The notes under the pieces are model-generated. The model had not been told where the DNA came from, made no database searches, and was given only the letters and a program-made list of their open reading frames with translations. A stretch of DNA of 64,000 bases, from contig JADZAQ010000074.1 in assembly GCA_020852555.1 (NCBI GenBank), forward strand, positions 1-64,000, in the 5' to 3' direction. This DNA is from Burkholderiales bacterium. GTDB lineage: Bacteria > Pseudomonadota > Gammaproteobacteria > Burkholderiales > Casimicrobiaceae. Positions 1 to 64,000 of the stretch are shown piece after piece (position 1 is the stretch's first letter; the number at the start of each line of letters is the position of its first letter). Made by a program: the position numbers and the translations under genes.

Positions 1-56
1 ATCTGGGGCTGGTGTCGCTGCTCGATACGGTGCAGCGCCTTCAGCGCACTTCATGA
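1..56 (+). CDS. 3' end of an upstream gene (partial)
   Basis: The third frame is open from the window edge and ends in TGA at 54-56, giving a C-terminal tail LGLVSLLDTVQRLQRTS. The leucine-rich amphipathic tail and the position about 100 bases ahead of a SD-preceded gene on the same strand fit the end of a real gene, but 17 residues are too few to name a family. A regulator or the solute receptor of the following TRAP permease would be natural neighbours; that is a guess. Confidence 0.3.
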   Translation, partial: LGLVSLLDTVQRLQRTS

Positions 57-153
57 ACCGCCGTAAGCGGAACCGCACGTACGGTGGTGTGGGAGGGCGG
101 CGGGCGTGAGCCCGCCCCCTACCCGATCGCCATCCGCGGGAGGCACCACGCTC

Positions 154-2331
154 ATGCAGGCGATCGAAGCCGACCAGACGCGCGCGCTCGAGGAGAAGTT
201 CGATCCGGAGATGCGCTTTCGCCCGGTGTGGCACCCGGCGGCGCTCATCGTCACCGCGCTGCTCATCGTCCTGTCGTCGTTCCACTACTACACGGCGGGC
301 TTCGGTCTGCTGCGCGAAGCCACGCACCGCGGCACGCACATGGCCTTCGTGCTGTCGCTCATCTTCCTCGTCTTTCCGCTGCGCAAGGCGCTGCTCGATG
401 CGCCGCCGAAGCCGGGGCCGCTCGCGCCGGGCGGCGTGCCGCTGTACGACTGGGCCTGCGCGGTGCTGATCGCGGTCGCGGCGCTGTACATCCCGTACGT
501 GTTCGACGACCTCGCCTTCCGCGTCGGCAATCCGAATGGGCTCGACGTGGTCATGGGCACGCTCCTCGTGATCCTGCTCATCGAGGCGACGCGGCGCAGC
601 ATGGGCTGGCCGCTGCCGATCATCGCGATCATCTTCATGGTGTACGCGCTCGCCGGGATGTGGTTCCCCGGCCTCCTCAAGCACTCGGGCGCGTCGTGGT
701 CCACGCTCGTCAATCATCTCTACCTCACGAGCCAGGGCATCTATGGGATCGCCATCGGCGTGGTGGCCACCTACGTCTTCCACTTCGTGCTCTTCGGCGT
801 GCTGGCGACCGCGATCGGGTTGGGGCAGCTCTTCATCGACATCGCATCGTCGATCGCGGGTCGCTACGCGGGTGGGCCGGCGAAGGTCTCGGTGTTCGCC
901 TCCGCGCTCTTCGGGATGCTCTCCGGTTCGTCGGTGGCAAACGCGGTCACTGTCGGCTCGCTGACGATTCCAGCAATGGTCCGGCTGGGCTATCCGCGGC
1001 ACTTCGCGGGTGGCGTGGAAGCCGCCTCGTCGACCGGCGGGCAGATCACGCCGCCGATCATGGGCGCGGCGGCGTTCCTGATGATCGAGTTCCTGAACCT
1101 GCCGTACTCGACGATCATCGTCGCCGCCGTGGTGCCGGCGTTCATGCATTTCTTCGGCGTCTTCATGCAGGTCCATTTCGAGGCGAAGAACAAGGGCTTG
1201 CGCGGACTCACCAAGGAGGAGCTCCCGGACCTGCCGAAGACGCTGCGCGCGAACTGGCCGACGCTGATCCCGCTCTTCCTCCTGGTCGGGATCATCGTCA
1301 ACGGCAATACCCCGTATCTCGCGGCCTTCACCGGGATCAGCTCGTGCATCCTGGTCGGGCTCTTCACGTCGCGGCACGGCACGCGGCCGCGGCAGTACGC
1401 GGTGCTCTTCGCGCTGCACGCGGTGCTGGTCGGCCTCTTCCTGCGCGCCTTCGGCGACTGGGGCCCGTGGATCTTCGCCGCGATGGTGATCGTGGTGCCG
1501 CTCGTGCATCGGGCGCTCGGCTGCGAGTCGCGCATCGGTCGCGCGGCGATCCTCGCGGCGTTCGAGTTGGGCGCGAAGTACGCGCTGGCGGTGGGCGCTG
1601 CCGCCGCCACCGTCGGCATCGTGATCGGCGTCGTGACGCTCACCGGCGTCGGCTTCAAGCTGTCGTACATCGTGACGTCGGCGGCGAATTCCATCGCCAC
1701 CGGGGTCGCCGCCTTCCTGCCCACCGGCTGGACGAACCTGCAGGCGCTGACGCTGGTGGCCGCGCTCGTGATGACCGGCCTCGTGTGCATCCTCATGGGC
1801 TGCGGCATCCCGACGACGGCCAACTACATCATCATGGCCACGGTGGCGGCACCCACGCTCGCCATGCTCGGCGTGCAGCCGATCGTCGCGCACTTCTTCG
1901 TCTTCTACTATGGTGTGCTCGCCGACATCACCCCACCCGTGGCGCTCGCGGCGTACGCCGCGGCGGGAATGGCGGGTTCGGATCCCTTCAAGACGGGGAA
2001 CACCGCGTTCCGCCTGGGCCTGGGCAAGGTGCTGGTGCCGTTCGTGTTCGTATTCGCGCCGTCGCTGCTCATCAAGGTCCAGAACTTCTCGCTGCAGGAA
2101 TTCGTCCTGGCGTTCGCCGGCTGCGTCCTCGGCATCGCCGTGCTGTCGGCGGCGCTGTCGAACTACATGCTCACGCGCATGCGGATCTGGGAACGCCTGC
2201 TGTGCGTCGTCGCGGCGATCCTCATGATCGCGCCCGAACTCGTGAGCACCCTGGTCGGCATCGGGCTCACGGTTCCGGTGGTGCTGGCGCAGCTCGCGGC
2301 ACGGCGGCGACGAGGGGTGGCGACGGCGTAG
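154..2331 (+). CDS. TRAP transporter fused permease (4TM/12TM, DctQM type)
   Basis: Predicted inner-membrane permease of a tripartite ATP-independent periplasmic transporter, in which small and large subunits are fused (725 aa, usual for the 4TM/12TM class). Hydrophobic segments run through the whole protein. The DctM-type signature with SGSSVANAV and the following GGQITPPIMGA lies around residues 250-310, and GCGIPTTANY near residue 549. I start at ATG 154, not at the track's 106, because GGGAGG sits 10 bases upstream of 154. The periplasmic solute receptor is not in the window and may lie upstream. Its place directly before the iol operon makes a polyol or related organic substrate plausible, but the inferred iolC promoter lies after this gene, so co-regulation is not proven. 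Confidence 0.85.
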   Translation: MQAIEADQTRALEEKFDPEMRFRPVWHPAALIVTALLIVLSSFHYYTAGFGLLREATHRGTHMAFVLSLIFLVFPLRKALLDAPPKPGPLAPGGVPLYDWACAVLIAVAALYIPYVFDDLAFRVGNPNGLDVVMGTLLVILLIEATRRSMGWPLPIIAIIFMVYALAGMWFPGLLKHSGASWSTLVNHLYLTSQGIYGIAIGVVATYVFHFVLFGVLATAIGLGQLFIDIASSIAGRYAGGPAKVSVFASALFGMLSGSSVANAVTVGSLTIPAMVRLGYPRHFAGGVEAASSTGGQITPPIMGAAAFLMIEFLNLPYSTIIVAAVVPAFMHFFGVFMQVHFEAKNKGLRGLTKEELPDLPKTLRANWPTLIPLFLLVGIIVNGNTPYLAAFTGISSCILVGLFTSRHGTRPRQYAVLFALHAVLVGLFLRAFGDWGPWIFAAMVIVVPLVHRALGCESRIGRAAILAAFELGAKYALAVGAAAATVGIVIGVVTLTGVGFKLSYIVTSAANSIATGVAAFLPTGWTNLQALTLVAALVMTGLVCILMGCGIPTTANYIIMATVAAPTLAMLGVQPIVAHFFVFYYGVLADITPPVALAAYAAAGMAGSDPFKTGNTAFRLGLGKVLVPFVFVFAPSLLIKVQNFSLQEFVLAFAGCVLGIAVLSAALSNYMLTRMRIWERLLCVVAAILMIAPELVSTLVGIGLTVPVVLAQLAARRRRGVATA

Positions 2332-2378
2332 GACCTTGCAGGGGTCCCCCGGGTCGCGGCCGGCGATCGGGTGGTGAT

Positions 2379-2407
2379 TGGAATATACATTCCATTCGCG
2401 TGGAATG
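2379..2407. promoter_or_regulatory. IolR-type operator (GGAA-N6-TTCC) before iolC
   Basis: The sequence shows a perfect palindrome GGAA-TATACA-TTCC at 2380-2393, extended to TGGAAT-N4-ATTCCA. A second interlocked inverted repeat, CATTCCA-N6-TGGAATG, spans 2388-2407, giving three half-sites in 29 bases. GGAA-N6-TTCC is the motif reported for RpiR-family IolR repressors ahead of inositol genes in alphaproteobacteria. Its location about 100 bases before iolC makes an inositol-responsive operator the best reading. No regulator gene is visible in the window. Confidence 0.7.
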
Positions 2408-2414
2408 TCGAAAC

Positions 2415-2443
2415 TTGCGTTTCACGAGGCGGTGCGGGACAAT
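2415..2443 (+). promoter_or_regulatory. candidate sigma-70 promoter of the iol operon
   Basis: TTGCGT and GACAAT are separated by 17 bases, just downstream of the GGAA-N6-TTCC palindrome and 62 bases before the iolC start. An alternative pair inside the operator itself (TTGGAA-N17-TGGAAT, 2378-2406) is about as good by eye. Either would be blocked or modulated by a protein bound to the operator. Confidence 0.4.
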
Positions 2444-2505
2444 GCCGGCGCGCCGCCCACCCCCTCCTGCGGCGATCGACACGCCGTCGCGAATCCCTGC
2501 CCACC

Positions 2506-4440
2506 ATGCGCAATACCACTTCCTTCGCGTCCGGCCGCGCGCTCGATGTCGTCTGTCTCGGCCGCTTCGCGGTCGATTTCTACGCGCAGCAGATCGGCGC
2601 GCGCCTGGAGGACTGCACCGGCTTTTCCAAGTACTTGGGCGGCTCGTCGGCCAACACCGCCTTCGGCTGCGCGCGTCTCGGCCTCCGCGCCGGGCTCATC
2701 TCGCGCGTCGGCAACGACGGCAACGGTCGCTTCCTCGTCGAGACGATCCGCAAGGAGGGCTGCGATACCAGCCACGTGAGTATCGATCCGCAGCGCCTGA
2801 CCGGCGCGGTGGTGCTGGGCATCAAGGACAAGGACACGTTCCCGCTCATCTTCATGCGCGAGAACTGCGCCGACATGGCGATCACCGAGGACGACGTCGA
2901 GGAGTCGTACATCGCGTCGGCGCGTGCGCTGCTCATCACCGGCACCCACTTCTCGACCGCCTACATCGACCGCATCAGCAATCTGGCGCTCGACCGTGCC
3001 CGCGCGCACGACGTGCGCACGGTGCTCGACATCGACTATCGCCCGGTGCTGTGGGGGCTCACCAATCGCGGCGACGGCGAGACGCGCTTCATCGCCTCCG
3101 ACGGTGTCACCGCGCACCTCCAGCGCATCCTGCCGAAGTTCGACCTCGTGATCGGCACCATCGAGGAGTTCAACATCGCCGGCGGCAGCGTCGACATCAT
3201 GGCCTCGCTCCACGCGGTGCGCGCGGTGACGTCGGCAACGCTCGTCGTGAAGCGCGGACCGCTCGGCTGCGCGGTGATCGACGGGGCGATTCCCGCCTCG
3301 CTCGACGCCGCCTTCAACGGCGAGGGTGTCACCGTCGAGGTGCTCAACGTCCTTGGCGCCGGCGACGCGTTCTCGGCGGGCTTCCTGTCGGGCTGGGTGC
3401 GCGGCGAGGACTACGATCGCTGCGCGCGTTACGCGAACGCCTGTGGCGCGCTCGTCGTGTCGCGGCACGGCTGCGCACCGGCGATGCCGACCCGGATCGA
3501 GCTGGACTACTTCCTCGCTCACGCCGAGCGCATCCCGCAGCCCGATCGCGACGAGACGCTCACGCGCCTGCACCGGGTGACGGCGCCACGCGTGCCGCGG
3601 CCCGAGGTATTCGCCTTCGCCTTCGACCATCGCAATCCGTTCTTCGACCTCGCGCAGCGCGCCGGTGTCGCGGAGGAGCACCTGTCGCGGCTGAAGTCGC
3701 TCCTCGTCGAGGCGGTGGCCGAGACCGAGGCGGCGTACGGACTCGCCGGCAAGATCGGCATCCTTTGTGACGATCGCTACGGGCAGGATGCGCTCAATGC
3801 GGCGACGGGGCGCGGTTGGTGGATCGGACGTCCGGTCGAGTTGCCGGGCTCCAATCCGCTGGTCTTCGACCGCGGCCGTTCGATCGGCACCACGCTCGTC
3901 GGCTGGCCGCTGGAGCACGTCGCCAAGTGCCTCGTCGCCTACCATCCCGACGATCCCGTCGAGCACCGCCTGGAGCAGGAGGCGCAGATCCGCACGCTGT
4001 ACGGCGCGGTGCAGGCGAGCGGACACGAGCTCCTGCTCGAGATCATCCCGCCACGCGAGCCCGTGCGCGACGAGCACACGATCTACCGGGCGCTCAAGCG
4101 CCTGTACAACCTCGGCATCCATCCGGAATGGTGGAAGCTCGAGCCCATGACGCCGGCGCAGTGGCAGGCGATCGATGCACTGATCGCCGAGCGCGACCCG
4201 TACTGTCGCGGGGTGCTCGTACTCGGCCTCAATGCACCGGTCGCCGCACTGGCCGAGAGCTTCGCGCAGGCAAAGGCGAGCAAGACCTGCCGCGGCTTCG
4301 CGGTCGGTCGTACCATCTTCCAGGAGCCGGCTGCGGCGTGGCTGGCCGGTCGCGACGACGATGTGGCGCTCAAGCGCGCGGTGCGCGCGAACTTCGAGGC
4401 GCTCATCGACGCCTGGCGGGGGACGCGGGCGTGCGCCTGA
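2506..4440 (+). CDS. iolC: 5-dehydro-2-deoxygluconokinase fused to DUF2090 (IolC)
   Basis: IolC phosphorylates 5-dehydro-2-deoxy-D-gluconate in cytoplasmic myo-inositol breakdown. Residues about 1-320 form a PfkB-family sugar kinase: GGSSANTAFG near the N-terminus and the signature GAGDAFSAGF around residues 284-293. Residues about 325-640 match the DUF2090 extension found in many proteobacterial IolC proteins. That extension is thought to supply the next step, aldol cleavage of the 6-phosphate (IolJ role), and no separate iolJ is seen here. I use ATG 2506 because the upstream part of the track ORF crosses the operator and is not kinase-like; no clear SD precedes it. iolD starts inside its stop region, so the two are translationally coupled. 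Confidence 0.9.
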   Translation: MRNTTSFASGRALDVVCLGRFAVDFYAQQIGARLEDCTGFSKYLGGSSANTAFGCARLGLRAGLISRVGNDGNGRFLVETIRKEGCDTSHVSIDPQRLTGAVVLGIKDKDTFPLIFMRENCADMAITEDDVEESYIASARALLITGTHFSTAYIDRISNLALDRARAHDVRTVLDIDYRPVLWGLTNRGDGETRFIASDGVTAHLQRILPKFDLVIGTIEEFNIAGGSVDIMASLHAVRAVTSATLVVKRGPLGCAVIDGAIPASLDAAFNGEGVTVEVLNVLGAGDAFSAGFLSGWVRGEDYDRCARYANACGALVVSRHGCAPAMPTRIELDYFLAHAERIPQPDRDETLTRLHRVTAPRVPRPEVFAFAFDHRNPFFDLAQRAGVAEEHLSRLKSLLVEAVAETEAAYGLAGKIGILCDDRYGQDALNAATGRGWWIGRPVELPGSNPLVFDRGRSIGTTLVGWPLEHVAKCLVAYHPDDPVEHRLEQEAQIRTLYGAVQASGHELLLEIIPPREPVRDEHTIYRALKRLYNLGIHPEWWKLEPMTPAQWQAIDALIAERDPYCRGVLVLGLNAPVAALAESFAQAKASKTCRGFAVGRTIFQEPAAAWLAGRDDDVALKRAVRANFEALIDAWRGTRACA

Positions 4441-6266
4441 CCGTCGCGCAAGCGATCGTGCGCTACCTCGCGGCGCTGCGTAGCGCGACGCCGGAAGGTG
4501 TCGAGCCGCTCTTCGCCGGCGTATTCGCGATCTTCGGTCACGGCAACGTCGCCGGCATGGGCGAGGCGCTGCACGCGCACCGTCACGCCTTGCCGACGTA
4601 CCGCGCGCACAACGAGCAGGCGATGGCGCACTCGGCGATCGCCTACGCGAAGGCGAAGTTCCGTCGCCGCATGATGGCCTGCACGACGTCGATCGGCCCC
4701 GGCGCCACCAATCTCGTGACCGCGGCGGCGCTCGCGCACGTCAATCGCCTGCCGGTGCTCTTCCTGCCCGGCGACGTCTTCGTCTCGCGCGCGCCGGATC
4801 CGGTGCTGCAGCAGGTTGAGGACTTCGGCGACGGCACGATCACCGCCAACGACTGTTTCCGCCCGGTGTCGCGCCACTTCGATCGCATCGTGCATCCCGC
4901 GCAGCTGCTGACCGCGCTGCCGGAGGCGGTGCGCGTGCTGACCGACGCGGCGCTGTGCGGACCGGTCACGCTCGCGCTGCCGCAGGACGTGCAGACGATG
5001 GCGTACGACTACCCGGATGCCTTCTTTGCGCCGGCCGTGGTCAGCTTCGATGCGCCTGCGCCGACCGCCGCCGCGATCGCCCGCGCCGCGGAAGCGCTGC
5101 GCGGCGCGCAGCGCCCGCTCATCGTCGCCGGCGGCGGCGTGCTCTATGGGCTTGCCACCGACGCGCTGCGGATCTTTGCCGATGCGCACGGCATTCCGGT
5201 CGCCGAGACGCAGGCCGGCAAGGGCGCGCTGCCGTGGGACCATCCGCTGCAAGCGGGCGCGATCGGCGTCACCGGGTCACCCGCCGCCAATGCGCTGGCC
5301 GCCGGCGCCGACGTGGTGCTCGCGGTGGGCACGCGGCTCGCCGATTTCACCACCGGCTCGCACTCGCTCTTTACGCAGGCACGGCTCGTCAACCTCAACG
5401 TCAATGCCTTCGACGCCCGCAAGTGGCACGGCATCGACGTCGTCGGCGATGCCGGCTCCGGACTTGCCGCGCTGACCGCGGCGCTCGCCGGCTGGACCGC
5501 TGCCGCCTCGTGGCAGACGCGCGCCCGCGATACGGCGCGCGCCTGGCGCGACGACATCGCGCGGCTCACCGGGCAGCGCGACGTGGTGCTTCCCTACGAC
5601 GGCGACGTGATCGGCGCCGTGCAGCGCTCCTCGCGCACGTCGACCGCGGACGACGTCGCGGTATGCGCCGCCGGCACGCTTCCCGGTGAACTGCACAAGC
5701 TCTGGCGGACGAGCGTGCCGGGCGGCTATCACGTCGAGTACGGCTACTCCTGCATGGGCTACGAGATCGCCGGCGGCATCGGCGTGAAGATGGCGTATCC
5801 CGAGCGCGAGGTGATCGTGCTGGTGGGCGACGGCAGCTACCTCATGCTCAATGCCGAGATCGCGACCTCGGTGATGCTCGACCGCAAGCTCATCGTCGTG
5901 CTCCTCGACAACCGCGGCTACGGCTGCATCAGCCGCCTGCAGCAGTCGGTGGGCGGGGCGCCGTTCAACAATCTCCTCGACGACGGCACCGCCGGGAGCG
6001 CACCACGCATCGACTTCGCGGCGCACGCCGCGGCGATGGGCGCCCGCGCCGAGCACGTGCGCTCGATCCCCGAGCTCGAGGCGGTGCTCGCGCGGGCGCG
6101 GGCGAGCGATCGCACCTACGTCGTCGTCATCGACACCGATCCGGCGCGGACCACCGCCGAAGGTGGCTGGTGGTGGGAGGTTGCGGTCCCGGAAGTGAGC
6201 GAGCGCGCGGAAGTGCGCGCGGCGCGCGCCGACTACGAGGCGGGCAAGACGAAGCAGGTGCCGTAG
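4431..6266 (+). CDS. iolD: 3D-(3,5/4)-trihydroxycyclohexane-1,2-dione acylhydrolase (IolD)
   Basis: A thiamine-diphosphate enzyme that opens the ring of trihydroxycyclohexane-dione to 5-deoxy-glucuronate in the inositol pathway. The protein is about 611 aa, normal for IolD. It has an N-terminal TPP pyrimidine-binding region with HNEQAMAHSA near residue 60, a central Rossmann-like domain, and a C-terminal TPP/Mg site GDGSYLMLN near residue 466 followed by LDNRGYGC. The track ORF begins 615 bases too early, inside iolC. GTG 4431 gives the family's N-terminus (VRLTVAQAIVRYL), overlaps the iolC stop by 10 bases and follows a G-rich SD-like stretch. It is the second gene of the iol operon. Confidence 0.93.
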   Translation: MRLTVAQAIVRYLAALRSATPEGVEPLFAGVFAIFGHGNVAGMGEALHAHRHALPTYRAHNEQAMAHSAIAYAKAKFRRRMMACTTSIGPGATNLVTAAALAHVNRLPVLFLPGDVFVSRAPDPVLQQVEDFGDGTITANDCFRPVSRHFDRIVHPAQLLTALPEAVRVLTDAALCGPVTLALPQDVQTMAYDYPDAFFAPAVVSFDAPAPTAAAIARAAEALRGAQRPLIVAGGGVLYGLATDALRIFADAHGIPVAETQAGKGALPWDHPLQAGAIGVTGSPAANALAAGADVVLAVGTRLADFTTGSHSLFTQARLVNLNVNAFDARKWHGIDVVGDAGSGLAALTAALAGWTAAASWQTRARDTARAWRDDIARLTGQRDVVLPYDGDVIGAVQRSSRTSTADDVAVCAAGTLPGELHKLWRTSVPGGYHVEYGYSCMGYEIAGGIGVKMAYPEREVIVLVGDGSYLMLNAEIATSVMLDRKLIVVLLDNRGYGCISRLQQSVGGAPFNNLLDDGTAGSAPRIDFAAHAAAMGARAEHVRSIPELEAVLARARASDRTYVVVIDTDPARTTAEGGWWWEVAVPEVSERAEVRAARADYEAGKTKQVP

Positions 6267-6280
6267 CGAAAGACATGGTC

Positions 6281-7159
6281 ATGAACGTGAAGATCGGCAT
6301 CAATCCCATCTCGTGGAGCAACGACGACCTGCCCTCGCTCGGCGGTGAGACGCCGCTGGCGACCGCGCTGTCGGAGGGCCGCGCGATCGGCTACCAAGGC
6401 TTCGAGCTCGGCAACAAGTTTCCGCGCGAGTCGGCGGCGCTGCGCCGAGTCCTCGCCGAGTACGACCAGGAACTCGTCTCCGGTTGGTATTCGGGGCAGC
6501 TCGCGCGGCGCACGGTGGAGGAGGAGATCGCGGCGGTCGGCCCGCACCTGCGTCTCCTCGCCGACAACGGCGCCAGGGTCATGGTCTACGGCGAGGTCGC
6601 CGACAGCATCCAGGGGCTGCCACAGCCGCTGTACAAGCGCCCGCGCTTCTTCACGGCGGAGCAATGGGACGGCTACGCCGATCGCCTGACGCGCTTCGCG
6701 CGGCACACGCTCGCGCAGGGTGTGCGCGTCGCCTACCATCATCACATGGGTGCGTACGTCGAAACGCCCGCCGACGTCGACGAGCTCATGCGCCGCGTCG
6801 GACCGGAAGTGGGGCTCCTCTTCGATACCGGCCACATGACCTTCGCCGGCGGCGATGCGGTGGTGATGCTCGCCAAGCACGTCGATCGCGTCTGCCACGT
6901 GCACTGCAAGGACGTGCGGCCGGCCGTGATCCGCCTCGCCCGCAACAACGACTGGAGCTTCCTGCAGTCGGTCATCAACGGCGCCTTCACCGTTCCCGGC
7001 GACGGCGCGATCGACTTCCCGGCGGTGATCGAGGTGCTGCGCAAGCACGGCTACGCCGGCTGGCTCGTCGTCGAGGCCGAGCAGGATCCGGCGGTGGCAC
7101 CGAGCCACGCGTACGCCGAGAAGGGATTTCGCACGCTGCAACGGCTCGTTGCCGCGTAG
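6281..7159 (+). CDS. iolE: myo-inosose-2 dehydratase (IolE)
   Basis: Removes water from 2-keto-myo-inositol, the second step of the pathway. The protein is a 292-aa xylose-isomerase-like TIM barrel with the family opening KIGINPISWSNDDLPSLGG. Metal and acid-base residues are visible in HHHMGAYVET (about residue 153), LFDTGHMTFAGGD (about 182), HVHCKDVRP (about 205) and VEAEQDP (about 264). ATG 6281 is preferred to ATG 6275 because the weak AAAG element before it is spaced 8 bases away. It follows iolD by 14 bases. Confidence 0.92.
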   Translation: MNVKIGINPISWSNDDLPSLGGETPLATALSEGRAIGYQGFELGNKFPRESAALRRVLAEYDQELVSGWYSGQLARRTVEEEIAAVGPHLRLLADNGARVMVYGEVADSIQGLPQPLYKRPRFFTAEQWDGYADRLTRFARHTLAQGVRVAYHHHMGAYVETPADVDELMRRVGPEVGLLFDTGHMTFAGGDAVVMLAKHVDRVCHVHCKDVRPAVIRLARNNDWSFLQSVINGAFTVPGDGAIDFPAVIEVLRKHGYAGWLVVEAEQDPAVAPSHAYAEKGFRTLQRLVAA

Positions 7160-7170
7160 GGAAGACGACC

Positions 7171-7971
7171 ATGAGCCTCCTCGTCAAGGCCAGCAAGACC
7201 GGGCGCGACATCGTGCGCGTGACGCCGCACTCCGCGGGTTGGCGCTACGTCGGCTTCGCGGCGCACCGCCTGCGCGCGGGGGAGACGATCGAGCGGCCGG
7301 GCGACGACGACGAGGCGTGCATCGTGGTCCTGCGTGGCCGGGTCGACGTGACGGTGCCGGGGTCCACCTGGCGGGCGATCGGCAAACGCAGCAGCGTCTT
7401 CGCCGACGAGTCGCCGTACGCTGTCTACGTCCCGGCGCAGGTCGGCGCTACCGTCACCGCGATCGACGACACCGAGATCGGCATCGCGACCGCGCCGGCG
7501 CCGCAATCGCGCACCCGCGCCGCACGCCTCATCGAGCCGGCGTCGATGCAGCGCTCGACGCGCGGCAGCGGCGCCAATACGCGCTACGTCTGCGACATCC
7601 TGCCGCAGACCGAGCCCGCCGATCGGCTGCTGGTGGTCGAGGTGGTGACTCCCTCCGGGCATTCGTCGAGCTATCCGCCGCACAAGCACGATACCGATGA
7701 CCTGCCGGCCGAGAGCGCGCTCGAGGAGACGTACTACCACCGCCTCGACCCGGCGCAGGGCTTCGCCTTCCAGCGCGTGTACACCGACGACCGCTCGCTC
7801 GACGAGGCGCTCGCCGTCGAGGATCACGACGTGGTCATGGTGCCGCGCGGCTACCATCCGGTGGTGGTGCCGTACGGCTACACCTCGTATTACCTCAACG
7901 TGATGGCCGGCCCCACGCGCGAATGGCACTTCAAGAACGACCCCGCGCACGAGTGGATGCTGCGCCGATAG
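7171..7971 (+). CDS. iolB: 5-deoxy-glucuronate isomerase (IolB)
   Basis: Converts 5-deoxy-glucuronate to 5-dehydro-2-deoxygluconate, supplying the IolC substrate. At 266 aa it has the size of the family, a double cupin fold. The metal-binding histidine cluster is in HSSSYPPHKHD near residue 163 with a downstream glutamate (ALEETYYHR), and the conserved end reads YGYTSYYLNVMAGP. GGGAAG lies about 7 bases before the ATG. Spacing from iolE is 11 bases, so it belongs to the same transcript. Confidence 0.92.
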   Translation: MSLLVKASKTGRDIVRVTPHSAGWRYVGFAAHRLRAGETIERPGDDDEACIVVLRGRVDVTVPGSTWRAIGKRSSVFADESPYAVYVPAQVGATVTAIDDTEIGIATAPAPQSRTRAARLIEPASMQRSTRGSGANTRYVCDILPQTEPADRLLVVEVVTPSGHSSSYPPHKHDTDDLPAESALEETYYHRLDPAQGFAFQRVYTDDRSLDEALAVEDHDVVMVPRGYHPVVVPYGYTSYYLNVMAGPTREWHFKNDPAHEWMLRR

Positions 7972-7993
7972 CCAAGGACCAAGGACCACGACG

Positions 7994-8977
7994 ATGGATG
8001 CAGCTCTCTTCGGTGCCGGCCGCATCGGCAAGATCCACGCCGGCAATCTCGCCCGGCAGCCCGGCGTTGCGCTGCGCTACGTCGTTGACGTCGACGCCGG
8101 TGCGGCTGCCGCGCTCGCCCGGCAGCACGGCGCCAGGGTGGCGACCGCCGACGAGGTGTTCGCCGACAAGGACGTCGGCGTGGTGGTCATCGGCTCGTCG
8201 ACCGACACCCACGCCGACCTCATCGTGCGCGCCGCCGCCGCCGGCAAGGCGATCTTCTGCGAGAAGCCGGTGGATTTGGCCGTCGACCGCGCGCGCCGCT
8301 GCGCCGAGGCGGTACGACAGGCGGGCGTCACCTGCCTCATCGGTTTCCAGCGCCGCTACGATCCGACGTTCAACGCGGTCAAGGAGCGCATCGTCAAGGG
8401 TGAGATCGGCGAGCCCGAAATGCTCGTCGTGACGAGCCGCGATCCGGGGGCGCCACCGGTCGAGTACCTGAAGCGCTCGGGCGGCATCTTCCGCGACATG
8501 CTGATCCACGATTTCGACATCTTCCGCTGGATCCTCGACGACGACGCGGCCACCGTCTACGCCACCGGCAGCGTCCTGACCGATCCCGCGGTGGGCAGCG
8601 TCGGCGACATCGACTGCACCGCGGTCACGATTCGCACGCGCCGGGGACGGCTGTGTCAGATCAACACCACGCGGCGTGCGGCGTACGGCTACGACCAGCG
8701 CTTCGAGGTGATCGGCAGCCTCGGCATGCTGCAGGCCAACAACCACCGGCCTACCGAAGTGGTGGCGTCGACCGCCACGGCGGTCAGCGCCGATTTGCCG
8801 GAGCATTTCTTCCTCGAGCGCTATCGTGCCGCGTACGCGGCCGAGATGGCGCACTTCTTCGAGGCGCTCGCCAAGGGGGCGCCGGTGCGCACGTCGATCG
8901 CCGACGGAGTGGCAGCACTCGAGCTCGCCGACGCCGCGACCACCTCGTGGCGCGAGCAGCGCATCGTCACCGTCTAG
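7994..8977 (+). CDS. iolG: Gfo/Idh/MocA dehydrogenase, probable inositol 2-dehydrogenase
   Basis: NAD(P)-dependent oxidoreductase of 327 aa. The Rossmann motif GAGRIGKIHAGN is at residues 7-18, the catalytic lysine motif EKPVDL is near residue 89, and the DMLIHDFDIFRW substrate-site motif is near 171. In an iol operon the expected role is oxidation of myo-inositol to scyllo-inosose, the entry step. This copy opens like classical IolG (MDAALFGAGRIGKIHA) and is the better iolG candidate of the two paralogues, though substrate cannot be read from sequence. AAGGA precedes the start; it follows iolB by 22 bases. Confidence 0.82.
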   Translation: MDAALFGAGRIGKIHAGNLARQPGVALRYVVDVDAGAAAALARQHGARVATADEVFADKDVGVVVIGSSTDTHADLIVRAAAAGKAIFCEKPVDLAVDRARRCAEAVRQAGVTCLIGFQRRYDPTFNAVKERIVKGEIGEPEMLVVTSRDPGAPPVEYLKRSGGIFRDMLIHDFDIFRWILDDDAATVYATGSVLTDPAVGSVGDIDCTAVTIRTRRGRLCQINTTRRAAYGYDQRFEVIGSLGMLQANNHRPTEVVASTATAVSADLPEHFFLERYRAAYAAEMAHFFEALAKGAPVRTSIADGVAALELADAATTSWREQRIVTV

Positions 8978-8982
8978 ACGCG

Positions 8983-10002
8983 ATGAGCGGCATCGTCAAG
9001 GTGGGCATCGCGGGCTTGGGCCGCATGGGTCGGCATCATGCCGAGAACCTCGCGTTTCGCGTGCGCGGCGTCGATCTCGTCGCGGCGTGCAGCCCGCTCG
9101 AGGCCGAGCGCGACTGGGCGCACGATTCGCTCGGAGTGCGGCGTCGGTATGCCGACTACGCCGATCTCCTCGCCGACCGCGACGTCGACGCGGTCTTCCT
9201 CATCACGCCGAGCTCGCTGCATCCGGCGCAGATCATCGCCGCGCTGCGCGCCGGCAAGCACGTCTTCTGCGAGAAGCCGCTGTCGATGGCGCTCGAGGAG
9301 TGCGAGGCGGTGGAGGCGGAGGCGGCGCGCCATCCCGATCTGCGGGTGATGATCGGCTTCGTGCGCCGCTTCGACGCGAGCTATCAGGATGCGCAGCAGC
9401 GGATCGCGGGCGGCGCCATCGGCCGGCCGTTCCTGGTGCGCTCGGAGACCTGCGACCAGAACGATCCCTCCGGCTTCTTCGTACGCTTCGCGCCGACTTC
9501 GGGCGGCATCTTCGTCGACATGAGCGTGCACGACATCGACGTCGCGCGCTGGCTCCTGGGATCGCCGCGGGCCACGCGCGTGTTCGCGACCGGGACGGTG
9601 GCCGTGCACGACGGGCTCAAGGCTTGCGGTGACGTCGACAACGGGGTCGCGATCTGCGAGTTCGCCGACGGCCGGATGGCGTGCTTCTACGCGTCGCGCA
9701 CGATGGCGCACGGTCACGAGACGGTGACCGAGATCGTCGGTACCGGCGGACGGCTCACCGTCGGCCGCGACGGGCGCCTCAATCAGGTCGAGATCGCCGA
9801 TGCGCACGGCATCCGCACGCTGACGACGCCGACCTTCTACGAGCGCTTCGCCGACGCCTTCCTGCGCGAGGACAGCTACTTCATCGACTCCGTGCGCGAC
9901 GGGGTCACGCCATCGTTGACGCTCGCCGATGCCAAGGAGGCCACGCGCATCGGCATCGCGCTGCGCCAGTCGCTCGAGGAGCGGCGAATGGTGGAGCTGT
10001 GA
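8983..10002 (+). CDS. second Gfo/Idh/MocA dehydrogenase
   Basis: A 339-aa paralogue of the preceding gene, separated by only 5 bases. The Rossmann motif GLGRMGRHHAEN begins near residue 10, EKPLSM is near 96 and DMSVHDIDVARW near 179. It is clearly diverged from the first copy, so it is unlikely to be a recent duplicate. Likely substrates are another inositol stereoisomer (scyllo- or D-chiro-) or a related polyol, by analogy with other iol clusters carrying several Idh paralogues. It is the last gene before the heptamer repeat. Confidence 0.8.
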   Translation: MSGIVKVGIAGLGRMGRHHAENLAFRVRGVDLVAACSPLEAERDWAHDSLGVRRRYADYADLLADRDVDAVFLITPSSLHPAQIIAALRAGKHVFCEKPLSMALEECEAVEAEAARHPDLRVMIGFVRRFDASYQDAQQRIAGGAIGRPFLVRSETCDQNDPSGFFVRFAPTSGGIFVDMSVHDIDVARWLLGSPRATRVFATGTVAVHDGLKACGDVDNGVAICEFADGRMACFYASRTMAHGHETVTEIVGTGGRLTVGRDGRLNQVEIADAHGIRTLTTPTFYERFADAFLREDSYFIDSVRDGVTPSLTLADAKEATRIGIALRQSLEERRMVEL

Positions 10003-10033
10003 AGTTTGTTGGAGGTGGTGACCGATCGCAATT

Positions 10034-10068
10034 CCTGATACCTGATACCCGATACCCGATACCTGAAC
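10034..10068. repeat. heptamer tandem repeat (CCYGATA) after the iol operon
   Basis: Five head-to-tail heptamers: CCTGATA twice, CCCGATA twice, then a degenerate CCTGAAC. The array fills the gap between the second dehydrogenase and the first inositol phosphatase gene and abuts that gene's start codon. It is in neither reading frame. The variation between CCT and CCC units argues against a simple sequencing slip. Confidence 0.75.
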
Positions 10069-10069
10069 C

Positions 10070-10834
10070 ATGGTTCGCTACGATTTCTGCAGGGCCCTCG
10101 CCCGCGACGCCGGGAAGCTCGCGCACACCGCGTTCGGCACTTCGGCGGTGTCGCTCAAGGGCCGTCACGACGTGGTGACCGAGATGGATCGCAAGGTGGA
10201 GCGCTTCATTCGCGCCGCACTCGCCAAGCGCTTTCCCGACGATGCCATCATCGGCGAGGAGGACGGCGGCACCAGCGGCGAGCGGTTGTGGCTCATCGAT
10301 CCCATCGACGGCACCGCCAACTACGCGCGAGGCTTGCCGCGCTACTGCGTGTCGATCGGCTACGTCGAGCGCGGCGTGCCGCTGCTCGGCGTGATCTACG
10401 ATCCGTCGCACGACTGGCTCTACTCGGCGGCCAAGGGCGACGGCGCCTGGCTCGACGGCCGGCGGCTGGCGGTGAGCGACGCCGCGGACATCGGGCGGGC
10501 CACGGTCGAATGCGGGTGGTCGACGCGTCGCCCGGCGCAGGCCTACGTCGATCTCCTGGCGCGCGTGATGCACGCGGGGGCCGCGATCCGGCGGGCGGGA
10601 TCGGGCGCGCTGGGGCTCGCCGACGTCGCGGCCGGACGCGCCGAGGCGTACGCGGAGTTGCACATCAACGCCTGGGATTGCGCGGCAGGAATCGTGCTGG
10701 TCACCGAGGCGGGCGGGTTCGTCAGCGATTTCTTCGCGGGCGACGGGGTGCGTTCCGGCAATCCGCTGATTGCCACGAATGCCGCATTGGCAGGTAAGCT
10801 TGCGGAAATCGTCGGCGTACCCATCGTACGCTGA
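10070..10834 (+). CDS. inositol monophosphatase family protein (copy 1)
   Basis: A 254-aa Mg-dependent sugar/inositol phosphatase of the IMPase/FBPase superfamily. The family motifs are complete: DVVTEMD in the N-terminal part, metal ligands IIGEEDGG near residue 60, DPIDGTANY near 77, and the C-terminal WDCAAG near 202. It probably hydrolyses a phosphomonoester such as inositol phosphate or histidinol phosphate; the family is promiscuous. It lies directly downstream of the iol genes and 22 bases before an ABC receptor gene, which supports a role in dephosphorylating an imported compound. No clear SD is visible because the repeat runs up to the ATG. Confidence 0.88.
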   Translation: MVRYDFCRALARDAGKLAHTAFGTSAVSLKGRHDVVTEMDRKVERFIRAALAKRFPDDAIIGEEDGGTSGERLWLIDPIDGTANYARGLPRYCVSIGYVERGVPLLGVIYDPSHDWLYSAAKGDGAWLDGRRLAVSDAADIGRATVECGWSTRRPAQAYVDLLARVMHAGAAIRRAGSGALGLADVAAGRAEAYAELHINAWDCAAGIVLVTEAGGFVSDFFAGDGVRSGNPLIATNAALAGKLAEIVGVPIVR

Positions 10835-10856
10835 CGTCAATCGAGGAGGAGGAAAG

Positions 10857-11888
10857 ATGAAGAAACTGTCGTTGTGGCGCGGGCTCGTCCCCGCGCTCGC
10901 CTTGGCCGCACCGCTGTCGGCCTTCGCGCAGGGTGAACTCGTCGTCTACTGCACCGTGCAGGAAGAATGGTGCCGGCCGATGGTCCAGGCCTTCGAGAAG
11001 GCGACCGGCATCAAGGTGCTGATGACGCGCAAGAGCGCGGGTGAGTTCTACGCGCAGATCAAGGCCGAATCGGCCAACCCGCGCGGCGACGTGTGGTGGG
11101 GCGGCACCGGCGACCCGCACCTGCAAGCCGCCGAAGAAGGCCTCACCGAGCCGTACAAATCGCCGCGGATGAGCGAGTTGCAGGACTGGGCGGTGCGCCA
11201 GTGGGATGCGGCGAAGGGTCGTACCGTCGGCATCTACGCGGGTGCGCTCGGCTACAGCTACAACGTCGACCAGTTGAAGAAGCGCAACATCCCCGATCCC
11301 AAGTGCTGGGCGGACCTCATCAAGCCGGCGTTCAAGGACGAGATCCAGGTGGCGAACCCGAACTCGTCGGGCACCTCGTACACGATGCTCGCGACGTTCG
11401 TGCAGCTGTGGGGCGAGGACAAGGCCTTCGACTTCCTGAAGGCGCTGCACAAGAACATCAATCAGTACACCAAGTCGGGGGCGGCGCCGGCGCGGGCCGC
11501 GGCGACCGGCGAGACGCTGGTGGGGATCACCTTCCAGCACGACGCCGTCGTGCAGAAGCTCAACGGTGCACCGGTGGCGATCGTCTCGCCGTGCGAAGGC
11601 ACCGGTTACGAGATCGGCAGCATGAGCATCATCAAGGGCGCCAAGAACATGGCGAACGCCAAGAAGTGGTACGACTGGGCGCTCTCCGCGGAGGCGCAGA
11701 ACATCGGTCCGGGCCTCAAGGTGTCGTTCCAGGTGCCGTCGAACAAGAATGCATCGGCGCCGCCGGGTTCGCCCAACCTGTCCGAGATCAAGCTCATCAA
11801 CTACGACTTCGTGAAGTACGGATCGAGCGCCGAGCGCACCCGGCTCCTCTCGAAGTGGGACAAGGAAGTCTCGACGCTGCCGAAGTGA
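10857..11888 (+). CDS. ABC transporter periplasmic receptor, Fe(III)/sugar-phosphate type
   Basis: A periplasmic solute-binding protein of 343 aa with a clear signal peptide (MKKLSLWRG, a hydrophobic core, cleavage near AFAQG). The body resembles the AfuA/FbpA group of family 1 receptors (YCTVQEEW, then RKSAGEFYAQIKAE and GDVWWGG). Members of this group were long called ferric receptors, but some bind phosphorylated sugars. The ATG at 10857 is preferred to the track's 10770 because a strong GAGGAGG SD precedes it and it gives the signal peptide. It is followed by its permease and ATPase genes, and the cassette sits between two inositol-phosphatase-like genes. Confidence 0.85.
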   Translation: MKKLSLWRGLVPALALAAPLSAFAQGELVVYCTVQEEWCRPMVQAFEKATGIKVLMTRKSAGEFYAQIKAESANPRGDVWWGGTGDPHLQAAEEGLTEPYKSPRMSELQDWAVRQWDAAKGRTVGIYAGALGYSYNVDQLKKRNIPDPKCWADLIKPAFKDEIQVANPNSSGTSYTMLATFVQLWGEDKAFDFLKALHKNINQYTKSGAAPARAAATGETLVGITFQHDAVVQKLNGAPVAIVSPCEGTGYEIGSMSIIKGAKNMANAKKWYDWALSAEAQNIGPGLKVSFQVPSNKNASAPPGSPNLSEIKLINYDFVKYGSSAERTRLLSKWDKEVSTLPK

Positions 11889-11913
11889 CCGGCACGCAGC
11901 CGATCGTCGCGTC

Positions 11914-14034
11914 GTGACCGCTGCCAGCCTCGCGCCCACCGTCTTCGTGCCGGTGGCGCGCGACCGGGCGACGACCTGGATCGCCGCGGGCGCGCTCGCC
12001 GCGCTCGCGGTGGTGCCGTGGGGACTCGAGGGCGGGGCTTCCTCGCTCGCCCTCGCGTTCCGCGGCGAGTTCTCGCACGCCGCCGTCGTCGCGCTGGCCG
12101 CGCTCGCGCTGCTCGGCGCGTGGCGCGGCGCGGCGCGTGCCACCGCGGTCGCGGCGGGGGTCGCCGTGGTCTGGGCGTTCGCGGCAGGATTCGCCGCCGG
12201 CGCCAAGGGAACGTCATTCGGCGCCGGAGCGGGGATCGCGCTGGTCGCGCTCGTCGCCTGCTTCGCGCGCGCGATCGCACGCCGCGGTGCCTTCAAGGGG
12301 GATCCCACCGTCGCGACCATCGTCGTCGTGGTCGCGGCGCTGCTCGCCATCTTCATCTTCTTCCCCGTCGGCAGCGTCCTGTCGGCGGCGATGTTCGACG
12401 ACAAGGGTGCCTTCGCGCCGGGGCTCGCGGCGAGCCGCCTGCTCGCCGCCGACATCTGGGAGGTCCAGTGCCTGACCGGCGGCGTGCACTGCGGGGTCGC
12501 CATCAACTCGGCGGTCCTCGCCACGCTGGTCGGGTTGCTGTCGACGTTCGTGGGCCTCGTGCTGGCACTCGTCGTGCAGCGCGGCGGCCGTCGCTACGCG
12601 GCGGTGACCAAGGTGATGTCGATCCTGCCGATCGTCACGCCACCGTTCGTGATCGCGCTGGCGCTCGTCGTGCTGTTCGGCCGTACCGGTCTCGTGACCG
12701 CGATCCTCAACGACGTGTTCGGCATTCCGCGCTCGCGGTGGATCTACGGGCTGCCGGGCGTGGCGTTGGCGCAACTCCTCACCTTCTCGCCGATCGCCTT
12801 CCTGCTGCTGCACGGCGCGCTGGCGGCGATCAGTCCGGCGCTCGAAGAGGCGGCGCAGACGCTGCGCGCCTCGCGCTGGCGCATCTTTCGCACGGTGACA
12901 TTGCCGCTCCTCAAGCCGGCGCTCGCCAACGCATTCCTCCTGGGCTTCGTCGAGAGCCTCGCCGACTTCGGCAACCCGATCGTGCTCGCCGGCAACTACG
13001 AGGTGCTGTCGACCAAGATCTTCTTCGCGATCGCCGGCGCGCAGCACGAGCCGGGGCGGGCGGCGGCGCTCGCCGTCGTGCTGCTCGGGCTGACGCTCGT
13101 CGCCTTCTGGCTGCAGCAGCGCTGGATCGGGAAGCTCTCGTACGTGACCGTCACCGGCAAGGGCGACAGCGGCCTGCACGCGCTGCTGCCGCCGTGGTTG
13201 CGCCGGGCCTGCTTCGGTTTCGCTGTATCGTGGTTCGTGTTCACCATCGCCTGCTACGCGGTGATCCTGACCGGCGGCCTCGTCAAGGACATCGGCCGCG
13301 GCGACATGACGCTCACCCTGCATCACCTCTCGCAGGGCTTCGCGATCGATCCGTCGTCGCGGGCGACGATGTTCGTGGGCTCGGCCTGGGACAGCCTCTT
13401 CACGACGCTCCAGGTCGCCGCCATCTCGGCGCCGCTGACGGCGATCGTCGGACTCCTCTCCGCCTACGTCATCACCCGCCACCGCTTCTCGGGGCGGCGG
13501 GCGTTCGAGTTCCTGACCATGGTGAGCTTCGCCATTCCCGGGACGGTGATCGGCGTGTCGTACATCGTCGCCTTCAACGTGGCGCCGCTCGAATTGACCG
13601 GCGGCATGGCGATCCTCGTGCTCTGCTTCGTGTTCCGCAACATGCCGGTCGGCGTGCGTGCCGGCATCGCCGCGCTCGCGCAGATCGACAAGACGCTCGA
13701 CGAAGCGTCCTCGACGCTGCGCGCCTCGACCACGCGCACGCTGACCCGCGTCGTGCTGCCGCTGCTCAAGCCCGCGATCGTCGCCACGCTCGTCTTCAGC
13801 TTCACGCACGCGATGACCGCCGTCTCGGCGGTGATCTTCCTCGCCACCGCCAAGTACAACCTCGCCACCGTCTACATCATCAACCGCGTCGAAGCGGGCG
13901 AGTACCCGCTGGCGATCGCCTACTCGTCGGTGCTGATCTTCATCATGCTGGCGATCCTCCTCGCCGTGCAGGCGCTGGTCGGCGAGACCCGGCTCGGGCG
14001 CCGCGCGACGCCGATGCTGGCCGGCGGCGGCTGA
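11914..14034 (+). CDS. ABC transporter permease, two fused membrane domains
   Basis: An inner-membrane permease of 706 aa carrying two complete binding-protein-dependent permease domains. Each has its EAA loop that docks on the ATPase: EEAAQTLRAS...LLKPAL near residue 311 and DEASSTLRAS...LLKPAI near 595. The N-terminal 130 residues add extra alanine-rich hydrophobic segments. The start is a GTG 25 bases after the receptor stop with no strong SD, so a later start cannot be ruled out. The arrangement of receptor, double permease and ATPase is typical of AfuB/FbpB transporters. Confidence 0.87.
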   Translation: MTAASLAPTVFVPVARDRATTWIAAGALAALAVVPWGLEGGASSLALAFRGEFSHAAVVALAALALLGAWRGAARATAVAAGVAVVWAFAAGFAAGAKGTSFGAGAGIALVALVACFARAIARRGAFKGDPTVATIVVVVAALLAIFIFFPVGSVLSAAMFDDKGAFAPGLAASRLLAADIWEVQCLTGGVHCGVAINSAVLATLVGLLSTFVGLVLALVVQRGGRRYAAVTKVMSILPIVTPPFVIALALVVLFGRTGLVTAILNDVFGIPRSRWIYGLPGVALAQLLTFSPIAFLLLHGALAAISPALEEAAQTLRASRWRIFRTVTLPLLKPALANAFLLGFVESLADFGNPIVLAGNYEVLSTKIFFAIAGAQHEPGRAAALAVVLLGLTLVAFWLQQRWIGKLSYVTVTGKGDSGLHALLPPWLRRACFGFAVSWFVFTIACYAVILTGGLVKDIGRGDMTLTLHHLSQGFAIDPSSRATMFVGSAWDSLFTTLQVAAISAPLTAIVGLLSAYVITRHRFSGRRAFEFLTMVSFAIPGTVIGVSYIVAFNVAPLELTGGMAILVLCFVFRNMPVGVRAGIAALAQIDKTLDEASSTLRASTTRTLTRVVLPLLKPAIVATLVFSFTHAMTAVSAVIFLATAKYNLATVYIINRVEAGEYPLAIAYSSVLIFIMLAILLAVQALVGETRLGRRATPMLAGGG

Positions 14035-14052
14035 CTCTTCGAAGGCTCTCCC

Positions 14053-15105
14053 ATGGATCATCCGCAAGGCGGCGTCGTATTCGACCACGTGACCAAGCGC
14101 TACGGCGCGGTCGCCGCGGTCGACGACGTCTCGTTCACCGTCGCGCAGGGAGACCTCGTGACGCTGCTCGGGCCCTCGGGCTGCGGCAAGACGACGACGC
14201 TGCGCATGGTCGCCGGCCTGGAGCCGGTATCCGGAGGCCGGGTGCTCATCGGCGGCAACGACGTCACGCTGCGCGCCGCCAACGAGCGCGACGTGTCGAT
14301 GGTGTTCCAGTCCTACGCGCTCTTTCCGCACATGACCGTGCTGGAGAACGCCTCGTACGGGCCGCTCGCGATGGGCACCGACAAGGCGAAGGCGCGCGAG
14401 TTGGCGCGCGCGAAGCTTTCGATGCTGGGCCTCGGTGAGTTCGAGAACCGCTTGCCCTCCGAGCTCTCCGGCGGGCAGCAGCAGAGGGTGGCGGTGGCGC
14501 GCTCACTCGTCCTCGAGCCGGCGGTCCTGCTCTTCGACGAGCCGCTGTCGAACCTCGACGCGAAGCTCCGCCGGCGCGTGCGCGAGGAGATCCGCGAGCT
14601 GCAGCAGTCGCTCAAGCTCACCGTGCTGTACGTGACGCACGACCAGGAAGAGGCGCTCGCGGTGTCCGATCACATCATCGTCATGAACGGCGGGCGCATC
14701 GCCCAGGAAGGCCCGCCCGCCGACCTGTACGAGCGGCCGGTGAGCCGCTTCCTCGCCGACTTCATCGGGGACGCCAACCTCGTCGACGGCGAGATCGCGC
14801 CGACCGCCGGCGGGGCGAGCTTTGCCGCCGGCGGCGTCGCGCTGCCGGTGCGCGCGCACGGCGTGACGGCGGGCCCGGCGACGCTCGCGATCCGGCCGCA
14901 GCGGCTGGTGCTGGGCGAGCCGGGCCACGGCGTTCCGGGTAACGTCAAGCGCGTGGCCTATCTCGGCAGCCGGGTCGAGTACGTCGTCGGCACGGCGTGG
15001 GGTGAGCTGCTCGTCTTCGACGGTGACGTGCATCGCTTGCGCCAGCGCGACGAGGCAGTGGCGGTGACCTTCGCACCCGACGCCGCCATCGTCCTGCCGC
15101 GATGA
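14053..15105 (+). CDS. ABC transporter ATP-binding protein (AfuC/PotA-like)
   Basis: The cytoplasmic ATPase of the transporter, 350 aa. Walker A GPSGCGKT is near residue 39, the signature LSGGQQQRVAVARSL near 137, Walker B LLFDEP near 158, the D-loop SNLDAKLRR follows, and the switch histidine is in VTHDQEEA. A C-terminal TOBE-like regulatory region (about residues 240-350) is present, as in the MalK/PotA/FbpC group. It starts 18 bases after the permease and overlaps the next phosphatase gene by ATGA, so the phosphatase is coupled to the transporter. Confidence 0.92.
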   Translation: MDHPQGGVVFDHVTKRYGAVAAVDDVSFTVAQGDLVTLLGPSGCGKTTTLRMVAGLEPVSGGRVLIGGNDVTLRAANERDVSMVFQSYALFPHMTVLENASYGPLAMGTDKAKARELARAKLSMLGLGEFENRLPSELSGGQQQRVAVARSLVLEPAVLLFDEPLSNLDAKLRRRVREEIRELQQSLKLTVLYVTHDQEEALAVSDHIIVMNGGRIAQEGPPADLYERPVSRFLADFIGDANLVDGEIAPTAGGASFAAGGVALPVRAHGVTAGPATLAIRPQRLVLGEPGHGVPGNVKRVAYLGSRVEYVVGTAWGELLVFDGDVHRLRQRDEAVAVTFAPDAAIVLPR

Positions 15106-15908
15106 GTCCCGCCGCCGAGGTCGAGGCGCGCTACGCCGCTGCCCGGCGCATCGCACGGGCCGCGGGTGGGCGCGCGCTCGACTATTTCCACCGCCGCGAC
15201 GAACTCGCCGTCGAGACCAAGGGTGTCGCCGACTACGTGACGCGCGCCGATCGCGACGTCGAGCAGTTCATCCGCGGCGAACTGGCGGCGGCGTTCCCCG
15301 GCGACGGATTCTTGGGCGAGGAAACCGCGGCATCGTTCACCGGCCCCCTCGATCGCTGCTGGGTCGTCGATCCCATCGACGGCACGCACAATTTCCTGCG
15401 CGGCGTGCCGTACTGGAACGTCGCGATCGGCTACGTCGAGCACGGCGTGACGGTCGTGGGCGCCATCTGCGATCCCAACGCCGACGAGGTCCATCACGCA
15501 CGTCTCGGTGGCGGCGCGTGGGTCGATCGCCGTACGGGGCCGAGCGTGCGGCTGCACGTCGCCGCGACGACCAGCCTCGCCGGAAGCTACGTGACGCTCG
15601 GCCACCACGATCGCTCGTTCTCGGATCGCTATTTCGAGATCCGCCGCCGCATGATGGAAGCGAACGTCGCCATGCGCAACTTCGGCTCTGCCGCCCTGCA
15701 ACTCGCGCACGTCGCGAGCGGGCGTCTCGACGGCTTCGTCGAGATGGAGGTCTCGGCGTGGGATGCGGTCGCCGGCCTTCTGCTCGTCACCGAGGCCGGT
15801 GGCTGGCACGCGCCCTTCGCGCCTGTCGCGCCGACCGCGAAGGCGATGTGCATCGCCGGCGCACCCGGCATCGCGCACGAACTCGAACGGCTCGTGCGCG
15901 GCGCCTGA
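15102..15908 (+). CDS. inositol monophosphatase family protein (copy 2)
   Basis: A second IMPase-family phosphatase (268 aa) with FLGEETAAS near residue 70, DPIDGTHNF near 89 and SAWDAVAGLLL near 219, so all metal ligands appear intact. The ATGA overlap with the ATPase gene shows it is made together with the transporter. It differs substantially from copy 1, so the two may take different phosphate esters or stereoisomers. Only 2 bases separate its stop from the convergent peptidase gene. Confidence 0.88.
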   Translation: MSPAAEVEARYAAARRIARAAGGRALDYFHRRDELAVETKGVADYVTRADRDVEQFIRGELAAAFPGDGFLGEETAASFTGPLDRCWVVDPIDGTHNFLRGVPYWNVAIGYVEHGVTVVGAICDPNADEVHHARLGGGAWVDRRTGPSVRLHVAATTSLAGSYVTLGHHDRSFSDRYFEIRRRMMEANVAMRNFGSAALQLAHVASGRLDGFVEMEVSAWDAVAGLLLVTEAGGWHAPFAPVAPTAKAMCIAGAPGIAHELERLVRGA

Positions 15909-15910
15909 CG

Positions 15911-18691
15911 CTACTTCTTGTCGAAATCGCCGGCGAAGGCCCAGGCGAACTGCCCCGGCTGCACGTACTTGCGCAGCGCCGCATCGACGTCGGCCGGCGT
16001 GAGCTTGGCGATCGCCGCATCCACCGCTGCCGAGAGGGCGAAGGTCCGGCCGAGGAACGACTGCGCGGAGAGCGCCGCGGCGATGCGGCCGTCCTCGCTG
16101 CGCGCGAGGACGCGCTCCTGGAGCACGCCCGCCTTGGCGTCGGCGACCTCCGCAGCGGTGAAGCCGCCGTTGACCGCACGCTCCATCTCCTCGTTCATGC
16201 CGGTGCGCACGCGCTCGAGGTTCTGCGGCGCGAAGATCGCGTACGCGGTGAGCGTGCTGTTGGCGTCGATCGAGCTCGCCTGGAACACCGCACCGGCGCC
16301 GTACGACAGGCCGTCCTTCTGGCGCAACCGCTCGGGGATGCGCGCCGACGACGAGTCACCGAGGATGAAGCTCGCCACCAGCAGTGCGGGGTAATCCGGC
16401 GACAGATCGTCGAGCGGCAACGCCTGCTTGCCGATCAGGAAGGCATTGGCCTTGTCGGGCGCGACGAGGCGGATCGCCGCCGGCTGGTTGGCGCGATACG
16501 GATCGGGCACGCGCGTGTACGCCGCCGGGCTCTTCCAGGTGCCGAAGAGCTCGGTGACGAGCGCGCGCACGGCATCGGCATCGAAGTCGCCGACGATCGA
16601 CAGCTCGGCGCTCGATGCCCCGTAGAAGCTGCGGTGGAAGGCGGCGACGTCGTCGCGGGTGACGGCGTTGTTGGCGGCGATGCTCTCGTCGACGGTCGGG
16701 ACGTAGCGGACGTCACCCGTGGGGTACGGGTTGGCGTGGCGGCCGAGCGCGCGCGAGGCCATCGCCTGCGGCTCGTTGCGCGACGCGTCGAGCGAGGTCG
16801 TGCGCTGCCGCCGCAGGGATTCGAATTCGACGGCCGGGAACACGGGCTCGCGCAGCACCTCGGCGGCGAGGCGCAGCACGTCGGGCAGTTCGTTGCGGTA
16901 CGTCTGCCCGCCAAGCGAGGCGCCGATCTGGCTGCCGCCGGCGCTGATCTTCGTGCGCAGCTTGTCGAGTGCATCGTCGAGTTGCTGCCGCGTGTGCTTC
17001 GCGGTGCCGCGCATCAGCATGCCACCGGTGAGCGTGCCGATCGACGCCATGCCGAAGACCGATTTCTCGTCGCCGAAGTGGAGCGCGACGTTGAAGCTCA
17101 CCGCCTCGCCGCGCGTCTTCTTCGGGAGCAGCGCGACCTTCATGCCGTTGGCGAGCGCGAAGCGCTGCGTGCGCGCATCGAGATTGGCGGGCGACGGATC
17201 GAACGCCTCGCCGGCCGTCGCCGCGGCGTCGCCCTTGTAGTCCCTGACGAGCGCGGCGACGTCGACCTTGGCGGGGAGCGGCGCCCGATCGGGCTTGGTG
17301 TCGGGGACGAATTCGCCGATGGTGACGTTCGAGCGCTTGAGGTAGTCGAGCGCCACCCGCTGCACGTCGGCGGCGGTGACCGTGCGGTAGCGATCCCGCT
17401 GCAGGAAGAAGAGCCGCCAGTCGCCCAGTGCGATCGACTCGGAGATCGCGACACCGAACGCCTGCGGGTCGTTGATCGTGCTCTCGAAGTACTTCGCCGC
17501 CTTGGCGCGGACGCGAGCGACCTCCTCCTCGGTGATCGGATTCTTGGCGATGTCGGCGATGACCGCGAGCATCGTGTCGCGAACGGCGTCGACCGAATCG
17601 GCTTCCGGGACCTGCGCGAAGAGGGTGATCGTCCCCGGGTCGGCCTGCGCCTCCGTCCACGATTGCACCGACGTCGCCTTCCGCGTCTCGACGAGCGCCT
17701 TGTACAGGCGTCCCGAGGGGGCGAGCGTGAGGATCTCGGCGAGCACGTCGGCCGCGACGAAGTCGGCGTCGGCGCCGCGCGGGCCGTGGTACATCAAGCC
17801 GACGTACTTCGTGTTGCCGACGCGCTTGAGCGTCACCGCGCGCTCGCCGTCCTGGACCGGTTCCTCGGTGTAGATGGGCGGCAGCGTGCGCGTCGGCTTG
17901 CGGATCGCGCCAAAGTGCTTGGCGACGAGTCCGAGGGTGGCCTCGGGGTCGAACTTGCCGGCCACCGTGAGCACCGCATTGTCGGGCTGGTAGTACATCC
18001 GATAGAACGCCTGCAGGCGGTCGATGTCGACGTTCTCGATGTCCGAGCGGGCGCCGATCGGCAGGTGACCGTAGTTGTGCCACTGGTACGCGGCGGACAG
18101 CATCTTCCCGTAGAGCACGAGTTGCGGATTGTTCTCGCCGCTCTCGAACTCGTTGCGCACCACGGTCATCTCCGAATCGAGGTCGCTGCGGCGGATGAAC
18201 GAATTCACCATCCGGTCGGCTTCCATCTGCAGCGCCCAATCGAGGTTCTCGGGGCTTGCCGTGAACGTCTCGAAGTAATTGGTGCGATCCCAGCCGGTGC
18301 TGCCGTTGAAGTCCATGCCGCGGCGGCCGAGTTCCTGCATGATGTTGCCGCGCGACGGGGTGCCCTTGAAGACGAGGTGCTCGAGGAGATGCGCCATCCC
18401 CGTCTCGCCGTAGTTCTCGTACGCGGAGCCCACGCGATAGGTGACGTTCACCGTGGTCTTGGGCTGCGAGGCGTCGGGAAAGAGCAGCACGGTGAGTCCG
18501 TTGGCGAGCCGGTACTCGGTGATTCCCTCGACGGTCGCGCCCTGCGTGACGCCCGGCGGCAGCGCGGCCCACGCGGGCGCGCTGCCGAGAAATCCGGTGA
18601 GCAGCGGGATGGCGACGAGGGCGTGGGCGAGGCGGGACAGGAACGTGGTCATGGGCAGGTAGGGGTTCGTGGGCAGGATGCGTGGGGTCAT
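15911..18691 (-). CDS. secreted M16 zinc metallopeptidase (pitrilysin-like), second of pair
   Basis: A protein of about 926 aa with the inverted zinc motif HLLEH at residues 101-105 and the usual four-subdomain M16 architecture, the second half repeating the fold without a zinc motif. A signal-peptide-like core (LVAIPLLTGFLGSAPAWA) precedes the mature part. ATG 18691 overlaps the stop of the upstream peptidase by ATGA, which is why I prefer it; an internal ATG at 18652 gives a shorter signal peptide and is possible. Expected role: degradation of short peptides in the periplasm. The track ORF extending to 19336 is read-through in another gene. Confidence 0.88.
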   Translation of the reverse strand: MTPRILPTNPYLPMTTFLSRLAHALVAIPLLTGFLGSAPAWAALPPGVTQGATVEGITEYRLANGLTVLLFPDASQPKTTVNVTYRVGSAYENYGETGMAHLLEHLVFKGTPSRGNIMQELGRRGMDFNGSTGWDRTNYFETFTASPENLDWALQMEADRMVNSFIRRSDLDSEMTVVRNEFESGENNPQLVLYGKMLSAAYQWHNYGHLPIGARSDIENVDIDRLQAFYRMYYQPDNAVLTVAGKFDPEATLGLVAKHFGAIRKPTRTLPPIYTEEPVQDGERAVTLKRVGNTKYVGLMYHGPRGADADFVAADVLAEILTLAPSGRLYKALVETRKATSVQSWTEAQADPGTITLFAQVPEADSVDAVRDTMLAVIADIAKNPITEEEVARVRAKAAKYFESTINDPQAFGVAISESIALGDWRLFFLQRDRYRTVTAADVQRVALDYLKRSNVTIGEFVPDTKPDRAPLPAKVDVAALVRDYKGDAAATAGEAFDPSPANLDARTQRFALANGMKVALLPKKTRGEAVSFNVALHFGDEKSVFGMASIGTLTGGMLMRGTAKHTRQQLDDALDKLRTKISAGGSQIGASLGGQTYRNELPDVLRLAAEVLREPVFPAVEFESLRRQRTTSLDASRNEPQAMASRALGRHANPYPTGDVRYVPTVDESIAANNAVTRDDVAAFHRSFYGASSAELSIVGDFDADAVRALVTELFGTWKSPAAYTRVPDPYRANQPAAIRLVAPDKANAFLIGKQALPLDDLSPDYPALLVASFILGDSSSARIPERLRQKDGLSYGAGAVFQASSIDANSTLTAYAIFAPQNLERVRTGMNEEMERAVNGGFTAAEVADAKAGVLQERVLARSEDGRIAAALSAQSFLGRTFALSAAVDAAIAKLTPADVDAALRKYVQPGQFAWAFAGDFDKK

Positions 18692-21441
18692 TTCGCCGAT
18701 TTCGCGGCGGTCTTCACAAAATCCCCCGCATAGACCATCGCAAAGCCGGCGGGTTGCACGTATTTGCGGAACGCGGCGTTCACGTCGGCGACGCTCGCCT
18801 TGGCGATCGCGTCGTCGGCTTTGCCGGACGCCGCGAACGTGCGGCCGAGATACTCTTGCTGCACGAGCGCCGCGGCAAGCGCGCCGTCTTGCGTGCGGGC
18901 GAGTTGCCGGCGCTTCAGGAGCGAGTCGCGGGCACTCGCCACCTCGGCTTCGCTGAAGCCATCCTGCGCCGCCCGCTCGAGCTCCTCCGTGAGTGCAGCG
19001 GCGAGCCGGGTGCGATTCTGCGGCGCGAAGATCGCGACGACATTGAGCGTCGAGTTGGCCTCGACCGGATTCCAGTCGACAAATGCGTACGTTCCATACG
19101 AGAGCCCGTCCCGCTCGCGGATGCGCTTCCACAGGCGCGAGGTCTGGCCGCCACCCAGGAGGTAGGTGGCGAGCGCCGTCGCGCCCCAGTCGGCGGCCTC
19201 GTCGTTGGCAGCGAGCGCGAGCTCGCCCGCCAGCGCGGCATTCGCCTTGTCCGGCGTTTCGATGGTCACCACCGTCGGCGCTTTCTTCACGAGCGGTTCC
19301 GGCACGCGCAGGTAGGCGGCTTCTGCCTTGGGCCACGCGCCGAACGCCTTCTCGAGCACCGCGCGGACCTCGGCGGGATCGAAGTCGCCGACGATCGCGA
19401 TCTCGCCGGTGCCGCCGACGAACCGGCGATGGAAGCGCGCGAGGTCGTCCGCACTCGTGCCGCGCACCCGTGCCACCGCCTCGTCGACGGTCGGGACGTA
19501 GCGCGGATCGTTCGCGGGATACGGATTGCCGTAGCGGCGCGCGGCGAGCCGCGCAAGCGCTTCCGGATCGGTACGCTTGGCTTCGCGGCGGGCGATCTCC
19601 TCGCGCTGCAGCTTCGCGAATTCGTCGGCCGGGAACGCGGGCTCGCGCAGCATCTCGGCGACCAGCGCGAGCGTGGCCGGCAGTTCGTTGCGATACGTCT
19701 CGACCTTGACCGCGGTGCGCGCGGCGGCGCCGTCGAAGGCGATCTTCGCGCGCAGCCGGTCGGCGGTGTCCTCGATTTCCTGGCGCGAGCGCTGCTTCGT
19801 GCCGCGCGCGAGCATCGCCGCCACGAGTTCGCCTTGCCCGCCGGTTCCCGCAAGCGACTGCACGTCGCCCTGGTCGATCTGCAGCGCGATCTTGACCGTC
19901 TGCCCACGCGTCTTCTTCGGCAGGAGTGCCACCTTCATGCCGTTGGCGAGCGGGAAGCGCTCGGTACGCGCGTCGAGGTTCGCCGGGGTGGCGGCGAACG
20001 CCTCGCCCGCCGCCGCCGCGGGATCACCGTGGTAGCCGTCGAGCATCGCGGCGACGTCGGCGGCAGGTGCGGCCGGCGCGCGGTCCGGCTTCGCGTCCGG
20101 GATGAACTGCGCGACGCTGCGGTTCGCGGGCTTCAAGTACTGCAGCGCGACGCGCTGCACGTCGTCCGCGCTCACCTTGCGCATGCGGTCGCGCTGCAGG
20201 AAGAAAAGCCGCCAGTCGCCGGCAGCGATCGACTCGGAGAGGCTGATGCCGAAGCGCGTCGGATCGGCGAGCGCTTCGTCGACGCGCTTCAGCGCCCGCG
20301 TGCGCGCGCGCTCGACTTCGGCCGCGGTGATCGGATTTTGCGCGACGCCTTCGAGGGTGGCGACCGCGGTGTCGCGCGCGACGTCGATCGATTCGCCGAG
20401 CGGGACCTGGACGTTGAAGAGCATGAAGCCGGGATCGTGAAGCTCGGGTGTCCAACCGCTCACCGCCGCCGCCTTGCGCGCCTCGACGAGCGCCTTGTAG
20501 AGTCGCCCCGCGGGCTCGATCGTCATGATCGCGACGAGCGCTTCGAGTGCCGCCTGGTCGGGGTGTGCGCCGGGCACGGTGTGATACGCGATCCCCACCA
20601 GCTGCTGGTCGCCCACCCGCCGGATCGTCACCAGGCGCTCGCCGTCTTGCACCGGCTCGACGGTGTACAGGCGCGGCAGCGCGCGCGTGGGCGTGGGGAT
20701 CGCGGCGAAGTACTTGGCGATCCAGCCGAGCGTCTGGTCGACGTCGAAGGCGCCGGCGATCACCAGCACCGCATTGTCCGGCTGGTAGTACGTGCGATAG
20801 AAAGCGCGCAGGCTCTCGATGTCGACGCCCTCGACGTCGGCGCGCGCGCCGATCGTTTCCTTGCCGTAGTTGTGCCAGCGATACGCCGCACCGACCGCAC
20901 GCTGATAGACGATGCGACCGGGATTGTTCTCGCCGCGCTCCATCTCGTTGCGCACGACGGTCATCTCGGTGTCGAGGTCCTTGCGGTCGACGCGCGAGTT
21001 GACCATGCGGTCGGCCTCGGCGCGAATCGCCCACTCGAGGTCGGCGGGAGACGCGTTGAACGTCTCGAAGTAATTGGTGCGGTCGTACCAGGTCGAGCCG
21101 TTGATGCGCATGCCGCGTCGGCTCATCTCGTCCCAGAGATTCGGGATGTCCCGGGTGCCCTTGAACAGCATGTGCTCGAGGAGGTGCGCCATCCCGGTCT
21201 CGCCGTAGCGCTCGTGACGCGAGCCGACGCGATAGGTGACGTTGACGCTGGTCGTCGCCGCTCCCGCGTCCGGAAACAGCACGACGGTGAGCCCGTTGGC
21301 GAGACGATATTCGGTGATGCCTTCGACGGCGGGTCCTTGCGTGATGCCCGCCGGCAGCGTCGCGGCAGCGAGCGGGACGAGGGTGGCGACAGCGAGTGCC
21401 GCGCCGACGAGGTATCGGGGCACGAGGCAGGTCATGCGCAT
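18688..21441 (-). CDS. secreted M16 zinc metallopeptidase (pitrilysin-like), first of pair
   Basis: A 917-aa protein paralogous to its downstream neighbour. It has a signal peptide (MRMTCLVPRYLVGAALAVAT...), the mature start LPAGITQGPAVEGITEYRLANG that is nearly shared by both copies, and HLLEH at residues 86-90. Both members of the pair therefore keep a catalytic zinc site, unlike pairs in which one subunit is inactive. A TATACT -10-like hexamer lies on the minus strand about 25 bases upstream of the start, with no good -35. It is the first gene of a two-gene operon. Confidence 0.88.
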   Translation of the reverse strand: MRMTCLVPRYLVGAALAVATLVPLAAATLPAGITQGPAVEGITEYRLANGLTVVLFPDAGAATTSVNVTYRVGSRHERYGETGMAHLLEHMLFKGTRDIPNLWDEMSRRGMRINGSTWYDRTNYFETFNASPADLEWAIRAEADRMVNSRVDRKDLDTEMTVVRNEMERGENNPGRIVYQRAVGAAYRWHNYGKETIGARADVEGVDIESLRAFYRTYYQPDNAVLVIAGAFDVDQTLGWIAKYFAAIPTPTRALPRLYTVEPVQDGERLVTIRRVGDQQLVGIAYHTVPGAHPDQAALEALVAIMTIEPAGRLYKALVEARKAAAVSGWTPELHDPGFMLFNVQVPLGESIDVARDTAVATLEGVAQNPITAAEVERARTRALKRVDEALADPTRFGISLSESIAAGDWRLFFLQRDRMRKVSADDVQRVALQYLKPANRSVAQFIPDAKPDRAPAAPAADVAAMLDGYHGDPAAAAGEAFAATPANLDARTERFPLANGMKVALLPKKTRGQTVKIALQIDQGDVQSLAGTGGQGELVAAMLARGTKQRSRQEIEDTADRLRAKIAFDGAAARTAVKVETYRNELPATLALVAEMLREPAFPADEFAKLQREEIARREAKRTDPEALARLAARRYGNPYPANDPRYVPTVDEAVARVRGTSADDLARFHRRFVGGTGEIAIVGDFDPAEVRAVLEKAFGAWPKAEAAYLRVPEPLVKKAPTVVTIETPDKANAALAGELALAANDEAADWGATALATYLLGGGQTSRLWKRIRERDGLSYGTYAFVDWNPVEANSTLNVVAIFAPQNRTRLAAALTEELERAAQDGFSEAEVASARDSLLKRRQLARTQDGALAAALVQQEYLGRTFAASGKADDAIAKASVADVNAAFRKYVQPAGFAMVYAGDFVKTAAKSAK

Positions 21442-21544
21442 TCCGGTGAGGCGTGAGGGCCGCGCAGTATAGCGTTCGCGGGCTTAAGCGGCCCTTACGG
21501 CGGCCACCGACCCGCTGCGCCAGCCGCGCGCGCAATGATTAGAC

Positions 21545-22768
21545 TCAATGATGCGTGGCCGGCGGCGTCGGCAGACGGGCGATGGCGATGCCGGCGACGA
21601 TCGAGATCGCGGCCATGAGTCCCAGGAGGAAGCCGAAGCCGTTCGCTTTCACCAGCGGACCGAGGAGCCACACCGCGGCGGCACTCACGCCGAAGGCGAT
21701 CGCGAAGCGGACCCCGGCGACCCGCGAGCGCATCCGGTCGTCGACGTAACGCACGATCACCGCATCGGTGAAGGGAATCGAGCCGAAGACGAAGACCATG
21801 AAGGCGATGGCGAGCGCGTAGAAGACCCACCCGGAGGCGAAGATCGCGAGCACGAACAGCGGCACCTGCATCAGCACGACCGCGAGAAAGAGGCGGCGCA
21901 GCGGATAGCGGTCGATCGCGCGGCCCACCACGAGCTGTGCGAACGACGCGACGACGTAGACGAGGCCGAGCAGTGCGCCGAGCAGCGCCGGATCGGTGCT
22001 GACCTCGCGCATGCGGTCGGCGAGGAGCTCGCCGTTGCCGTTGGTCGTGAAGTTGAAGACGAGCCCGCTGCACGTCGAGGTGATGGTGAGGATCAGGATC
22101 GCGCGCACCACGTCGCTGCGCGAGACCGGCAGGGGCTTCACCTTCCGCCGCGCGGGAGGTGCGTCCTCCGGCGCGACGCAATACCAGAATACGAGTCCGA
22201 AGCCGATGGTGATGAGCCCCGGAACGATGAAGGCCACGCGCCAGCCGAAGTACTTGACGAGCAATCCGGTCATGACCGCCGCGAAGGCGATGCCCAGATT
22301 GCCCACGAGCCCGTTGATGCCGATCACCATGCCGGGACGCTTCGTGTGCTGCACGAGCATCGGGATCCCCACCGGGTGGTAGATCGCGGCGAAGGTGCCG
22401 ACCAGCGTGAGTGCGCCAGCGAGCTGCCACGCGTTCTGCGCCAGTGCCGCGACGATGCACGCAAGGCCGATGCCGAAGTGGAAGATCAGCATCATCGCGC
22501 GCCGCCCCCACAGGTCGCCCAGGCGCCCCGCCGGCGCGGCACCGAGGCCGAACATCACGAAGGCACCCGTGGTGTACGGCATCAGCTCCTCCCAGCGCGC
22601 GAAGCCGAAATCGGCGGCGATAGCACCGACCGCGGTCGCGAAGATGAGCAGCACCATGTGGTCGATCGCGTGGGCGATATTGAGGAGCGCCATGGTGAGC
22701 GGCGGATGCGCGGTGGCGGGCACCGGCGGGGCGCCGGACGCGGCGGCGGTCGAGGGGGGTGGGGTCAT
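21545..22768 (-). CDS. major facilitator superfamily transporter
   Basis: A 407-aa inner-membrane protein with about 12 hydrophobic segments. The MFS loop 2-3 motif is visible as GRLGDLWGRRAMM near residue 90, and the second half carries VVGRAIDRYPLRR. The N-terminal 24 residues are a proline/alanine-rich tail. Substrate is unknown. It is transcribed in the same direction as the M16 pair with about 100 bases between, so it may be a separate unit ahead of them. Confidence 0.85.
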   Translation of the reverse strand: MTPPPSTAAASGAPPVPATAHPPLTMALLNIAHAIDHMVLLIFATAVGAIAADFGFARWEELMPYTTGAFVMFGLGAAPAGRLGDLWGRRAMMLIFHFGIGLACIVAALAQNAWQLAGALTLVGTFAAIYHPVGIPMLVQHTKRPGMVIGINGLVGNLGIAFAAVMTGLLVKYFGWRVAFIVPGLITIGFGLVFWYCVAPEDAPPARRKVKPLPVSRSDVVRAILILTITSTCSGLVFNFTTNGNGELLADRMREVSTDPALLGALLGLVYVVASFAQLVVGRAIDRYPLRRLFLAVVLMQVPLFVLAIFASGWVFYALAIAFMVFVFGSIPFTDAVIVRYVDDRMRSRVAGVRFAIAFGVSAAAVWLLGPLVKANGFGFLLGLMAAISIVAGIAIARLPTPPATHH

Positions 22769-23209
22769 CGGTGCCGGGGTGGGGGCGACAGTGCAGCGGT
22801 CGGACTCGTCAGTCTACGCTGTCGTGCGCATCGGCCCATCGATGTCGTCCGGATGGAATCATGCGGGAGCCTGTGCTTCGGGCTGATCGCGCATGTCGTC
22901 ACCTCCCGCGATATTGCGCCGGCACACTCGTGGAGAAACAGATACTCGCTCGTTGACCGTCTCCAATTGTCCGGCGCAGACAACGCCCATACCCGCCCGG
23001 TGACGTCCGCTCTTGGTCCTCATCCTGGGAGTTACTGGCTGGTCCCTCGCAATCAGCGCACGATTCTGCGAATTTCGGAAAATCTGAACCGAGGCCCCGT
23101 GGTGAGCGTTGCGCGTGAGGCCCTTTGGTCAACGCTGACCTGCCGGACGCGTTCGTTCTTCTCGTGCGCCGCGCCGGCGGTACGCCGGTTGCCTCGAGCG
23201 CCAGGCACC
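22769..23209. other. intergenic stretch, accessory-island edge
   Basis: No convincing gene in 440 bases. Short ORFs here lack family features or an SD. Composition is visibly less GC-rich than the neighbours around 23040-23100. An inverted repeat AGCGTTG-N18-CAACGCT lies at 23105-23136. No tRNA, insertion-sequence end or attachment duplication could be recognised by eye. Confidence 0.5.
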
Positions 23210-23238
23210 TTGTCACCCGTAACGGGATAGGTTACACT
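23210..23238 (+). promoter_or_regulatory. higBA promoter with overlapping operator
   Basis: TTGTCA (23210-23215) and TACACT (23233-23238) are spaced by 17 bases, a good sigma-70 promoter. An inverted repeat GTAAC-N7-GTTAC (23219-23235) fills the spacer, as expected for autorepression by the HigA antitoxin. The -10 box ends 7 bases before the GTG of higB, so the transcript should begin at or within a base or two of the start codon. Confidence 0.65.
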
Positions 23239-23245
23239 GGATCTC

Positions 23246-23524
23246 GTGATCCGAAGCTTCAAGCACAAGGGCTTGGCCAGGTTCTTCGAGACTGGCTCCA
23301 AGGCAGGGATCCAGTCCGCGCATGGCGAGCGATTGCGCCTGATCCTTGGTCGCCTGAACGCCGCGGTTCGAGTCGAAGATATGGGTCTTCCGGGTCTTCG
23401 CCTTCATCCCCTGAAGGGCGAACGGAAGGGCATCTGGGCTGTGTGGGTGAGCGGCAACTGGCGTGTCACCTTCCGGTTCGTAGGCGTGGACGCTGAAGTT
23501 GTCGATTACGAGGACTACCATTGA
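23246..23524 (+). CDS. higB: HigB-type toxin (RelE superfamily)
   Basis: A 92-aa small basic protein that opens with the HigB motif [20 protein letters not shown]. It ends with [23 protein letters not shown], the C-terminal pattern of this mRNA-cleaving family. It is likely a ribosome-dependent endoribonuclease held inactive by the downstream antitoxin. The start is GTG with no SD, in keeping with the leaderless promoter geometry. The toxin-first order is characteristic of higBA. Confidence 0.9.
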
Positions 23525-23537
23525 GAGGGCATCCACC

Positions 23538-23822
23538 ATGCGTATGCACAACCCCCCGCACCCCGGGGAGATTCTCAAGTCGCTGTGCCTCGAACCCCTC
23601 GGAGTCAGCGTCACCGATGCGGCGGAAGCTCTAGGGGTGAGCCGCAAGACGCTGTCCTCGATCCTCAACGGTCGAGCCGGCATCAGCCCGGAGATGGCTA
23701 TTCGGCTGTCGATCGCGTTCGATACCACTGCCGAGAGCTGGCTCAGGCAGCAGACGCAGTTCGATCTCTGGCACGCAGAGCGATCCCGCAAGCGGCTTCG
23801 AGTGACGCGTCTCGCGGCGTAG
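23538..23822 (+). CDS. higA: HigA-type antitoxin (XRE-family, HTH)
   Basis: A 94-aa protein beginning [15 protein letters not shown], the HigA hallmark. A helix-turn-helix follows ([21 protein letters not shown]), then the conserved [19 protein letters not shown]. It neutralises HigB and should repress the operon by binding the inverted repeat in the promoter. The start at 23538, 13 bases after higB, replaces the track's 23499, which lies inside higB. Confidence 0.93.
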
Positions 23823-23957
23823 CGATGTCCAACTCTCGAAGCGGTCGACCTGATTCTCGATGCCAATCGGAAGTCCTCCACGATCCCGCGCCATCGCGAA
23901 GTCGACGATGTCCTCGCCCGCAAGATTTGCAAGGATCTTGAAGTTCCGGAAGCATAG
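23823..23957 (+). pseudogene. C-terminal remnant of a HicA-like toxin
   Basis: Directly after the higA stop and in the same frame, an open stretch without a plausible start codon encodes NRKSSTIPRHREVDDVLARK and ICKDLEVPEA, ending in TAG at 23955-23957. The STIPRH...LARKIC pattern is what I know from the C-terminal half of HicA/YcfA mRNA-interferase proteins, which bind double-stranded RNA. The N-terminal part with the catalytic histidine is missing. The recognisable homology begins about 23865. It is too short for the ORF track and is probably a decayed second toxin in the same island. Confidence 0.55.
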
Positions 23958-24067
23958 ACATCCGACCTGGCGTTCGAGCGGACACGCCGATGCGGTGCTT
24001 CCTCCGCGGCCACGTCAGTGACGGCGCGCTGCGCAACTTGTACGTTGAGGAAGGTCCGAATCACGGG

Positions 24068-25339
24068 TCAAGCTCCCAGCGCTCTCGCGAGCCTCGCGAC
24101 GACGTCGGCGAGGATCTCCGGCGTGTGCGCGGTGGAGATGAAGCCGACCTCGTAGGGGGACGGCGAGAAGTACACGCCGGCGTCGAGCGCGGTCTTGAAG
24201 AATTCAGCGTAGCGCTGTCGCGACGCTTCGCCGACGGCAGGAGGAAACGCCGCGGCTTCTTCCGCGAAATCGATCCAGAAGAGCGAACCCAGGCGGCGCA
24301 CGGTGCACGGCGGCGGCAGGATCGCCCGCAACCCCTCGACGAAGGTCGCGCAGGCCGCGTCGAGCCGCGCGTACGGCGGATCGACGGCAATCCCGTCGAG
24401 CACGGCGAGGCCGGCGGCGACGGCCATCGGATTGCCGGAGAGCGTTCCCGCCTGATACACCGAACCGCTCGGCGCCAGCAGGTCGAGGATCTCGGCGCGC
24501 CCGGCGATCGCGGCGAGCGGCAGCCCACCACCGACGATCTTGCCGAGTGCCACGAGGTCGGGCTCCAATCCGAAGTATCCGCAGGCGCCGTTCGCGCCCA
24601 GCCGAAAGCCGGTGATGACCTCGTCGAAGATCACCAACGCGCCGTGCCGGCGCGCGATCGTCACGATGTGCTCGAGGCGCTCGCGGCCGGGATTCCACAG
24701 GCCGTAATTCGCCGGCACCGGTTCGAGGATGACTGCGGCGATGTCGTCGGGAAACTGCGCGAAGTACGCATCGACCGTGGCGAGGTCGTCGAAGCGTGCG
24801 ATGAGCGTATCGGCCACCACACTCGGCGGGACGCCGCGCGACGACGACTCGGTGAGCGCCGCCACGCCGCTGCCGGCCTTGGCGAGGAAGGCGTCGGAAT
24901 GGCCGTGGTAGCAGCCTTCGAACTGGATGATCTTGGCGCGATTCGTGTAGCCCCGGGCGAGACGCACCAGCGTCATCGTCGCCTCGGTCCCGCTGTTGAC
25001 GAGGCGCATCTTCTGCAGGAACGGGTACGCGGCGAGGACGCGCTCGGCGAGCAGGACTTCGCCCGCGTGGCAGGCACCGAAGCTCGTCGCCTTGCTGGCC
25101 TGCGCGGTAAGCGCGGCGACGATGCGCGGGTGCGAGTGCCCGAGCAAGTGCGGGCCGAAGGAGAGGCAGAAGTCGACGTAGCGATTGCCGTCGACGTCGT
25201 GCAGGTACGCGCCGTCGGCATGCGCGAAATACACGGGCGTCGCGCCGACGTGCTTGAACGAGCGCACCGGCGAATTGACGCCTCCCGGAATCTTGGCTTG
25301 CGCGCGTGCGAACCACTGCGCCGACGTCGAGCGGTTCAT
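24068..25339 (-). CDS. hemL: glutamate-1-semialdehyde 2,1-aminomutase (HemL)
   Basis: A PLP enzyme of 423 aa that converts glutamate-1-semialdehyde to 5-aminolevulinate. It opens with AQAKIPGGVNSPVRSFKHVG, has the aspartate motif VIFDEVITGFR and the PLP-lysine motif ALGKIVGGGLPLAA around residue 266. I start at ATG 25339 because it overlaps the hemB stop by ATGA and matches the family N-terminus; the track's longer ORF is read-through. Last gene of a hemA-hemB-hemL operon. Confidence 0.95.
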   Translation of the reverse strand: MNRSTSAQWFARAQAKIPGGVNSPVRSFKHVGATPVYFAHADGAYLHDVDGNRYVDFCLSFGPHLLGHSHPRIVAALTAQASKATSFGACHAGEVLLAERVLAAYPFLQKMRLVNSGTEATMTLVRLARGYTNRAKIIQFEGCYHGHSDAFLAKAGSGVAALTESSSRGVPPSVVADTLIARFDDLATVDAYFAQFPDDIAAVILEPVPANYGLWNPGRERLEHIVTIARRHGALVIFDEVITGFRLGANGACGYFGLEPDLVALGKIVGGGLPLAAIAGRAEILDLLAPSGSVYQAGTLSGNPMAVAAGLAVLDGIAVDPPYARLDAACATFVEGLRAILPPPCTVRRLGSLFWIDFAEEAAAFPPAVGEASRQRYAEFFKTALDAGVYFSPSPYEVGFISTAHTPEILADVVARLARALGA

Positions 25340-26325
25340 AGCCACCGCTCCCGCGCGATGGTGCTCGCGAAGTACGTCAGGATCGCCTGTGCCCCGGCGC
25401 GGCGGATCGCGGTGAGATTCTCGATGGCGAGCGCGCGCTCGTCGGCGAGCCCGACTCGCGCCATCTGCTTCACCATTTCGTACTCGCCGCTGACGCTGTA
25501 CGCGCACACCGGCACGTCGCTCGCCGCCGCGAGATCGGCGACGACGTCGAGATAGGCGAGCGCGGGCTTCACCATCACGAGATCGGCGCCTTCGTCGAGG
25601 TCGAGGTCGAGCTCGCGCAGCGCTTCCCGGCGGTTGCGGAAGTCCATCTGGTAGCCGGCGCGATCGAAGCCTTCCGGCGACGAATCGAGCGCGTTGCGGA
25701 AAGGGCCGTAATACGCCGACGCGTATTTCGCGGTATAGGCGAGGATGCCGACGTTCGCGAAGCCCGCGTCATCCAGCGCGGTACGGATCGCGCCCACGCG
25801 GCCGTCCATCATGTCCGAGGGCGCGACGAAATCGGCGCCGGCGGCGGCGTGCGCGCAGGCGACCGCGGCGAGGCGCGACAGCGTGGCATCGTTGTCGACC
25901 TGTGCCCCCTTCACCACGCCGCAGTGGCCGTGCGACGTGTACGAGCACAGGCAGACATCGGTGAAGAGCGTCGGCGCGTCGCCGAGGCGCTCGCGCAGCC
26001 TGCGCACCGCCTGCGCCACGCGCGAGTCGGCGGCGCTCGCGGCGCTTCCCCGTTCGTCGCGCTCCGGGCTCGATCCGAAGAGGAGAAAATGCCTGACGCC
26101 GTGCACGAGGTCGGTGGCGATCTCGTCGGTGAGCGCATCGATCCCCCAACGATGGATGCCGGTGAAGCCCTCGATCGGCTCCCGGTCGACGTCCCGCTCG
26201 GCCACGAAATACGGCTGGATGAGCTGGTCGACGGCGAGTGTGGTCTGCGCGACGAGCGAGCGAATGCTTGCCGTGGCGCGCAGGCGCCGGGGCCGGATCG
26301 TGAGGGACTGCATGGCAGCGGGCAT
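25336..26325 (-). CDS. hemB: delta-aminolevulinic acid dehydratase / porphobilinogen synthase (HemB)
   Basis: Condenses two 5-aminolevulinates to porphobilinogen. The 329-aa length is normal. It has the cysteine-type zinc site DVCLCSYTSHGHCG near residue 125, the first active lysine in YTAKYASAYYGPF near 197 and the Schiff-base lysine in VMVKPALAYLD near 250. I start at ATG 26325 because GGAG lies 9 bases upstream; the track's 26394 start runs into the hemA end. The zinc-binding form is notable, since many proteobacterial enzymes of this family are magnesium-type. It precedes hemL with an ATGA overlap. Confidence 0.94.
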   Translation of the reverse strand: MPAAMQSLTIRPRRLRATASIRSLVAQTTLAVDQLIQPYFVAERDVDREPIEGFTGIHRWGIDALTDEIATDLVHGVRHFLLFGSSPERDERGSAASAADSRVAQAVRRLRERLGDAPTLFTDVCLCSYTSHGHCGVVKGAQVDNDATLSRLAAVACAHAAAGADFVAPSDMMDGRVGAIRTALDDAGFANVGILAYTAKYASAYYGPFRNALDSSPEGFDRAGYQMDFRNRREALRELDLDLDEGADLVMVKPALAYLDVVADLAAASDVPVCAYSVSGEYEMVKQMARVGLADERALAIENLTAIRRAGAQAILTYFASTIARERWL

Positions 26326-26378
26326 GGCAACGTCTCCAGGATGCACGGCCCGCGACGCGCGCGGACCGAAGGGCGGAT

Positions 26379-27605
26379 TCAGCGCGACCGGCACTCGCCG
26401 ACGCCGTGGCCGGGTTCGGTCGTGGTGCGCAACACGCGGCGCAGATGCTCACGCGCGTCGTGCAGGTGCTTGCGCAGGACCTTCTCGAGCCACGCGCGGC
26501 GTGCGGCAGGATCGGCTCCGGCGGGGTCGAACGTCGCCAGTGCGCGCGCCGCCTGCGCCTCCAACTCGCCCTCGATGCTGCTGAACTCACGGAGGATCGG
26601 TGCTTCCTTCTGCGCGCGGAAGAATTCGCGCAGCGACGCTTCGAGGATCGCTTCGGCGGCGGCGACCGCGCGCGCTCGATCGGCGGCGTTGCGCTTCGCT
26701 TCGTCGAGCAGGTCTTCCATGCGGACGAGCTTCGACGACGCGCCGACGATCGCGCTTTGCTCGATGTCCGGCGGCTGCGCGAAGTCGAAGAGGATGCGCG
26801 GGCGCTTCGGCAGCGATTCGAAAAAGACGCCGGTGAAGATCGGGTCGCGGCTCGCGGTCGCCGTGAAGACGTGTGAGAACTCGGTCGGCGCGGCGACGAA
26901 GTCCGCGAGTGCGCCGAGCTTGACGCGCTGGCTCTGCGGCAGCCGTGCGATCTTGGCGACGTCGCGATTGAGCCAGGTCACCGGCGTCGCCGGGCGGTGC
27001 TTCGCGAACCAATCGAGGACGTGGACGCTGATCGGGCTGCGGCCGACCACCACGACGTGCGTCGCCGGCCATTGCGCCTCGAACGCCTCGAATCGCCGCA
27101 TGCCGAGCGTGGCGACCGAGACCGGCTTCGCGCCGATTCCCGAGAGCGTGCGCACTTTCTTCGCGGTCTCGAAGGCGAGCGCGAACGCGCGGTCGAGGTC
27201 GCGCCCGATCGGCAGCCCCCAGGCGCGCGTCGACGCGAGCGCGTCCTTGATCTGCCCGAGGATCTGCGGTTCGCCGACCGCGAACGATTCGAGGGAACTC
27301 GCCACCCGCAGGAGATGCCGCAGCGCCGACTTGCCCTCGAGGTGGTAGCCGCGATAGAAGGCGTCGTCGGCGAGACCCAGCTTCTTCAGCAGCGCGATCC
27401 ACAGCGGGCGCGTATCGGCATAGACGTCGTGCGCCGTCGTATAGAACTCCACGCGGTTGCAGGTGGCGACGTAGGCGAGATCGCGAAAGCCCATCGCCAG
27501 CAGCGACTCGATGACGGCTTTGCGCTCCGGCTCGGCGATGTAGAGGCGGGACCGAAACTCCCCGGTGCTGCGATGGAAGTCGGTTCCCCAGACGTGCAAG
27601 AGCAT
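26379..27605 (-). CDS. hemA: glutamyl-tRNA reductase, divergent (HemA)
   Basis: A 408-aa enzyme reducing glutamyl-tRNA(Glu) to glutamate-1-semialdehyde. The catalytic cysteine is in ATCNRVEFY at residue 49, and the conserved SSLESFAVGEPQILGQIKDA follows. A Rossmann region (VVVVGRSPISVHVL, lacking the usual GAGEM form) and a helical C-terminus are present. The N-terminus (WGTDFHRSTGEFRSRLYIAE) is unlike the common GLNHKTAPV form, so this is an outlying subfamily. It lies 53 bases before hemB. The start at ATG 27605 is the first in frame with family similarity; the 1671-aa track ORF upstream is antisense to icmF. Confidence 0.88.
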   Translation of the reverse strand: MLLHVWGTDFHRSTGEFRSRLYIAEPERKAVIESLLAMGFRDLAYVATCNRVEFYTTAHDVYADTRPLWIALLKKLGLADDAFYRGYHLEGKSALRHLLRVASSLESFAVGEPQILGQIKDALASTRAWGLPIGRDLDRAFALAFETAKKVRTLSGIGAKPVSVATLGMRRFEAFEAQWPATHVVVVGRSPISVHVLDWFAKHRPATPVTWLNRDVAKIARLPQSQRVKLGALADFVAAPTEFSHVFTATASRDPIFTGVFFESLPKRPRILFDFAQPPDIEQSAIVGASSKLVRMEDLLDEAKRNAADRARAVAAAEAILEASLREFFRAQKEAPILREFSSIEGELEAQAARALATFDPAGADPAARRAWLEKVLRKHLHDAREHLRRVLRTTTEPGHGVGECRSR

Positions 27606-27753
27606 GACGGTGCAACCGTACGGGGGACTGATGCGTGAATCGGAAAATACAATTGTCGCAGAATTGGGAGAGGCCGTTTCTAATACCTTATATTCGGATC
27701 CGCGGCCGGCGAGTCCGACCACGCCGATCGAGCGACCGCCGGCCGGACTCGTA

Positions 27754-27782
27754 TTGACGTTTACGTAAACGTCATCTAGAGT
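27754..27782 (+). promoter_or_regulatory. icmF promoter with 20-bp perfect palindrome in the spacer
   Basis: TTGACG (27754-27759) and TAGAGT (27777-27782) are separated by exactly 17 bases. The spacer and -35 contain TGACGTTTACGTAAACGTCA (27755-27774), a perfect 20-bp palindrome. Its ACGT-rich form resembles operators of MerR-family LiuR, a regulator of branched-chain amino acid and acyl-CoA genes in proteobacteria; that link is from memory and needs checking. The leader of about 115 bases to icmF is GC-rich and contains a CCTGCCG...CGGCAGG fold-back. Confidence 0.65.
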
Positions 27783-27902
27783 CGAGCGGCCTGCCGTGCC
27801 CCGGAGGGGGCGCCCGGCAGCGCGCCGGCAGGCGACGCAGGAGTAAGCTTTCCCGCCCGGGTCTTCGCCGCGCCCGGGCGCCCGCCAACGCACGAGGACG
27901 CC

Positions 27903-30900
27903 ATGAACGACGCATCCCGCCCGCCGCTCGTCTACAAGCCCCAGACCAAGGTGCGTTTCGTCACCGCGGCGAGCCTCTTCGACGGCCACGATGCCTCGAT
28001 CAACATCATGCGGCGCATCCTGCAGGCGACCGGCTGCGAGGTGATCCACCTGGGGCACAACCGTTCCGTGGAGGAGATCGTCGACTGTGCGCTGCAGGAG
28101 GACGTCAACGGCATCGCGATCTCGTCGTACCAGGGTGGGCACGTCGAGTTCTTCAAGTACATGCTCGACCTCCTGCGCGAGCGCGGCGGCGGCCACGTCA
28201 AGGTCTTCGGCGGTGGCGGCGGCGTCATCGTCCCCGCCGAGATCGAGGAGCTGCACGCCTACGGCGTCGCCCGGATCTTCTCGCCCGAGGACGGCCAGAA
28301 GCTGGGGCTGCAAGGAATGATCAACGAGATCGTCGCCGCCTGCGATGTCGAGCTGAGCGGCGACCTGCCGGGCTCGATCGCCGCGCTGACCAGTGGCGCG
28401 CGTTTCGAGCGCGTGCGCGCCGTCGCCCGCTTCATCACCGCTTTCGAGAACGGCACCGTACCCCCGGCGCTGCGCGATGCCATCCGCGCGGCGGCGGCGC
28501 AGTCGCACGCGCCGGTGCTCGGCGTCACCGGCACCGGCGGCGCCGGCAAGAGTTCGCTCACCGACGAGCTCGTGCGCCGCTTCCGGCTCGATCACCGCGA
28601 TGCGCTGCGCCTCGCGATCGTCTCGATCGATCCCTCGCGCCGCAAGTCGGGGGGGGCGCTTCTCGGCGATCGCATCCGCATGAATGCGATCGACCATCCC
28701 CACATCTACATGCGTTCGCTCGCGACCCGTGACGCCGGCAGCGAGATCAGCGCGGCGCTGCCCGACGTCATCGCCGCCTGCAAGGCGGCGGGGTTCGATC
28801 TCGTGATCGTCGAGACCTCGGGCATCGGCCAGGGCGACGCGGCGATCGTCCCGCTGGTCGATGCGTCGCTGTACGTGATGACGCCCGAGTTCGGCGCCGC
28901 GAGCCAGTTGGAGAAGATCGACATGCTCGACTTCGCCGACTTCGTGGCGATCAACAAGTTCGATCGCAAGGGCGCCGCCGACGCCTTGCGCGACGTGCGC
29001 AAGCAGATGCAGCGCAACCGGGAGGCGTTCCGCACGGCGCCGGACAAGATGCCGGTGTTCGGCACCATCGCCTCGCACTTCAACGACGACGGCGTCACCG
29101 CGCTGTACCAGGCGATCGCGGCGAGGCTCGCGGAGAAGGGGCTCGCCGCGGGGCCCCATGCGCTGCCCGCGGTGACGGTGAAGCAGTCCTCCGGCCGTGG
29201 CGCCGTCGTGCCGGCGGCGCGGGTGCGCTATCTGGCCGAGATCGCCGACACCGTGCGTGGCTACCACGCCTGGGCCCGCGACCAGGCTCGCCTCGCCCGG
29301 GAGCGCCAGCAGGTGCGCGCGACGCTGGCGATGCTGCTCGCCCGGCAGCGCGAGCAGGCGTGCAGCGAGCGCTCGGGCGGCGCGGGCGGCGCGGCCGTGC
29401 CGCTCGCCGACGGCGAATCGCCGGCAGCGTCGACGCTCGCCGACGAGTTGGGCGCGCTCGCGCAGGAACGTGACGCCGCGCTCGATGCGCGCGCGCGGAA
29501 GCTCCTGGACATGTGGCCGCAGACCAAGGCCGCGTACGGCGCCGACGAGTACGTGGTGAAGATCCGCGACCGCGAGATCCGCACCGCGCTCACCACCACG
29601 TCGCTGTCCGGCACCAAGGTGCGCAAGGTCGCATTGCCCGGCTTCGCGGACGACGGCGAGATCCTGCGCTGGCAGCTCCTCGAGAACGTTCCGGGGAGCT
29701 TTCCGTTCACCGCCGGCGTGTTCGCCTTCAAGCGCGAGAACGAGGATCCCACGCGCATGTTCGCCGGCGAAGGCGATCCCTTCCGCACCAATCGCCGCTT
29801 CCATCTGCTGGCCGACGGCATGCCGGCCAAGCGCCTGTCCACCGCGTTCGACTCGGTCACGCTCTACGGCAACGATCCCGCGCTGCGTCCCGACATCTAC
29901 GGCAAGGTGGGGAACTCGGGCGTGTCGATCGCCACCTTGGACGACATGAAGGTGCTGTATTCGGGCTTCGACCTGTGCGCGCCGAACAATTCGGTCTCGA
30001 TGACCATCAACGGTCCGGCGCCGACCATCCTCGCGATGTTCATGAACACCGCGATCGACCAGCAGATCGAGAAGTTCCGCGCCGACAACGGCCGCGAGCC
30101 GACCGACGACGAGGTGGCCAAGATCCGCGTATGGACGCTCGCCACCGTGCGCGGCACCGTGCAGGCCGACATCCTGAAAGAGGACCAGGGGCAGAACACC
30201 TGCATCTTCTCGACCGAATTCTCGCTCAAGGTGATGGGCGACATCCAGGAGTACTTCGTCCACCACCACGTCAAGAACTTCTACTCGGTGTCGATCTCCG
30301 GCTACCACATCGCCGAGGCCGGCGCCAACCCGATCTCGCAGCTCGCCTTCACGCTGTCGAATGGCTTCACGTTCGTCGAAACGTACCTCGCGCGCGGCAT
30401 GCACATCGACGACTTCGCGGGGAACCTCTCGTTCTTCTTCAGCTACGGCATGGACCCCGAGTACACGGTGATCGGCCGCGTCGCGCGGCGCATCTGGGCG
30501 GTGGCGATGAAGAACCGCTACGGCGCCAACGAGCGCTCGCAGAAGTTGAAGTTCCACTCGCAGACGTCGGGACGCAGCCTGCACGCGCAGGAGATCTCGT
30601 TCAACGACATCCGCACGACGCTCCAGGCGCTCATCTCGACCTACGACAACACCAACTCGCTGCACACCAACGCCTACGACGAGGCGATCACCACGCCCAC
30701 CGAGGAGAGCGTGCGCCGGGCGATGGCGATCCAGCTCATCATCAACCGCGAGTGGGGCTTGGCGAAGAACGAGAATCCGAACCAGGGCTCGTTCATCATC
30801 GAGGAGCTGACCGACCTCGTCGAGGAGGCGGTGCTGAAGGAATTCGAGGCGCTCTCCGAGCGCGGTGGCGTGCTGGGCGCCATGGAGACGGGCTACCAGC

Positions 30901-31250
30901 GGGGCAAGATCCAGGAAGAGTCGCTCTACTACGAGCACCAGAAGCACGACGGCAGCTATCCCATCGTCGGCGTCAACACTTTCCGCAATCCGCGCGGCGA
31001 GTCGGTGCCGCAGAAGATCGAGCTCGCGCGCTCGTCGGAAGAGGAGAAGCAATCGCAGCTTACGCGCCTCGCCGACTTCCACGCGCGCCACGCCGGCGCG
31101 GCACCGGCGGCGCTCGCGAAGCTCAAGGCGACGGTCATCGCCAACGGCAATGTCTTCGCCGAGCTCATGGACACGGTTCGCGTCTGCTCGTTGGGGCAGA
31201 TCACCAACGCGCTCTTCGAGGTCGGCGGTCAGTACCGGCGGTCGATGTAG
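27903..31250 (+). CDS. icmF: fused isobutyryl-CoA mutase (IcmF), adenosylcobalamin-dependent
   Basis: Interconverts isobutyryl-CoA and n-butyryl-CoA (some members also isovaleryl/pivalyl-CoA) using coenzyme B12. The order in the 1115-aa protein is typical. Residues about 15-150 form the B12-binding domain, with DGHDASIN supplying the cobalt-ligating histidine. Residues about 205-500 form the MeaI-like G-protein chaperone, with Walker [10 protein letters not shown] at 210-218 and a NKFD motif near 350. The rest is the substrate-binding TIM barrel (for example [22 protein letters not shown]). Chaperone and mutase being fused removes the need for a separate repair GTPase. ATG 27903 follows an AGGA-like element; the gene is monocistronic and divergent from hemA. 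Confidence 0.95.
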
Positions 31251-31292
31251 CAGGTGAGGCCGGCGAGCCAGCGGGCCCGCCACCGAGCTACC

Positions 31293-31320
31293 GGACCGTA
31301 GACGTTGCGCGTCACGGTCC
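31293..31320 (+). terminator. hairpin downstream of icmF
   Basis: GGACCGT-A-GACG, loop TTGCG, CGTC-ACGGTCC forms an 11-bp stem with a single bulged A, about 40 bases after the icmF stop. There is no run of T after it, so it is not a classical intrinsic terminator. It may stabilise the 3' end or act together with Rho. Confidence 0.4.
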
Positions 31321-31353
31321 CCGCGCCGCTTCGCCGGCTCCCCAGCGCGGCGC

Positions 31354-31374
31354 TTGCATGCTAATGTCATGCAA
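31354..31374. promoter_or_regulatory. inverted repeat TTGCATG-N7-CATGCAA
   Basis: Perfect 7-bp arms around CTAATGT, centred about 47 bases before the preferred start of the beta-helix/DUF1800 gene. The local A+T content is high for this region. It could be an operator or part of the promoter. If translation begins instead at TTG 31354 or ATG 31369, the repeat would lie within the first codons. Confidence 0.45.
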
Positions 31375-31410
31375 CGGGACACAAAGTCCGCCACGCAGCG
31401 GGGAGGTGCG

Positions 31411-34371
31411 GTGGATCACGGGTGGCGAGCACGGCGCTTTGCATGCGCGCTGGGCAGCGCGGCAGCGCTCGCATCGGCACCCGCGGCCGCGCTCGGTGTC
31501 GCGACCATCGTCGACGACCCCTACGGGTCGGTCACGGTCCAGGGGGCGACGCTTTCCGGCAACGTGGTCACCGGCTGGCAGACCAACGTCGTCATCCAGC
31601 TGGGCGCCGTCGCCGGCGATGGCGTCTCGCTGGCCCGGATCGATTTTGCCGACCTCGACCTGCCGGCCGGGACCACGCTCACCGTGCGCGCCGGCGCGGC
31701 GGGGCAGGGGGTCGTGCTGCGCAATGCGGGTGCGGGCGCGAGCACGATCGCCGGAGCGCTGCGCTTCGAGGCGGCCTACGGTCCGGCCTTTCGGGTGCAG
31801 GTGCAAGACCGCCACGGGCTCACCATCGCGGACAGCGGGCGCGTGGTGACGAGCGCCATCCTGACCGTGTCGTCGCTTGGCGCGACGTGGACCGAAGGCG
31901 GTGTGCTCGCCAACCACGGGCTCGTGCAGGGTGACGCGCAGCTTCGGCTGACCGGCGGGCGCGTGACCGGCGGCGGGCGCTTCGTCGGCAACGACATCCA
32001 CGTCGCCACCTTCGGCCACGCCAATAACCCCGTCAACGGCAATTACTTCCTGTCGAACGGCCTGCAGCTATGGCCGAGCTCGGGCAATTCGGTGACGCTG
32101 TCGCTGACGCACTACGGCGCCACGCCGCAGGTGCTGAACTTCGCGATCAACGGCGACGCGCGGGTGTCGATGCCCTCGGCGTGGCCGGCGGGATACTTCG
32201 CACCGGGCAACAGCCTGCCGGCGCTGCCGGGCGAGGTGCGTGCGTCGGGTGCCGGCAATCCCGCGCACGGTGCGAGCGGCATCATCGTGCAGGCGACCGG
32301 CACGCTCACCCTCGGCGGAGGTGCGAGCAACGACCTCGTGCTGGCCGGCGGCGTGGTGCTCAAGGCCGGCGGCACGCTCGACGTGAACGGCGTCGCCATC
32401 GTCAACGGCTGGACGCTCGCCGGCGAGTCGTTCCAGGGCGTCAATCTGGAAGCGCCGCGCATCACGAGCAGCAACGGTCCGCTTCGCGTCTACACCAACA
32501 ACCGTAACTGGGCCAACTTCAGCACGTACCCGTACGCGCCGGTGCGCACGTGGCAGTTCCTGCCGCAAGCCGATGGAAGCGCGCGGTACGTCGCGGCCGA
32601 TGCAGTGGCACCGCACCTCAATCCATACGCCGTGCTGGTCAACGCCGCTGCGCGCGGCGAATGCTGGGCGTGCCTCGTCGACATGCGCTCGATCGACATG
32701 CACGCGCCCCTGGAAACGCGCCAGGACGCGGCGCGTTTCCTGCGCCAGGCGACCTTTGGCGCCACCCGCGACGACATCGAGGCGCTGGTGCGCGAAGGCT
32801 ACGAGGCGTGGCTCGCCCGGCAGTTCGCGCTGCCTATCGTTTCGCACGTCGCCATGGTCGAGGCGGATCCCTACCTCGTCGACAGCGCCTGGTACGTCAC
32901 CAACCAGTCGATCTGGAAGCAGTTCTTCACCGGCGAGGACCAGTTGCGCCAGCGGGTGGGTTACGCACTGTCGCAGATCTACGTCGTATCGTTCGCGAAC
33001 GGGTTCGTCGCCAATGCGCCCTGCGGCGCCGCCGGCTACCTCGACACGCTCAATCGCCACGCCTTCGGCAACTGGCGCGACCTCCTGCGCGACGTGACGC
33101 TGCATCCGCTCATGGGTGAGTACCTGTCGATGAAGGAGAGCGCCAAGGCCGACCTGGTGCTGAGGACGCAGCCCGACGAGAACTACGCGCGCGAAGTGAT
33201 GCAGCTCTTCTCGATCGGGCTCGTGCAACTCGACCCCGGCGGCACGCCGCGGCTCGATGCCAGCGGCAAGGGCATCCCGACGTTCTCCGAGGCGACCGTC
33301 AAGGGCTTCGCGAAGGCGCTCTCCGGCTGGACCTTCGGCGGGCAGGATCAGGCGAAGCCGTGGCGCTGGCTCTATCCCGACATCTGGGACGAGGACCCGG
33401 TGCTCGCGGTGCGCAAGGGCTGCGCCGCGTGGACCCGGCCGATGGAGCCCTGGCTCGCGCCATTCGCCTCCGTCGACGGCACGCGGCTCATCGCCGGACC
33501 CGCCCATGATCAGGGCGTGAAGCAACTCCTCGCCTACCCCGGCGCGCCCCACGCGACGCTCCCGGCGAACCAGGCGCCGGCCACGGACCTCGACCACGCC
33601 ATCGAGAACGTCTTTCGCCACCCCAACGTCGGCCCGTTCATCGGCAAGCAACTCATCCAGCGGCTCGTCATGTCGAACCCCAGCCCCGCGTACGTCGCGC
33701 GCGTCGCGCAGGCTTTCGCCGACAACGGCAGCGGCGTGCGCGGCGACTTGCAGGCGGTGCTTCGCGCCGTGCTGCTCGATCCCGAGGCGCGCAGCCTCGC
33801 CGCGCGCGACGCGCCCACGTTCGGGAAGCTCGCCGAGCCGGTGGTGCGCTTCGTGCAGCTCCATCGAGCCTTCGCAGCGAAGAAAGCGAACGGCTACTAC
33901 GACCTGCGCGGTGGTCTCAACGCCCCGACGCAGCTCAGCCAAAGTCCGCTCTTCGCGCCGTCGGTGTTCAATTTCTACCACCCCGACTACATGCCGGCGG
34001 GGCCGCTCACGCAGCACGGACTGGTCGGCCCCGAGTTCGAGATCGCGAGCAGCGCGGCGATTTCGGGCTTTGCCGAGTTCACGAAGACCGACATCATCGA
34101 TGGCTTCGCGCACGGCAGTCGCGACCCCGCCGATCGGATCGTCCCCGATTACGCGTACTACGCGATGCTGGCGAGCGACCCCGCGGCGCTGGTCGACGAG
34201 CTCGATCTCGTCCTCACCGGCAGCGCGCTGAGCGACGAGGCGCGGATGCGGATCGTCCAGTCGATCGGCATGATCACGGTGAGCGGCGACGCGCTGGCGC
34301 AGGGCCGCGAGCGGGTGCGCATCGCGCTGTGGCTCATCGCCAATACGCCCGATTACCTCGTGGAGCGCTGA
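31411..34371 (+). CDS. secreted beta-helix / DUF1800 protein
   Basis: A protein of about 986 aa with two visible parts. After a signal peptide (MDHGWRARR, then an alanine-rich core ending ASAPAAA) comes a region of roughly 380 residues. It is rich in short G/T/V/N repeats such as GALRF, GGRVTGGGRFVGN and GGTLDVNG, like filamentous-haemagglutinin-type beta-helices. From about residue 430 a DUF1800 domain begins (DAARFLRQATFGATRDDIEAL) and runs to the end. Function of DUF1800 is not established. GTG 31411 follows GGGGAGG by a short 4-base gap; ATG 31369 is the alternative. It is 6 bases before the DUF1501 gene, its usual partner. Confidence 0.75.
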   Translation: MDHGWRARRFACALGSAAALASAPAAALGVATIVDDPYGSVTVQGATLSGNVVTGWQTNVVIQLGAVAGDGVSLARIDFADLDLPAGTTLTVRAGAAGQGVVLRNAGAGASTIAGALRFEAAYGPAFRVQVQDRHGLTIADSGRVVTSAILTVSSLGATWTEGGVLANHGLVQGDAQLRLTGGRVTGGGRFVGNDIHVATFGHANNPVNGNYFLSNGLQLWPSSGNSVTLSLTHYGATPQVLNFAINGDARVSMPSAWPAGYFAPGNSLPALPGEVRASGAGNPAHGASGIIVQATGTLTLGGGASNDLVLAGGVVLKAGGTLDVNGVAIVNGWTLAGESFQGVNLEAPRITSSNGPLRVYTNNRNWANFSTYPYAPVRTWQFLPQADGSARYVAADAVAPHLNPYAVLVNAAARGECWACLVDMRSIDMHAPLETRQDAARFLRQATFGATRDDIEALVREGYEAWLARQFALPIVSHVAMVEADPYLVDSAWYVTNQSIWKQFFTGEDQLRQRVGYALSQIYVVSFANGFVANAPCGAAGYLDTLNRHAFGNWRDLLRDVTLHPLMGEYLSMKESAKADLVLRTQPDENYAREVMQLFSIGLVQLDPGGTPRLDASGKGIPTFSEATVKGFAKALSGWTFGGQDQAKPWRWLYPDIWDEDPVLAVRKGCAAWTRPMEPWLAPFASVDGTRLIAGPAHDQGVKQLLAYPGAPHATLPANQAPATDLDHAIENVFRHPNVGPFIGKQLIQRLVMSNPSPAYVARVAQAFADNGSGVRGDLQAVLRAVLLDPEARSLAARDAPTFGKLAEPVVRFVQLHRAFAAKKANGYYDLRGGLNAPTQLSQSPLFAPSVFNFYHPDYMPAGPLTQHGLVGPEFEIASSAAISGFAEFTKTDIIDGFAHGSRDPADRIVPDYAYYAMLASDPAALVDELDLVLTGSALSDEARMRIVQSIGMITVSGDALAQGRERVRIALWLIANTPDYLVER

Positions 34372-34377
34372 CCGGCG

Positions 34378-35847
34378 ATGACGACCCGTCACCTTGTCCA
34401 TGGCGGCCGCCGTCGCTTCCTGCGGGTGATGGGCGGCATCGCCGGCTTGCCGCTGGTCGGCGCGCTGAGCGAGGCGGCGCTCGCCGCCGGACCGTTCAAC
34501 GACTACCGCGCGCTCGTCTGCGTGTTCCTGTACGGCGGCAACGACGCGCACAACATGGTCGTGCCGCTCGATGCCCGCTATCCGCTCTACGCGGCCAACC
34601 GCGGGCCGCTTGCGCTGCCGCGCGCGGCGCTGCAGGCGACGTCGATCACCGACCCCGTGCAGGGGCCCTTCGCGCTGCACCCGCGGATGACGCGCAGCGC
34701 CGCTCTCTTCGGCGCCGGCAAGCTCGCCGTCGTCTCGAACGTCGGCGTCCTCCTGCGACCGACGACCAAGGCGGACTACGACCGCAACGTCGGCCTGCCG
34801 CCCCAGCTCTTCTCGCACGATGACCAGCAGGAGAGCTGGAGCACCTGCACGCCGGGGTCGCTCACCAAAGAGGGCTGGGGTGGGCGCTTCGCCGATCTCC
34901 TGCAGGCGTCGGCGACCTCCGGGCCGATGCCGATCGGAGTGACGACCGGCGCTTCCGGCGTCTTCTTCAAGGGCTTCCAGACGAGCGCACAGGAGGTTGC
35001 CGCGTATCGCTCGGCAACGGTGCCGATCGTGCAGCGGATTCGGGCCTTGCGCGATGGTGACGCGCTCGCCAGGCCGCAGGAGGCGTACCAGAGCCTCATC
35101 ACCGCGCCGCGCACGAATCTGCTGCAACAGCAGTACGGGGAGATGGCGGCGCGGGCCGTCGCCGGCAACGAGTTCGTGCTGGGGGCGCTGTACAGCGGCC
35201 CCGATGGCAAGGGCCGCTACCAGGAGCGCTTTCCCCTGGCGACCGTGTTTCCCGAAGGCAATCCGCTCGCCGCGCAATTGCGCTCGGTGGCGATGCTGAT
35301 CGCCGGCCGGCAGGCGCTCGGGGTCAAGCGACAGATCTTCTTTGTCGCTGTCGGCGGGTCGTTCGATACCCACAGCAACCAGTTCGACGCGACGTACAGC
35401 GCGCTGCGGCCTGGCGCGGCGGACCCCGTGATTCTGTACGGCACGCACGCCGACCTGCTCCTGCAAGTCGACACCGCGGTGCAGGCGTTCCACGACGCCA
35501 CCGTCGAACTCGGCGTGCACGAGCGCGTCACCACGTTCACCGCATCCGACTTCGGCCGTACGTTCACCTCGAACGGCAAGGGTTCCGATCACGGTTGGGG
35601 CGCGCACCACCTCGTCGTTGGGGGCGCCGTGAAGGGCGGGCGAATCTACGGGACGTTCCACAACGCGCTCCTCGGCACCGCCAATCCTGTCGATGCCGAG
35701 CAGGGGCGCCTCATCCCCGATTTCGGCGTCGACCAGTACGCGGCCACGCTCGCCACGTGGTTCGGCGCATCGGGATCCGACCTGGGCGCGGTGTTCCCCA
35801 ATCTCGGCAATTTCGGTGCGGCGAACCTGGGATTCATGCAGGGCTGA
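34378..35847 (+). CDS. DUF1501 family protein with Tat-like signal
   Basis: A 489-aa protein starting with a twin-arginine leader (GRRRFLRVMGG, hydrophobic stretch, cleavage near ALAAG), so it is probably folded in the cytoplasm and exported by Tat. The body has the DUF1501 pattern: VFLYGGNDAHNMVVPLD, GGSFDTHSNQ and the C-terminal TASDFGRTFTSNGKGSDHGWG. These metal-ligand-like motifs recall sulfatase/alkaline-phosphatase-fold proteins. Activity is unknown. DUF1501 and DUF1800 genes commonly occur as neighbours, as here with 6 bases between. Confidence 0.82.
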   Translation: MTTRHLVHGGRRRFLRVMGGIAGLPLVGALSEAALAAGPFNDYRALVCVFLYGGNDAHNMVVPLDARYPLYAANRGPLALPRAALQATSITDPVQGPFALHPRMTRSAALFGAGKLAVVSNVGVLLRPTTKADYDRNVGLPPQLFSHDDQQESWSTCTPGSLTKEGWGGRFADLLQASATSGPMPIGVTTGASGVFFKGFQTSAQEVAAYRSATVPIVQRIRALRDGDALARPQEAYQSLITAPRTNLLQQQYGEMAARAVAGNEFVLGALYSGPDGKGRYQERFPLATVFPEGNPLAAQLRSVAMLIAGRQALGVKRQIFFVAVGGSFDTHSNQFDATYSALRPGAADPVILYGTHADLLLQVDTAVQAFHDATVELGVHERVTTFTASDFGRTFTSNGKGSDHGWGAHHLVVGGAVKGGRIYGTFHNALLGTANPVDAEQGRLIPDFGVDQYAATLATWFGASGSDLGAVFPNLGNFGAANLGFMQG

Positions 35848-35850
35848 GCC

Positions 35851-37059
35851 GTGGTGCGGTCGACGCCTCCTTCGTCGGCATTGCAAGGCGCGAGCCGCTT
35901 GATCATCGAAGCGGTCGTTGGCGTCACCGACGTCGTCGAGTCGATGCATCGCAACGTTTCGGGGCTTGCCCCGATCGTCGGCCCGTCTCGCCCGGGCGGT
36001 ACCCGCGGCATCACCGGATTGGTCTACCGCAGCGTGCGCGGCGTCTCGCGAGCGGTTGGCGTCGGACTCGACGTCGCCTTGGCGCAACTCGTGCCGCTCG
36101 TGCCGATCCGGCGCTCTTCACTTCGAAGCGAGGCGGTGCTGGCGGCGCTCAACGGCGTACTGGGCGACTACCTCGTCGCTTCGCACAACCCGTTGGCGAT
36201 CCCGATGCAGTTGCGCATCGGCGGCTCTCCGCTGACGCTCGAGCGACAGGCGCTGGCCGGAGCCATCCCGCACCCCGGTGGCAGGCTGATCGTCCTGGTG
36301 CACGGCCTGTGCATGAGCGATCGGCAGTGGCGCCGCAAGGGGCACGACCACGGCGCGTCGCTCGCCCGCGCGCATGGCGCCACGCCGCTGTATCTGCGCT
36401 ACAACACCGGTTTGCACATTTCGGAGAACGGCCGGGCCTTCGCCGACCTCCTCGAACAACTGGTGGATGCGTGGCCCGTGCCGGTCCGCGAGCTCGTCGT
36501 CATCGGTCACAGCATGGGTGGACTGGTGGCACGCAGTGCGGGTCACTACGCCGCGCAGGCCGGTCACGCCTGGCCACGGCGTCTCAAGAAGCTCGTATTC
36601 CTGGGCACGCCGCACCACGGAGCGGCGCTGGAACGCACCGGGAACTGGGTGGAAATGCTGCTGGGGATGAGTCCGTACACCGCGCCGTTCGCCCGCCTCG
36701 GCGCGCTGCGCAGCGCCGGCGTGAAGGATCTGCGCTTCGGGAATGTCGTCGACGAGGATTGGAATGGCGCGAGTGTCACGCACCCGCGCGATGCGCGAAC
36801 GCAGGTGCTGCTTCCCCGCGGCGTGCGCTGCTTCGCGATCGCGGGCACCACGCAAGCGCAACCCGGCCGCGGCTCGGCGCGCCCGCGCGGCGATGGCTTG
36901 GTGGCGGTGAGGAGCGCGCTGGGCCAGCACGAAGATGCCGCGCGGTCGCTGCCGATCCCGGCATCACGCCAGCATGTGTGCTACGGCGTCGGCCATCTCG
37001 ATCTGCTGAGCAGTCGCGAGGCATTCGAGCGAATCGATCGCTGGTTGCGCGGCGACTGA
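35851..37059 (+). CDS. alpha/beta hydrolase, lipase/esterase-like
   Basis: A 402-aa protein with an N-terminal helical region of about 130 residues, then an alpha/beta hydrolase domain. The oxyanion motif LVHGLCMSD is near residue 150, the nucleophile elbow GHSMGG near 218 and the likely catalytic histidine in GVGHLDLL near 381. The FLGTPHHGAAL motif is typical of PGAP1/triacylglycerol-lipase-like proteins. It starts with GTG 3 bases after the DUF1501 stop and is probably in the same operon. No signal peptide is evident. Confidence 0.82.
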   Translation: MVRSTPPSSALQGASRLIIEAVVGVTDVVESMHRNVSGLAPIVGPSRPGGTRGITGLVYRSVRGVSRAVGVGLDVALAQLVPLVPIRRSSLRSEAVLAALNGVLGDYLVASHNPLAIPMQLRIGGSPLTLERQALAGAIPHPGGRLIVLVHGLCMSDRQWRRKGHDHGASLARAHGATPLYLRYNTGLHISENGRAFADLLEQLVDAWPVPVRELVVIGHSMGGLVARSAGHYAAQAGHAWPRRLKKLVFLGTPHHGAALERTGNWVEMLLGMSPYTAPFARLGALRSAGVKDLRFGNVVDEDWNGASVTHPRDARTQVLLPRGVRCFAIAGTTQAQPGRGSARPRGDGLVAVRSALGQHEDAARSLPIPASRQHVCYGVGHLDLLSSREAFERIDRWLRGD

Positions 37060-37107
37060 CACCGGCCCACCGCGGCATCGCCGACCGCGCGGCAGCGGCG
37101 CAGCGCG

Positions 37108-37416
37108 CTATTCGGTCAGCGCCTCGAGGTACTCGATCTCGACCGGCCCCGTCGCGAGACCGGCATCGAGCCGACGCTTGCGGTACGCCGCGATGTGCGG
37201 CGATGCGTGGTGGGCGGCCTCGGCCGCCGCGTCCCGGTAGGTCTCGTAGAAGACGAAGAGGTCGGGATCCTTCGTCGACCGGTGCAGACGGTAGGCGAGG
37301 CACCCGGGCTCGCTCGCCCGGATGATCCCGGCCTGCTCGGTCAGGAGCGCGGCGAGTGCATCGCCCTTGCCGGGTGCCGCACGGATGCGGGCAACGATCG
37401 TGATTGGCTTGTCCAT
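37108..37416 (-). CDS. antibiotic-biosynthesis-monooxygenase (ABM) domain protein, YgiN-like
   Basis: A single-domain 102-aa protein of the dimeric ferredoxin-like ABM fold: ITIVARIRAAPGKGDALAALL at the start, then EPGCLAYRLHRSTKDPDLFVFYETYRD and HHASPHIAAY. Such proteins are cofactor-free quinol or small-molecule oxygenases, or stand-alone binding proteins; the substrate is not readable. It is convergent with the hydrolase upstream and is a single gene. Confidence 0.85.
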   Translation of the reverse strand: MDKPITIVARIRAAPGKGDALAALLTEQAGIIRASEPGCLAYRLHRSTKDPDLFVFYETYRDAAAEAAHHASPHIAAYRKRRLDAGLATGPVEIEYLEALTE

Positions 37417-37512
37417 CGGTTCACCCCACTACGGTCAGCATAATGCGCGTCGCCTTTCGCGACCGCCGCGCTCGCTCGCGCGAATGCAAGCGCGGCAGGT
37501 CCGCGGTCGAGA

Positions 37513-38331
37513 CTATCCCTGCCCCGGCCGCTGGCGGGACGCGGGGGGTGCATCCGACGGAGCCATCGGTGGTCGCGGCCCCGGCGCCGGTGCTACCGAT
37601 GGCGGCGCCGGTGGTCGTCCGCTCGGCGGCGAGAGCGGTGGGCGCGGGCCGGGTCCCGGCGATACCGACGGCGGTGACGGAGGGCGTGGCGGCCGACCCT
37701 CCGGCGGTCCGACGGGCGGTCGCGGTCCGGGCCCGGGTGAAACCGGCGGAGGCGGCGGCATCGGCCGTGACGGCGGTCGCACCGACGGCGGCGGTGGATT
37801 GGGTCGTGGCGGTGGCCGCACGCTCGGCGGGGGCGGCGGGCGGGCACCCGGTGGCGGGGGCCGGACCGTCGGCGGCGGGCGCCAACCGGGCGGCGGCGGA
37901 CGCCATACCGGCGGTGGCGGCGGCGGCGGGCGTCCGAACCAGTAGTTGCGGTTGTCCCACCACGGGCGATGGCGATAGAACGAATCCCAGTACGTCACGA
38001 TCGAGAAAGTAACGAGCGGGATGCCGAGCATCGGCCCACCCTGGAAGATCGGCCACGGCTGGTTCTGGAAGCTGGTCGCGAGGTGCTGCGACCACACCCA
38101 GCCGCGTTGCGGTCCCCACGCGACATCGCACCAGCGCCAGCCGTCGAGGCAGCCGAATATCTGTACCCAGGTCCCGGCCGGCAGCCACGCGACGAGCGGA
38201 AACGAGCGGTCCGGACCCGCCCGCATGTTGACGGCTTCTGTGGTGAAGGCGTTCTGCGCGGTTGCCGCGATCGACAGCGACAGCGAAGCGGCGACGGCGA
38301 ACGTGCGAAGCAACGAGAGGAGCGGGCGCAT
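37513..38331 (-). CDS. secreted SH3-domain protein with proline-rich tail
   Basis: A 272-aa protein. The signal peptide (MRPLLSLLRTFAVAASLSLSIAATAQN) is followed by a bacterial SH3 domain (VNMRAGPDRSFPLVAWLPAG...GWRWCDVAWGPQRGWVWSQHL) at about residues 27-85. A short hydrophobic/aromatic linker leads to a tail of about 120 residues made almost wholly of proline, arginine, glycine and serine (PPPPG, RPPP, SPGPGPRPP units). It likely acts in the periplasm at the cell wall. I start at ATG 38331 instead of 38385 because it gives a clean signal peptide. The tail is repetitive and prone to length variation. Confidence 0.78.
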   Translation of the reverse strand: MRPLLSLLRTFAVAASLSLSIAATAQNAFTTEAVNMRAGPDRSFPLVAWLPAGTWVQIFGCLDGWRWCDVAWGPQRGWVWSQHLATSFQNQPWPIFQGGPMLGIPLVTFSIVTYWDSFYRHRPWWDNRNYWFGRPPPPPPPVWRPPPPGWRPPPTVRPPPPGARPPPPPSVRPPPRPNPPPPSVRPPSRPMPPPPPVSPGPGPRPPVGPPEGRPPRPPSPPSVSPGPGPRPPLSPPSGRPPAPPSVAPAPGPRPPMAPSDAPPASRQRPGQG

Positions 38332-38381
38332 CGCGCGACGATAGCAGGATTTCCGTGACCTGGTCGCGGGTGCGGCGATCG

Positions 38382-39068
38382 TCAACGGCCGCCGGCCGCC
38401 TCGATCACGTGCGCCATCTCGCGATAGCGTCTCGTCCGCGCGAGCTGGAATGGCGTCACGCCATCGCGGTCCGCGAGATTCACGTTGGCGCCACCCTCGA
38501 CGAGCGCGGCGAGCGTCGCCAGGTGGCGCGGGCCGCCGTCGCCCAGCACGATCGACTCGATCACCGCCGTCCAGCCGAGGTTGTTGACATGATCGAGCGG
38601 CGCACCGGCCGCAACGAGCCTGCGCACGACGTCGGCGTGACCGAGGTGCGCGGCCGCGATGAGCGCGGTGCCGTCGTAGCGGCTCGTCACGTTGGTCGCC
38701 TTGTTGCCGAGCTCCAGCGCGACGTCGAGCGTGGGCAGGTCGTCGGCGACCGCAGCGATGGTCACCATGTCGTAGCGGTCGGCGTCGAGCGCATTGGGGT
38801 TGGCGCCCGCGGCGACCAGCGCGCGCATGGCGCCGTGCTGCCGGGTGAAGGCGGCCACGATGAGCGGCGTGCGCCCCTTGGCATCGCGCGCGTCGACCTG
38901 GCTCCCCTGTGCCCCCAGCATGCCGATGGTGGCGAGGTCGCCCTTCACCGCCGCGGCGAACAGGCCGCGGTACGCCGCGATCTCGCTCGCGCTGGGTGCG
39001 ACCTGCGCCGGCGCGTTACCGGCGAGCACGAGCGCGACCCCGGCGCCGGCGGCGAGGCGTTTCAGCAC
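38382..39068 (-). CDS. periplasmic ankyrin-repeat protein
   Basis: A 228-aa protein with a short signal peptide (LKRLAAGAGVALVLAGNAPAQ) and about five ankyrin repeats, for example DAKGRTPLIVAAFTRQHGAM, YDGTALIAAAHLGHADVVRRLV and DRDGVTPFQLARTRR. It is probably a protein-binding scaffold. The GTG start at 39068 overlaps the stop of the upstream gene by 7 bases, so the two are coupled. The track's longer ORF (to 39470) is out of context and antisense-like in composition. Confidence 0.8.
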   Translation of the reverse strand: MLKRLAAGAGVALVLAGNAPAQVAPSASEIAAYRGLFAAAVKGDLATIGMLGAQGSQVDARDAKGRTPLIVAAFTRQHGAMRALVAAGANPNALDADRYDMVTIAAVADDLPTLDVALELGNKATNVTSRYDGTALIAAAHLGHADVVRRLVAAGAPLDHVNNLGWTAVIESIVLGDGGPRHLATLAALVEGGANVNLADRDGVTPFQLARTRRYREMAHVIEAAGGR

Positions 39069-39865
39069 GGGTCGTACTGGAGGTAGCCGATCAGCGCCCC
39101 GCGCGCGTTCTGGGCGCGTTCGAGCCTGCCGCAGGCAACGATCGGCGCCGGTTCGCGCGCGGGATACCACCAGGGGCCAGTCGCTCCCGGCACGGCCTCG
39201 GCGGCGGTGATCGTCGGCGTGCCGCGGCCGGCGGCATCGACCGTGCATTCGACCGTCTTGCCTTCGTTGTCGCGCATGCGCACCCGCACCGCCGTGCCCT
39301 GTGCCTGCGCGAAGGTCACCGCTTTGAATCGGGTGCCCATGCGGCCGGCGCAGGCGTTGAGCGCCGGCAGCAGGTCGGGCAGTTCGCGCACCCAATCGCC
39401 GGCCGGCTTGGCGGCGAGATTGGCGAGGGGCGCTACGCGTGCGTCGTAGCCCGCGCGCACCGCGCAGCAACCCGTCGCGGCTTCACCCGGCCGGATCGAC
39501 AGCAGCGCCCGATGCGTCCCGGCCGGAAGGCCCGGCAGCGCGAGCCGGCAGGCCTCCTCGCGTGCGGCGAGCACGACGGTTTCGCGGGGCAGGTGCGTGG
39601 TGTCGCCGCGCCATACGATGATCGCCGGCGACCCGGGAAGCGCTTGCAGGCCGCCGCGGAAGACGACGTCGCGCTTGCGCGGTGCGCTCGCAACGTAGTG
39701 GGCCGACACCGTCGATGCATCGATTCGCCACGAGGCGTCGTCGCCCCGGCATTCGAGGCCCTGGACGACGATGGGCTGCGCCGTCACCAGGGCCGGTGTG
39801 ACTGCGAGGAGAGCGAGCGCGGCAGCGGCGAGCCGCGCAACCGGAGGCGGGGAAGGCCTGGGCAT
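39062..39865 (-). CDS. secreted hypothetical protein
   Basis: A 267-aa protein with a signal peptide (MPRPSPPPVARLAAAALALLAVTPALVTAQ). The mature part begins with LECRGDDASWRIDAS and contains several cysteines (CRLAL, CCAVRAGY, NACAGRM, VACGRLE, terminal DPC) that could form disulfides in the periplasm. The opening resembles small periplasmic domains of the COG3650 type, but I do not recognise the family with certainty. It is coupled to the ankyrin gene by a 7-base overlap. Confidence 0.65.
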   Translation of the reverse strand: MPRPSPPPVARLAAAALALLAVTPALVTAQPIVVQGLECRGDDASWRIDASTVSAHYVASAPRKRDVVFRGGLQALPGSPAIIVWRGDTTHLPRETVVLAAREEACRLALPGLPAGTHRALLSIRPGEAATGCCAVRAGYDARVAPLANLAAKPAGDWVRELPDLLPALNACAGRMGTRFKAVTFAQAQGTAVRVRMRDNEGKTVECTVDAAGRGTPTITAAEAVPGATGPWWYPAREPAPIVACGRLERAQNARGALIGYLQYDPC

Positions 39866-39923
39866 AGGGTGCGATCTTCGCACACCCGCACCGCAATCCG
39901 GCGTTCGCGCCGCGACGGCGGCG

Positions 39924-41339
39924 TCACCGCGCGGCGAGGTACGACTCCGGCTTCCAGCCGCCGCCCAGCGCGCGCGCGAAGGCGACGATCGCGAGCTTGG
40001 CGTCGCGGGCGGCGTCGATGCGCAGCGTCTCCGCGGCGAGCAGCGTGCGCTGCGCGTCGATGACTTCGAGGAACGACGTGCGGCCGGCGTCGTAGCGCAG
40101 CAGCGCGACGTCGTAGGCCTTGGCGATCTGGTTGCGCCGGTCGGTCTCGGCAGCCAGCACGTCGCGGGCTGCGCGGTGCGCGATGAGCGCGTCGTGCACG
40201 TCGCGGAACGCGACCTGGATCGTCTGCGCGTACTGCGCCGTGACCTCTTCGCGGCGGGCCCTGGCGAGCTCGACCTGCGATTCGATCGCCTTCAAGCCGA
40301 ACACCGGCTGCAGCAGCGCCGCACCCAGGGTCCAGATCGCGGCGGGGCCCGAGAAGAGGCTCGACATGGCTGCCGATTGGACGCCGTACGCGCCGGTGAG
40401 CGAGATCGCCGGGAAGTAGTCGGCGCGCGCCTCCTGGATGCGCAAATCGGATGCGGCGAGGAGCGCTTCCGCGCGGCGGATGTCGGGCCGGCGCTCGAGA
40501 AGCCCGGACGGCAATCCGGAGGGCAGGTCGGGCACCTCGGTGACCGCGTCGATCGAGGCGCCGCGCGCCACGGTGGGTTGGAACACCGCGCGCGGCGTAC
40601 GACCGGCGAGGGTGGCGACCGCGCTCTGGAGCTGCGCGACGGCGCTCTCGGCGCGCGCGACGTCGGCCACCACCGCGGAGCGCTCGGCCTCGGCGCTGCG
40701 CAGATCGTACTCGCCGATGAGCCCGCCGTCGAAGCGGTCACGCTGCAACTGCACGGTCTCGGTGCGCAGCTTCAGCGTATCGCGCAGGAGCGCGAGTTGG
40801 GCGTCGGCGGCGCGCAGCGAGAAATAGGCGCTCGCCGTATCGGCGGCGACGCCGATACGTACCGTCTGCACGTAGTACTGCGAGGCGGCGAGCTCGTTGT
40901 CCGAGGCAAGCAGCCCCGCGCGGTACTTGCCCCACAGGTCGAGCTCGTAGGCCGCCTGCAATTGGAGCGTGTAGAGGTTCGAGGCGAGCGGCGTGCCGGG
41001 AGGAAGCTGAACGTTGGTCTCCGCCGAACTGCGGCTGCGCGTCGCGGCGGCGCCGAGGTTCACGCTCGGAATGAGGTTCGACTGCGCGAGCAGCACCTGC
41101 GCGCGGGCGGCATCGATGCGGGCGAGTGCGGCCTTGACGTCCCAATTGGCGGCGAGCGCTTCTTCGACGAGTGCGGTGAGCACCGGATCGTCGAAGGCGG
41201 TCCACCAGCGCTGGAGGAGTTCGTTCTGCGCGGCGGTCGCCGCGGCAGCGGGCAGTTCGTACTTGGGCGCGACGGGCTGCGTGACGGCGCAGCCGGCGAG
41301 CGCGGTCGCCGCGACGAGCAGGACGAAGGTCTGGCGCAT
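39924..41339 (-). CDS. RND efflux outer-membrane channel lipoprotein (NodT/OprM family)
   Basis: A 471-aa TolC-like exit duct with a lipoprotein signal (MRQTFVLLVAATALAGC; lipobox LAGC). Two outer-membrane-efflux repeats follow, of coiled helices and strands, seen in WWTAFDDPVLTALVEEALAANWDV and RPDIRRAEALLAASDLRIQEARADYFP. I start at ATG 41339 instead of 41345 because GGAGG is 6 bases upstream of 41339 but directly adjacent to 41345. It follows the pump gene by 2 bases and completes the triad. Confidence 0.92.
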   Translation of the reverse strand: MRQTFVLLVAATALAGCAVTQPVAPKYELPAAAATAAQNELLQRWWTAFDDPVLTALVEEALAANWDVKAALARIDAARAQVLLAQSNLIPSVNLGAAATRSRSSAETNVQLPPGTPLASNLYTLQLQAAYELDLWGKYRAGLLASDNELAASQYYVQTVRIGVAADTASAYFSLRAADAQLALLRDTLKLRTETVQLQRDRFDGGLIGEYDLRSAEAERSAVVADVARAESAVAQLQSAVATLAGRTPRAVFQPTVARGASIDAVTEVPDLPSGLPSGLLERRPDIRRAEALLAASDLRIQEARADYFPAISLTGAYGVQSAAMSSLFSGPAAIWTLGAALLQPVFGLKAIESQVELARARREEVTAQYAQTIQVAFRDVHDALIAHRAARDVLAAETDRRNQIAKAYDVALLRYDAGRTSFLEVIDAQRTLLAAETLRIDAARDAKLAIVAFARALGGGWKPESYLAAR

Positions 41340-41341
41340 GG

Positions 41342-44300
41342 TCATCCTCCAGCGACGCCGTGGGGTGGATGGCCGGGTGTCGCGGATGTGGCGCGGTGCG
41401 CGGTCAGCCGGGCGTGCTCGACCTCGTCGAAGATCTCGCGACTCGTGCGCTTCTCGGTGACGTGGCGGTCGAAGATGATCTTGAAAAACACCGGGACGAA
41501 GAAGATCGCGAGGAACGTCGCCGCGAACATGCCGCCGGCCACCCCGGTGCCGACCGAGTGCCGGGCGCCGGCGCCGGCCCCCGTCGACAGCGCCAGCGGC
41601 AGCACGCCGAAGATGAAGGCGAGCGAGGTCATGAGGATCGGCCGGAAGCGCAGGCGTGCGCCCTCCACGGCGGCGGCGGAGGCCGTCAGCCCCTCCTCGT
41701 GCTTGTAGAGCGCGAATTCGACGATGAGGATCGCGTTCTTCGCGGCGAGGCCCAGCAGAGTGACGAGGCCGATCTGGAAGTACACGTCGCTCGTGAGGTG
41801 GCGCGCCCAGACCGCGACGAGCGCGCCGAACGTGCCGAAGGGCAGCGCGAGCAGCACCGCGAGCGGCAGCGACCAGCGTTCGTACTGCGCGGCCAGGATC
41901 AGGAACACCATGATGACCGCGAGGCCGAGCGCGAAGGTCGACGCGCCCCCCGATTGCTTCTCCTGGTACGACGCACCGCCCCAGTCGTAGCTGAAGTCGG
42001 ACGGCAGCACTTCCTTGGCGACCTCCTCGACGCGGGCGATCGCCTGCCCCGAGCTGAACCCGGGTGCGGCCTGGCCGATGATCTTCACCGCCGGGAGGTT
42101 ATTGAAGCGATCGAGCGAGTCGGGGCCCGACGTGTACTTCACCGTCACCAGCGAGGACAACGGCACCATCTCGCCGCTCGCGCCGCGCACGTACACGCCG
42201 GTGATGTCGTCGGGCTTCTTGCGAAACTGCGGCTCGGAGGACATCAGCACCTGCCAGGTGCGGCCGTACTTGTTGAAGTCGTTGACGTAGTACGTGCCCA
42301 TCGTCGCCGACAGCGTGTTGAAAATGTCGCTGATCGGCACGCCGAGCTTCTTCGCCTTCTCGCGATCGACGTCGACGAAGAGTTGCGGCACCGCGGCGTG
42401 CCACAGCGTCTGCGCGCCGCCGAGCTGCGGGTCGGCGTTGGCGCGGGCGAGGAACGCGTTCTTGACCTCGTCAAGCTTCGCCGCGCCGCCGTCGCCGCGG
42501 TTCTGGATGTAGAGTTCGTAGCCGCCGGTGGTGCCCAGGCCGAAGATCGGCGGCGGATTGAAGGCGAGGACGAGCCCTTCCTTGATGTGCGCGGTCTTGG
42601 CGAAGAGCTCGCCGACGAGTTGCTGCACCGTGACCGCGCGCTCGTCCCACGGCACCTGCGAGACGAACATCGTGGCTGCGTTGTTGCGAAAGCCGCCGCC
42701 GATGAAGTCGAAGCCGGTGAAGCTCACCACGTCGCGGTTCGCGGGATTGCCGCGGATCGCCGCTTCGACCTCGTCGACCACCTTCTGCGTGCGCTCGAGC
42801 GTCGCGCCGTCGGGGAGGATGACCGCGGTGATGAAGAATCCCTGGTCCTCGTCGGGCACGAGGCTCCCCGGCGTGATGCGCCACATGAAGACCGCCGCTG
42901 CCACCATGAGGCCGAAGAGCGTGAGCGCGACGACGCCGTGGCGGATGAGGAACGCGACGCCATGCGTGTAACGATCGCGGAACGAATCGAAACGCGCATT
43001 GAACCAGCGGAAGAAGCCGCGCGGCTCGACGTGCGGCTTGAGGATCAAGGCGCACAGCGCGGGGGACAGCGTCAGCGCCACGAAGCCCGAGATCACCACC
43101 GACATCGCGATGGTGACCGCGAACTGGCGATAGAGCTCGCCGGTGAGGCCGCCGAGGAAGGCGATCGGCACGAACACCGCGACGAGCGTCAGCACGATCG
43201 CGATGATCGGACCGGTCACTTCCTTCATCGCCTTGATCGCCGCGTCGCGCGGTGCGAGATGCTCCTCGCGCATGAGGCGCTCGACGTTTTCCAGCACCAC
43301 GATCGCGTCGTCGACCACGATCCCGATCGACAGTACCATCGCGAACAGCGTCAGCGTGTTGATCGAATAGCCGAGGGCGAGGATGCCTGCGAAGGTGCCG
43401 ATGAGCGCCACCGGTACCGCCGCGAAGGGGATGATCGCGGCTCGCCAGCTTTGCAGGAAGACGTAGACGACGAGGAAGACGAGCAGCATCGCCTCGCCCA
43501 GCGTCTTCACCACCTCGCGGATCGACACCTCCACGAACCGCGTGGTGTCGAAGGCGACCGCGTAGGCAAGCCCCGCCGGGAAGCGCTCGGCGAGCCGCGC
43601 AAGCTCGGCGCGCGAAGACTCGGCCACCGCGAGCGCGTTGGCGCCCGGCGCGAGGAAGATGCCGATCAAGGTGGCCGGCTTGCCGTTGTAGCGGCCGTTG
43701 AACTCGTAGTCGCGCGAACCCAGCTCGACGCGCGCGACGTCGGCCAACCGCACCGTCGACCCGTCGGGGCTGGCGCGGACGATGATCTGCTCGAACTCCT
43801 TGGGGTCCGACATCCGCCCGCGCGTGGTGACGGTGAACACGAGATCCTGGTTCTTGGCGGCGGGCGCTTGGCCGATCTTGCCTGCCGCGAACTGCGCGTT
43901 CTGCTCGTTGACCGCGGCGATCACGTCCGCCGGCGTCATCTTGAGCTGCGCGAGGCGATCGGGCTTCAACCAGATGCGCATCGCGTAGTCCTTGGCACCG
44001 AAGATCTGCACGTTGGTCGTGCCCGGCACCCGCTTGATCTCGTCCAGGACGTTGAGCGTGATGTAGTTGCTGATGAAGAGGTCGTCGAACGTGTTGTCGG
44101 GTGAATAGAAGGCCACGACCTGCAGGAACGACGAGCTGCCGCGCTCGACCGTCACGCCCTGCCGGCGCACTTCCTCGGGCAGCCGCGGCTCGACCTGCTT
44201 CACGCGGTTATTGACGTTGACCGTGGCGATGTCGACGTCGGTGCCGATCTCGAACGTCACCTGGATCTGCACGATCCCGTTCGACGCCGAGTTCGAGCTC

Positions 44301-44536
44301 ATGTACATCATGCCCGGGACGCCGTAGATCGCGTTCTCGAGCGGCGTGGCGACGGTCTGCTCGACGACCTGCGCCGAGGCGCCGGGATACACGGCCTGCA
44401 CGGTGACGACGGGCGGCGCGATTTCCGGGTACTGCGCAACCGGCAGCACGCGCATCGCGGCGAGGCCCGCCAGCACGACGAAGATCGCGATGACCGCCGC
44501 GAAGATCGGGCGGTCGATGAAGAAGCGGGAGATCAT
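41342..44536 (-). CDS. RND multidrug efflux pump, HAE1 family (AcrB/MexB-like)
   Basis: A 1064-aa proton-driven inner-membrane exporter opening MISRFFIDRPIFAAVIAIFVV. It has the porter-domain pattern LPVAQYPEIAPPVV and VYPGASAQVVEQTVATPLE, the central proton-relay helix with VVDDAIVVLENVERLM, and the second half with QYERWSLPLAVLLALPFG. It works with the adaptor upstream and the OprM-like channel downstream, all tightly spaced. Substrates of such pumps are typically hydrophobic drugs, detergents or solvents; nothing here specifies them. Confidence 0.94.
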   Translation of the reverse strand: MISRFFIDRPIFAAVIAIFVVLAGLAAMRVLPVAQYPEIAPPVVTVQAVYPGASAQVVEQTVATPLENAIYGVPGMMYMSSNSASNGIVQIQVTFEIGTDVDIATVNVNNRVKQVEPRLPEEVRRQGVTVERGSSSFLQVVAFYSPDNTFDDLFISNYITLNVLDEIKRVPGTTNVQIFGAKDYAMRIWLKPDRLAQLKMTPADVIAAVNEQNAQFAAGKIGQAPAAKNQDLVFTVTTRGRMSDPKEFEQIIVRASPDGSTVRLADVARVELGSRDYEFNGRYNGKPATLIGIFLAPGANALAVAESSRAELARLAERFPAGLAYAVAFDTTRFVEVSIREVVKTLGEAMLLVFLVVYVFLQSWRAAIIPFAAVPVALIGTFAGILALGYSINTLTLFAMVLSIGIVVDDAIVVLENVERLMREEHLAPRDAAIKAMKEVTGPIIAIVLTLVAVFVPIAFLGGLTGELYRQFAVTIAMSVVISGFVALTLSPALCALILKPHVEPRGFFRWFNARFDSFRDRYTHGVAFLIRHGVVALTLFGLMVAAAVFMWRITPGSLVPDEDQGFFITAVILPDGATLERTQKVVDEVEAAIRGNPANRDVVSFTGFDFIGGGFRNNAATMFVSQVPWDERAVTVQQLVGELFAKTAHIKEGLVLAFNPPPIFGLGTTGGYELYIQNRGDGGAAKLDEVKNAFLARANADPQLGGAQTLWHAAVPQLFVDVDREKAKKLGVPISDIFNTLSATMGTYYVNDFNKYGRTWQVLMSSEPQFRKKPDDITGVYVRGASGEMVPLSSLVTVKYTSGPDSLDRFNNLPAVKIIGQAAPGFSSGQAIARVEEVAKEVLPSDFSYDWGGASYQEKQSGGASTFALGLAVIMVFLILAAQYERWSLPLAVLLALPFGTFGALVAVWARHLTSDVYFQIGLVTLLGLAAKNAILIVEFALYKHEEGLTASAAAVEGARLRFRPILMTSLAFIFGVLPLALSTGAGAGARHSVGTGVAGGMFAATFLAIFFVPVFFKIIFDRHVTEKRTSREIFDEVEHARLTAHRATSATPGHPPHGVAGG

Positions 44537-44554
44537 GGGTGGGTCCGCCGCGCG

Positions 44555-45796
44555 TCAGGACTTGGGACCGGCGGCTGCGCCCTTGGCGGGCGGCGAGGCG
44601 CCTGGGGCCGGGGCGGTGTTCGCCGGCGGCGCGCCACCCAGCACGATCGGTGCGCCGGGCCGCAGCTTCGACACGCCATCGACGATCACCACGTCGCCGG
44701 GCTGCAAGCCCTTCTCGACGATCCACAGGTTGACGCCGTTGGCCACGGCCCACGCGCCCAACTGCACGATGCGCACTTCCGCCACGTCCTTGCCGTCCTT
44801 GTCCTTGCCGGTGACGTAGACGAACTTCCCCTGCGGGCTGTCCATCACCGCGACCTGCGGGACCGCGAGCGCGTGGTTGCGGGTGGCGCCCATGAGCTTC
44901 ACGCGCACGAACTGGCCCGGCTTCAACGCCCGGTCGGCGTTGGGAACTTCGGCGCGGACCTCGAAGGTCCCGGTGGCGGGATTGACGCGCGTATCGGCGA
45001 AGTTGATCCGCCCCTTGCGTTCGAGGACCGATCCGTCGGAGAGCTCGACCGCGACGTCGAAGGCCCAGTTCTTGGGCATCGTGAGGCGGCCTTCCTTGAC
45101 CGCTCGCGCGAGCAGCAGCTCCTCGTTTTCGGCGATCGCGAACGGGATCCACATCGGATCCACCTGCGAGATCGTGGTGAGCAGCGTGTCGTTGGCGGTC
45201 ACGAGGCTGCCTTCCGACTTGGGAGCGCGGCTGGTGAGGCCGGCGATCGGCGCGCGCACGTCGGTGTAGCCCAGGTTGAGCTTCGCCTCGTCGAGGCGCG
45301 CCTGCGCCGCCCGGACCCCCGCCCTGGCGAGGTCCAGATTGGATTGCGCGTCGTCGGCCTCCTTCTGCCCGACGGCGCGCTTCTCGGCGAGTGGCTTCAA
45401 GCGCGCGAGCTCGCGGTCCGCCTGCGCCTGCTGCGCCTGCGCGCGCGCCACGTCGGCTTCGAGGGCGGCGACCTGCGCGGCGAGCGGCCGCGGATCGATG
45501 ACGAAGAGGGCCTGCCCGGCCCGCACCTGCGCGCCTTCCTGGAAGAGCTTCTTCTCGAGGATGCCGGTCACGCGGGCGCGGACCTCGACCTCCTTGGACC
45601 CCGTCGTCTGCCCGACGTATTCGTAGACGGCGGGGAGCGTCTGCGGCTCGACCTTGAGGGTGGTGACCTGCGCCGGCGGGAAGCCGTGGAAGCCAGGCGG
45701 CGGGGCCTGCCCGCAGGCGGCGAGGAATACGGCAACGGCGCTCGCGATGGTCGCCGAAACCGCGCGGGGCGCGCACGCGCGAAGGAAGACGGGCAT
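44555..45796 (-). CDS. RND periplasmic adaptor (MexA/AcrA-like membrane fusion protein)
   Basis: A 413-aa lipoprotein (lipobox FLAAC after a signal peptide starting MPVFLRACAPRAV). It has the order of this family: beta-barrel/lipoyl half (EVEVRARVTGILEKKLFQEG), a long coiled-coil hairpin, then the second lipoyl half and a membrane-proximal domain ending in a proline/alanine-rich tail. AGGAG lies 9 bases before ATG 45796; the track's 46168 start reads through the divergent NAT promoter. First gene of the efflux operon. Confidence 0.93.
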   Translation of the reverse strand: MPVFLRACAPRAVSATIASAVAVFLAACGQAPPPGFHGFPPAQVTTLKVEPQTLPAVYEYVGQTTGSKEVEVRARVTGILEKKLFQEGAQVRAGQALFVIDPRPLAAQVAALEADVARAQAQQAQADRELARLKPLAEKRAVGQKEADDAQSNLDLARAGVRAAQARLDEAKLNLGYTDVRAPIAGLTSRAPKSEGSLVTANDTLLTTISQVDPMWIPFAIAENEELLLARAVKEGRLTMPKNWAFDVAVELSDGSVLERKGRINFADTRVNPATGTFEVRAEVPNADRALKPGQFVRVKLMGATRNHALAVPQVAVMDSPQGKFVYVTGKDKDGKDVAEVRIVQLGAWAVANGVNLWIVEKGLQPGDVVIVDGVSKLRPGAPIVLGGAPPANTAPAPGASPPAKGAAAGPKS

Positions 45797-45949
45797 CGAA
45801 GGAGGCTCCTGGAAGGCGCTGCGGACCGGCGCCGGCTGACGCACGATGGCGTGGCCGAATCGCCGTGGTGGATCCGCGTATTGTGCCGCATGGCGGTCGC
45901 CGCCGGCGATTGCACTCGCAAGCGAACTCCCGGCGACCGGCCGCCTCGC

Positions 45950-45978
45950 TTCCACCACGCGACCATATTGACTACACT
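45950..45978 (+). promoter_or_regulatory. candidate promoter of the NAT gene
   Basis: TACACT (45973-45978) with a poor -35 TTCCAC 17 bases upstream. The -10 ends 8 bases before the GTG start, so the transcript would have almost no leader. It lies in the 190-base divergent gap with the efflux operon. Confidence 0.35.
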
Positions 45979-45986
45979 CGGCCGGA

Positions 45987-46796
45987 GTGAATGCGCTGTT
46001 CGAACTTGACGCGTATCGCGCGCGCATCGGCTGGCACGGGCGCGCCACCGCCGACCTCGCGACGCTCGCCACGGTGCTGCGCGCGCACATGCACGCGATC
46101 CCTTTCGAGAACATCGACGTGCTGCTGGGTCGCGGCATCGCGCTCGACCTTGCCACGCTCCAGGCCAAGCTGGTGCAGGCGAAGCGCGGCGGCTACTGCT
46201 TCGAGCACGCGCTGCTCTTCAAGGCGGCCCTCGAGCACCTCGGCTTCTCGCCGGTGCCGCATCTCGCGCGGGTCATCGCCCACGCGCCGCGGCACGTCGC
46301 CTCGCGTGCGCACATGTTCCTGACCGTCCCGTTGCGCGAAGGGCTGCACGTCGTCGATCCGGGCTTCGGCGGGCTTGCGGCGTGCGTGCCGGTACCGCTC
46401 GTCGATGGCCTGCGCACGAGCGACGGGGCGCAGACGCACTGGCTCACGCGCGAGGACCGGCACTGGGTGCTGCACGCCGAGGTCGACGGCCGCGCGCAGG
46501 ACTGCTGGATCAGCGCCTTCGAGCACGACAATCCAATCGACTTCGAGATGAGCAACCACTTCACCGCGACGTTCCCCGCTTCGGCGTTTCGCCAGCGGCT
46601 CATGCTGCAGGCGCTGACGCCGCGCGGGCGCGTCAGCGTGATGAACCGCGACGTGACGGTGCGCGAGGACGGGCGCAGCGAGCGCTACGAGCTCGCCGAC
46701 CGGCAGGAACTGCGCGCGCTGCTCGCGCGCGACTTCGGCTTCGACCTGCCAGAGGTCGAGCGGCTGCCGGTGCCGGGGGTGCCCGGCTGGACGTGA
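45987..46796 (+). CDS. nat: arylamine N-acetyltransferase
   Basis: A 269-aa cytoplasmic enzyme transferring acetyl from acetyl-CoA to arylamines, hydrazines or hydroxylamines. The catalytic triad is complete: Cys71 in RGGYCFEHA, His109 in RAHMFLTV, Asp124 in [22 protein letters not shown] near residue 36 is a further family mark. It starts at GTG 45987 without a well-placed SD. It is divergent from the RND efflux operon, an arrangement that would suit joint handling of aromatic amines, though shared regulation is only inferred. Confidence 0.93.
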
Positions 46797-46870
46797 GCGG
46801 GCGGCCAGCCGGCGCGGCCGGAGGCGGCATAATGACGGGCTCGTTCCCACCGAATCACAAGGCAGCGAAC

Positions 46871-47725
46871 ATGGCAAAGATCCAGCACGTGGGCGTCATC
46901 GGCGCCGGCACCATGGGCAACGGCATCGCGCAGGCGTGCGCGGCGGCAGGCATCGACACGGTCATGGTCGACGTGTCGCCGGCGGCGGTGGACCGCGGCC
47001 TCGGGGCGATCTCCGCAAGCCTCGACCGGCTCGTCAAGAAAGAGAAACTGAGCGCCGGCGACAAGGCGACGATCGTGGCGCGGGTGCGCGGCACGGTGAG
47101 CTACGACGATCTCAAGCCTTGCGACCTCATCATCGAGGCGGCGACCGAGAATCTCGAGCTCAAGCTCAAGATCCTGCGGCAGGTGGGGTCGCTCGCGAAA
47201 GCGGACGCGCTCATCGCGTCGAACACGTCGTCGATCTCGATCACCACGCTCGCGGCGGTGATGCCACGGCCGGAAGCGTTTCTCGGCGTGCACTTCTTCA
47301 ATCCGGTCCCGCTGATGACGCTCGTCGAGCTGGTGCGCGGCTTGCAGACCGCCGATGCCGCCGTGGAGGCGGCCCGAGCCTTCGCGCAGCGCCTCGGCAA
47401 GACGCCGATCCTGGTCAAGAACAGCCCTGGGTTCGCCGTCAATCGCATCCTGTGCCCGATGCTCAACGAGGCGATCTTCGCGTTGCAGGAGGGGCTCACC
47501 TCGGCGCAGGCGATCGACGATGGCATGAAGCTGGGCTGCAGCCATCCGATCGGTCCGCTCGCGCTGTGCGACCTCATCGGTCTCGACGTGCTGCTCGCGG
47601 TGATGAACGTGTTCTACGCCGACTTCAACGATCCGAAGTACCGTCCGGCGCCGCTGCTCAAGGAAATGGTGGCGGCCGGCTGGCTCGGGCGGAAGACAGG
47701 GCGCGGCTTCTACACCTACGGCTGA
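46871..47725 (+). CDS. hbd: 3-hydroxybutyryl-CoA / 3-hydroxyacyl-CoA dehydrogenase
   Basis: A 284-aa NAD-dependent dehydrogenase oxidising (S)-3-hydroxyacyl-CoA. The Rossmann motif [10 protein letters not shown] starts at residue 11. The catalytic SNTSSI and [11 protein letters not shown] (active histidine) are in the middle, followed by [11 protein letters not shown] and the C-terminal dimer domain ending [12 protein letters not shown]. The short single-domain form is typical of Hbd/PaaH. ATG 46871 follows AAGG by 8 bases. It may serve butyrate, fatty acid or aromatic degradation; icmF and the acyl-CoA ligase operon nearby are consistent with acyl-CoA metabolism. Confidence 0.92.
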
Positions 47726-48432
47726 AGCGGTTTCGGGCCGCTGCGCTCCGGCCCATCGGCGCCCTGGTACTGCCGCAATCCCGCGAGATCGCGCACGGTG
47801 ACCCCGCCGTAGTCGATGCGTACGAGCCCCGCCTGCTCGAGGCGCTGCAGCGCCTGATTGGCGCGCTGCCGGGAGAGCCCCGCCAGTTGCGCGATCTCCT
47901 CCTGCGAGATCGGCAGCGAGAGCCGCACGCCAGGATAGAGCACGGGGTTGAACATCGAGGCGAGGCAGTGCGCGAGCCGCGCCTCGGGCCCCAGCAGGCG
48001 GTCGTGCTCGACCATGCCGATGAACTGGCCGAGCCGCTCGTTCAACTGCGTGATGATGCAACGGTTGAACGCCATGCTGGTGTCGAGGAGCCACAGGAAC
48101 GTGGCCTTCGGCATGTAGGCGATGACGCTCTCGCGCAGCGCCACGATGTCGTAGCGCCGCGGTTCGTCCTTGAGGAGCGATCCCTCGCCGAACCAGCCCC
48201 CCGAGCCGACGCCCACGAAGCTCGTGGGCTTGCCGCCGGCGGAGACGTTGGTCATCTTCACGAGGCCCTCGACGACCCCCACCCAGGCCGCCGCCGGCTC
48301 CCCCTTGCGGCAGACGAGGGTGCCGCTCGCGCAGGTGCGCACGACGGTTTCGCCCTCGACGCGCGCGAGATCGGCCGGGGCGAGCGTGTTCGCCCAGGGT
48401 GCGGTGCGGAGCATGGCGGCAAACGTGTTCAT
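47716..48432 (-). CDS. Crp/Fnr-family transcriptional regulator
   Basis: A 238-aa regulator with an N-terminal cyclic-nucleotide-binding-like beta roll ([37 protein letters not shown]). A long dimer helix and a C-terminal helix-turn-helix ([22 protein letters not shown], about residues 176-197) follow. No Fe-S cysteine cluster of the FNR type is seen. It converges on hbd with a 10-base overlap and is divergent from the ligase-Liv operon across 240 bases. It is therefore a candidate regulator of that operon. Confidence 0.88.
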
Positions 48433-48672
48433 GCGCAGGCGACAGGCCGGTGCCGGCGGCGAGATTGTCGGCGAGGCGACAGCTTCGGCCGCGCTGGCAC
48501 CCTACAGTGCGAGGAAACCCGGAGTGGCGATTCTAAGCTGCGGACCCTCGGTGACGGCCCTTGGGCGCCGCCGCTAGCCCGCCGCTGCGCCAACCAGCTA
48601 AGATGACGCCGACGGACCGCCCCGGCAAGAGGGCGCCGTCAACCCCGCCGTGACGCTTCCAGGAGGACGTCG

Positions 48673-50613
48673 ATGGAAGACGCGCAGGACACGTTTCCGC
48701 GCCTGCTCTTGCACCATGCCCGCGTGCGCCCGGAGCATCCGGCCACGCGCGAGAAGGATCTCGGGATCTGGCCGGCCTGGACCTGGCGGGAAGTTGCCGA
48801 CGAGGTGCGCGCGATCGCCTGCGGCCTCGCGGCGCACGGCTTCACGCGCGGCATGCACCTCGCCATCGTCGGCGACAACCGGCCGCGTCTGTACTGGGCG
48901 ATGGTCGCCGCGCAGGCGCTGGGCGGCGTGCCGGTGCCGATGTACCAGGACGCTCCGGCGGTCGATTTCGTCTACGTCCTGAACGACGCGGCGATCGCCT
49001 ACGCGATCGTCGAGGATCAGGAGCAGGTCGACAAGCTCCTCGAGTCGAAGCCGGACGTGCCCACGCTCGCGCACATCTTCTACGACGATCCGCGAGGCTT
49101 GCGGCATTACGAGGGCGTCACCGCCTACGACAAGCTCGTCGAAGACGGCCGCGCCTTCGATCGTGCGCATCCGGGCTGGTACGAGGCCGAGATCGCCAAG
49201 GGCCGCACCGACGACGTCTCGGTGATGCTCTACACCTCGGGGACCACCGGCCGCCCCAAGGGCGTGCGCGCGAGCCACGCGGCGTTCATCGCCGCGGCGA
49301 AGGGCGGCTGCGAGTTCGATCGGCTCGATGCCTCCGACAGCGTGCTGTCGTACCTGCCGATGGCGTGGGTGGGCGACCACCTCTTCTCGGTCGCGCAGTG
49401 GCTCGTCGCCGGCTTCACCATCAACTGCCCCGAGTCGGGCGACACGGTGATGACCGATCTGCGCGAGATCGGCCCCACCTACTACTTCGCGCCGCCACGC
49501 GTGTTCGAGAACCTGCTCACCCAGGTCACGATCCGTATGGAGGATGCGGGTACACCCAAGCGCTGGCTGTATCGTCATTTCATGGCGGTGGCCCGCCGCT
49601 GTGGGGCGGAGATCCTGGGTGGCAAGCCGGTGCCGGCGCTGGATCGCCTCCACTACGCGCTCGGCAATTGGCTCGTCTACGGCCCGCTGCGCAACGTGCT
49701 CGGCATGAGCCGGATCCGCGTGGCGTACACCGCCGGCGCGGCGATCGGTCCCGACCTCTTCCGTTTCTACCGCTCGATCGGCATCAACCTGAAGCAGCTC
49801 TACGGGCAGACCGAGACCTGCGCCTACGCCTGTCTGCAGCCCGACGACGACGTGAAGCTCGACGCGGTGGGGATTCCCGCGCCCGGCGTCGAATTGAAGA
49901 TCACCGCGGGCGGCGAGGTCCTGGTGCGCGGGCCGATGCTGCTCACCGAGTACTACAACCGGCCGGATGCCACCGCGGAGTCGATCGATGCCGAGGGTTT
50001 CTTCCATACGGGTGACGCCGGCTTCCTCGACGACTCCGGGCAGCTCAAGATCATCGACCGCGCCAAGGACGTGGGCAAGCTCGCGAGCGGCGCCATGTTC
50101 GCGCCCAATTACATCGAGAACAAGCTCAAGTTTTTCGCGCACATCAAGGAGGCGGTGGCGTTTGGTGACGGCCGCGATCGCGTGTGCGCCTTCGTGAACA
50201 TCGACATGGGCTCGGTCGGCAACTGGGCCGAGCGGCGCGGGCTCGCGTACTCCGGCTACACCGATCTCGCCGCCAAGCCCGAGGTCTACGCGCTGGTCCG
50301 CGAGTGCGTCGAGAAGACCAACGCCGAACTCGCCCACGAAGGCGAGCTCGCGCAGTCGCAGGTGCACCGCTTCCTGATCCTGCACAAGGAGCTCGATCCC
50401 GACGACGAGGAGCTCACGCGCACCCGCAAGGTCCGGCGCGGCTTCGTCGCCGAGAAGTACGCCGTGCTGGTCGACGCGCTGTACGCCGGTCGGGACGTGC
50501 AGCACATCGAGACACTGGTGCGCTTCGAGGACGGTCGCAGCCGGATGGTCGCGGCGGACATCGTCATCGTCGACGCGAAGACGTTCCCGGCCATCGCCGG
50601 CAAGGCAGCGTGA
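48673..50613 (+). CDS. AMP-dependent acyl-CoA ligase (long-chain fatty-acid-CoA ligase-like)
   Basis: A 646-aa adenylate-forming enzyme that should activate a carboxylic acid to its CoA ester. The P-loop YTSGTTGRPKG is near residue 186, YGQTET near 376, and the hinge/active region GFFHTGDAGFLDDSGQLKIIDR follows. A long insertion and C-terminus (DPDDEELTRTRKVRRGFVAEKY) are of the FadD15/long-chain type. AGGAGG is 6 bases before ATG 48673. It heads an operon with a complete branched-chain-amino-acid-type ABC importer, so it probably acts on the imported acid. Confidence 0.9.
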   Translation: MEDAQDTFPRLLLHHARVRPEHPATREKDLGIWPAWTWREVADEVRAIACGLAAHGFTRGMHLAIVGDNRPRLYWAMVAAQALGGVPVPMYQDAPAVDFVYVLNDAAIAYAIVEDQEQVDKLLESKPDVPTLAHIFYDDPRGLRHYEGVTAYDKLVEDGRAFDRAHPGWYEAEIAKGRTDDVSVMLYTSGTTGRPKGVRASHAAFIAAAKGGCEFDRLDASDSVLSYLPMAWVGDHLFSVAQWLVAGFTINCPESGDTVMTDLREIGPTYYFAPPRVFENLLTQVTIRMEDAGTPKRWLYRHFMAVARRCGAEILGGKPVPALDRLHYALGNWLVYGPLRNVLGMSRIRVAYTAGAAIGPDLFRFYRSIGINLKQLYGQTETCAYACLQPDDDVKLDAVGIPAPGVELKITAGGEVLVRGPMLLTEYYNRPDATAESIDAEGFFHTGDAGFLDDSGQLKIIDRAKDVGKLASGAMFAPNYIENKLKFFAHIKEAVAFGDGRDRVCAFVNIDMGSVGNWAERRGLAYSGYTDLAAKPEVYALVRECVEKTNAELAHEGELAQSQVHRFLILHKELDPDDEELTRTRKVRRGFVAEKYAVLVDALYAGRDVQHIETLVRFEDGRSRMVAADIVIVDAKTFPAIAGKAA

Positions 50614-50614
50614 C

Positions 50615-51406
50615 GTGACCGGTCCGGCACGCGGCGGCGGCGAGGTCATCCTCAGACTCGAGCGCATCTCGCTCGCGTTCGGCGGGGTGAAGGCGCTCAC
50701 CGACATCAGCTTCGACGTCCGCGAGCACGAGATCCGGGCGATCATCGGCCCCAACGGCGCCGGCAAGAGCTCGATGCTGAACGTCATCAACGGCGTGTAT
50801 CGGCCGCAGCAGGGCACGATCACCTTCCGCGGCCAGGTGCGCCGCGACATGAACTCGCACGAGGTCGCCAGGAACGGCATCGCGCGCACGTTCCAGAACA
50901 TCGCGCTGTTCCGCGGCATGAGCGTGCTCGACAACATCATGACCGGGCGCAACCTCAAGATGCAGGCGGGCATCCTCGAACAGGCGATCTGGTTCGGGCG
51001 CGCCCGGCGCGAGGAGCTCGCGAACCGGCTCAAGGTCGAGGAGGTGATCGACTTCCTCGAGATCCAGCACATCCGCAAGACGCCGGTGGGGCGGTTGCCC
51101 TACGGTCTGCAAAAGCGCGTCGAACTCGCGCGTGCGCTCGCCGCCGAGCCGACACTCCTCCTCCTCGACGAGCCGATGGCCGGCATGAACGTCGAGGAGA
51201 AGCAGGACATGTGCCGCTTCATCCTCGACGTCAACGAGCAGTACGGCACGACCATCGTGCTGATCGAGCACGACATGGGGGTGGTGATGGACATCTCCGA
51301 CCGCGTGGTCGTGCTCGACTACGGCAAGAAGATCGGCGACGGCACCCCCGACGAGGTGCGCGCGAGCAAGACGGTGATCGACGCCTATCTCGGGGTTGCG
51401 CATTGA
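50615..51406 (+). CDS. livG: Liv-type ABC transporter ATP-binding protein (LivG-like)
   Basis: 263 aa. Walker A GPNGAGKSS is near residue 45, the signature region LPYGLQKRVELARAL near 165, Walker B LLLLDEPMAGM and the switch IEHDMGVVMD. It is the LivG class by its longer insert region. GTG 50615 starts one base after the ligase stop. It powers uptake together with LivF. Confidence 0.9.
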   Translation: MTGPARGGGEVILRLERISLAFGGVKALTDISFDVREHEIRAIIGPNGAGKSSMLNVINGVYRPQQGTITFRGQVRRDMNSHEVARNGIARTFQNIALFRGMSVLDNIMTGRNLKMQAGILEQAIWFGRARREELANRLKVEEVIDFLEIQHIRKTPVGRLPYGLQKRVELARALAAEPTLLLLDEPMAGMNVEEKQDMCRFILDVNEQYGTTIVLIEHDMGVVMDISDRVVVLDYGKKIGDGTPDEVRASKTVIDAYLGVAH

Positions 51407-51420
51407 AGCGCGCTCACCAC

Positions 51421-51476
51421 GAGACGTCAGGGCGTCGCGCGGGGCGTGCCAGAGGTCCTCGGCGTCTCTTTGTGAA
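51421..51476 (-). repeat. degenerate inverted copy of the 60-bp hairpin repeat
   Basis: Between livG and livH. CTCGGCGTCTCTTTGTGAA at 51458-51476 is the exact reverse complement of the start of the repeat found at 57168-57186. The preceding bases (GAGACGTCAGGGCG...) can be aligned loosely to the rest of the element, so this looks like an eroded copy in opposite orientation. Confidence 0.6.
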
Positions 51477-51492
51477 GGCTTGCTGACCGGCC

Positions 51493-52386
51493 ATGTCATT
51501 CTTCCTCGAAGTCCTCATCGGCGGCCTGCTCTCGGGCGTCATGTACTCGCTCGTGGCGCTTGGCTTCGTGCTGATCTACAAGGCGTCGGGCGTACTCAAC
51601 TTCGCGCAAGGCGCGATGGTGTTCTTCGCCGCGCTCACCTACGTCGGATTGCTCGAGTTCGATCTGTCGCCCTGGCTCGCGATCCCGGCCACGCTGGTGG
51701 TGATGGTGATCCTCGGCCTCCTCACCGAGCGGATCGTGCTGCGCCCGCTCGTCAACCAGCCGCAGATCACGCTCTTCATGGCCACGATCGGGCTCGCCTT
51801 CTTCGTCGAGGGCCTGGCGCAGATGCTGTGGGGCGCCAACGTGCGCGCGCTCGACCTCGGCCTGCAGGACGAGCCGATCGGCTGGCTGTCCGACACCTGG
51901 AACATGAGCATCTCGAAGTTCGACCTCGCCGCCGCCGGTGTGGCGGCGCTGCTGGTGACCGGGCTCGCGCTCTTCTTCAGCCGCACCCGCATCGGCCGCG
52001 CGCTGCGCGCGGTCGCCGACGACCACCAGGCGGCGCTCGCGGTGGGCATCCCGCTGCAGCAGATCTGGGGGATCGTGTGGGGGGTGGCGGGGTTCCTGGC
52101 GCTCGTCGCCGGCCTTCTGTGGGGCGCGCGCAACGGCGTGCAATTCGCACTCACCTTCGTCGCGCTGAAGGCGCTGCCGGTGCTGATCCTGGGCGGCTTC
52201 GAGTCGATCCCCGGCGCGATCGTCGGCGGCCTCATCATCGGCGCCACCGAGAAGCTCGCCGAGGTCTACTTCGGACCCCTGGTCGGCGGCGGCATCGAAG
52301 GCTGGTTTCCGTACATGCTCGCCCTCGTCTTCCTGCTCGTGCGTCCGGAAGGCATCTTCGGCGAGAAGATCATTCGCCGCATCTGA
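51493..52386 (+). CDS. livH: Liv-type ABC transporter permease (LivH-like)
   Basis: A 297-aa inner-membrane permease with about eight hydrophobic segments. The family patterns are FLEVLIGGLLSGVMYSLVALG at the start, VLNFAQGAM, and the cytoplasmic loop GRALRAVADDHQAALAVGI that contacts the ATPase. It is separated from livG by 86 bases holding a degenerate hairpin repeat, which could modulate expression inside the operon. Confidence 0.92.
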   Translation: MSFFLEVLIGGLLSGVMYSLVALGFVLIYKASGVLNFAQGAMVFFAALTYVGLLEFDLSPWLAIPATLVVMVILGLLTERIVLRPLVNQPQITLFMATIGLAFFVEGLAQMLWGANVRALDLGLQDEPIGWLSDTWNMSISKFDLAAAGVAALLVTGLALFFSRTRIGRALRAVADDHQAALAVGIPLQQIWGIVWGVAGFLALVAGLLWGARNGVQFALTFVALKALPVLILGGFESIPGAIVGGLIIGATEKLAEVYFGPLVGGGIEGWFPYMLALVFLLVRPEGIFGEKIIRRI

Positions 52387-52422
52387 CGCCGTATCGCGAT
52401 CATCCTCCCAGGACCATCGACC

Positions 52423-53499
52423 ATGATCTATCGCGAAGCCGGCCAGTTCAAGACGTCCTACGAGAAGGACGCGGCGATCTTTCCGATTCGCCAGGATCGG
52501 ATCGGCATCGCGATCATCCTCGCGTTCGCGTTCCTCGTCGTGCCGCTCGTCGCCACCCCGTACATCTTCACCGCGATCCTGACGCCGTTCCTGATCCTGG
52601 CGCTCGCCGCGATCGGGCTCAACATCCTCACCGGCTACTGCGGACAGCTCTCGCTCGGCACCGCGGCCTTCATGGCGATCGGCGCGTTCGCGTCGTACAA
52701 CTTCATGCTGCGCGTGCCGGGGATGCCGATCCTCGTCGCCTTCGTGCTGAGCGGCTTGATCGCGGCGCTCGTCGGGATGGTGTTCGGGTTGCCGAGCCTG
52801 CGCATCCGCGGCTTCTATCTCGCGGTGACCACGCTCGCGGCACAGTTCTTCATCGTGTGGTGCCTGGCCAAGGTCGGCTGGTTCTCGAATTACAGCGCGT
52901 CGGGCGTGATCACCGCGCAGGAAGTCGAGATCCTGGGCTACGCGTTCACCACGGCGGAGTCGAGGTACATGCTGGTGCTCGTCATCGTCTCGCTGATGGC
53001 GCTCGCCGCGAAGAACATCGTGCGCAGCAACACCGGACGCTCGTGGATGGCGGTGCGCGACATGGACGTGGCGGCCGAGGTGATCGGCATTCGCCTGATG
53101 CCGGCCAAGCTCACCGCTTTTGCGATCAGCTCATTCTATTGCGGCGTCGCCGGCGCGCTCTACGCCTACCTGTATCTGGGTACCGTCGAGCCGGAGGCGT
53201 ACAACCTCGACCTGTCGTTCCGGATCCTGTTCATGATCATCATCGGCGGCGTGGGTTCGATCCTGGGCTCGTTCCTGGGCAGCGCCTTCATCACGCTGCT
53301 GCCGGTCTTCCTGAGTCTCGTCGTCGGGTTCCTGGAGACGACGGTGCACCTGCCGCTGTCGAAGGCGATCACCTCGAACCTCGAGCTCATGACCTTCGGC
53401 GCGCTCATCATCTTCTTCCTGATCGTCGAGCCGCACGGACTCGCCCGGCTGTGGCAGATCGCCAAGGAGAAACTCCGGCTGTGGCCATTTCCGTACTGA
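52423..53499 (+). CDS. livM: Liv-type ABC transporter permease (LivM-like)
   Basis: A 358-aa permease with an N-terminal extension of about 30 polar residues before the membrane segments. Typical LivM patterns are AAIGLNILTGYCGQLSLGTAAFMAIGA, LRIRGFYLAVTTLA and the ATPase-contact loop NTGRSWMAVRDMDVAAEVIGI. It pairs with LivH to form the channel. Confidence 0.92.
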   Translation: MIYREAGQFKTSYEKDAAIFPIRQDRIGIAIILAFAFLVVPLVATPYIFTAILTPFLILALAAIGLNILTGYCGQLSLGTAAFMAIGAFASYNFMLRVPGMPILVAFVLSGLIAALVGMVFGLPSLRIRGFYLAVTTLAAQFFIVWCLAKVGWFSNYSASGVITAQEVEILGYAFTTAESRYMLVLVIVSLMALAAKNIVRSNTGRSWMAVRDMDVAAEVIGIRLMPAKLTAFAISSFYCGVAGALYAYLYLGTVEPEAYNLDLSFRILFMIIIGGVGSILGSFLGSAFITLLPVFLSLVVGFLETTVHLPLSKAITSNLELMTFGALIIFFLIVEPHGLARLWQIAKEKLRLWPFPY

Positions 53500-53623
53500 C
53501 CGGAGCACCGGCGGGACGCAGGCCGGCGGCAGCGATTCACGAGCCACCGCAAGTGATCGAGAGGTACGGCTCGTCGTCACTATCCCATCTCCACCCAGGA
53601 GAGTCTTGCAAAGGAGGAGCACC

Positions 53624-54937
53624 ATGAAGTCCATGAAGTCGGCCCTGCTTGGCCTCACCATGCTCGGCGTCGCCGCCACCGCGGTTGCGCAGGGCCAGCA
53701 ATTCATCCCGCTCCTGTCGTACCGCGTCGGCCCCTACGCGGCGGGCGGCTCCGGCTATTTCGGCGGCGCCATCGACTACTTCAACCTCATCAACGCAACC
53801 GGCGGCATCAACGGCGTCAAGATCCTCTACGAGGAGTGCGAGACCGAGTACAACGCCTCGCGCGGCGTCGAGTGCTACGAGCGCCTGAAAACCAAGCACG
53901 GCGGCGCGTCGACGATCGATCCGCTGTCGACGGGGATCGCCTACGCGCTGCTCGATCGCGTCGCGCAGGACCAGATTCCGATGACCACCTTCGGTTACGG
54001 CAGCTCGAACGCCGCCGACGGCCGCGTCTTCAAGTGGGTGTTCCCGGTCGGCACGACGTACTGGAACCAGGCGGCGGCGATGATCGCCTACCTCGGCCAG
54101 AAGGAAGGCGGGCTCGACAAGCTCAAGGGCAAGAAGATCGTCCACCTCTACCACGATTCGGCCTTCGGCAAGGAGCCGATCCCGGTGCTCGAGGCGCTCG
54201 CGGCGAAGCACGGCTTCGAGCTCATCAAGCTCGCCGTCGCGCACCCCGGCAACACGCAGGAGTCGCAGTGGCTGCAGATCCGGCAGGCGAAGCCCGACTA
54301 TGTGATCCTGTGGGGCTGGGGCGTCATGAACCCGACGGCGCTCAAGGCCGCCGCCAAGGTCGGCTTCCCGCGCGACAAGGTGATCGGCGTGTGGTGGGCG
54401 GGCTCGGAAGAGGACGTGATTCCGGCAGGTGATGCGGCCAAGGGTTACATCACCGCGGCATTCACCGCGCCGGGCACGAGCTTCCCGGTGATGCAGGACA
54501 TCAAGAACAAGCTCTACGCCGCCGGCAAGGGCAATCTCGACGACACGTCGCGGCAGGGCTCGATCTATCACACTCGCGGCGTTTCCTACGGGGTCATCAT
54601 CGTCGAGGCGATTCGCAAGGCGCAGGAGAAGTACGGCAAGGGCAAGGTGATGACGCCCGAGCAGGTGCGCTGGGGCCTCGAGAACCTGAACCTCACCGAC
54701 GCCCGGATCAAGGAGCTCGGCGTCGGCGGCATGTTCCCGCCGATCAAGACCTCGTGCCTCGACCACGAGGGATCGGGCATGGTTCGCTTCCAGCAGTGGG
54801 ATGGCAAGAGCTTCAAGCAGCTCACGCCGTTCATGTCGGGTGACAAGGCGATGGTGCGCAAGATGGTGGACGAGAGCGCCGCCAAGTACGCCGCCGAGAA
54901 GAAGATCACCCCGCGCGATTGCAGCAAGGAGGGCTAG
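53624..54937 (+). CDS. livK: Liv-type ABC transporter periplasmic receptor
   Basis: A 437-aa periplasmic binding protein of the Leu/Ile/Val-receptor fold, with a signal peptide (MKSMKSALLGLTMLGVAATAVAQG) and the N-lobe opening YFGGAIDYFNLINATGGINGVKI. Its length and sequence resemble receptors for aromatic or other organic acids more than amino-acid ones; this is an impression. AAAGGAGG gives a very strong SD before ATG 53624, in line with the need for excess receptor. The track start 53606 is upstream of that SD. Confidence 0.88.
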   Translation: MKSMKSALLGLTMLGVAATAVAQGQQFIPLLSYRVGPYAAGGSGYFGGAIDYFNLINATGGINGVKILYEECETEYNASRGVECYERLKTKHGGASTIDPLSTGIAYALLDRVAQDQIPMTTFGYGSSNAADGRVFKWVFPVGTTYWNQAAAMIAYLGQKEGGLDKLKGKKIVHLYHDSAFGKEPIPVLEALAAKHGFELIKLAVAHPGNTQESQWLQIRQAKPDYVILWGWGVMNPTALKAAAKVGFPRDKVIGVWWAGSEEDVIPAGDAAKGYITAAFTAPGTSFPVMQDIKNKLYAAGKGNLDDTSRQGSIYHTRGVSYGVIIVEAIRKAQEKYGKGKVMTPEQVRWGLENLNLTDARIKELGVGGMFPPIKTSCLDHEGSGMVRFQQWDGKSFKQLTPFMSGDKAMVRKMVDESAAKYAAEKKITPRDCSKEG

Positions 54938-54965
54938 CGCGCTCCGGCTGTCCGCCACCGGCATT

Positions 54966-55006
54966 CGGCAACGGTGTACCGCGATGCCGCGGGACGCCCG
55001 TTGCCG
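54966..55006 (+). other. intercistronic hairpin between livK and livF
   Basis: CGGCAACGG and CCGTTGCCG form a perfect 9-bp stem around a 23-base loop that is itself GC-rich, about 30 bases after the livK stop. Such elements downstream of receptor genes often protect the upstream message or reduce read-through. No T-tract follows. Confidence 0.4.
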
Positions 55007-55094
55007 GTGCCGGCCGGCGATGGCCAGCATCGCAGTGAAGCCGCGCCCGGCCACGATCGCCGCCGCGGACCGCTGACCGTCGAAAGCCGAAAGC

Positions 55095-55919
55095 ATGCAA
55101 ACCACCGCCACCGATGCTCCGAAATACCTCTCGGTGAACAACATCGAGGTGATCTACGATCACGTGATCCTGGTGCTGAAGGGGGTCTCGCTCGAGGTGC
55201 CCGAGGGCCGCATCGTCGCGCTCCTGGGCGCCAACGGCGCGGGCAAGAGCACGACGCTGAAGGCGATCAGCAACCTCCTCGCCGCCGAGCGGGGGGATGT
55301 CACCAAGGGCACCATCGAATTCAAGGGTGCGCGGGTGGACAAGCTCACCACCAACGACCTCGTGCGCATGGGCGTGTGCCAGGTGATGGAGGGCCGGCAC
55401 TGCTTCGCGCACCTGACCGTCGAGGAGAACCTCCTCACCGGCGCCTTCACGCGTCGCGAATCGCGTGCCGCGACCGCGCAGGCGCTGGAGCGCGTCTACC
55501 ATTATTTTCCGCGCCTGAAGACCCGGCGCTCGAGCCTCGCCGGATATACCTCCGGCGGCGAGCAGCAGATGACCGCGGTCGGGCGCGCGCTCATGGCGCG
55601 ACCGACGATGATTCTCCTCGACGAGCCGTCGATGGGGCTCGCGCCGCAGATCGTCGAGGAGATCTTCGAGATCGTGCGTGATCTCAACGGCAAGGAGCGG
55701 GTGTCGTTCCTGCTCGCCGAGCAGAACACGATGATCGCGCTGCGCTACGCCGACTATGGCTACATTCTCGAGAACGGCCGCGTCGTGATGGACGGCGAGG
55801 CGAAGGCGCTCGGCAGCAACGAGGATGTGAAGGAGTTCTACCTCGGATTGTCGTCGGCGGGGCGGCGGTCCTTCCGCGACGTGAAGCACTACCGGCGGCG
55901 CAAGCGGTGGCTGTCGTGA
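55095..55919 (+). CDS. livF: Liv-type ABC transporter ATP-binding protein (LivF-like)
   Basis: 274 aa. Walker A GANGAGKST is near residue 45, the signature YTSGGEQQMTAVGRAL near 153, Walker B MILLDEPSMGLAP, then LLAEQNTMIALRYADYGYILENG. A basic C-terminal tail (RRSFRDVKHYRRRKRW) extends past the usual end. It is the fifth transporter component, completing the set, and overlaps the next ligase gene by GTGA. Confidence 0.91.
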   Translation: MQTTATDAPKYLSVNNIEVIYDHVILVLKGVSLEVPEGRIVALLGANGAGKSTTLKAISNLLAAERGDVTKGTIEFKGARVDKLTTNDLVRMGVCQVMEGRHCFAHLTVEENLLTGAFTRRESRAATAQALERVYHYFPRLKTRRSSLAGYTSGGEQQMTAVGRALMARPTMILLDEPSMGLAPQIVEEIFEIVRDLNGKERVSFLLAEQNTMIALRYADYGYILENGRVVMDGEAKALGSNEDVKEFYLGLSSAGRRSFRDVKHYRRRKRWLS

Positions 55920-57157
55920 CGGGCGAAACCTTCGATGCGCTGGAAACACGCGATCCGGAAGCGCGTGACCGCGAGCAGTTCGCGCAGTTGCGCCGACAGG
56001 TTGCCCACGCCAAGGCACACGCCCCGGCGTTTTCCCATGCGCTCGCCGCGGTCGACCCGGCCGCGCTCACTTCCCGGGCGGTGCTGGCGAGCCTGCCGGT
56101 GACGCGCAAGTCCGATCTTCTCGAACTGCAGAAGGCGGCACGGCCGTTTGGCGGTCTCGCCGCCACCCGTTGGGGCGCGGCGCGCCGCGTGTTCCAGAGC
56201 CCCGGGCCGATCTACGAACCCGAGGGTGCGCAGCCCGACTACTGGCGGCTCGCCCGCGCGCTGCACGCCGCCGGCTTTCGCGCTGGCGAACTCATTCACA
56301 ACTGCTTCGCCTACCATCTGACGCCGGCAGGGTCGATGCTGGAGACCGCCGGACACGCGCTCGGCTGCACCGTATTTCCCGGCGGCACCGGCCAGACCGA
56401 ATTGCAGGTCCAGGCGATCGCCGACCTCGGCGCGCACGGTTACGCGGGCACGCCGTCGTTCTTGAAGATCATCCTGGAGAAGGCCGACGAACTGGGTGTG
56501 GCGCTACCTACGCTCGAGCGGGCGATCGTCTCGGGCGAAGCGTTTCTCCCCAGCCAGCGCGAGTTCTTCGCCGCCCGCGGCGTCAGCGGCTACCAGGCGT
56601 ACGCCACCGCCGATCTGGGTCTCATCGCCTACGAGACGGGCGCGCGCGAGGGGCTCGTCGTCGACGAGGGGGTGATCGTCGAGATCGTGCGTCCCGGCAC
56701 CGGCGATCCGGTGGCGGCGGGCGAGGTGGGTGAAGTCGTGGTCACCACCCTCATCACCGCCGACTATCCGCTGATTCGCTTTGGCACCGGCGACCTGTCC
56801 GCCTTCCTGCCCGGGACGTCGCCGTGCGGGCGCACCAACGTGCGCATCAAGGGCTGGCTCGGCCGCGCCGATCAGACGACCAAGGTGAAGGGCATGTTCG
56901 TGCATCCGGCGCAGGTGGCGGCGATCGTCAAGCGCCATCCGGAGATCGTCAAGGCGCGGCTCGTCGTCGACAATGCCGAAGGCGCCGACCGCATGACGCT
57001 CGTGGTCGAGGTGCCGGGCAATGCGTCGTCGTACGCCGAGGCGATCGTCGCCTCGATCCGCGAGGTGACGAAGCTGCGCGGCGAGATCGCCTTCCGCCTC
57101 CCGGGCGAGCTGCCCAACGACGGCAAGGTCATCGAAGACGCGCGCAAGTACAGCTGA
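55916..57157 (+). CDS. phenylacetate-CoA ligase-like (PaaK-type) AMP-dependent ligase
   Basis: A 413-aa adenylate-forming enzyme of the PaaK group: VTRKSDLLELQKAARPFGG, then GTPSFLKIILEKADELGV, YATADLGLIAYET (acid-site region), TLITADYPLIRFGTGDLS and the C-terminal GRADQTTKVKGMFVHPAQV. It activates an aryl or other carboxylic acid to CoA. GTG 55916 is chosen because it overlaps the livF stop (GTGA); GTG 55907 is possible. Two different CoA ligases therefore flank one importer. Confidence 0.87.
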   Translation: MTGETFDALETRDPEARDREQFAQLRRQVAHAKAHAPAFSHALAAVDPAALTSRAVLASLPVTRKSDLLELQKAARPFGGLAATRWGAARRVFQSPGPIYEPEGAQPDYWRLARALHAAGFRAGELIHNCFAYHLTPAGSMLETAGHALGCTVFPGGTGQTELQVQAIADLGAHGYAGTPSFLKIILEKADELGVALPTLERAIVSGEAFLPSQREFFAARGVSGYQAYATADLGLIAYETGAREGLVVDEGVIVEIVRPGTGDPVAAGEVGEVVVTTLITADYPLIRFGTGDLSAFLPGTSPCGRTNVRIKGWLGRADQTTKVKGMFVHPAQVAAIVKRHPEIVKARLVVDNAEGADRMTLVVEVPGNASSYAEAIVASIREVTKLRGEIAFRLPGELPNDGKVIEDARKYS

Positions 57158-57169
57158 GGTAAAGGCGTT

Positions 57170-57229
57170 CACAAAGAGACGCCGAGACGCCGAGAGAAGC
57201 CCGTTTGGTCTCGGCGCCTCTGCGTCTCC
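57170..57229. repeat. 60-bp hairpin repeat, copy 1
   Basis: Identical over 60 bases to copy 2 at 57282-57341. Its two 20-base arms (57176-57195 starting GAGACGCCGAGACG; 57209-57228 ending TCTGCGTCTC) pair at 18 of 20 positions around a 13-base loop. It lies between the convergent PaaK-like and dehydrogenase genes and could act as a bidirectional transcription stop. Confidence 0.85.
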
Positions 57230-57281
57230 CGTTCAAGGGTAGTGACGCCAGATGTCAGCGAGTCCCTGAGGGAGAAGCGAC

Positions 57282-57341
57282 CACAAAGAGACGCCGAGAC
57301 GCCGAGAGAAGCCCGTTTGGTCTCGGCGCCTCTGCGTCTCC
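57282..57341. repeat. 60-bp hairpin repeat, copy 2
   Basis: Perfect duplicate of the element 112 bases upstream. Similarity continues weakly for about 11 more bases (CAAGGGT in both). The 52-base segment between copies is unrelated to either. Together they fill most of the 228-base convergent gap. Confidence 0.85.
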
Positions 57342-57385
57342 TGTGCAAGGGTCTCGACGTCTGCGAGCGGCAGAAGTCGGCGAGG

Positions 57386-58867
57386 TCAGATCCCGCCGAA
57401 GCAGATGTACTTGACCTCGACGAATTCGTCGATGCCGTACTTGCTGCCCTCGCGCCCCAGCCCCGACTGCTTGACGCCGCCGAACGGCGCCACCTGCGTC
57501 GTGATGAGTCCCGTGTTGACGCCGACCATCCCGCTCTCCAGCGCCTCGGCGGCGCGCCAGCAGCGGCCGAGGTCGCGGCTGTAGAAGTACGCGGCGAGCC
57601 CGAACTCGGTGTCGTTGGCGAGGCGGATCGCCTCGGCGTCGTCGTGGAAGCGGATGAGCGGCGCTACCGGGCCGAAGGTCTCCTCGGCGAAGATCTTCAT
57701 CTCGTGCGTGACACCGGTGAGGATGGTCGGCTCGTAGAAGTTACCGCCGAGTTCGCTGCGCTTGCCACCCAGCGCGACGGCGGCGCCGCGCGACTTCGCG
57801 TCGGCGACGTGGTCCTCGACCTTGGCGAGCGCCTGCGCGTTGATGAGCGGGCCTTGCGTCACGCCGGCGCGGGTGCCTTCGCCGACCACGAATTCGCGCA
57901 CCTTCGCCGCGAGTTTCTTCGCGAACGCGTCGTAGACCTTGTCCTGCACGAAGATACGGTTGGCGCACACGCAGGTTTGCCCCGCGTTGCGGAACTTGGA
58001 GATGATCGCCCCCTCGACGGCGGCGTCGAGATCGGCATCGTCGAAGACGATGAACGGCGCGTTGCCCCCCAATTCGAGCGAGAGCTTCTTGATCGTCGGC
58101 GCCACCTGCTGCATGAGGAGCCGCCCGACCGCGGTCGACCCGGTGAACGAGAGCTTGCGCACGGTGGGATTGGCGCACATCTCGCGGCCAATCGCCGGGG
58201 CGTCGCCGACGACGACGTTGAAAACACCGGGCGGGAAGCCGGCACGGACGGCGAGTTCGGCGAGCGCCAGCGCGGAGTACGGGGTCGCCTCCGCCGGCTT
58301 GATGACGACCGTGCAGCCGGCGGCGAGCGCCGGTGCGACCTTGCGGGTGATCATCGACGACGGGAAGTTCCACGGCGTGATCGCCGCGCAGACGCCCACG
58401 GGCTGCTTCACCACGACGAGCCGCCGGTCGTTGCCGACGGTGGGGATCACGTCGCCGTAGATGCGCTTGCCTTCCTCGGCGAACCACTCGACGTACGCGG
58501 CGCCGATGGCGATCTCGCCGCGCGCCTCGGCGAGCGGCTTGCCTTGCTCGGTGGTGAGGATGAGGGCGAGGTCCGCCTGGTGCGCGAGCATGAGGTCGAA
58601 CCACTTGCGCAGGATCGCGCTGCGCTCGCCCGCCGTGCGATCGCGCCACTTGGGCCAGGCGCGGTCCGCGGCCTCGATCGCACGCTGCGTTTCCTTGGCG
58701 CCGCAGTTGGGGACGATGCCGATGCGCTGTCCGGTCGCGGGATTGACGACGTCGTGCGTGCGGCCGTCGTCGGCGTCGATCCACGCGCCGTCGACGTAGC
58801 ATTGCGAGCGCAGCAGCGCGGAATCGGTGAGCGCGGGAATCGCGCGCTCGAAGGTGTCGGGTGCCAT
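57386..58867 (-). CDS. gabD: NAD(P)-dependent aldehyde dehydrogenase, succinate-semialdehyde type
   Basis: A 493-aa aldehyde dehydrogenase. The cofactor region ITPWNFPSSMITRKVAPALAAG, the general-base glutamate in LELGGNAPF and the catalytic cysteine in GQTCVCANRI are all present, ending GLGREGSKYGIDEF. The GQTCVCANR and TPYSALALAELA patterns place it with succinate-semialdehyde dehydrogenases (GabD); glutarate semialdehyde is another option. It is not the MmsA/IolA type that would finish inositol breakdown. A TAAAAT -10 lies about 50 bases upstream, and AAAGG precedes the start. Confidence 0.88.
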   Translation of the reverse strand: MAPDTFERAIPALTDSALLRSQCYVDGAWIDADDGRTHDVVNPATGQRIGIVPNCGAKETQRAIEAADRAWPKWRDRTAGERSAILRKWFDLMLAHQADLALILTTEQGKPLAEARGEIAIGAAYVEWFAEEGKRIYGDVIPTVGNDRRLVVVKQPVGVCAAITPWNFPSSMITRKVAPALAAGCTVVIKPAEATPYSALALAELAVRAGFPPGVFNVVVGDAPAIGREMCANPTVRKLSFTGSTAVGRLLMQQVAPTIKKLSLELGGNAPFIVFDDADLDAAVEGAIISKFRNAGQTCVCANRIFVQDKVYDAFAKKLAAKVREFVVGEGTRAGVTQGPLINAQALAKVEDHVADAKSRGAAVALGGKRSELGGNFYEPTILTGVTHEMKIFAEETFGPVAPLIRFHDDAEAIRLANDTEFGLAAYFYSRDLGRCWRAAEALESGMVGVNTGLITTQVAPFGGVKQSGLGREGSKYGIDEFVEVKYICFGGI

Positions 58868-58912
58868 GATGTGCGCCTTTCTCGAATGGCGGATATCGCG
58901 AGGTGAACGGTC

Positions 58913-58968
58913 ATTTTACGCCGCGTGCGCCGCGCATCGCCGCACGCGGCAGGCGCCGGTCCTACAAT
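58913..58968. promoter_or_regulatory. divergent -10 elements of gabD and the rhodanese gene
   Basis: On the minus strand TAAAAT (58918 to 58913) serves gabD. On the plus strand TACAAT (58963-58968) serves the rhodanese gene, whose GAGGAGGA SD follows. Neither has a convincing -35 hexamer, which may reflect activator-dependent or weak promoters. Confidence 0.4.
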
Positions 58969-58988
58969 CACGGCGAGGAGGATTCGCC

Positions 58989-59438
58989 ATGGCCATCGAT
59001 ACCGTTGCCGTCTTCGCCGCGGCCGCCGCGCGCGGCAAGGAGAAGAACGTTCCATTCGCGGGTTTGCTCACGCCGGCGGAAGCTTGGCTACTCTACGAGG
59101 CCGGCGCCATCCGCATCGTCGACACCCGCACCCGTGCCGAACGCGATCTCATCGGCTACGTGCCGGGAAGCATCCCCATCGAGTGGTACGACTATCCTGG
59201 CAAGGTGCGTAACGGTAGTTTCATGGACGAGCTGCGCGAGGCGGCGGAGCCGACGGACCGCGTCGCTTTCCTGTGCCGCAGCGGTGTGCGCTCGGCGCAC
59301 GCGGCGACCCTCGCCACCGAGAACGGCTACGGGAGCGCCTACAATATCCTCGAAGGTTTCGAGGGTGACAAGAACGACAAGGCGCAGCGGCGCGTGAACG
59401 GCTGGCAGATGGCGGGCCTGCCGTGGCGGCAGGACTGA
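58989..59438 (+). CDS. rhodanese-like sulfurtransferase
   Basis: A 149-aa single rhodanese domain: AIRIVDTRTRAERDLIGYVPGSIPIEW near residue 40 and the active-site loop CRSGVRSAHAA with Cys at about residue 96. The C-terminal NILEGFEGDKNDKAQRRVNGWQMAGLPW is typical of small proteobacterial rhodaneses. It probably carries a persulfide sulfur in the cytoplasm; the acceptor is unknown. The strong GAGGAGGA and family N-terminus decide the start at 58989 over the track's 58827. Confidence 0.88.
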   Translation: MAIDTVAVFAAAAARGKEKNVPFAGLLTPAEAWLLYEAGAIRIVDTRTRAERDLIGYVPGSIPIEWYDYPGKVRNGSFMDELREAAEPTDRVAFLCRSGVRSAHAATLATENGYGSAYNILEGFEGDKNDKAQRRVNGWQMAGLPWRQD

Positions 59439-59533
59439 TTGCCGTTGGCACTTCGCGACACCGCAACGATGCGTCCGGAAACGCGACCGATCGCCAGAGG
59501 GACCCGACAGGAAACCACTCAGGAGAGCCACCG

Positions 59534-60796
59534 ATGACGACCGATCCGACTCCGCAATCCGCACCGGCCCGCGACACGCTGGAGCGCGGCCACACGCGCG
59601 TCGCCGGTTTTGCCAACGCCGAGATGGACTTCCAGCTGATTCGGCAACTCGGGGCCGCGCGCTATGGCGGCGCCTCGATCGGCGAATGCCTGGCGCTGGT
59701 GCGGCAGATCGACGACGGCGTGCCGGCGAGTTGGGTGGCCGCGTTTGCCGCCTCGGCCGCGCGCCAGGAGGCCGACGCTGCAGCACGCGCCGCGCGATCG
59801 CATGCGATCAGCGCCCGCGACCAGTACCTTGTCGCCTGCAACAGCTACCGCGCCGCCGAGTACTACAGCGGAGTCGTCGATCCGCAGCACATCGAATTCG
59901 GGCGGAAGAGCCGCGAGTGCTTTCTCGCCGCGATGCGGTTGCAGGACGACCCCTTCGAGGTGGTGAGCTTGCCCTTCGGTGCGACGCCGCTCCCGGCGTA
60001 CTTCCTGCGGCCGGCCCAGGCACCCGCGGGGTCGGGCAAGACGCTGCTGATCGCGAGCGGCTACGACGGCACGCTGGAAGAGACCTATCTCGCGTATGGC
60101 CGTGCGGCGCTGGAGCGCGGTTACCGGTTGCTGCTCTTTGCCGGGCCAGGGCAGATGGATACGATCCGCTTCCATCCAGGGCTGCCGTTCATCCCCGACT
60201 ACGAGCGCGTGACGGCGGCGGCACTCGACCACCTGCTGGCGCGTCCGGAGGTCGATGCACGGCGCGTGGCGCTCATGGGCATCAGCTTCGGCGGCTACTT
60301 CGTCACGCGCAGCGCGGTGTACGACGCCCGGATTCGCGCGCTGATCGCCAACTCGCCGATCACCGACCTGCACGCCTACATGGCGTCATTCGCCGGCTTC
60401 GATCCGGCGGCCATGCCCGATGCGAACGACATCCGGCTGGAGGATATCGGCGGGCTTCCCGCCGATCAGGTGCCGGCGCAGACGCGCGAGGCGATGCGCA
60501 ACCTGATCCTGCGCTTCGGGTGCAAGAGCTTCAAGGAGGCCTACCTGCGGCTACGCGAATTCCGCGTCGACGAGCACGAGCTGGCGCGTATCCGGTGTCC
60601 GGCACTGGGCCTCGTCGGGTCGGGCGAGGGCGCGCAACCGATCGCGCAGTTCGAGACGTTCGTGCGCCGGATACCCGGCGCTGCCGGCCACGTCTTCACG
60701 GCGGAGGAGGGCGCCGACGGCCACTGCCAGGCGGGCAACCTCGCCCATTCGGCCGCGGTGTCGCTCGACTGGCTCGACGAGGTGTTCGCGACGTAG
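59534..60796 (+). CDS. alpha/beta hydrolase (FrsA/dihydroxypseudooxynicotine-hydrolase-like)
   Basis: A 420-aa protein with a helical N-terminal region of about 150 residues (SARDQYLVACNSYRAAEYY), then an alpha/beta hydrolase core. The oxyanion region LLIASGYDGTLEE, nucleophile elbow GISFGG near residue 250 and a late histidine in GADGHCQAGN complete it. Such two-part proteins include C-C bond hydrolases and esterases; no substrate can be assigned. AGGAG lies about 9 bases before ATG 59534. Confidence 0.82.
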   Translation: MTTDPTPQSAPARDTLERGHTRVAGFANAEMDFQLIRQLGAARYGGASIGECLALVRQIDDGVPASWVAAFAASAARQEADAAARAARSHAISARDQYLVACNSYRAAEYYSGVVDPQHIEFGRKSRECFLAAMRLQDDPFEVVSLPFGATPLPAYFLRPAQAPAGSGKTLLIASGYDGTLEETYLAYGRAALERGYRLLLFAGPGQMDTIRFHPGLPFIPDYERVTAAALDHLLARPEVDARRVALMGISFGGYFVTRSAVYDARIRALIANSPITDLHAYMASFAGFDPAAMPDANDIRLEDIGGLPADQVPAQTREAMRNLILRFGCKSFKEAYLRLREFRVDEHELARIRCPALGLVGSGEGAQPIAQFETFVRRIPGAAGHVFTAEEGADGHCQAGNLAHSAAVSLDWLDEVFAT

Positions 60797-60817
60797 TCGT
60801 TCCCCGGCGCGCGGCGA

Positions 60818-61294
60818 CTAGCGCTGCCGCCCCGTCAGCTCGGCGAGCGTGCGCGAGACGAGGTCGTCACCGGCGGTGGGGAGGCTCCCTTGCGGGGTCA
60901 TGCGATTCACGACCTCGGGCAGCGCCTGCGCGATCTTGCTCGACATCTCTTCGTGCGACACGCCGAACTGCTGCGCAAGTTGCTGCAGGGCGCCGGAGCC
61001 GAAGATCTGCGCCAGCGCATCGGTGGGCAGCGCCTGGTTCTGGCCGGAACCCACCCACGACTGCGCGTGGGCGCCGTAGCCCGAGCGCTGCATTTGCTGC
61101 ACGAGCCCCGACAAGCCGCCGCCCTGTTGCAGCAGTTGCAAGACGGCACCGAGGAGGCCTGCGCCACCGGCGGCACCGATCCCCGGCAGTCCGGTGGGCA
61201 TGCCGCCGGTGCTTCCCTGCGACTCGGGCAGGTTCCCCGGCATGTGTCCTTGCCCTTGCAAGAACGTGTCCAGTAGTTGGTCGAGCATTCCCAT
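60818..61294 (-). CDS. YidB-family protein (DUF937)
   Basis: A 158-aa glycine/glutamine-rich protein: MGMLDQLLDTFLQGQG start, a flexible GIGAAGGAGLLGAVLQLLQQGGG segment, then the conserved GLVQQMQRSGYGAHAQSWVGSGQN and LAQQFGVSHEEMSSKIAQALPEVVNRMTP. The family is widespread in proteobacteria and of unknown function. It is downstream of mscS on the same strand, 36 bases away. Confidence 0.87.
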   Translation of the reverse strand: MGMLDQLLDTFLQGQGHMPGNLPESQGSTGGMPTGLPGIGAAGGAGLLGAVLQLLQQGGGLSGLVQQMQRSGYGAHAQSWVGSGQNQALPTDALAQIFGSGALQQLAQQFGVSHEEMSSKIAQALPEVVNRMTPQGSLPTAGDDLVSRTLAELTGRQR

Positions 61295-61330
61295 GATGCA
61301 CCTCGTCGATCGTGGATTGGAACGGTGGCG

Positions 61331-62137
61331 TCAGGCGATGCGCTGGCGGATGTGCGCTTCGGGTGCCGGGTAGCCGGCCGCGCCGAAGGTATCGCGGATC
61401 ACGCGGTTAGTTTCGAAATAGACCTGCCAGTAGTGGTCGGTGTGCACGTAGGGCCGCACGGCGAGCACCGGGCCACGCTCGTTGAAGGCGACGATCTCGA
61501 CGTCGGGTGCGGGATTCTCGATCACGTTGGCGATCGTCGGCAGCGCTTCCTTGAGGCGCCGCACGGCGTCCTGCACGTCGACCGAGTGATCGAGCTGCGC
61601 GGAAAGGTCCACGCGGCGATACGGATTGTGCGAGAAGTTCTTGATGGTGCCGTTCATGACCTTCGCATTGCCGACCATCGTATTGACGTTGTCGGGGGTG
61701 TCGATGGCGGTGGTGAAGAGGCCGATCGCGCGCACCGTCCCCTCGACCTCTCCCGCCAGCACGTAGTCGCCGACCTTGAACGGTCGCAGCATGAGGATGA
61801 AGGCGCCGGCGGCGAAATTCGACAGCAGACCGCCCCAGGCCGCGCCGATGGCGATGCCGAGCGCGGCGATCAACGCGGCGAACGACGTCGTCTGCACCCC
61901 GAAGTAGCCCAGGATGCCGATGACCAGCAGAACGTTGAGTGTGATGCTCAACGTATTGCCGACGTAGCGGATGATCGTCGTCTCGAGCTTCTGCCTCTCG
62001 AGCGCTTTGGTGAGCAGCGAAGTGACGATGCCGATCAGCCAGCGGCCGACGACGTAGAGGATGATCGCGCCGAGGATCTTGAGCGCGTAATCGATGACGA
62101 TCGGCCGGGCGGCGTCGTAGAGGCTGGCGAAGTCCAT
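61331..62137 (-). CDS. mscS: small-conductance mechanosensitive channel (MscS family)
   Basis: A 268-aa inner-membrane channel that opens on hypo-osmotic shock. It has about three membrane helices, the last being the glycine/alanine-rich pore helix (GIAIGAAWGGLLSNFAAGAFILML). The beta-domain (PFKVGDYVLAGEVEGTVRAIGLFTTAIDTPDN) and the alpha/beta vestibule follow. It is the short E. coli MscS-sized form. Confidence 0.92.
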   Translation of the reverse strand: MDFASLYDAARPIVIDYALKILGAIILYVVGRWLIGIVTSLLTKALERQKLETTIIRYVGNTLSITLNVLLVIGILGYFGVQTTSFAALIAALGIAIGAAWGGLLSNFAAGAFILMLRPFKVGDYVLAGEVEGTVRAIGLFTTAIDTPDNVNTMVGNAKVMNGTIKNFSHNPYRRVDLSAQLDHSVDVQDAVRRLKEALPTIANVIENPAPDVEIVAFNERGPVLAVRPYVHTDHYWQVYFETNRVIRDTFGAAGYPAPEAHIRQRIA

Positions 62138-62232
62138 GGAGGCGAATCCCTATGGGGTTTATCGGAGTGGAGCCGTGGGGACACGCGTATTGTGCCCCCG
62201 CCAACGGCGGGAGTGGCGCCTCTGCCGGCGCG

Positions 62233-62916
62233 CTACGGCGGCGGCAACCCCAACTCGGCCAGCATGCGCGCGACCGTGGCGCGCAGCGCCGCGACTTCGT
62301 CTTCGAGGCGGGTGACCGCGCCGCGCAGCGCGACGAGTTCAGCCACCGCTACGCGCTCGCTGGTGGCGCCGAGCGTTTCCACCACGCTTGCCGCGCGGAC
62401 CGGTGCCGCGCCCCCCGCCGGATTTTCCGACAACAGGTGCGTCCAGCGCGTCTCGCGGGCGCCGGGTGCTCGGGGAAGCTCGACCACGAGCGCGCCGTCG
62501 GCGCGGGTCGCGAGCTCGTCCAGGAATCCCGCCACCGACGAGATATCGGCGAACTTGTGGAGGCGCTCGCCATGGATGCGCAACTCGGCGATCGTCTGCG
62601 GCCCGCGCAGCATCATCGTGGCGAGGATCGCCACCGCCTGCGCGGGAACGCCAAGCGCGCGCCCGACGTTGTGCGCGTAGCGCAGCACCCGCCCGCCGCT
62701 CGATTCGACCACCAGCGTGAGTGTCTTCAGGTGATCGAGCGCGGCCTGCACCTCGGCGTCGCTCGCCTCCAGCACGGGATCGCGGCTCGTCTTCTGGTTG
62801 CAGCCCGCGACCAGTGCATTGAGCGTCAACGGATAGGTGTCGGGAACGGTGTGCTGCTTCTCGACGAGGACGCCCAGGATGCGGGTCTCGAGAAGCGACA
62901 GGAGCGGGACGGGCAT
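62233..62916 (-). CDS. YceH family protein (DUF480)
   Basis: A 227-aa protein with two winged-helix-like repeats: LLETRILGVLVEKQHTVPDTYPLTLNALVAGCNQKTSRDPV near the start and AILATMMLRGPQTIAELRIHGERLHKFADI in the middle. A C-terminal coiled coil (LVALRGAVTRLEDEVAALRATVARM) ends it. Function is unknown. ATG 62916 matches the family start; the track's upstream extension is antisense to the NYN gene. Confidence 0.9.
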   Translation of the reverse strand: MPVPLLSLLETRILGVLVEKQHTVPDTYPLTLNALVAGCNQKTSRDPVLEASDAEVQAALDHLKTLTLVVESSGGRVLRYAHNVGRALGVPAQAVAILATMMLRGPQTIAELRIHGERLHKFADISSVAGFLDELATRADGALVVELPRAPGARETRWTHLLSENPAGGAAPVRAASVVETLGATSERVAVAELVALRGAVTRLEDEVAALRATVARMLAELGLPPP

Positions 62917-63015
62917 GGACGCGGCGGACGGTGGGCGGGCCGCCGAGTGTAGCGCGCGGCCGGCGCCGGGCCGCGCTCGTGCGACGATAGCGGGCGCACC
63001 CCCTCCGGGAACCTC

Positions 63016-64000
63016 ATGGCCACACCCACCGAAGTCACCAGCATGGCGGTGTTCTGCGATTTCGAGAACATCGCCCTTGGCGTACGCGACGCCCATTACG
63101 ACAAGTTCGACATCAAGAAGGTGCTCGAGCGGCTGCTCCTCAAGGGCAGCATCGTGGTCAAGAAGGCGTACTGCGATTGGGAGCGCTACAAGGCGTTCAA
63201 GGCGTCGATGCACGAGGCGAATTTCGAGCTGATCGAGATCCCGCACGTGCGCCAGTCCGGCAAGAACTCCGCCGACATCCGCATGGTGGTCGACGCGCTC
63301 GATCTGTGCTACACGAAGGAGCACGTCGATACCTTCGTGATCGTCAGCGGCGATTCGGACTTCTCGCCGCTCGTCTCCAAACTGCGCGAGAACGCGAAGC
63401 TGGTGATCGGGGTGGGCGTCAAGAATTCGACCTCGGACCTCCTCATCGCGAATTGCGACGAGTTCATCTACTACGACGACCTCGTACGCGAACAACGCAA
63501 GGGGCGGCGCAGCGCGGCGGCCAAGGAGCCGGCCCGCGACGTGGGCAAGCCCACCAAGGGCGCCGCCAACGGCGGCGGCAAGGATGGCGCGAAGGACGTC
63601 GCGAAGGCGGCCGCCAAGGCCACCCCCAAGGACGCCGCCAAGGACGCGGCCGAAGGGGCGGCGGACGCTTTGCCGGCCGCTGCCGGCAAACCCGTGAAGG
63701 CAGCGGCGAAGGCGAGGGGGCGGGCCACCGCTGCATCGCGCACTCGCGAGCCGGGGTCCGCCGGCGCGGCTTCCGGCGCGAGCGACGCGGCGTCCGACAG
63801 CACCGGGACCGCCGCCGCGGCGGTGAGCGAGGCCGCGGTCAGCGCGACGCCGGCGGGCGCCATTCACGCGGAGACTGCCGGCGCCGCGACCGACGCGGAG
63901 CGCCGACAGGCGGGCATCGCGATCGTCGTCGATACGCTGGAAGCGCTTGCCGCCGAGCGCGGCAGCGACCGCATCTTCGGCTCGATGATCAAGCAGGCGA
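63016..64000 (+). CDS. NYN-domain ribonuclease-like protein with LOTUS/OST-HTH region (partial)
   Basis: Open from ATG 63016 to the window edge (328 codons, no stop), and absent from the ORF track for that reason. Residues about 10-150 are a NYN (PIN-like) nuclease domain with acidic residues in MAVFCDFENIALGV, GKNSADIRMVVDALD and FVIVSGDSDFSPLVSKLRENA. A long lysine/alanine-rich low-complexity linker follows (about residues 165-290; KDAAKDAA-type units). The last residues visible, GSDRIFGSMIKQA, look like the start of an OST-HTH/LOTUS RNA-binding domain. It is probably an RNA-processing or silencing factor and is divergent from the yceH-like gene. Confidence 0.85.
   Translation, partial: MATPTEVTSMAVFCDFENIALGVRDAHYDKFDIKKVLERLLLKGSIVVKKAYCDWERYKAFKASMHEANFELIEIPHVRQSGKNSADIRMVVDALDLCYTKEHVDTFVIVSGDSDFSPLVSKLRENAKLVIGVGVKNSTSDLLIANCDEFIYYDDLVREQRKGRRSAAAKEPARDVGKPTKGAANGGGKDGAKDVAKAAAKATPKDAAKDAAEGAADALPAAAGKPVKAAAKARGRATAASRTREPGSAGAASGASDAASDSTGTAAAAVSEAAVSATPAGAIHAETAGAATDAERRQAGIAIVVDTLEALAAERGSDRIFGSMIKQA

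Follow-up and report, generated by a model that had tools for sequence, protein, structure and literature searches.

The DUF1800–DUF1501 gene pair is widespread yet without known function. One copy of it, in a 64,000-nucleotide stretch of DNA from a Burkholderiales bacterium (hereafter the window), raises the question of where and on what such a pair might act, and of what a long beta-helical module on its DUF1800 protein might contribute. The association of the two genes is already known; the TPS-like module on DUF1800 is the new feature of this uncharacterised pair.

Organization of the locus and the DUF1800–DUF1501 pair

An ORF check places three co-directional genes, P0001, P0002 and P0003, at 31411–37059 (+), as in the preliminary description. 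Codon-position GC is of the coding type in all three (GC3 = 0.89 in P0001, 0.89 in P0002 and 0.83 in P0003). P0001 (31411–34371, +; 986 aa) has a GTG start with the SD-like GGGGAGGTG ahead of it, and its product, a TPS-type beta-helix module joined to DUF1800, is predicted to be secreted. The candidate Sec-type signal peptide region (31411..31491, +), within which the KD19 maximum of the protein falls, consists of an arginine-rich start and a hydrophobic Ala/Leu stretch and ends at about AAALG. It is followed by the module of about 410 aa (aa ~28–436; 31492..32718, +), a predicted TPS-like beta-helix whose C-terminal cap contains PHLNxY and CWxC, and by the DUF1800 domain (PF08811; 32734..34368, +). 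P0002 (34378–35847, +; 489 aa, ATG start) encodes a DUF1501 protein (PF07394) that has an RRRFLR twin-arginine leader and resembles the alkaline phosphatase (AP) superfamily. P0003 (35851–37059, +; 402 aa) encodes an alpha/beta hydrolase (PF07819) with the motif GHSMGG, and its GTG start lies, as had been noted, 3 bases past the P0002 stop. The source genome (G000) comprises 3.83 Mb in 282 contigs and is 94% complete; the closest named relative found for it is the MAG Burkholderiales bacterium SJ757. An NCBIfam search gave nothing relevant, and a sequence search of solved structures with P0001 and P0002 gave nothing useful.

Elsewhere in the window, a HigB-like toxin gene (PF05015, 2.1e-19) overlaps an HTH antitoxin-type gene downstream of it (23246–23822, +), and two inositol-monophosphatase family genes (10070–10834 and 15102–15908, +) flank a set resembling an ABC transporter by sequence. 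The gene at 37513–38385 (−), near the hydrolase gene and an ABM gene, encodes a protein that combines an SH3_3 domain with a long proline-rich tail.

The DUF1800 match in P0001 spans aa 442–983 (E=1.5e-74, 252 bits against a cut-off of 26.1) and profile positions 1–418 of 419. In the family alignment, invariant residues fall within the ENxxRExxQLF and VFN motifs; in the AlphaFold model of P0001, most of DUF1800 lies below pLDDT 50. Motifs had led us to suspect a kinship of DUF1800 with the planctomycete PSD1 domain (PF07587); no DUF1800 member matched PSD1 in Pfam, and PSD1 had no matches in 200 genomes of the phylum and likewise none in the control genomes.

DUF1501 lies directly downstream of DUF1800 on the same strand in the window and at 28 of 28 relative loci (L007–L034), and it directly follows DUF1800 on all six plasmids analysed (6/6), which come from Alphaproteobacteria, Gammaproteobacteria and Acidobacteriota. 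Each of the two DUF1501 genes detected in G000 adjoins a DUF1800, and among 14 control genomes DUF1800 occurs in two and DUF1501 in the same two, one of them that of Caulobacter vibrioides. The pairing that the preliminary description had called common is thus borne out. In the sister species (G020), the pair is present and its first gene is 84% identical over all of P0001. Tandem arrays of two DUF1800–DUF1501 pairs occur in two relatives from the genus (L073 and L074); in L073 both DUF1800 proteins have a DUF5648-type N-terminus, by Pfam or by sequence. G000 also contains a third, partial DUF1800 (C149:24112–24450; L003, L038), an N-terminal match of about 105 positions with an internal stop; its contig yielded no gene in the search for DUF1501. 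Operons of chitin synthase, DUF1800 and DUF1501 have been reported from Dickeya, Pectobacterium and Agrobacterium vitis, with a Tat leader described and no function reported (PMC5122149), and COG5267 and COG4102 are classed as uncharacterised (PMC6946804).

The N-termini of other DUF1800 proteins are diverse, comprising Big_7/PKD (Ig/PKD), DUF5648, FG-GAP, dockerin I or TIG segments, or nothing recognised; the nearest DUF1800 relatives, 52–62% identical, have no match to the module. While adhesion-type segments are exchanged at the N-terminus, DUF1800 and DUF1501 stay together, which speaks for a site of action outside the cytoplasm and for a variable target.

The N-terminal module of P0001 and its relatives

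The N-terminal ~415 residues of P0001 matched no Pfam family. In the AlphaFold model, residues ~27–205 are all-beta, with block pLDDT mostly 79–94, whereas model quality varies over the remainder of the module. In a Foldseek search of the PDB, the TPS secretion domains of HxuA and HMW1 ranked first, ahead of full-length HxuA and then the EtpA secretion domain; haemolysin A came lower. The top matches have a probability of 1.00 and E values down to 1.2e-4. As modelled, the N-terminal module is thus a TPS-type beta-helix, in agreement with the haemagglutinin-like helix proposed earlier; structure prediction gave no sign of a different fold, the outcome that had been named as contradicting that proposal.

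By profile, the likeness is more distant. The Pfam TPS family (PF05860) gives no match in P0001, its best score for any module copy is 21.3 bits, under the cut-off of 33.5, and within G000 the profile matches solely the module copy on contig C140 (3.9e-4, under the Pfam cut-off). The NPNG motif of TPS domains has been described as crucial for folding and secretion (PMC5422565); at its position, the window copy has DRHG and the sister copy DGNG, and NPNG itself occurs only in the reprolysin-fused copies (L035/L039). In the cap, the alignment shows PHLN, a tyrosine and two cysteines to be invariant (PHLNxY...CxxC).

Further copies of the module form the C-termini of two secreted metalloproteases, each encoded in both G000 and the sister genome: a reprolysin-like protein (L035, L039) and a gametolysin-like/Big_3_5/Calx-beta protein (L036, L040). 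These metalloprotease-fused copies are 44–49% identical to the window copy, and orthologous copies are 77–81% identical between the two species, which indicates that all three module arrangements are older than the split of the species. The occurrence of one module on DUF1800 and on two metalloproteases in a single genome characterizes it as a portable extracellular module. Its distribution is narrow: among 22 genomes from the genus, the module profile detects it in four, and among 399 sampled genomes of the order in one. The profile of the C-terminal cap is confined to four of 64 genomes of the family and one of 274 of the class, and P0001 and its counterpart in the sister were the sole DUF1800 proteins found to carry the module. 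In one further genome (G048), two partial module copies (L044:1–1536 and L045:4945–7785) each stop at a contig end and at the same residue, in KING; this suggests near-identical copies collapsed in assembly.

A possible source of the module is encoded in the same genome. G000 contains a TpsA-like exoprotein (L112:39–2966, at the start of contig C220) whose N-terminus matches that of the module and whose C-terminus matches the C-terminal half of the module (hhalign probabilities 93 and 96, respectively), and we infer that the module derived from an exoprotein of this kind. In another genome (G447), the corresponding exoprotein adjoins an ShlB-type transporter (PF03865, 1.6e-10). In G000, a weak ShlB match, the only one, lies near the end of contig C48 (L115:12398–14014), and no TpsB gene was seen among the genes adjoining P0001. 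It is plausible that the C48 transporter and the C220 exoprotein are adjacent, possibly as one TPS system split by assembly. Overall, the anatomy of the locus, a portable TPS-like module plus DUF1800 plus DUF1501, is firm.

The DUF1501 protein and the neighbouring hydrolase

The DUF1501 match in P0002 covers profile positions 2–337 of 390 (E=1.1e-27, 97.7 bits against a cut-off of 27). Its leader, RRRFLR, fits the twin-arginine pattern RRxFL, and the arginine pair (R11 R12) is invariant in a 21-row DUF1501 alignment, in keeping with the Tat-type leader recognised previously. D56, S146-H147, D330-x-H332 and D404-H405, candidate ligands for a binuclear metal site of the AP type, are also invariant in this alignment. 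Among the Foldseek matches listed for the P0002 model, all carry names of the AP superfamily, the best structural neighbours being sulfatases, NPPs and EptC/MCR; these matches are weak (best E 1.8e-3, TM ~0.14–0.34), and residues 143–254 of the model are unreliable. No sulfatase family in Pfam matched P0002. DUF1501 therefore looks, by a weak structural match, like a member of the alkaline-phosphatase/sulfatase superfamily, and the phosphatase/sulfatase-like character first read from its motifs is supported to that extent.

P0003 matches the PGAP1-like alpha/beta hydrolases (PF07819, E=4.7e-12), and its GHSMGG fits GxSxG. The preliminary description took the three genes as a single system: the helix would bind an extracellular polymer, and DUF1501 and the lipase-like hydrolase would act on it. 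The 3-base spacing and the shared strand are consistent with this, and in three genomes (G001, G044 and G051) a P0003 homologue is encoded on the strand opposite to a pair, ~2 kb away. The same P0001 fusion exists in the sister species, where the flanking genes are the same but no hydrolase gene stands between DUF1501 and the ABM gene, and a search of the sister genome found no P0003 homologue, indicating that either the window gained the hydrolase or the sister lost it. Full-length homologues in genomes of the family are mostly on contigs other than that of the pair. In addition, P0003 has no signal-peptide-like start by sequence and is therefore unlikely to act on an extracellular polymer together with proteins that are exported; the enzyme is probably cytoplasmic. 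The three-gene set is thus not conserved, its reading as one system is largely refuted by the sister genome and has become very improbable, and the hydrolase, rejected as a third component, is a bystander neighbour outside the conserved system.

Possible roles of the pair and comparison with known systems

We consider it somewhat probable that the locus encodes a two-gene DUF1800–DUF1501 extracellular unit with an acquired attachment module, next to which the hydrolase is a neighbour. The module would be an attachment or display element that fixes the partner enzyme at the cell surface, the extracellular matrix or the substrate; by analogy, its role would equal that of the Ig/PKD, DUF5648, FG-GAP, dockerin or TIG segments on other DUF1800 proteins. 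More tentatively, and with less than even confidence, DUF1501, exported folded by Tat, may be a metal-dependent AP-superfamily-type hydrolase of phospho- or sulfo-esters, with the Sec-exported DUF1800 as an obligate partner that brings it to its target.

As the module of the window is N-terminal, a TPS domain there could instead be a secretion signal, which speaks against the attachment reading. P0001 would then be a genuine TpsA exoprotein, with the module as TPS secretion domain and DUF1800 as passenger, exported by a TpsB encoded elsewhere. The order of signal peptide, TPS-like helix and passenger fits the TpsA layout, the best Foldseek matches are specifically TPS secretion domains, and G000 does have the ShlB-type transporter gene and the TpsA-like exoprotein described above. 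However, no TpsB gene adjoins P0001, NPNG is retained in neither the window nor the sister copy, other DUF1800 proteins manage without the module, and in the proteases the module is C-terminal, where no classical N-terminal secretion signal is possible; we therefore regard this explanation as rather unlikely. Still less likely is that the pair serves to make or mature a polysaccharide of the cell's own surface instead of breaking down an external one: the chitin synthase operons (PMC5122149) point in this direction, but no chitin synthase was seen beside the window pair, and the neighbours of the pair vary by genome. A glycosyltransferase lies ~7 kb off on one Sphingomonas plasmid. It is also conceivable, if a long shot, that the helix is a portable secretion or display cassette usable at either end of enzymes unrelated to one another, through which the metalloproteases and DUF1800–DUF1501 of this genus would share one two-partner transporter or surface docking site. 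We still prefer to read the locus as an extracellular pair to which an attachment module has been added.

Compared with known systems, the window shares families, order and strand with the known DUF1800 (PF08811)–DUF1501 (PF07394) pair, and the Tat-type leader of P0002 with the chitin-synthase-linked pairs (PMC5122149); it differs from the former in the TPS-like N-terminal module of its DUF1800, and from the latter in that no chitin synthase was seen nearby. P0002 recalls the AP superfamily (sulfatases, nucleotide pyrophosphatases and EptC-MCR) in the Foldseek matches listed for its model and in its invariant residues (D, S-H, D-x-H and D-H), whereas the weak scores, the unreliable middle of the model and the missing Pfam sulfatase match set it apart. 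P0003 has the GxSxG nucleophile elbow and the Pfam match of PGAP1-like hydrolases, but carries an N-terminal extension of ~130 aa, conserved in the family homologues, and is not pair-linked.

The comparison with TpsA exoproteins and their TPS domain (HxuA, HMW1, EtpA; PF05860) is the closest for the module. P0001 resembles them in its signal-peptide-like start followed by a beta-helix, as judged by Foldseek, and departs from them in scoring under the Pfam TPS cut-off, in its degenerate NPNG and in having no adjoining TpsB. The metalloprotease-fused copies differ from TpsA in the C-terminal placement of the module, although the reprolysin-fused ones retain NPNG. A module shared with proteases in this way would be a TPS-type fold used outside its usual N-terminal secretion role, and gives a handle for the localisation of the pair.

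Follow-up and report, generated by a model that had tools for sequence, protein, structure and literature searches.

A dispersed family of small palindromic intergenic elements, probably mobile and recently spread, in a draft genome of the Burkholderiales

Between two convergent genes of the 64,000-nucleotide window analysed here (contig C74 of genome G000, a draft of 3.83 Mb in 282 contigs, 94% complete with 5% contamination) lie two identical 60-bp hairpin sequences, raising the question of whether they represent a local duplication or belong to a mobile family and, if the latter, what spreads such a family and what it does to the transcripts that carry it. Small palindromic repeats occur widely among bacteria, and for many of them we know of no mover. 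The original prediction took the pair, together with an inverted relic elsewhere in the window, for members of a dispersed REP/MITE-like family that may still move or convert, with local duplication as the simpler reading should the genome hold no further copies.

Starting with the pair itself, we see both copies in the predicted 112-bp register, bounded by an AMP-binding-type gene on the plus strand and an aldehyde dehydrogenase gene on the minus strand (Table 1). Each does fold into the near-perfect 20-bp stem attributed to it, with 20-nt arms of 90% complementarity and fold energies of -34 to -46 kcal/mol (against shuffled sequence, z -2.6 to -5.7). Similarity between the two runs past the 60 bp, extending without gaps over 94 nt at 89% identity and an offset of 112; since the flanks agree at 26 of 40 positions, against 11.4 at random, and in the same register, the pair is a 112-bp tandem duplication (first base of unit 2 at 57266), which on sequence comparison we read as one inserted element followed by local duplication. 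Three further direct tandem pairs (on contigs C252, C266 and C128) have loops common to the two members of each pair, and in all four pairs the cores are 93–97% identical with flanks at 43–65%; cores so much more alike than their surroundings point to conversion, constraint or a duplication limited to the element itself. Conversion of the core, or constraint on it, is thus plausible, in line with the suggestion that copies may still 'convert', and the copies at 57170 and 57282 would then descend from a single insertion, tandemly duplicated, with a core kept uniform by one or other process.

Table 1. Positions of the hairpin elements and neighbouring genes in the window (R1 is the covariance model described in the text)
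Feature	Coordinates	Strand	Evidence
Decayed copy (relic)	51412..51476	-	R1 25.6 bits, E 0.013; end 17/17 exact
Upstream convergent gene, AMP-binding family	55907..57157	+	Pfam PF00501, 28.7 bits, just under the curated cut-off of 29.9
Tandem-duplication unit 1, 112 bp (element plus spacer)	57154..57265	+	94-nt match at offset 112; flanks 26/40
Hairpin copy 1	57168..57237 (core 57170-57229)	+	R1 78.4 bits, E 1.5e-16; 60/60 identity to copy 2
Hairpin copy 2	57280..57349 (core 57282-57341)	+	R1 77.7 bits; 112-bp tandem unit with copy 1
Downstream convergent gene, aldehyde dehydrogenase	57386..58867	-	Pfam PF00171, E 9.6e-174

The inverted relic proposed within the Liv operon is real, with its span corrected to that of Table 1. 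Lying between livG-like and livH-like genes, in a spacer of 81 nt here versus 46 in the relative G006, it has a diverged core with conserved ends; one end holds an exact match to the 17-mer CACAAAGAGACGCCGAG (minus strand, 51458-51474), which when allowed up to three mismatches occurs 4 times in the window versus 0.26 expected. Inside the livG-like gene, at 51292-51354, there is also a sub-threshold Rfam match to the Pseudomonas sRNA P10 (29.8 bits; cut-off 37), probably by chance.

A search of the genome with the 60-mer gave 62 matches, and a covariance model built from 24 copies (R1; both strands merged before counting) resolved 45 distinct copies, all intergenic and dispersed over more than 30 contigs, so that the prediction of a small, dispersed palindromic family is borne out and local duplication accounts for the pair only. 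The element is 60–80 bp long (about 50–80 bp if measured along the arms) and non-coding, of the form TTCACAAAGAG...CTCTTTGTGAA (family consensus TTCACAAAGAGACGCCGAGACGCGGAGAAA-loop-TTTCTCGGCGCCTCTGCGTCTCCTGTGAA), with TTCAC/GTGAA ends at which conservation sets in sharply (TT|CAC). Its palindrome extends through the whole element, the arms running inward from TTCACAAAGAG to give a stem of 19–20 bp, a loop of about 15–20 and terminal inverted repeats of about 15–20 bp; beyond the ends there is no excess of palindromic pairing, the value falling below that of shuffled sequence. The arms are composed of GAG and CGC triplets, nearly always paired, with a single free base at every fourth position, and these spacer bases are mostly unpaired (in 23/24, 18/24 and 17/24 copies at three positions). 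An enforced mismatch at the spacer bases, suspected from a lower match within copies than across them, was rejected: a fixed asymmetry combined with mixed orientation explains the pattern. No compensatory changes occur among the 24 copies; as the triplets hardly vary, covariation within the family speaks neither for nor against an RNA structure, and selection for RNA pairing lacks compensatory support at this level.

The placement of the copies follows a clear pattern, judged from gene calls made with a home-made codon-based caller on the stretches around them. Neighbouring genes are co-directional at 31 of the 45 sites and convergent at 11, three copies lie at a contig edge and none falls in a divergent spacer (P 0.0008 by bases and 0.02 by spacer number relative to background spacers, a statistical case for avoidance that is modest). 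Where both neighbours are known, every copy lies downstream (3') of one gene or of both; the facing stop codon is a median of 11 nt away and is overlapped by six copies, whilst for 12 of the 31 copies between co-directional genes the next start is no more than 20 nt from the end of the element, which puts these inside apparent operons. The element may thus insert, or survive, mainly just 3' of stop codons. About 11 copies form a composite subset with longer flanking sequence in common, indicating that a larger unit has dispersed too, and all eight co-directional copies of this subfamily face the same way with respect to transcription (P 0.008). A second intergenic repeat, CCCCCACGCTCGCTGC...GGGGGCGCAGTCAGCGGCTTGGGGCGGCCCGGCGCCGCTGACG, occurs at about 30–40 places in the genome (contigs C222, C239, C180, C193, C232 and others; L154-L157), often without the hairpin and also in composites with it. 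At L031:1440-1503 the upstream gene (by eye apparently sucC, adjoining sucD) apparently draws its stop codon from a copy, which also replaces its final residues as compared with G006.

Comparison with relatives points to a late spread. R1 finds nothing in 18 of 21 genus-mates and 1–3 weak matches in each of the other three; G006, the closest relative compared (88% identical in the liv region), holds no significant copy by R1 and none by the broad model R2 (see below). All 22 flanks queried have orthologues in G006, so the copies do not sit on contaminant or foreign contigs, and at 18 of these 22 sites the orthologous spacer is shorter in G006 (sign test P 0.002), for example 170/11, 179/35 and 112/30 nt here and in G006, respectively; the other four are not shorter, and with a relative only 88% identical spacers will differ by ordinary drift as well. 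A model search of the orthologous loci of G006 and G014 found no convincing copy, the best among them being a weak degenerate match of 17.6 bits in G006 at the C67 site; this looks like a common decayed copy, so that some copies, or the family as a whole, may be older than the split. Insertion or amplification since the divergence from G006 is the simplest reading of the missing copies and shorter spacers, and the prediction of mobility holds to the extent that these empty orthologous sites point to elements that moved recently. The pair site itself offers no clean comparison: in G006 a gene other than that for aldehyde dehydrogenase comes next, and elsewhere among the relatives the place is taken by an additional gene or another inverted repeat. 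In G017 (L162), the spacer between the orthologues of both convergent genes is filled by an inverted repeat that is near-perfect but of another sequence, GAAAATGCGGGTCAGAGATGCATTTC...GAAATGCATCTCTGACCCGCATTTTC.

As for the mover, the Y1 profile PF01797, which covers RAYT and IS200/IS605 TnpA and gave positive controls, has no match in the present draft nor in the Dehalococcoidia genome G455, where the hairpins are heavily amplified. The RAYT-type transposase that the original prediction proposed to look for is therefore absent from the sequence at hand, with the proviso that in a 282-contig draft a transposase may simply be unassembled. Target duplications, which it likewise proposed to look for, are not seen at the copies, the mean shared k-mer being 1.71 versus 1.74 +/- 0.18 for shuffled data. 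We think it likely that the hairpins are copies of a non-autonomous, small palindromic mobile DNA element, spread recently in this lineage by a putative enzyme acting in trans that leaves no target duplications; transposition as the mechanism is something we infer from the empty sites, and the mover could be a trans-acting DDE transposase or operate in another way.

Several other accounts can be set against this one, the least probable being that local duplication alone produced the pair: its 112-bp register and similar flanks do record a tandem duplication, but with about 45 copies dispersed over the genome we give the idea almost no credence. That the copies are bidirectional intrinsic terminators, alike through common function, is a proposal we regard as very improbable. 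It would suit the strong stem, the convergent location in the window and the position 3' of at least one gene, and the original prediction had the pair ending transcription from both sides; the stem, however, is not followed by a U-tract (at 89 of 90 element edges no 8-nt window has more than 5 T), and the two 'terminator-like' scan hits rest on a 5-bp inner stem. Classical intrinsic termination is thus unlikely, the suggestion of a two-sided terminator is not supported, and neither the 60/60 identity nor the shared loops would come from convergent function; nor would one expect, of terminators, the 12 co-directional copies lying so close to the next start inside apparent operons. Transcribed copies of the mobile element we favour would instead fold into strong hairpins, either at the 3' end of an mRNA or between the genes of an operon, and the likely effect would be on mRNA 3' processing or stability, or on the coupling with the gene that follows; such effects are plausible by analogy with ERIC elements (PMC2229807) and REPs (PMC3733652).

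The remaining alternatives concern the enzyme and the class of element. A REP/REPIN system that relied on a RAYT (Y1, IS200/IS605-like) transposase, since lost or unassembled, would account for a palindromic, extragenic family with clustered copies downstream of coding regions and a patchy distribution between relatives, and several Y1 proteins do occur in some hosts of related hairpins (9 matches in G050, 11 in G183 and 6 in G152). Of 24 Y1 loci examined in other hosts, though, 22 have no hairpin and the other two have one more than 1 kb from the gene, and neither the present genome nor G455 has a Y1 match at all. REPs are moreover defined as palindromes tagged with GTAG at one end and having stems of 5–13 bp, with head-to-tail dimers under-represented (PMC3733652), whereas here there is no GTAG end, the stem is about 20 bp and direct tandem pairs occur. 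CGTC-tagged REPs do lack a dedicated transposase and occur across phyla (PMC3733652), but have stems of 8–9 bp and loops of 4–5, unlike the stem of about 20 and loop of about 15–20 of the present element, which has no one-end tag. With neither target duplication nor Y1/RAYT in the genome, strict REP/RAYT membership fails, and we consider this route improbable. A somewhat better, if still unlikely, candidate is a MITE-type deletion derivative of a DDE insertion sequence with terminal repeats TTCACAAAGAGACGC, moved by that element's transposase. Like the MITEs RUP, NEMIS and Nezha, the element is small and non-coding with terminal inverted repeats, and its size is at or just under the lower limit of the 70–300 bp range given for MITEs (PMC3733652); it differs in having no target duplications and in being palindromic throughout and not at its ends alone. 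In the copy contexts read from the draft, neither a parent insertion sequence nor a transposase gene was noticed beside any copy. The 'REP/MITE-like' label of the original prediction hence survives as a description of a palindromic intergenic family, less the duplications and the RAYT/Y1 enzyme. Closest in character are the enterobacterial ERIC/IRU elements (127 bp), which are likewise imperfect palindromes, intergenic and transcribed, have no proven transposase and have reported effects on mRNA stability (PMC2229807); the present element is shorter, of other sequence (judged from the consensus only) and built from triplets with free fourth bases, and where ERIC/IRU has TA ends and a target duplication, it has TTCAC/GTGAA ends and no duplication. 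It works like ERIC/IRU- or MITE-type elements and is not filed as a REP.

Similar hairpins, with the canonical form TNACCACNGAGNCACNGAGNCACNGAG-loop-reverse complement, occur not only in genus-mates but also in further genomes of the order and in relatives more distant still. The present element shares with them TNAC(C)AC ends and alternating CRC/RAG triplets in both arms, features by which we delimit a 'CACNRAG hairpin superfamily' (a working name). Of 399 genomes sampled from the phylum (Pseudomonadota, with a Burkholderiales-like order, judging by gene content and G+C), 53 have hits to the broad model R2, in a strongly patchy distribution, and the model gives high numbers in G050, G152, G183, G215 and G455; the last is a MAG titled Dehalococcoidia (L098), whose hairpin starts with the same TTCACAAAGAGACGC. 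No parsed copy in the other hosts lies in a divergent spacer, compared with 5 of 11 in G455, where gene calls are rough. Amongst plasmids, this variant has no match and the canonical form has one, at 75% identity between co-directional genes of pTs485 from Candidatus Thiodictyon syntrophicum. Common descent, horizontal transfer and a common constraint acting on low-complexity, period-8 sequence are all compatible with these data. Tentatively, and with rather less than even confidence, we suggest that the copies belong to a cross-phylum superfamily of inverted (CAC N RAG N)n, spread by horizontal transfer and local amplification via an undescribed mechanism other than RAYT/Y1, with the triplets recognised across the free base. 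That this genome has about 45 copies and its sister no significant one, and that similar hairpins are amplified in another phylum, in both cases with no Y1 detected, gives a direct way to test what spreads them. A further lesson is that these elements can remodel the spacers and the mRNA 3' ends of the genomes they occupy.

Rfam contains no family matching above its gathering score, only sub-threshold generic hairpins, and sequence strings typical of the wider family occur in none of the relevant papers of the open-access literature, the part covered here. Small intergenic palindromic repeats are an already known kind; it is for this variant, with neither an Rfam nor an open-access literature match, that we claim novelty.

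A contig titled Anaerolineae carries a hairpin almost exactly of this variant (L099:6923-7009) beside what by eye is a proteobacterial-looking TolQ; as the contig may be chimaeric or misbinned, we set it aside as evidence of cross-phylum transfer, though the alignment behind R2 includes it as one row. In contigs of IMG/VR, where this variant is absent, the canonical 25-mer is found exactly in 46 stretches, with about none estimated by chance. One of these contigs, IMGVR_UViG_3300037755_001324 (L277, L294, L306), is a 34-kb putative viral sequence of 70% GC that may be host DNA; it bears at least four canonical hairpins, the loop of each holding a second GC-rich palindrome.
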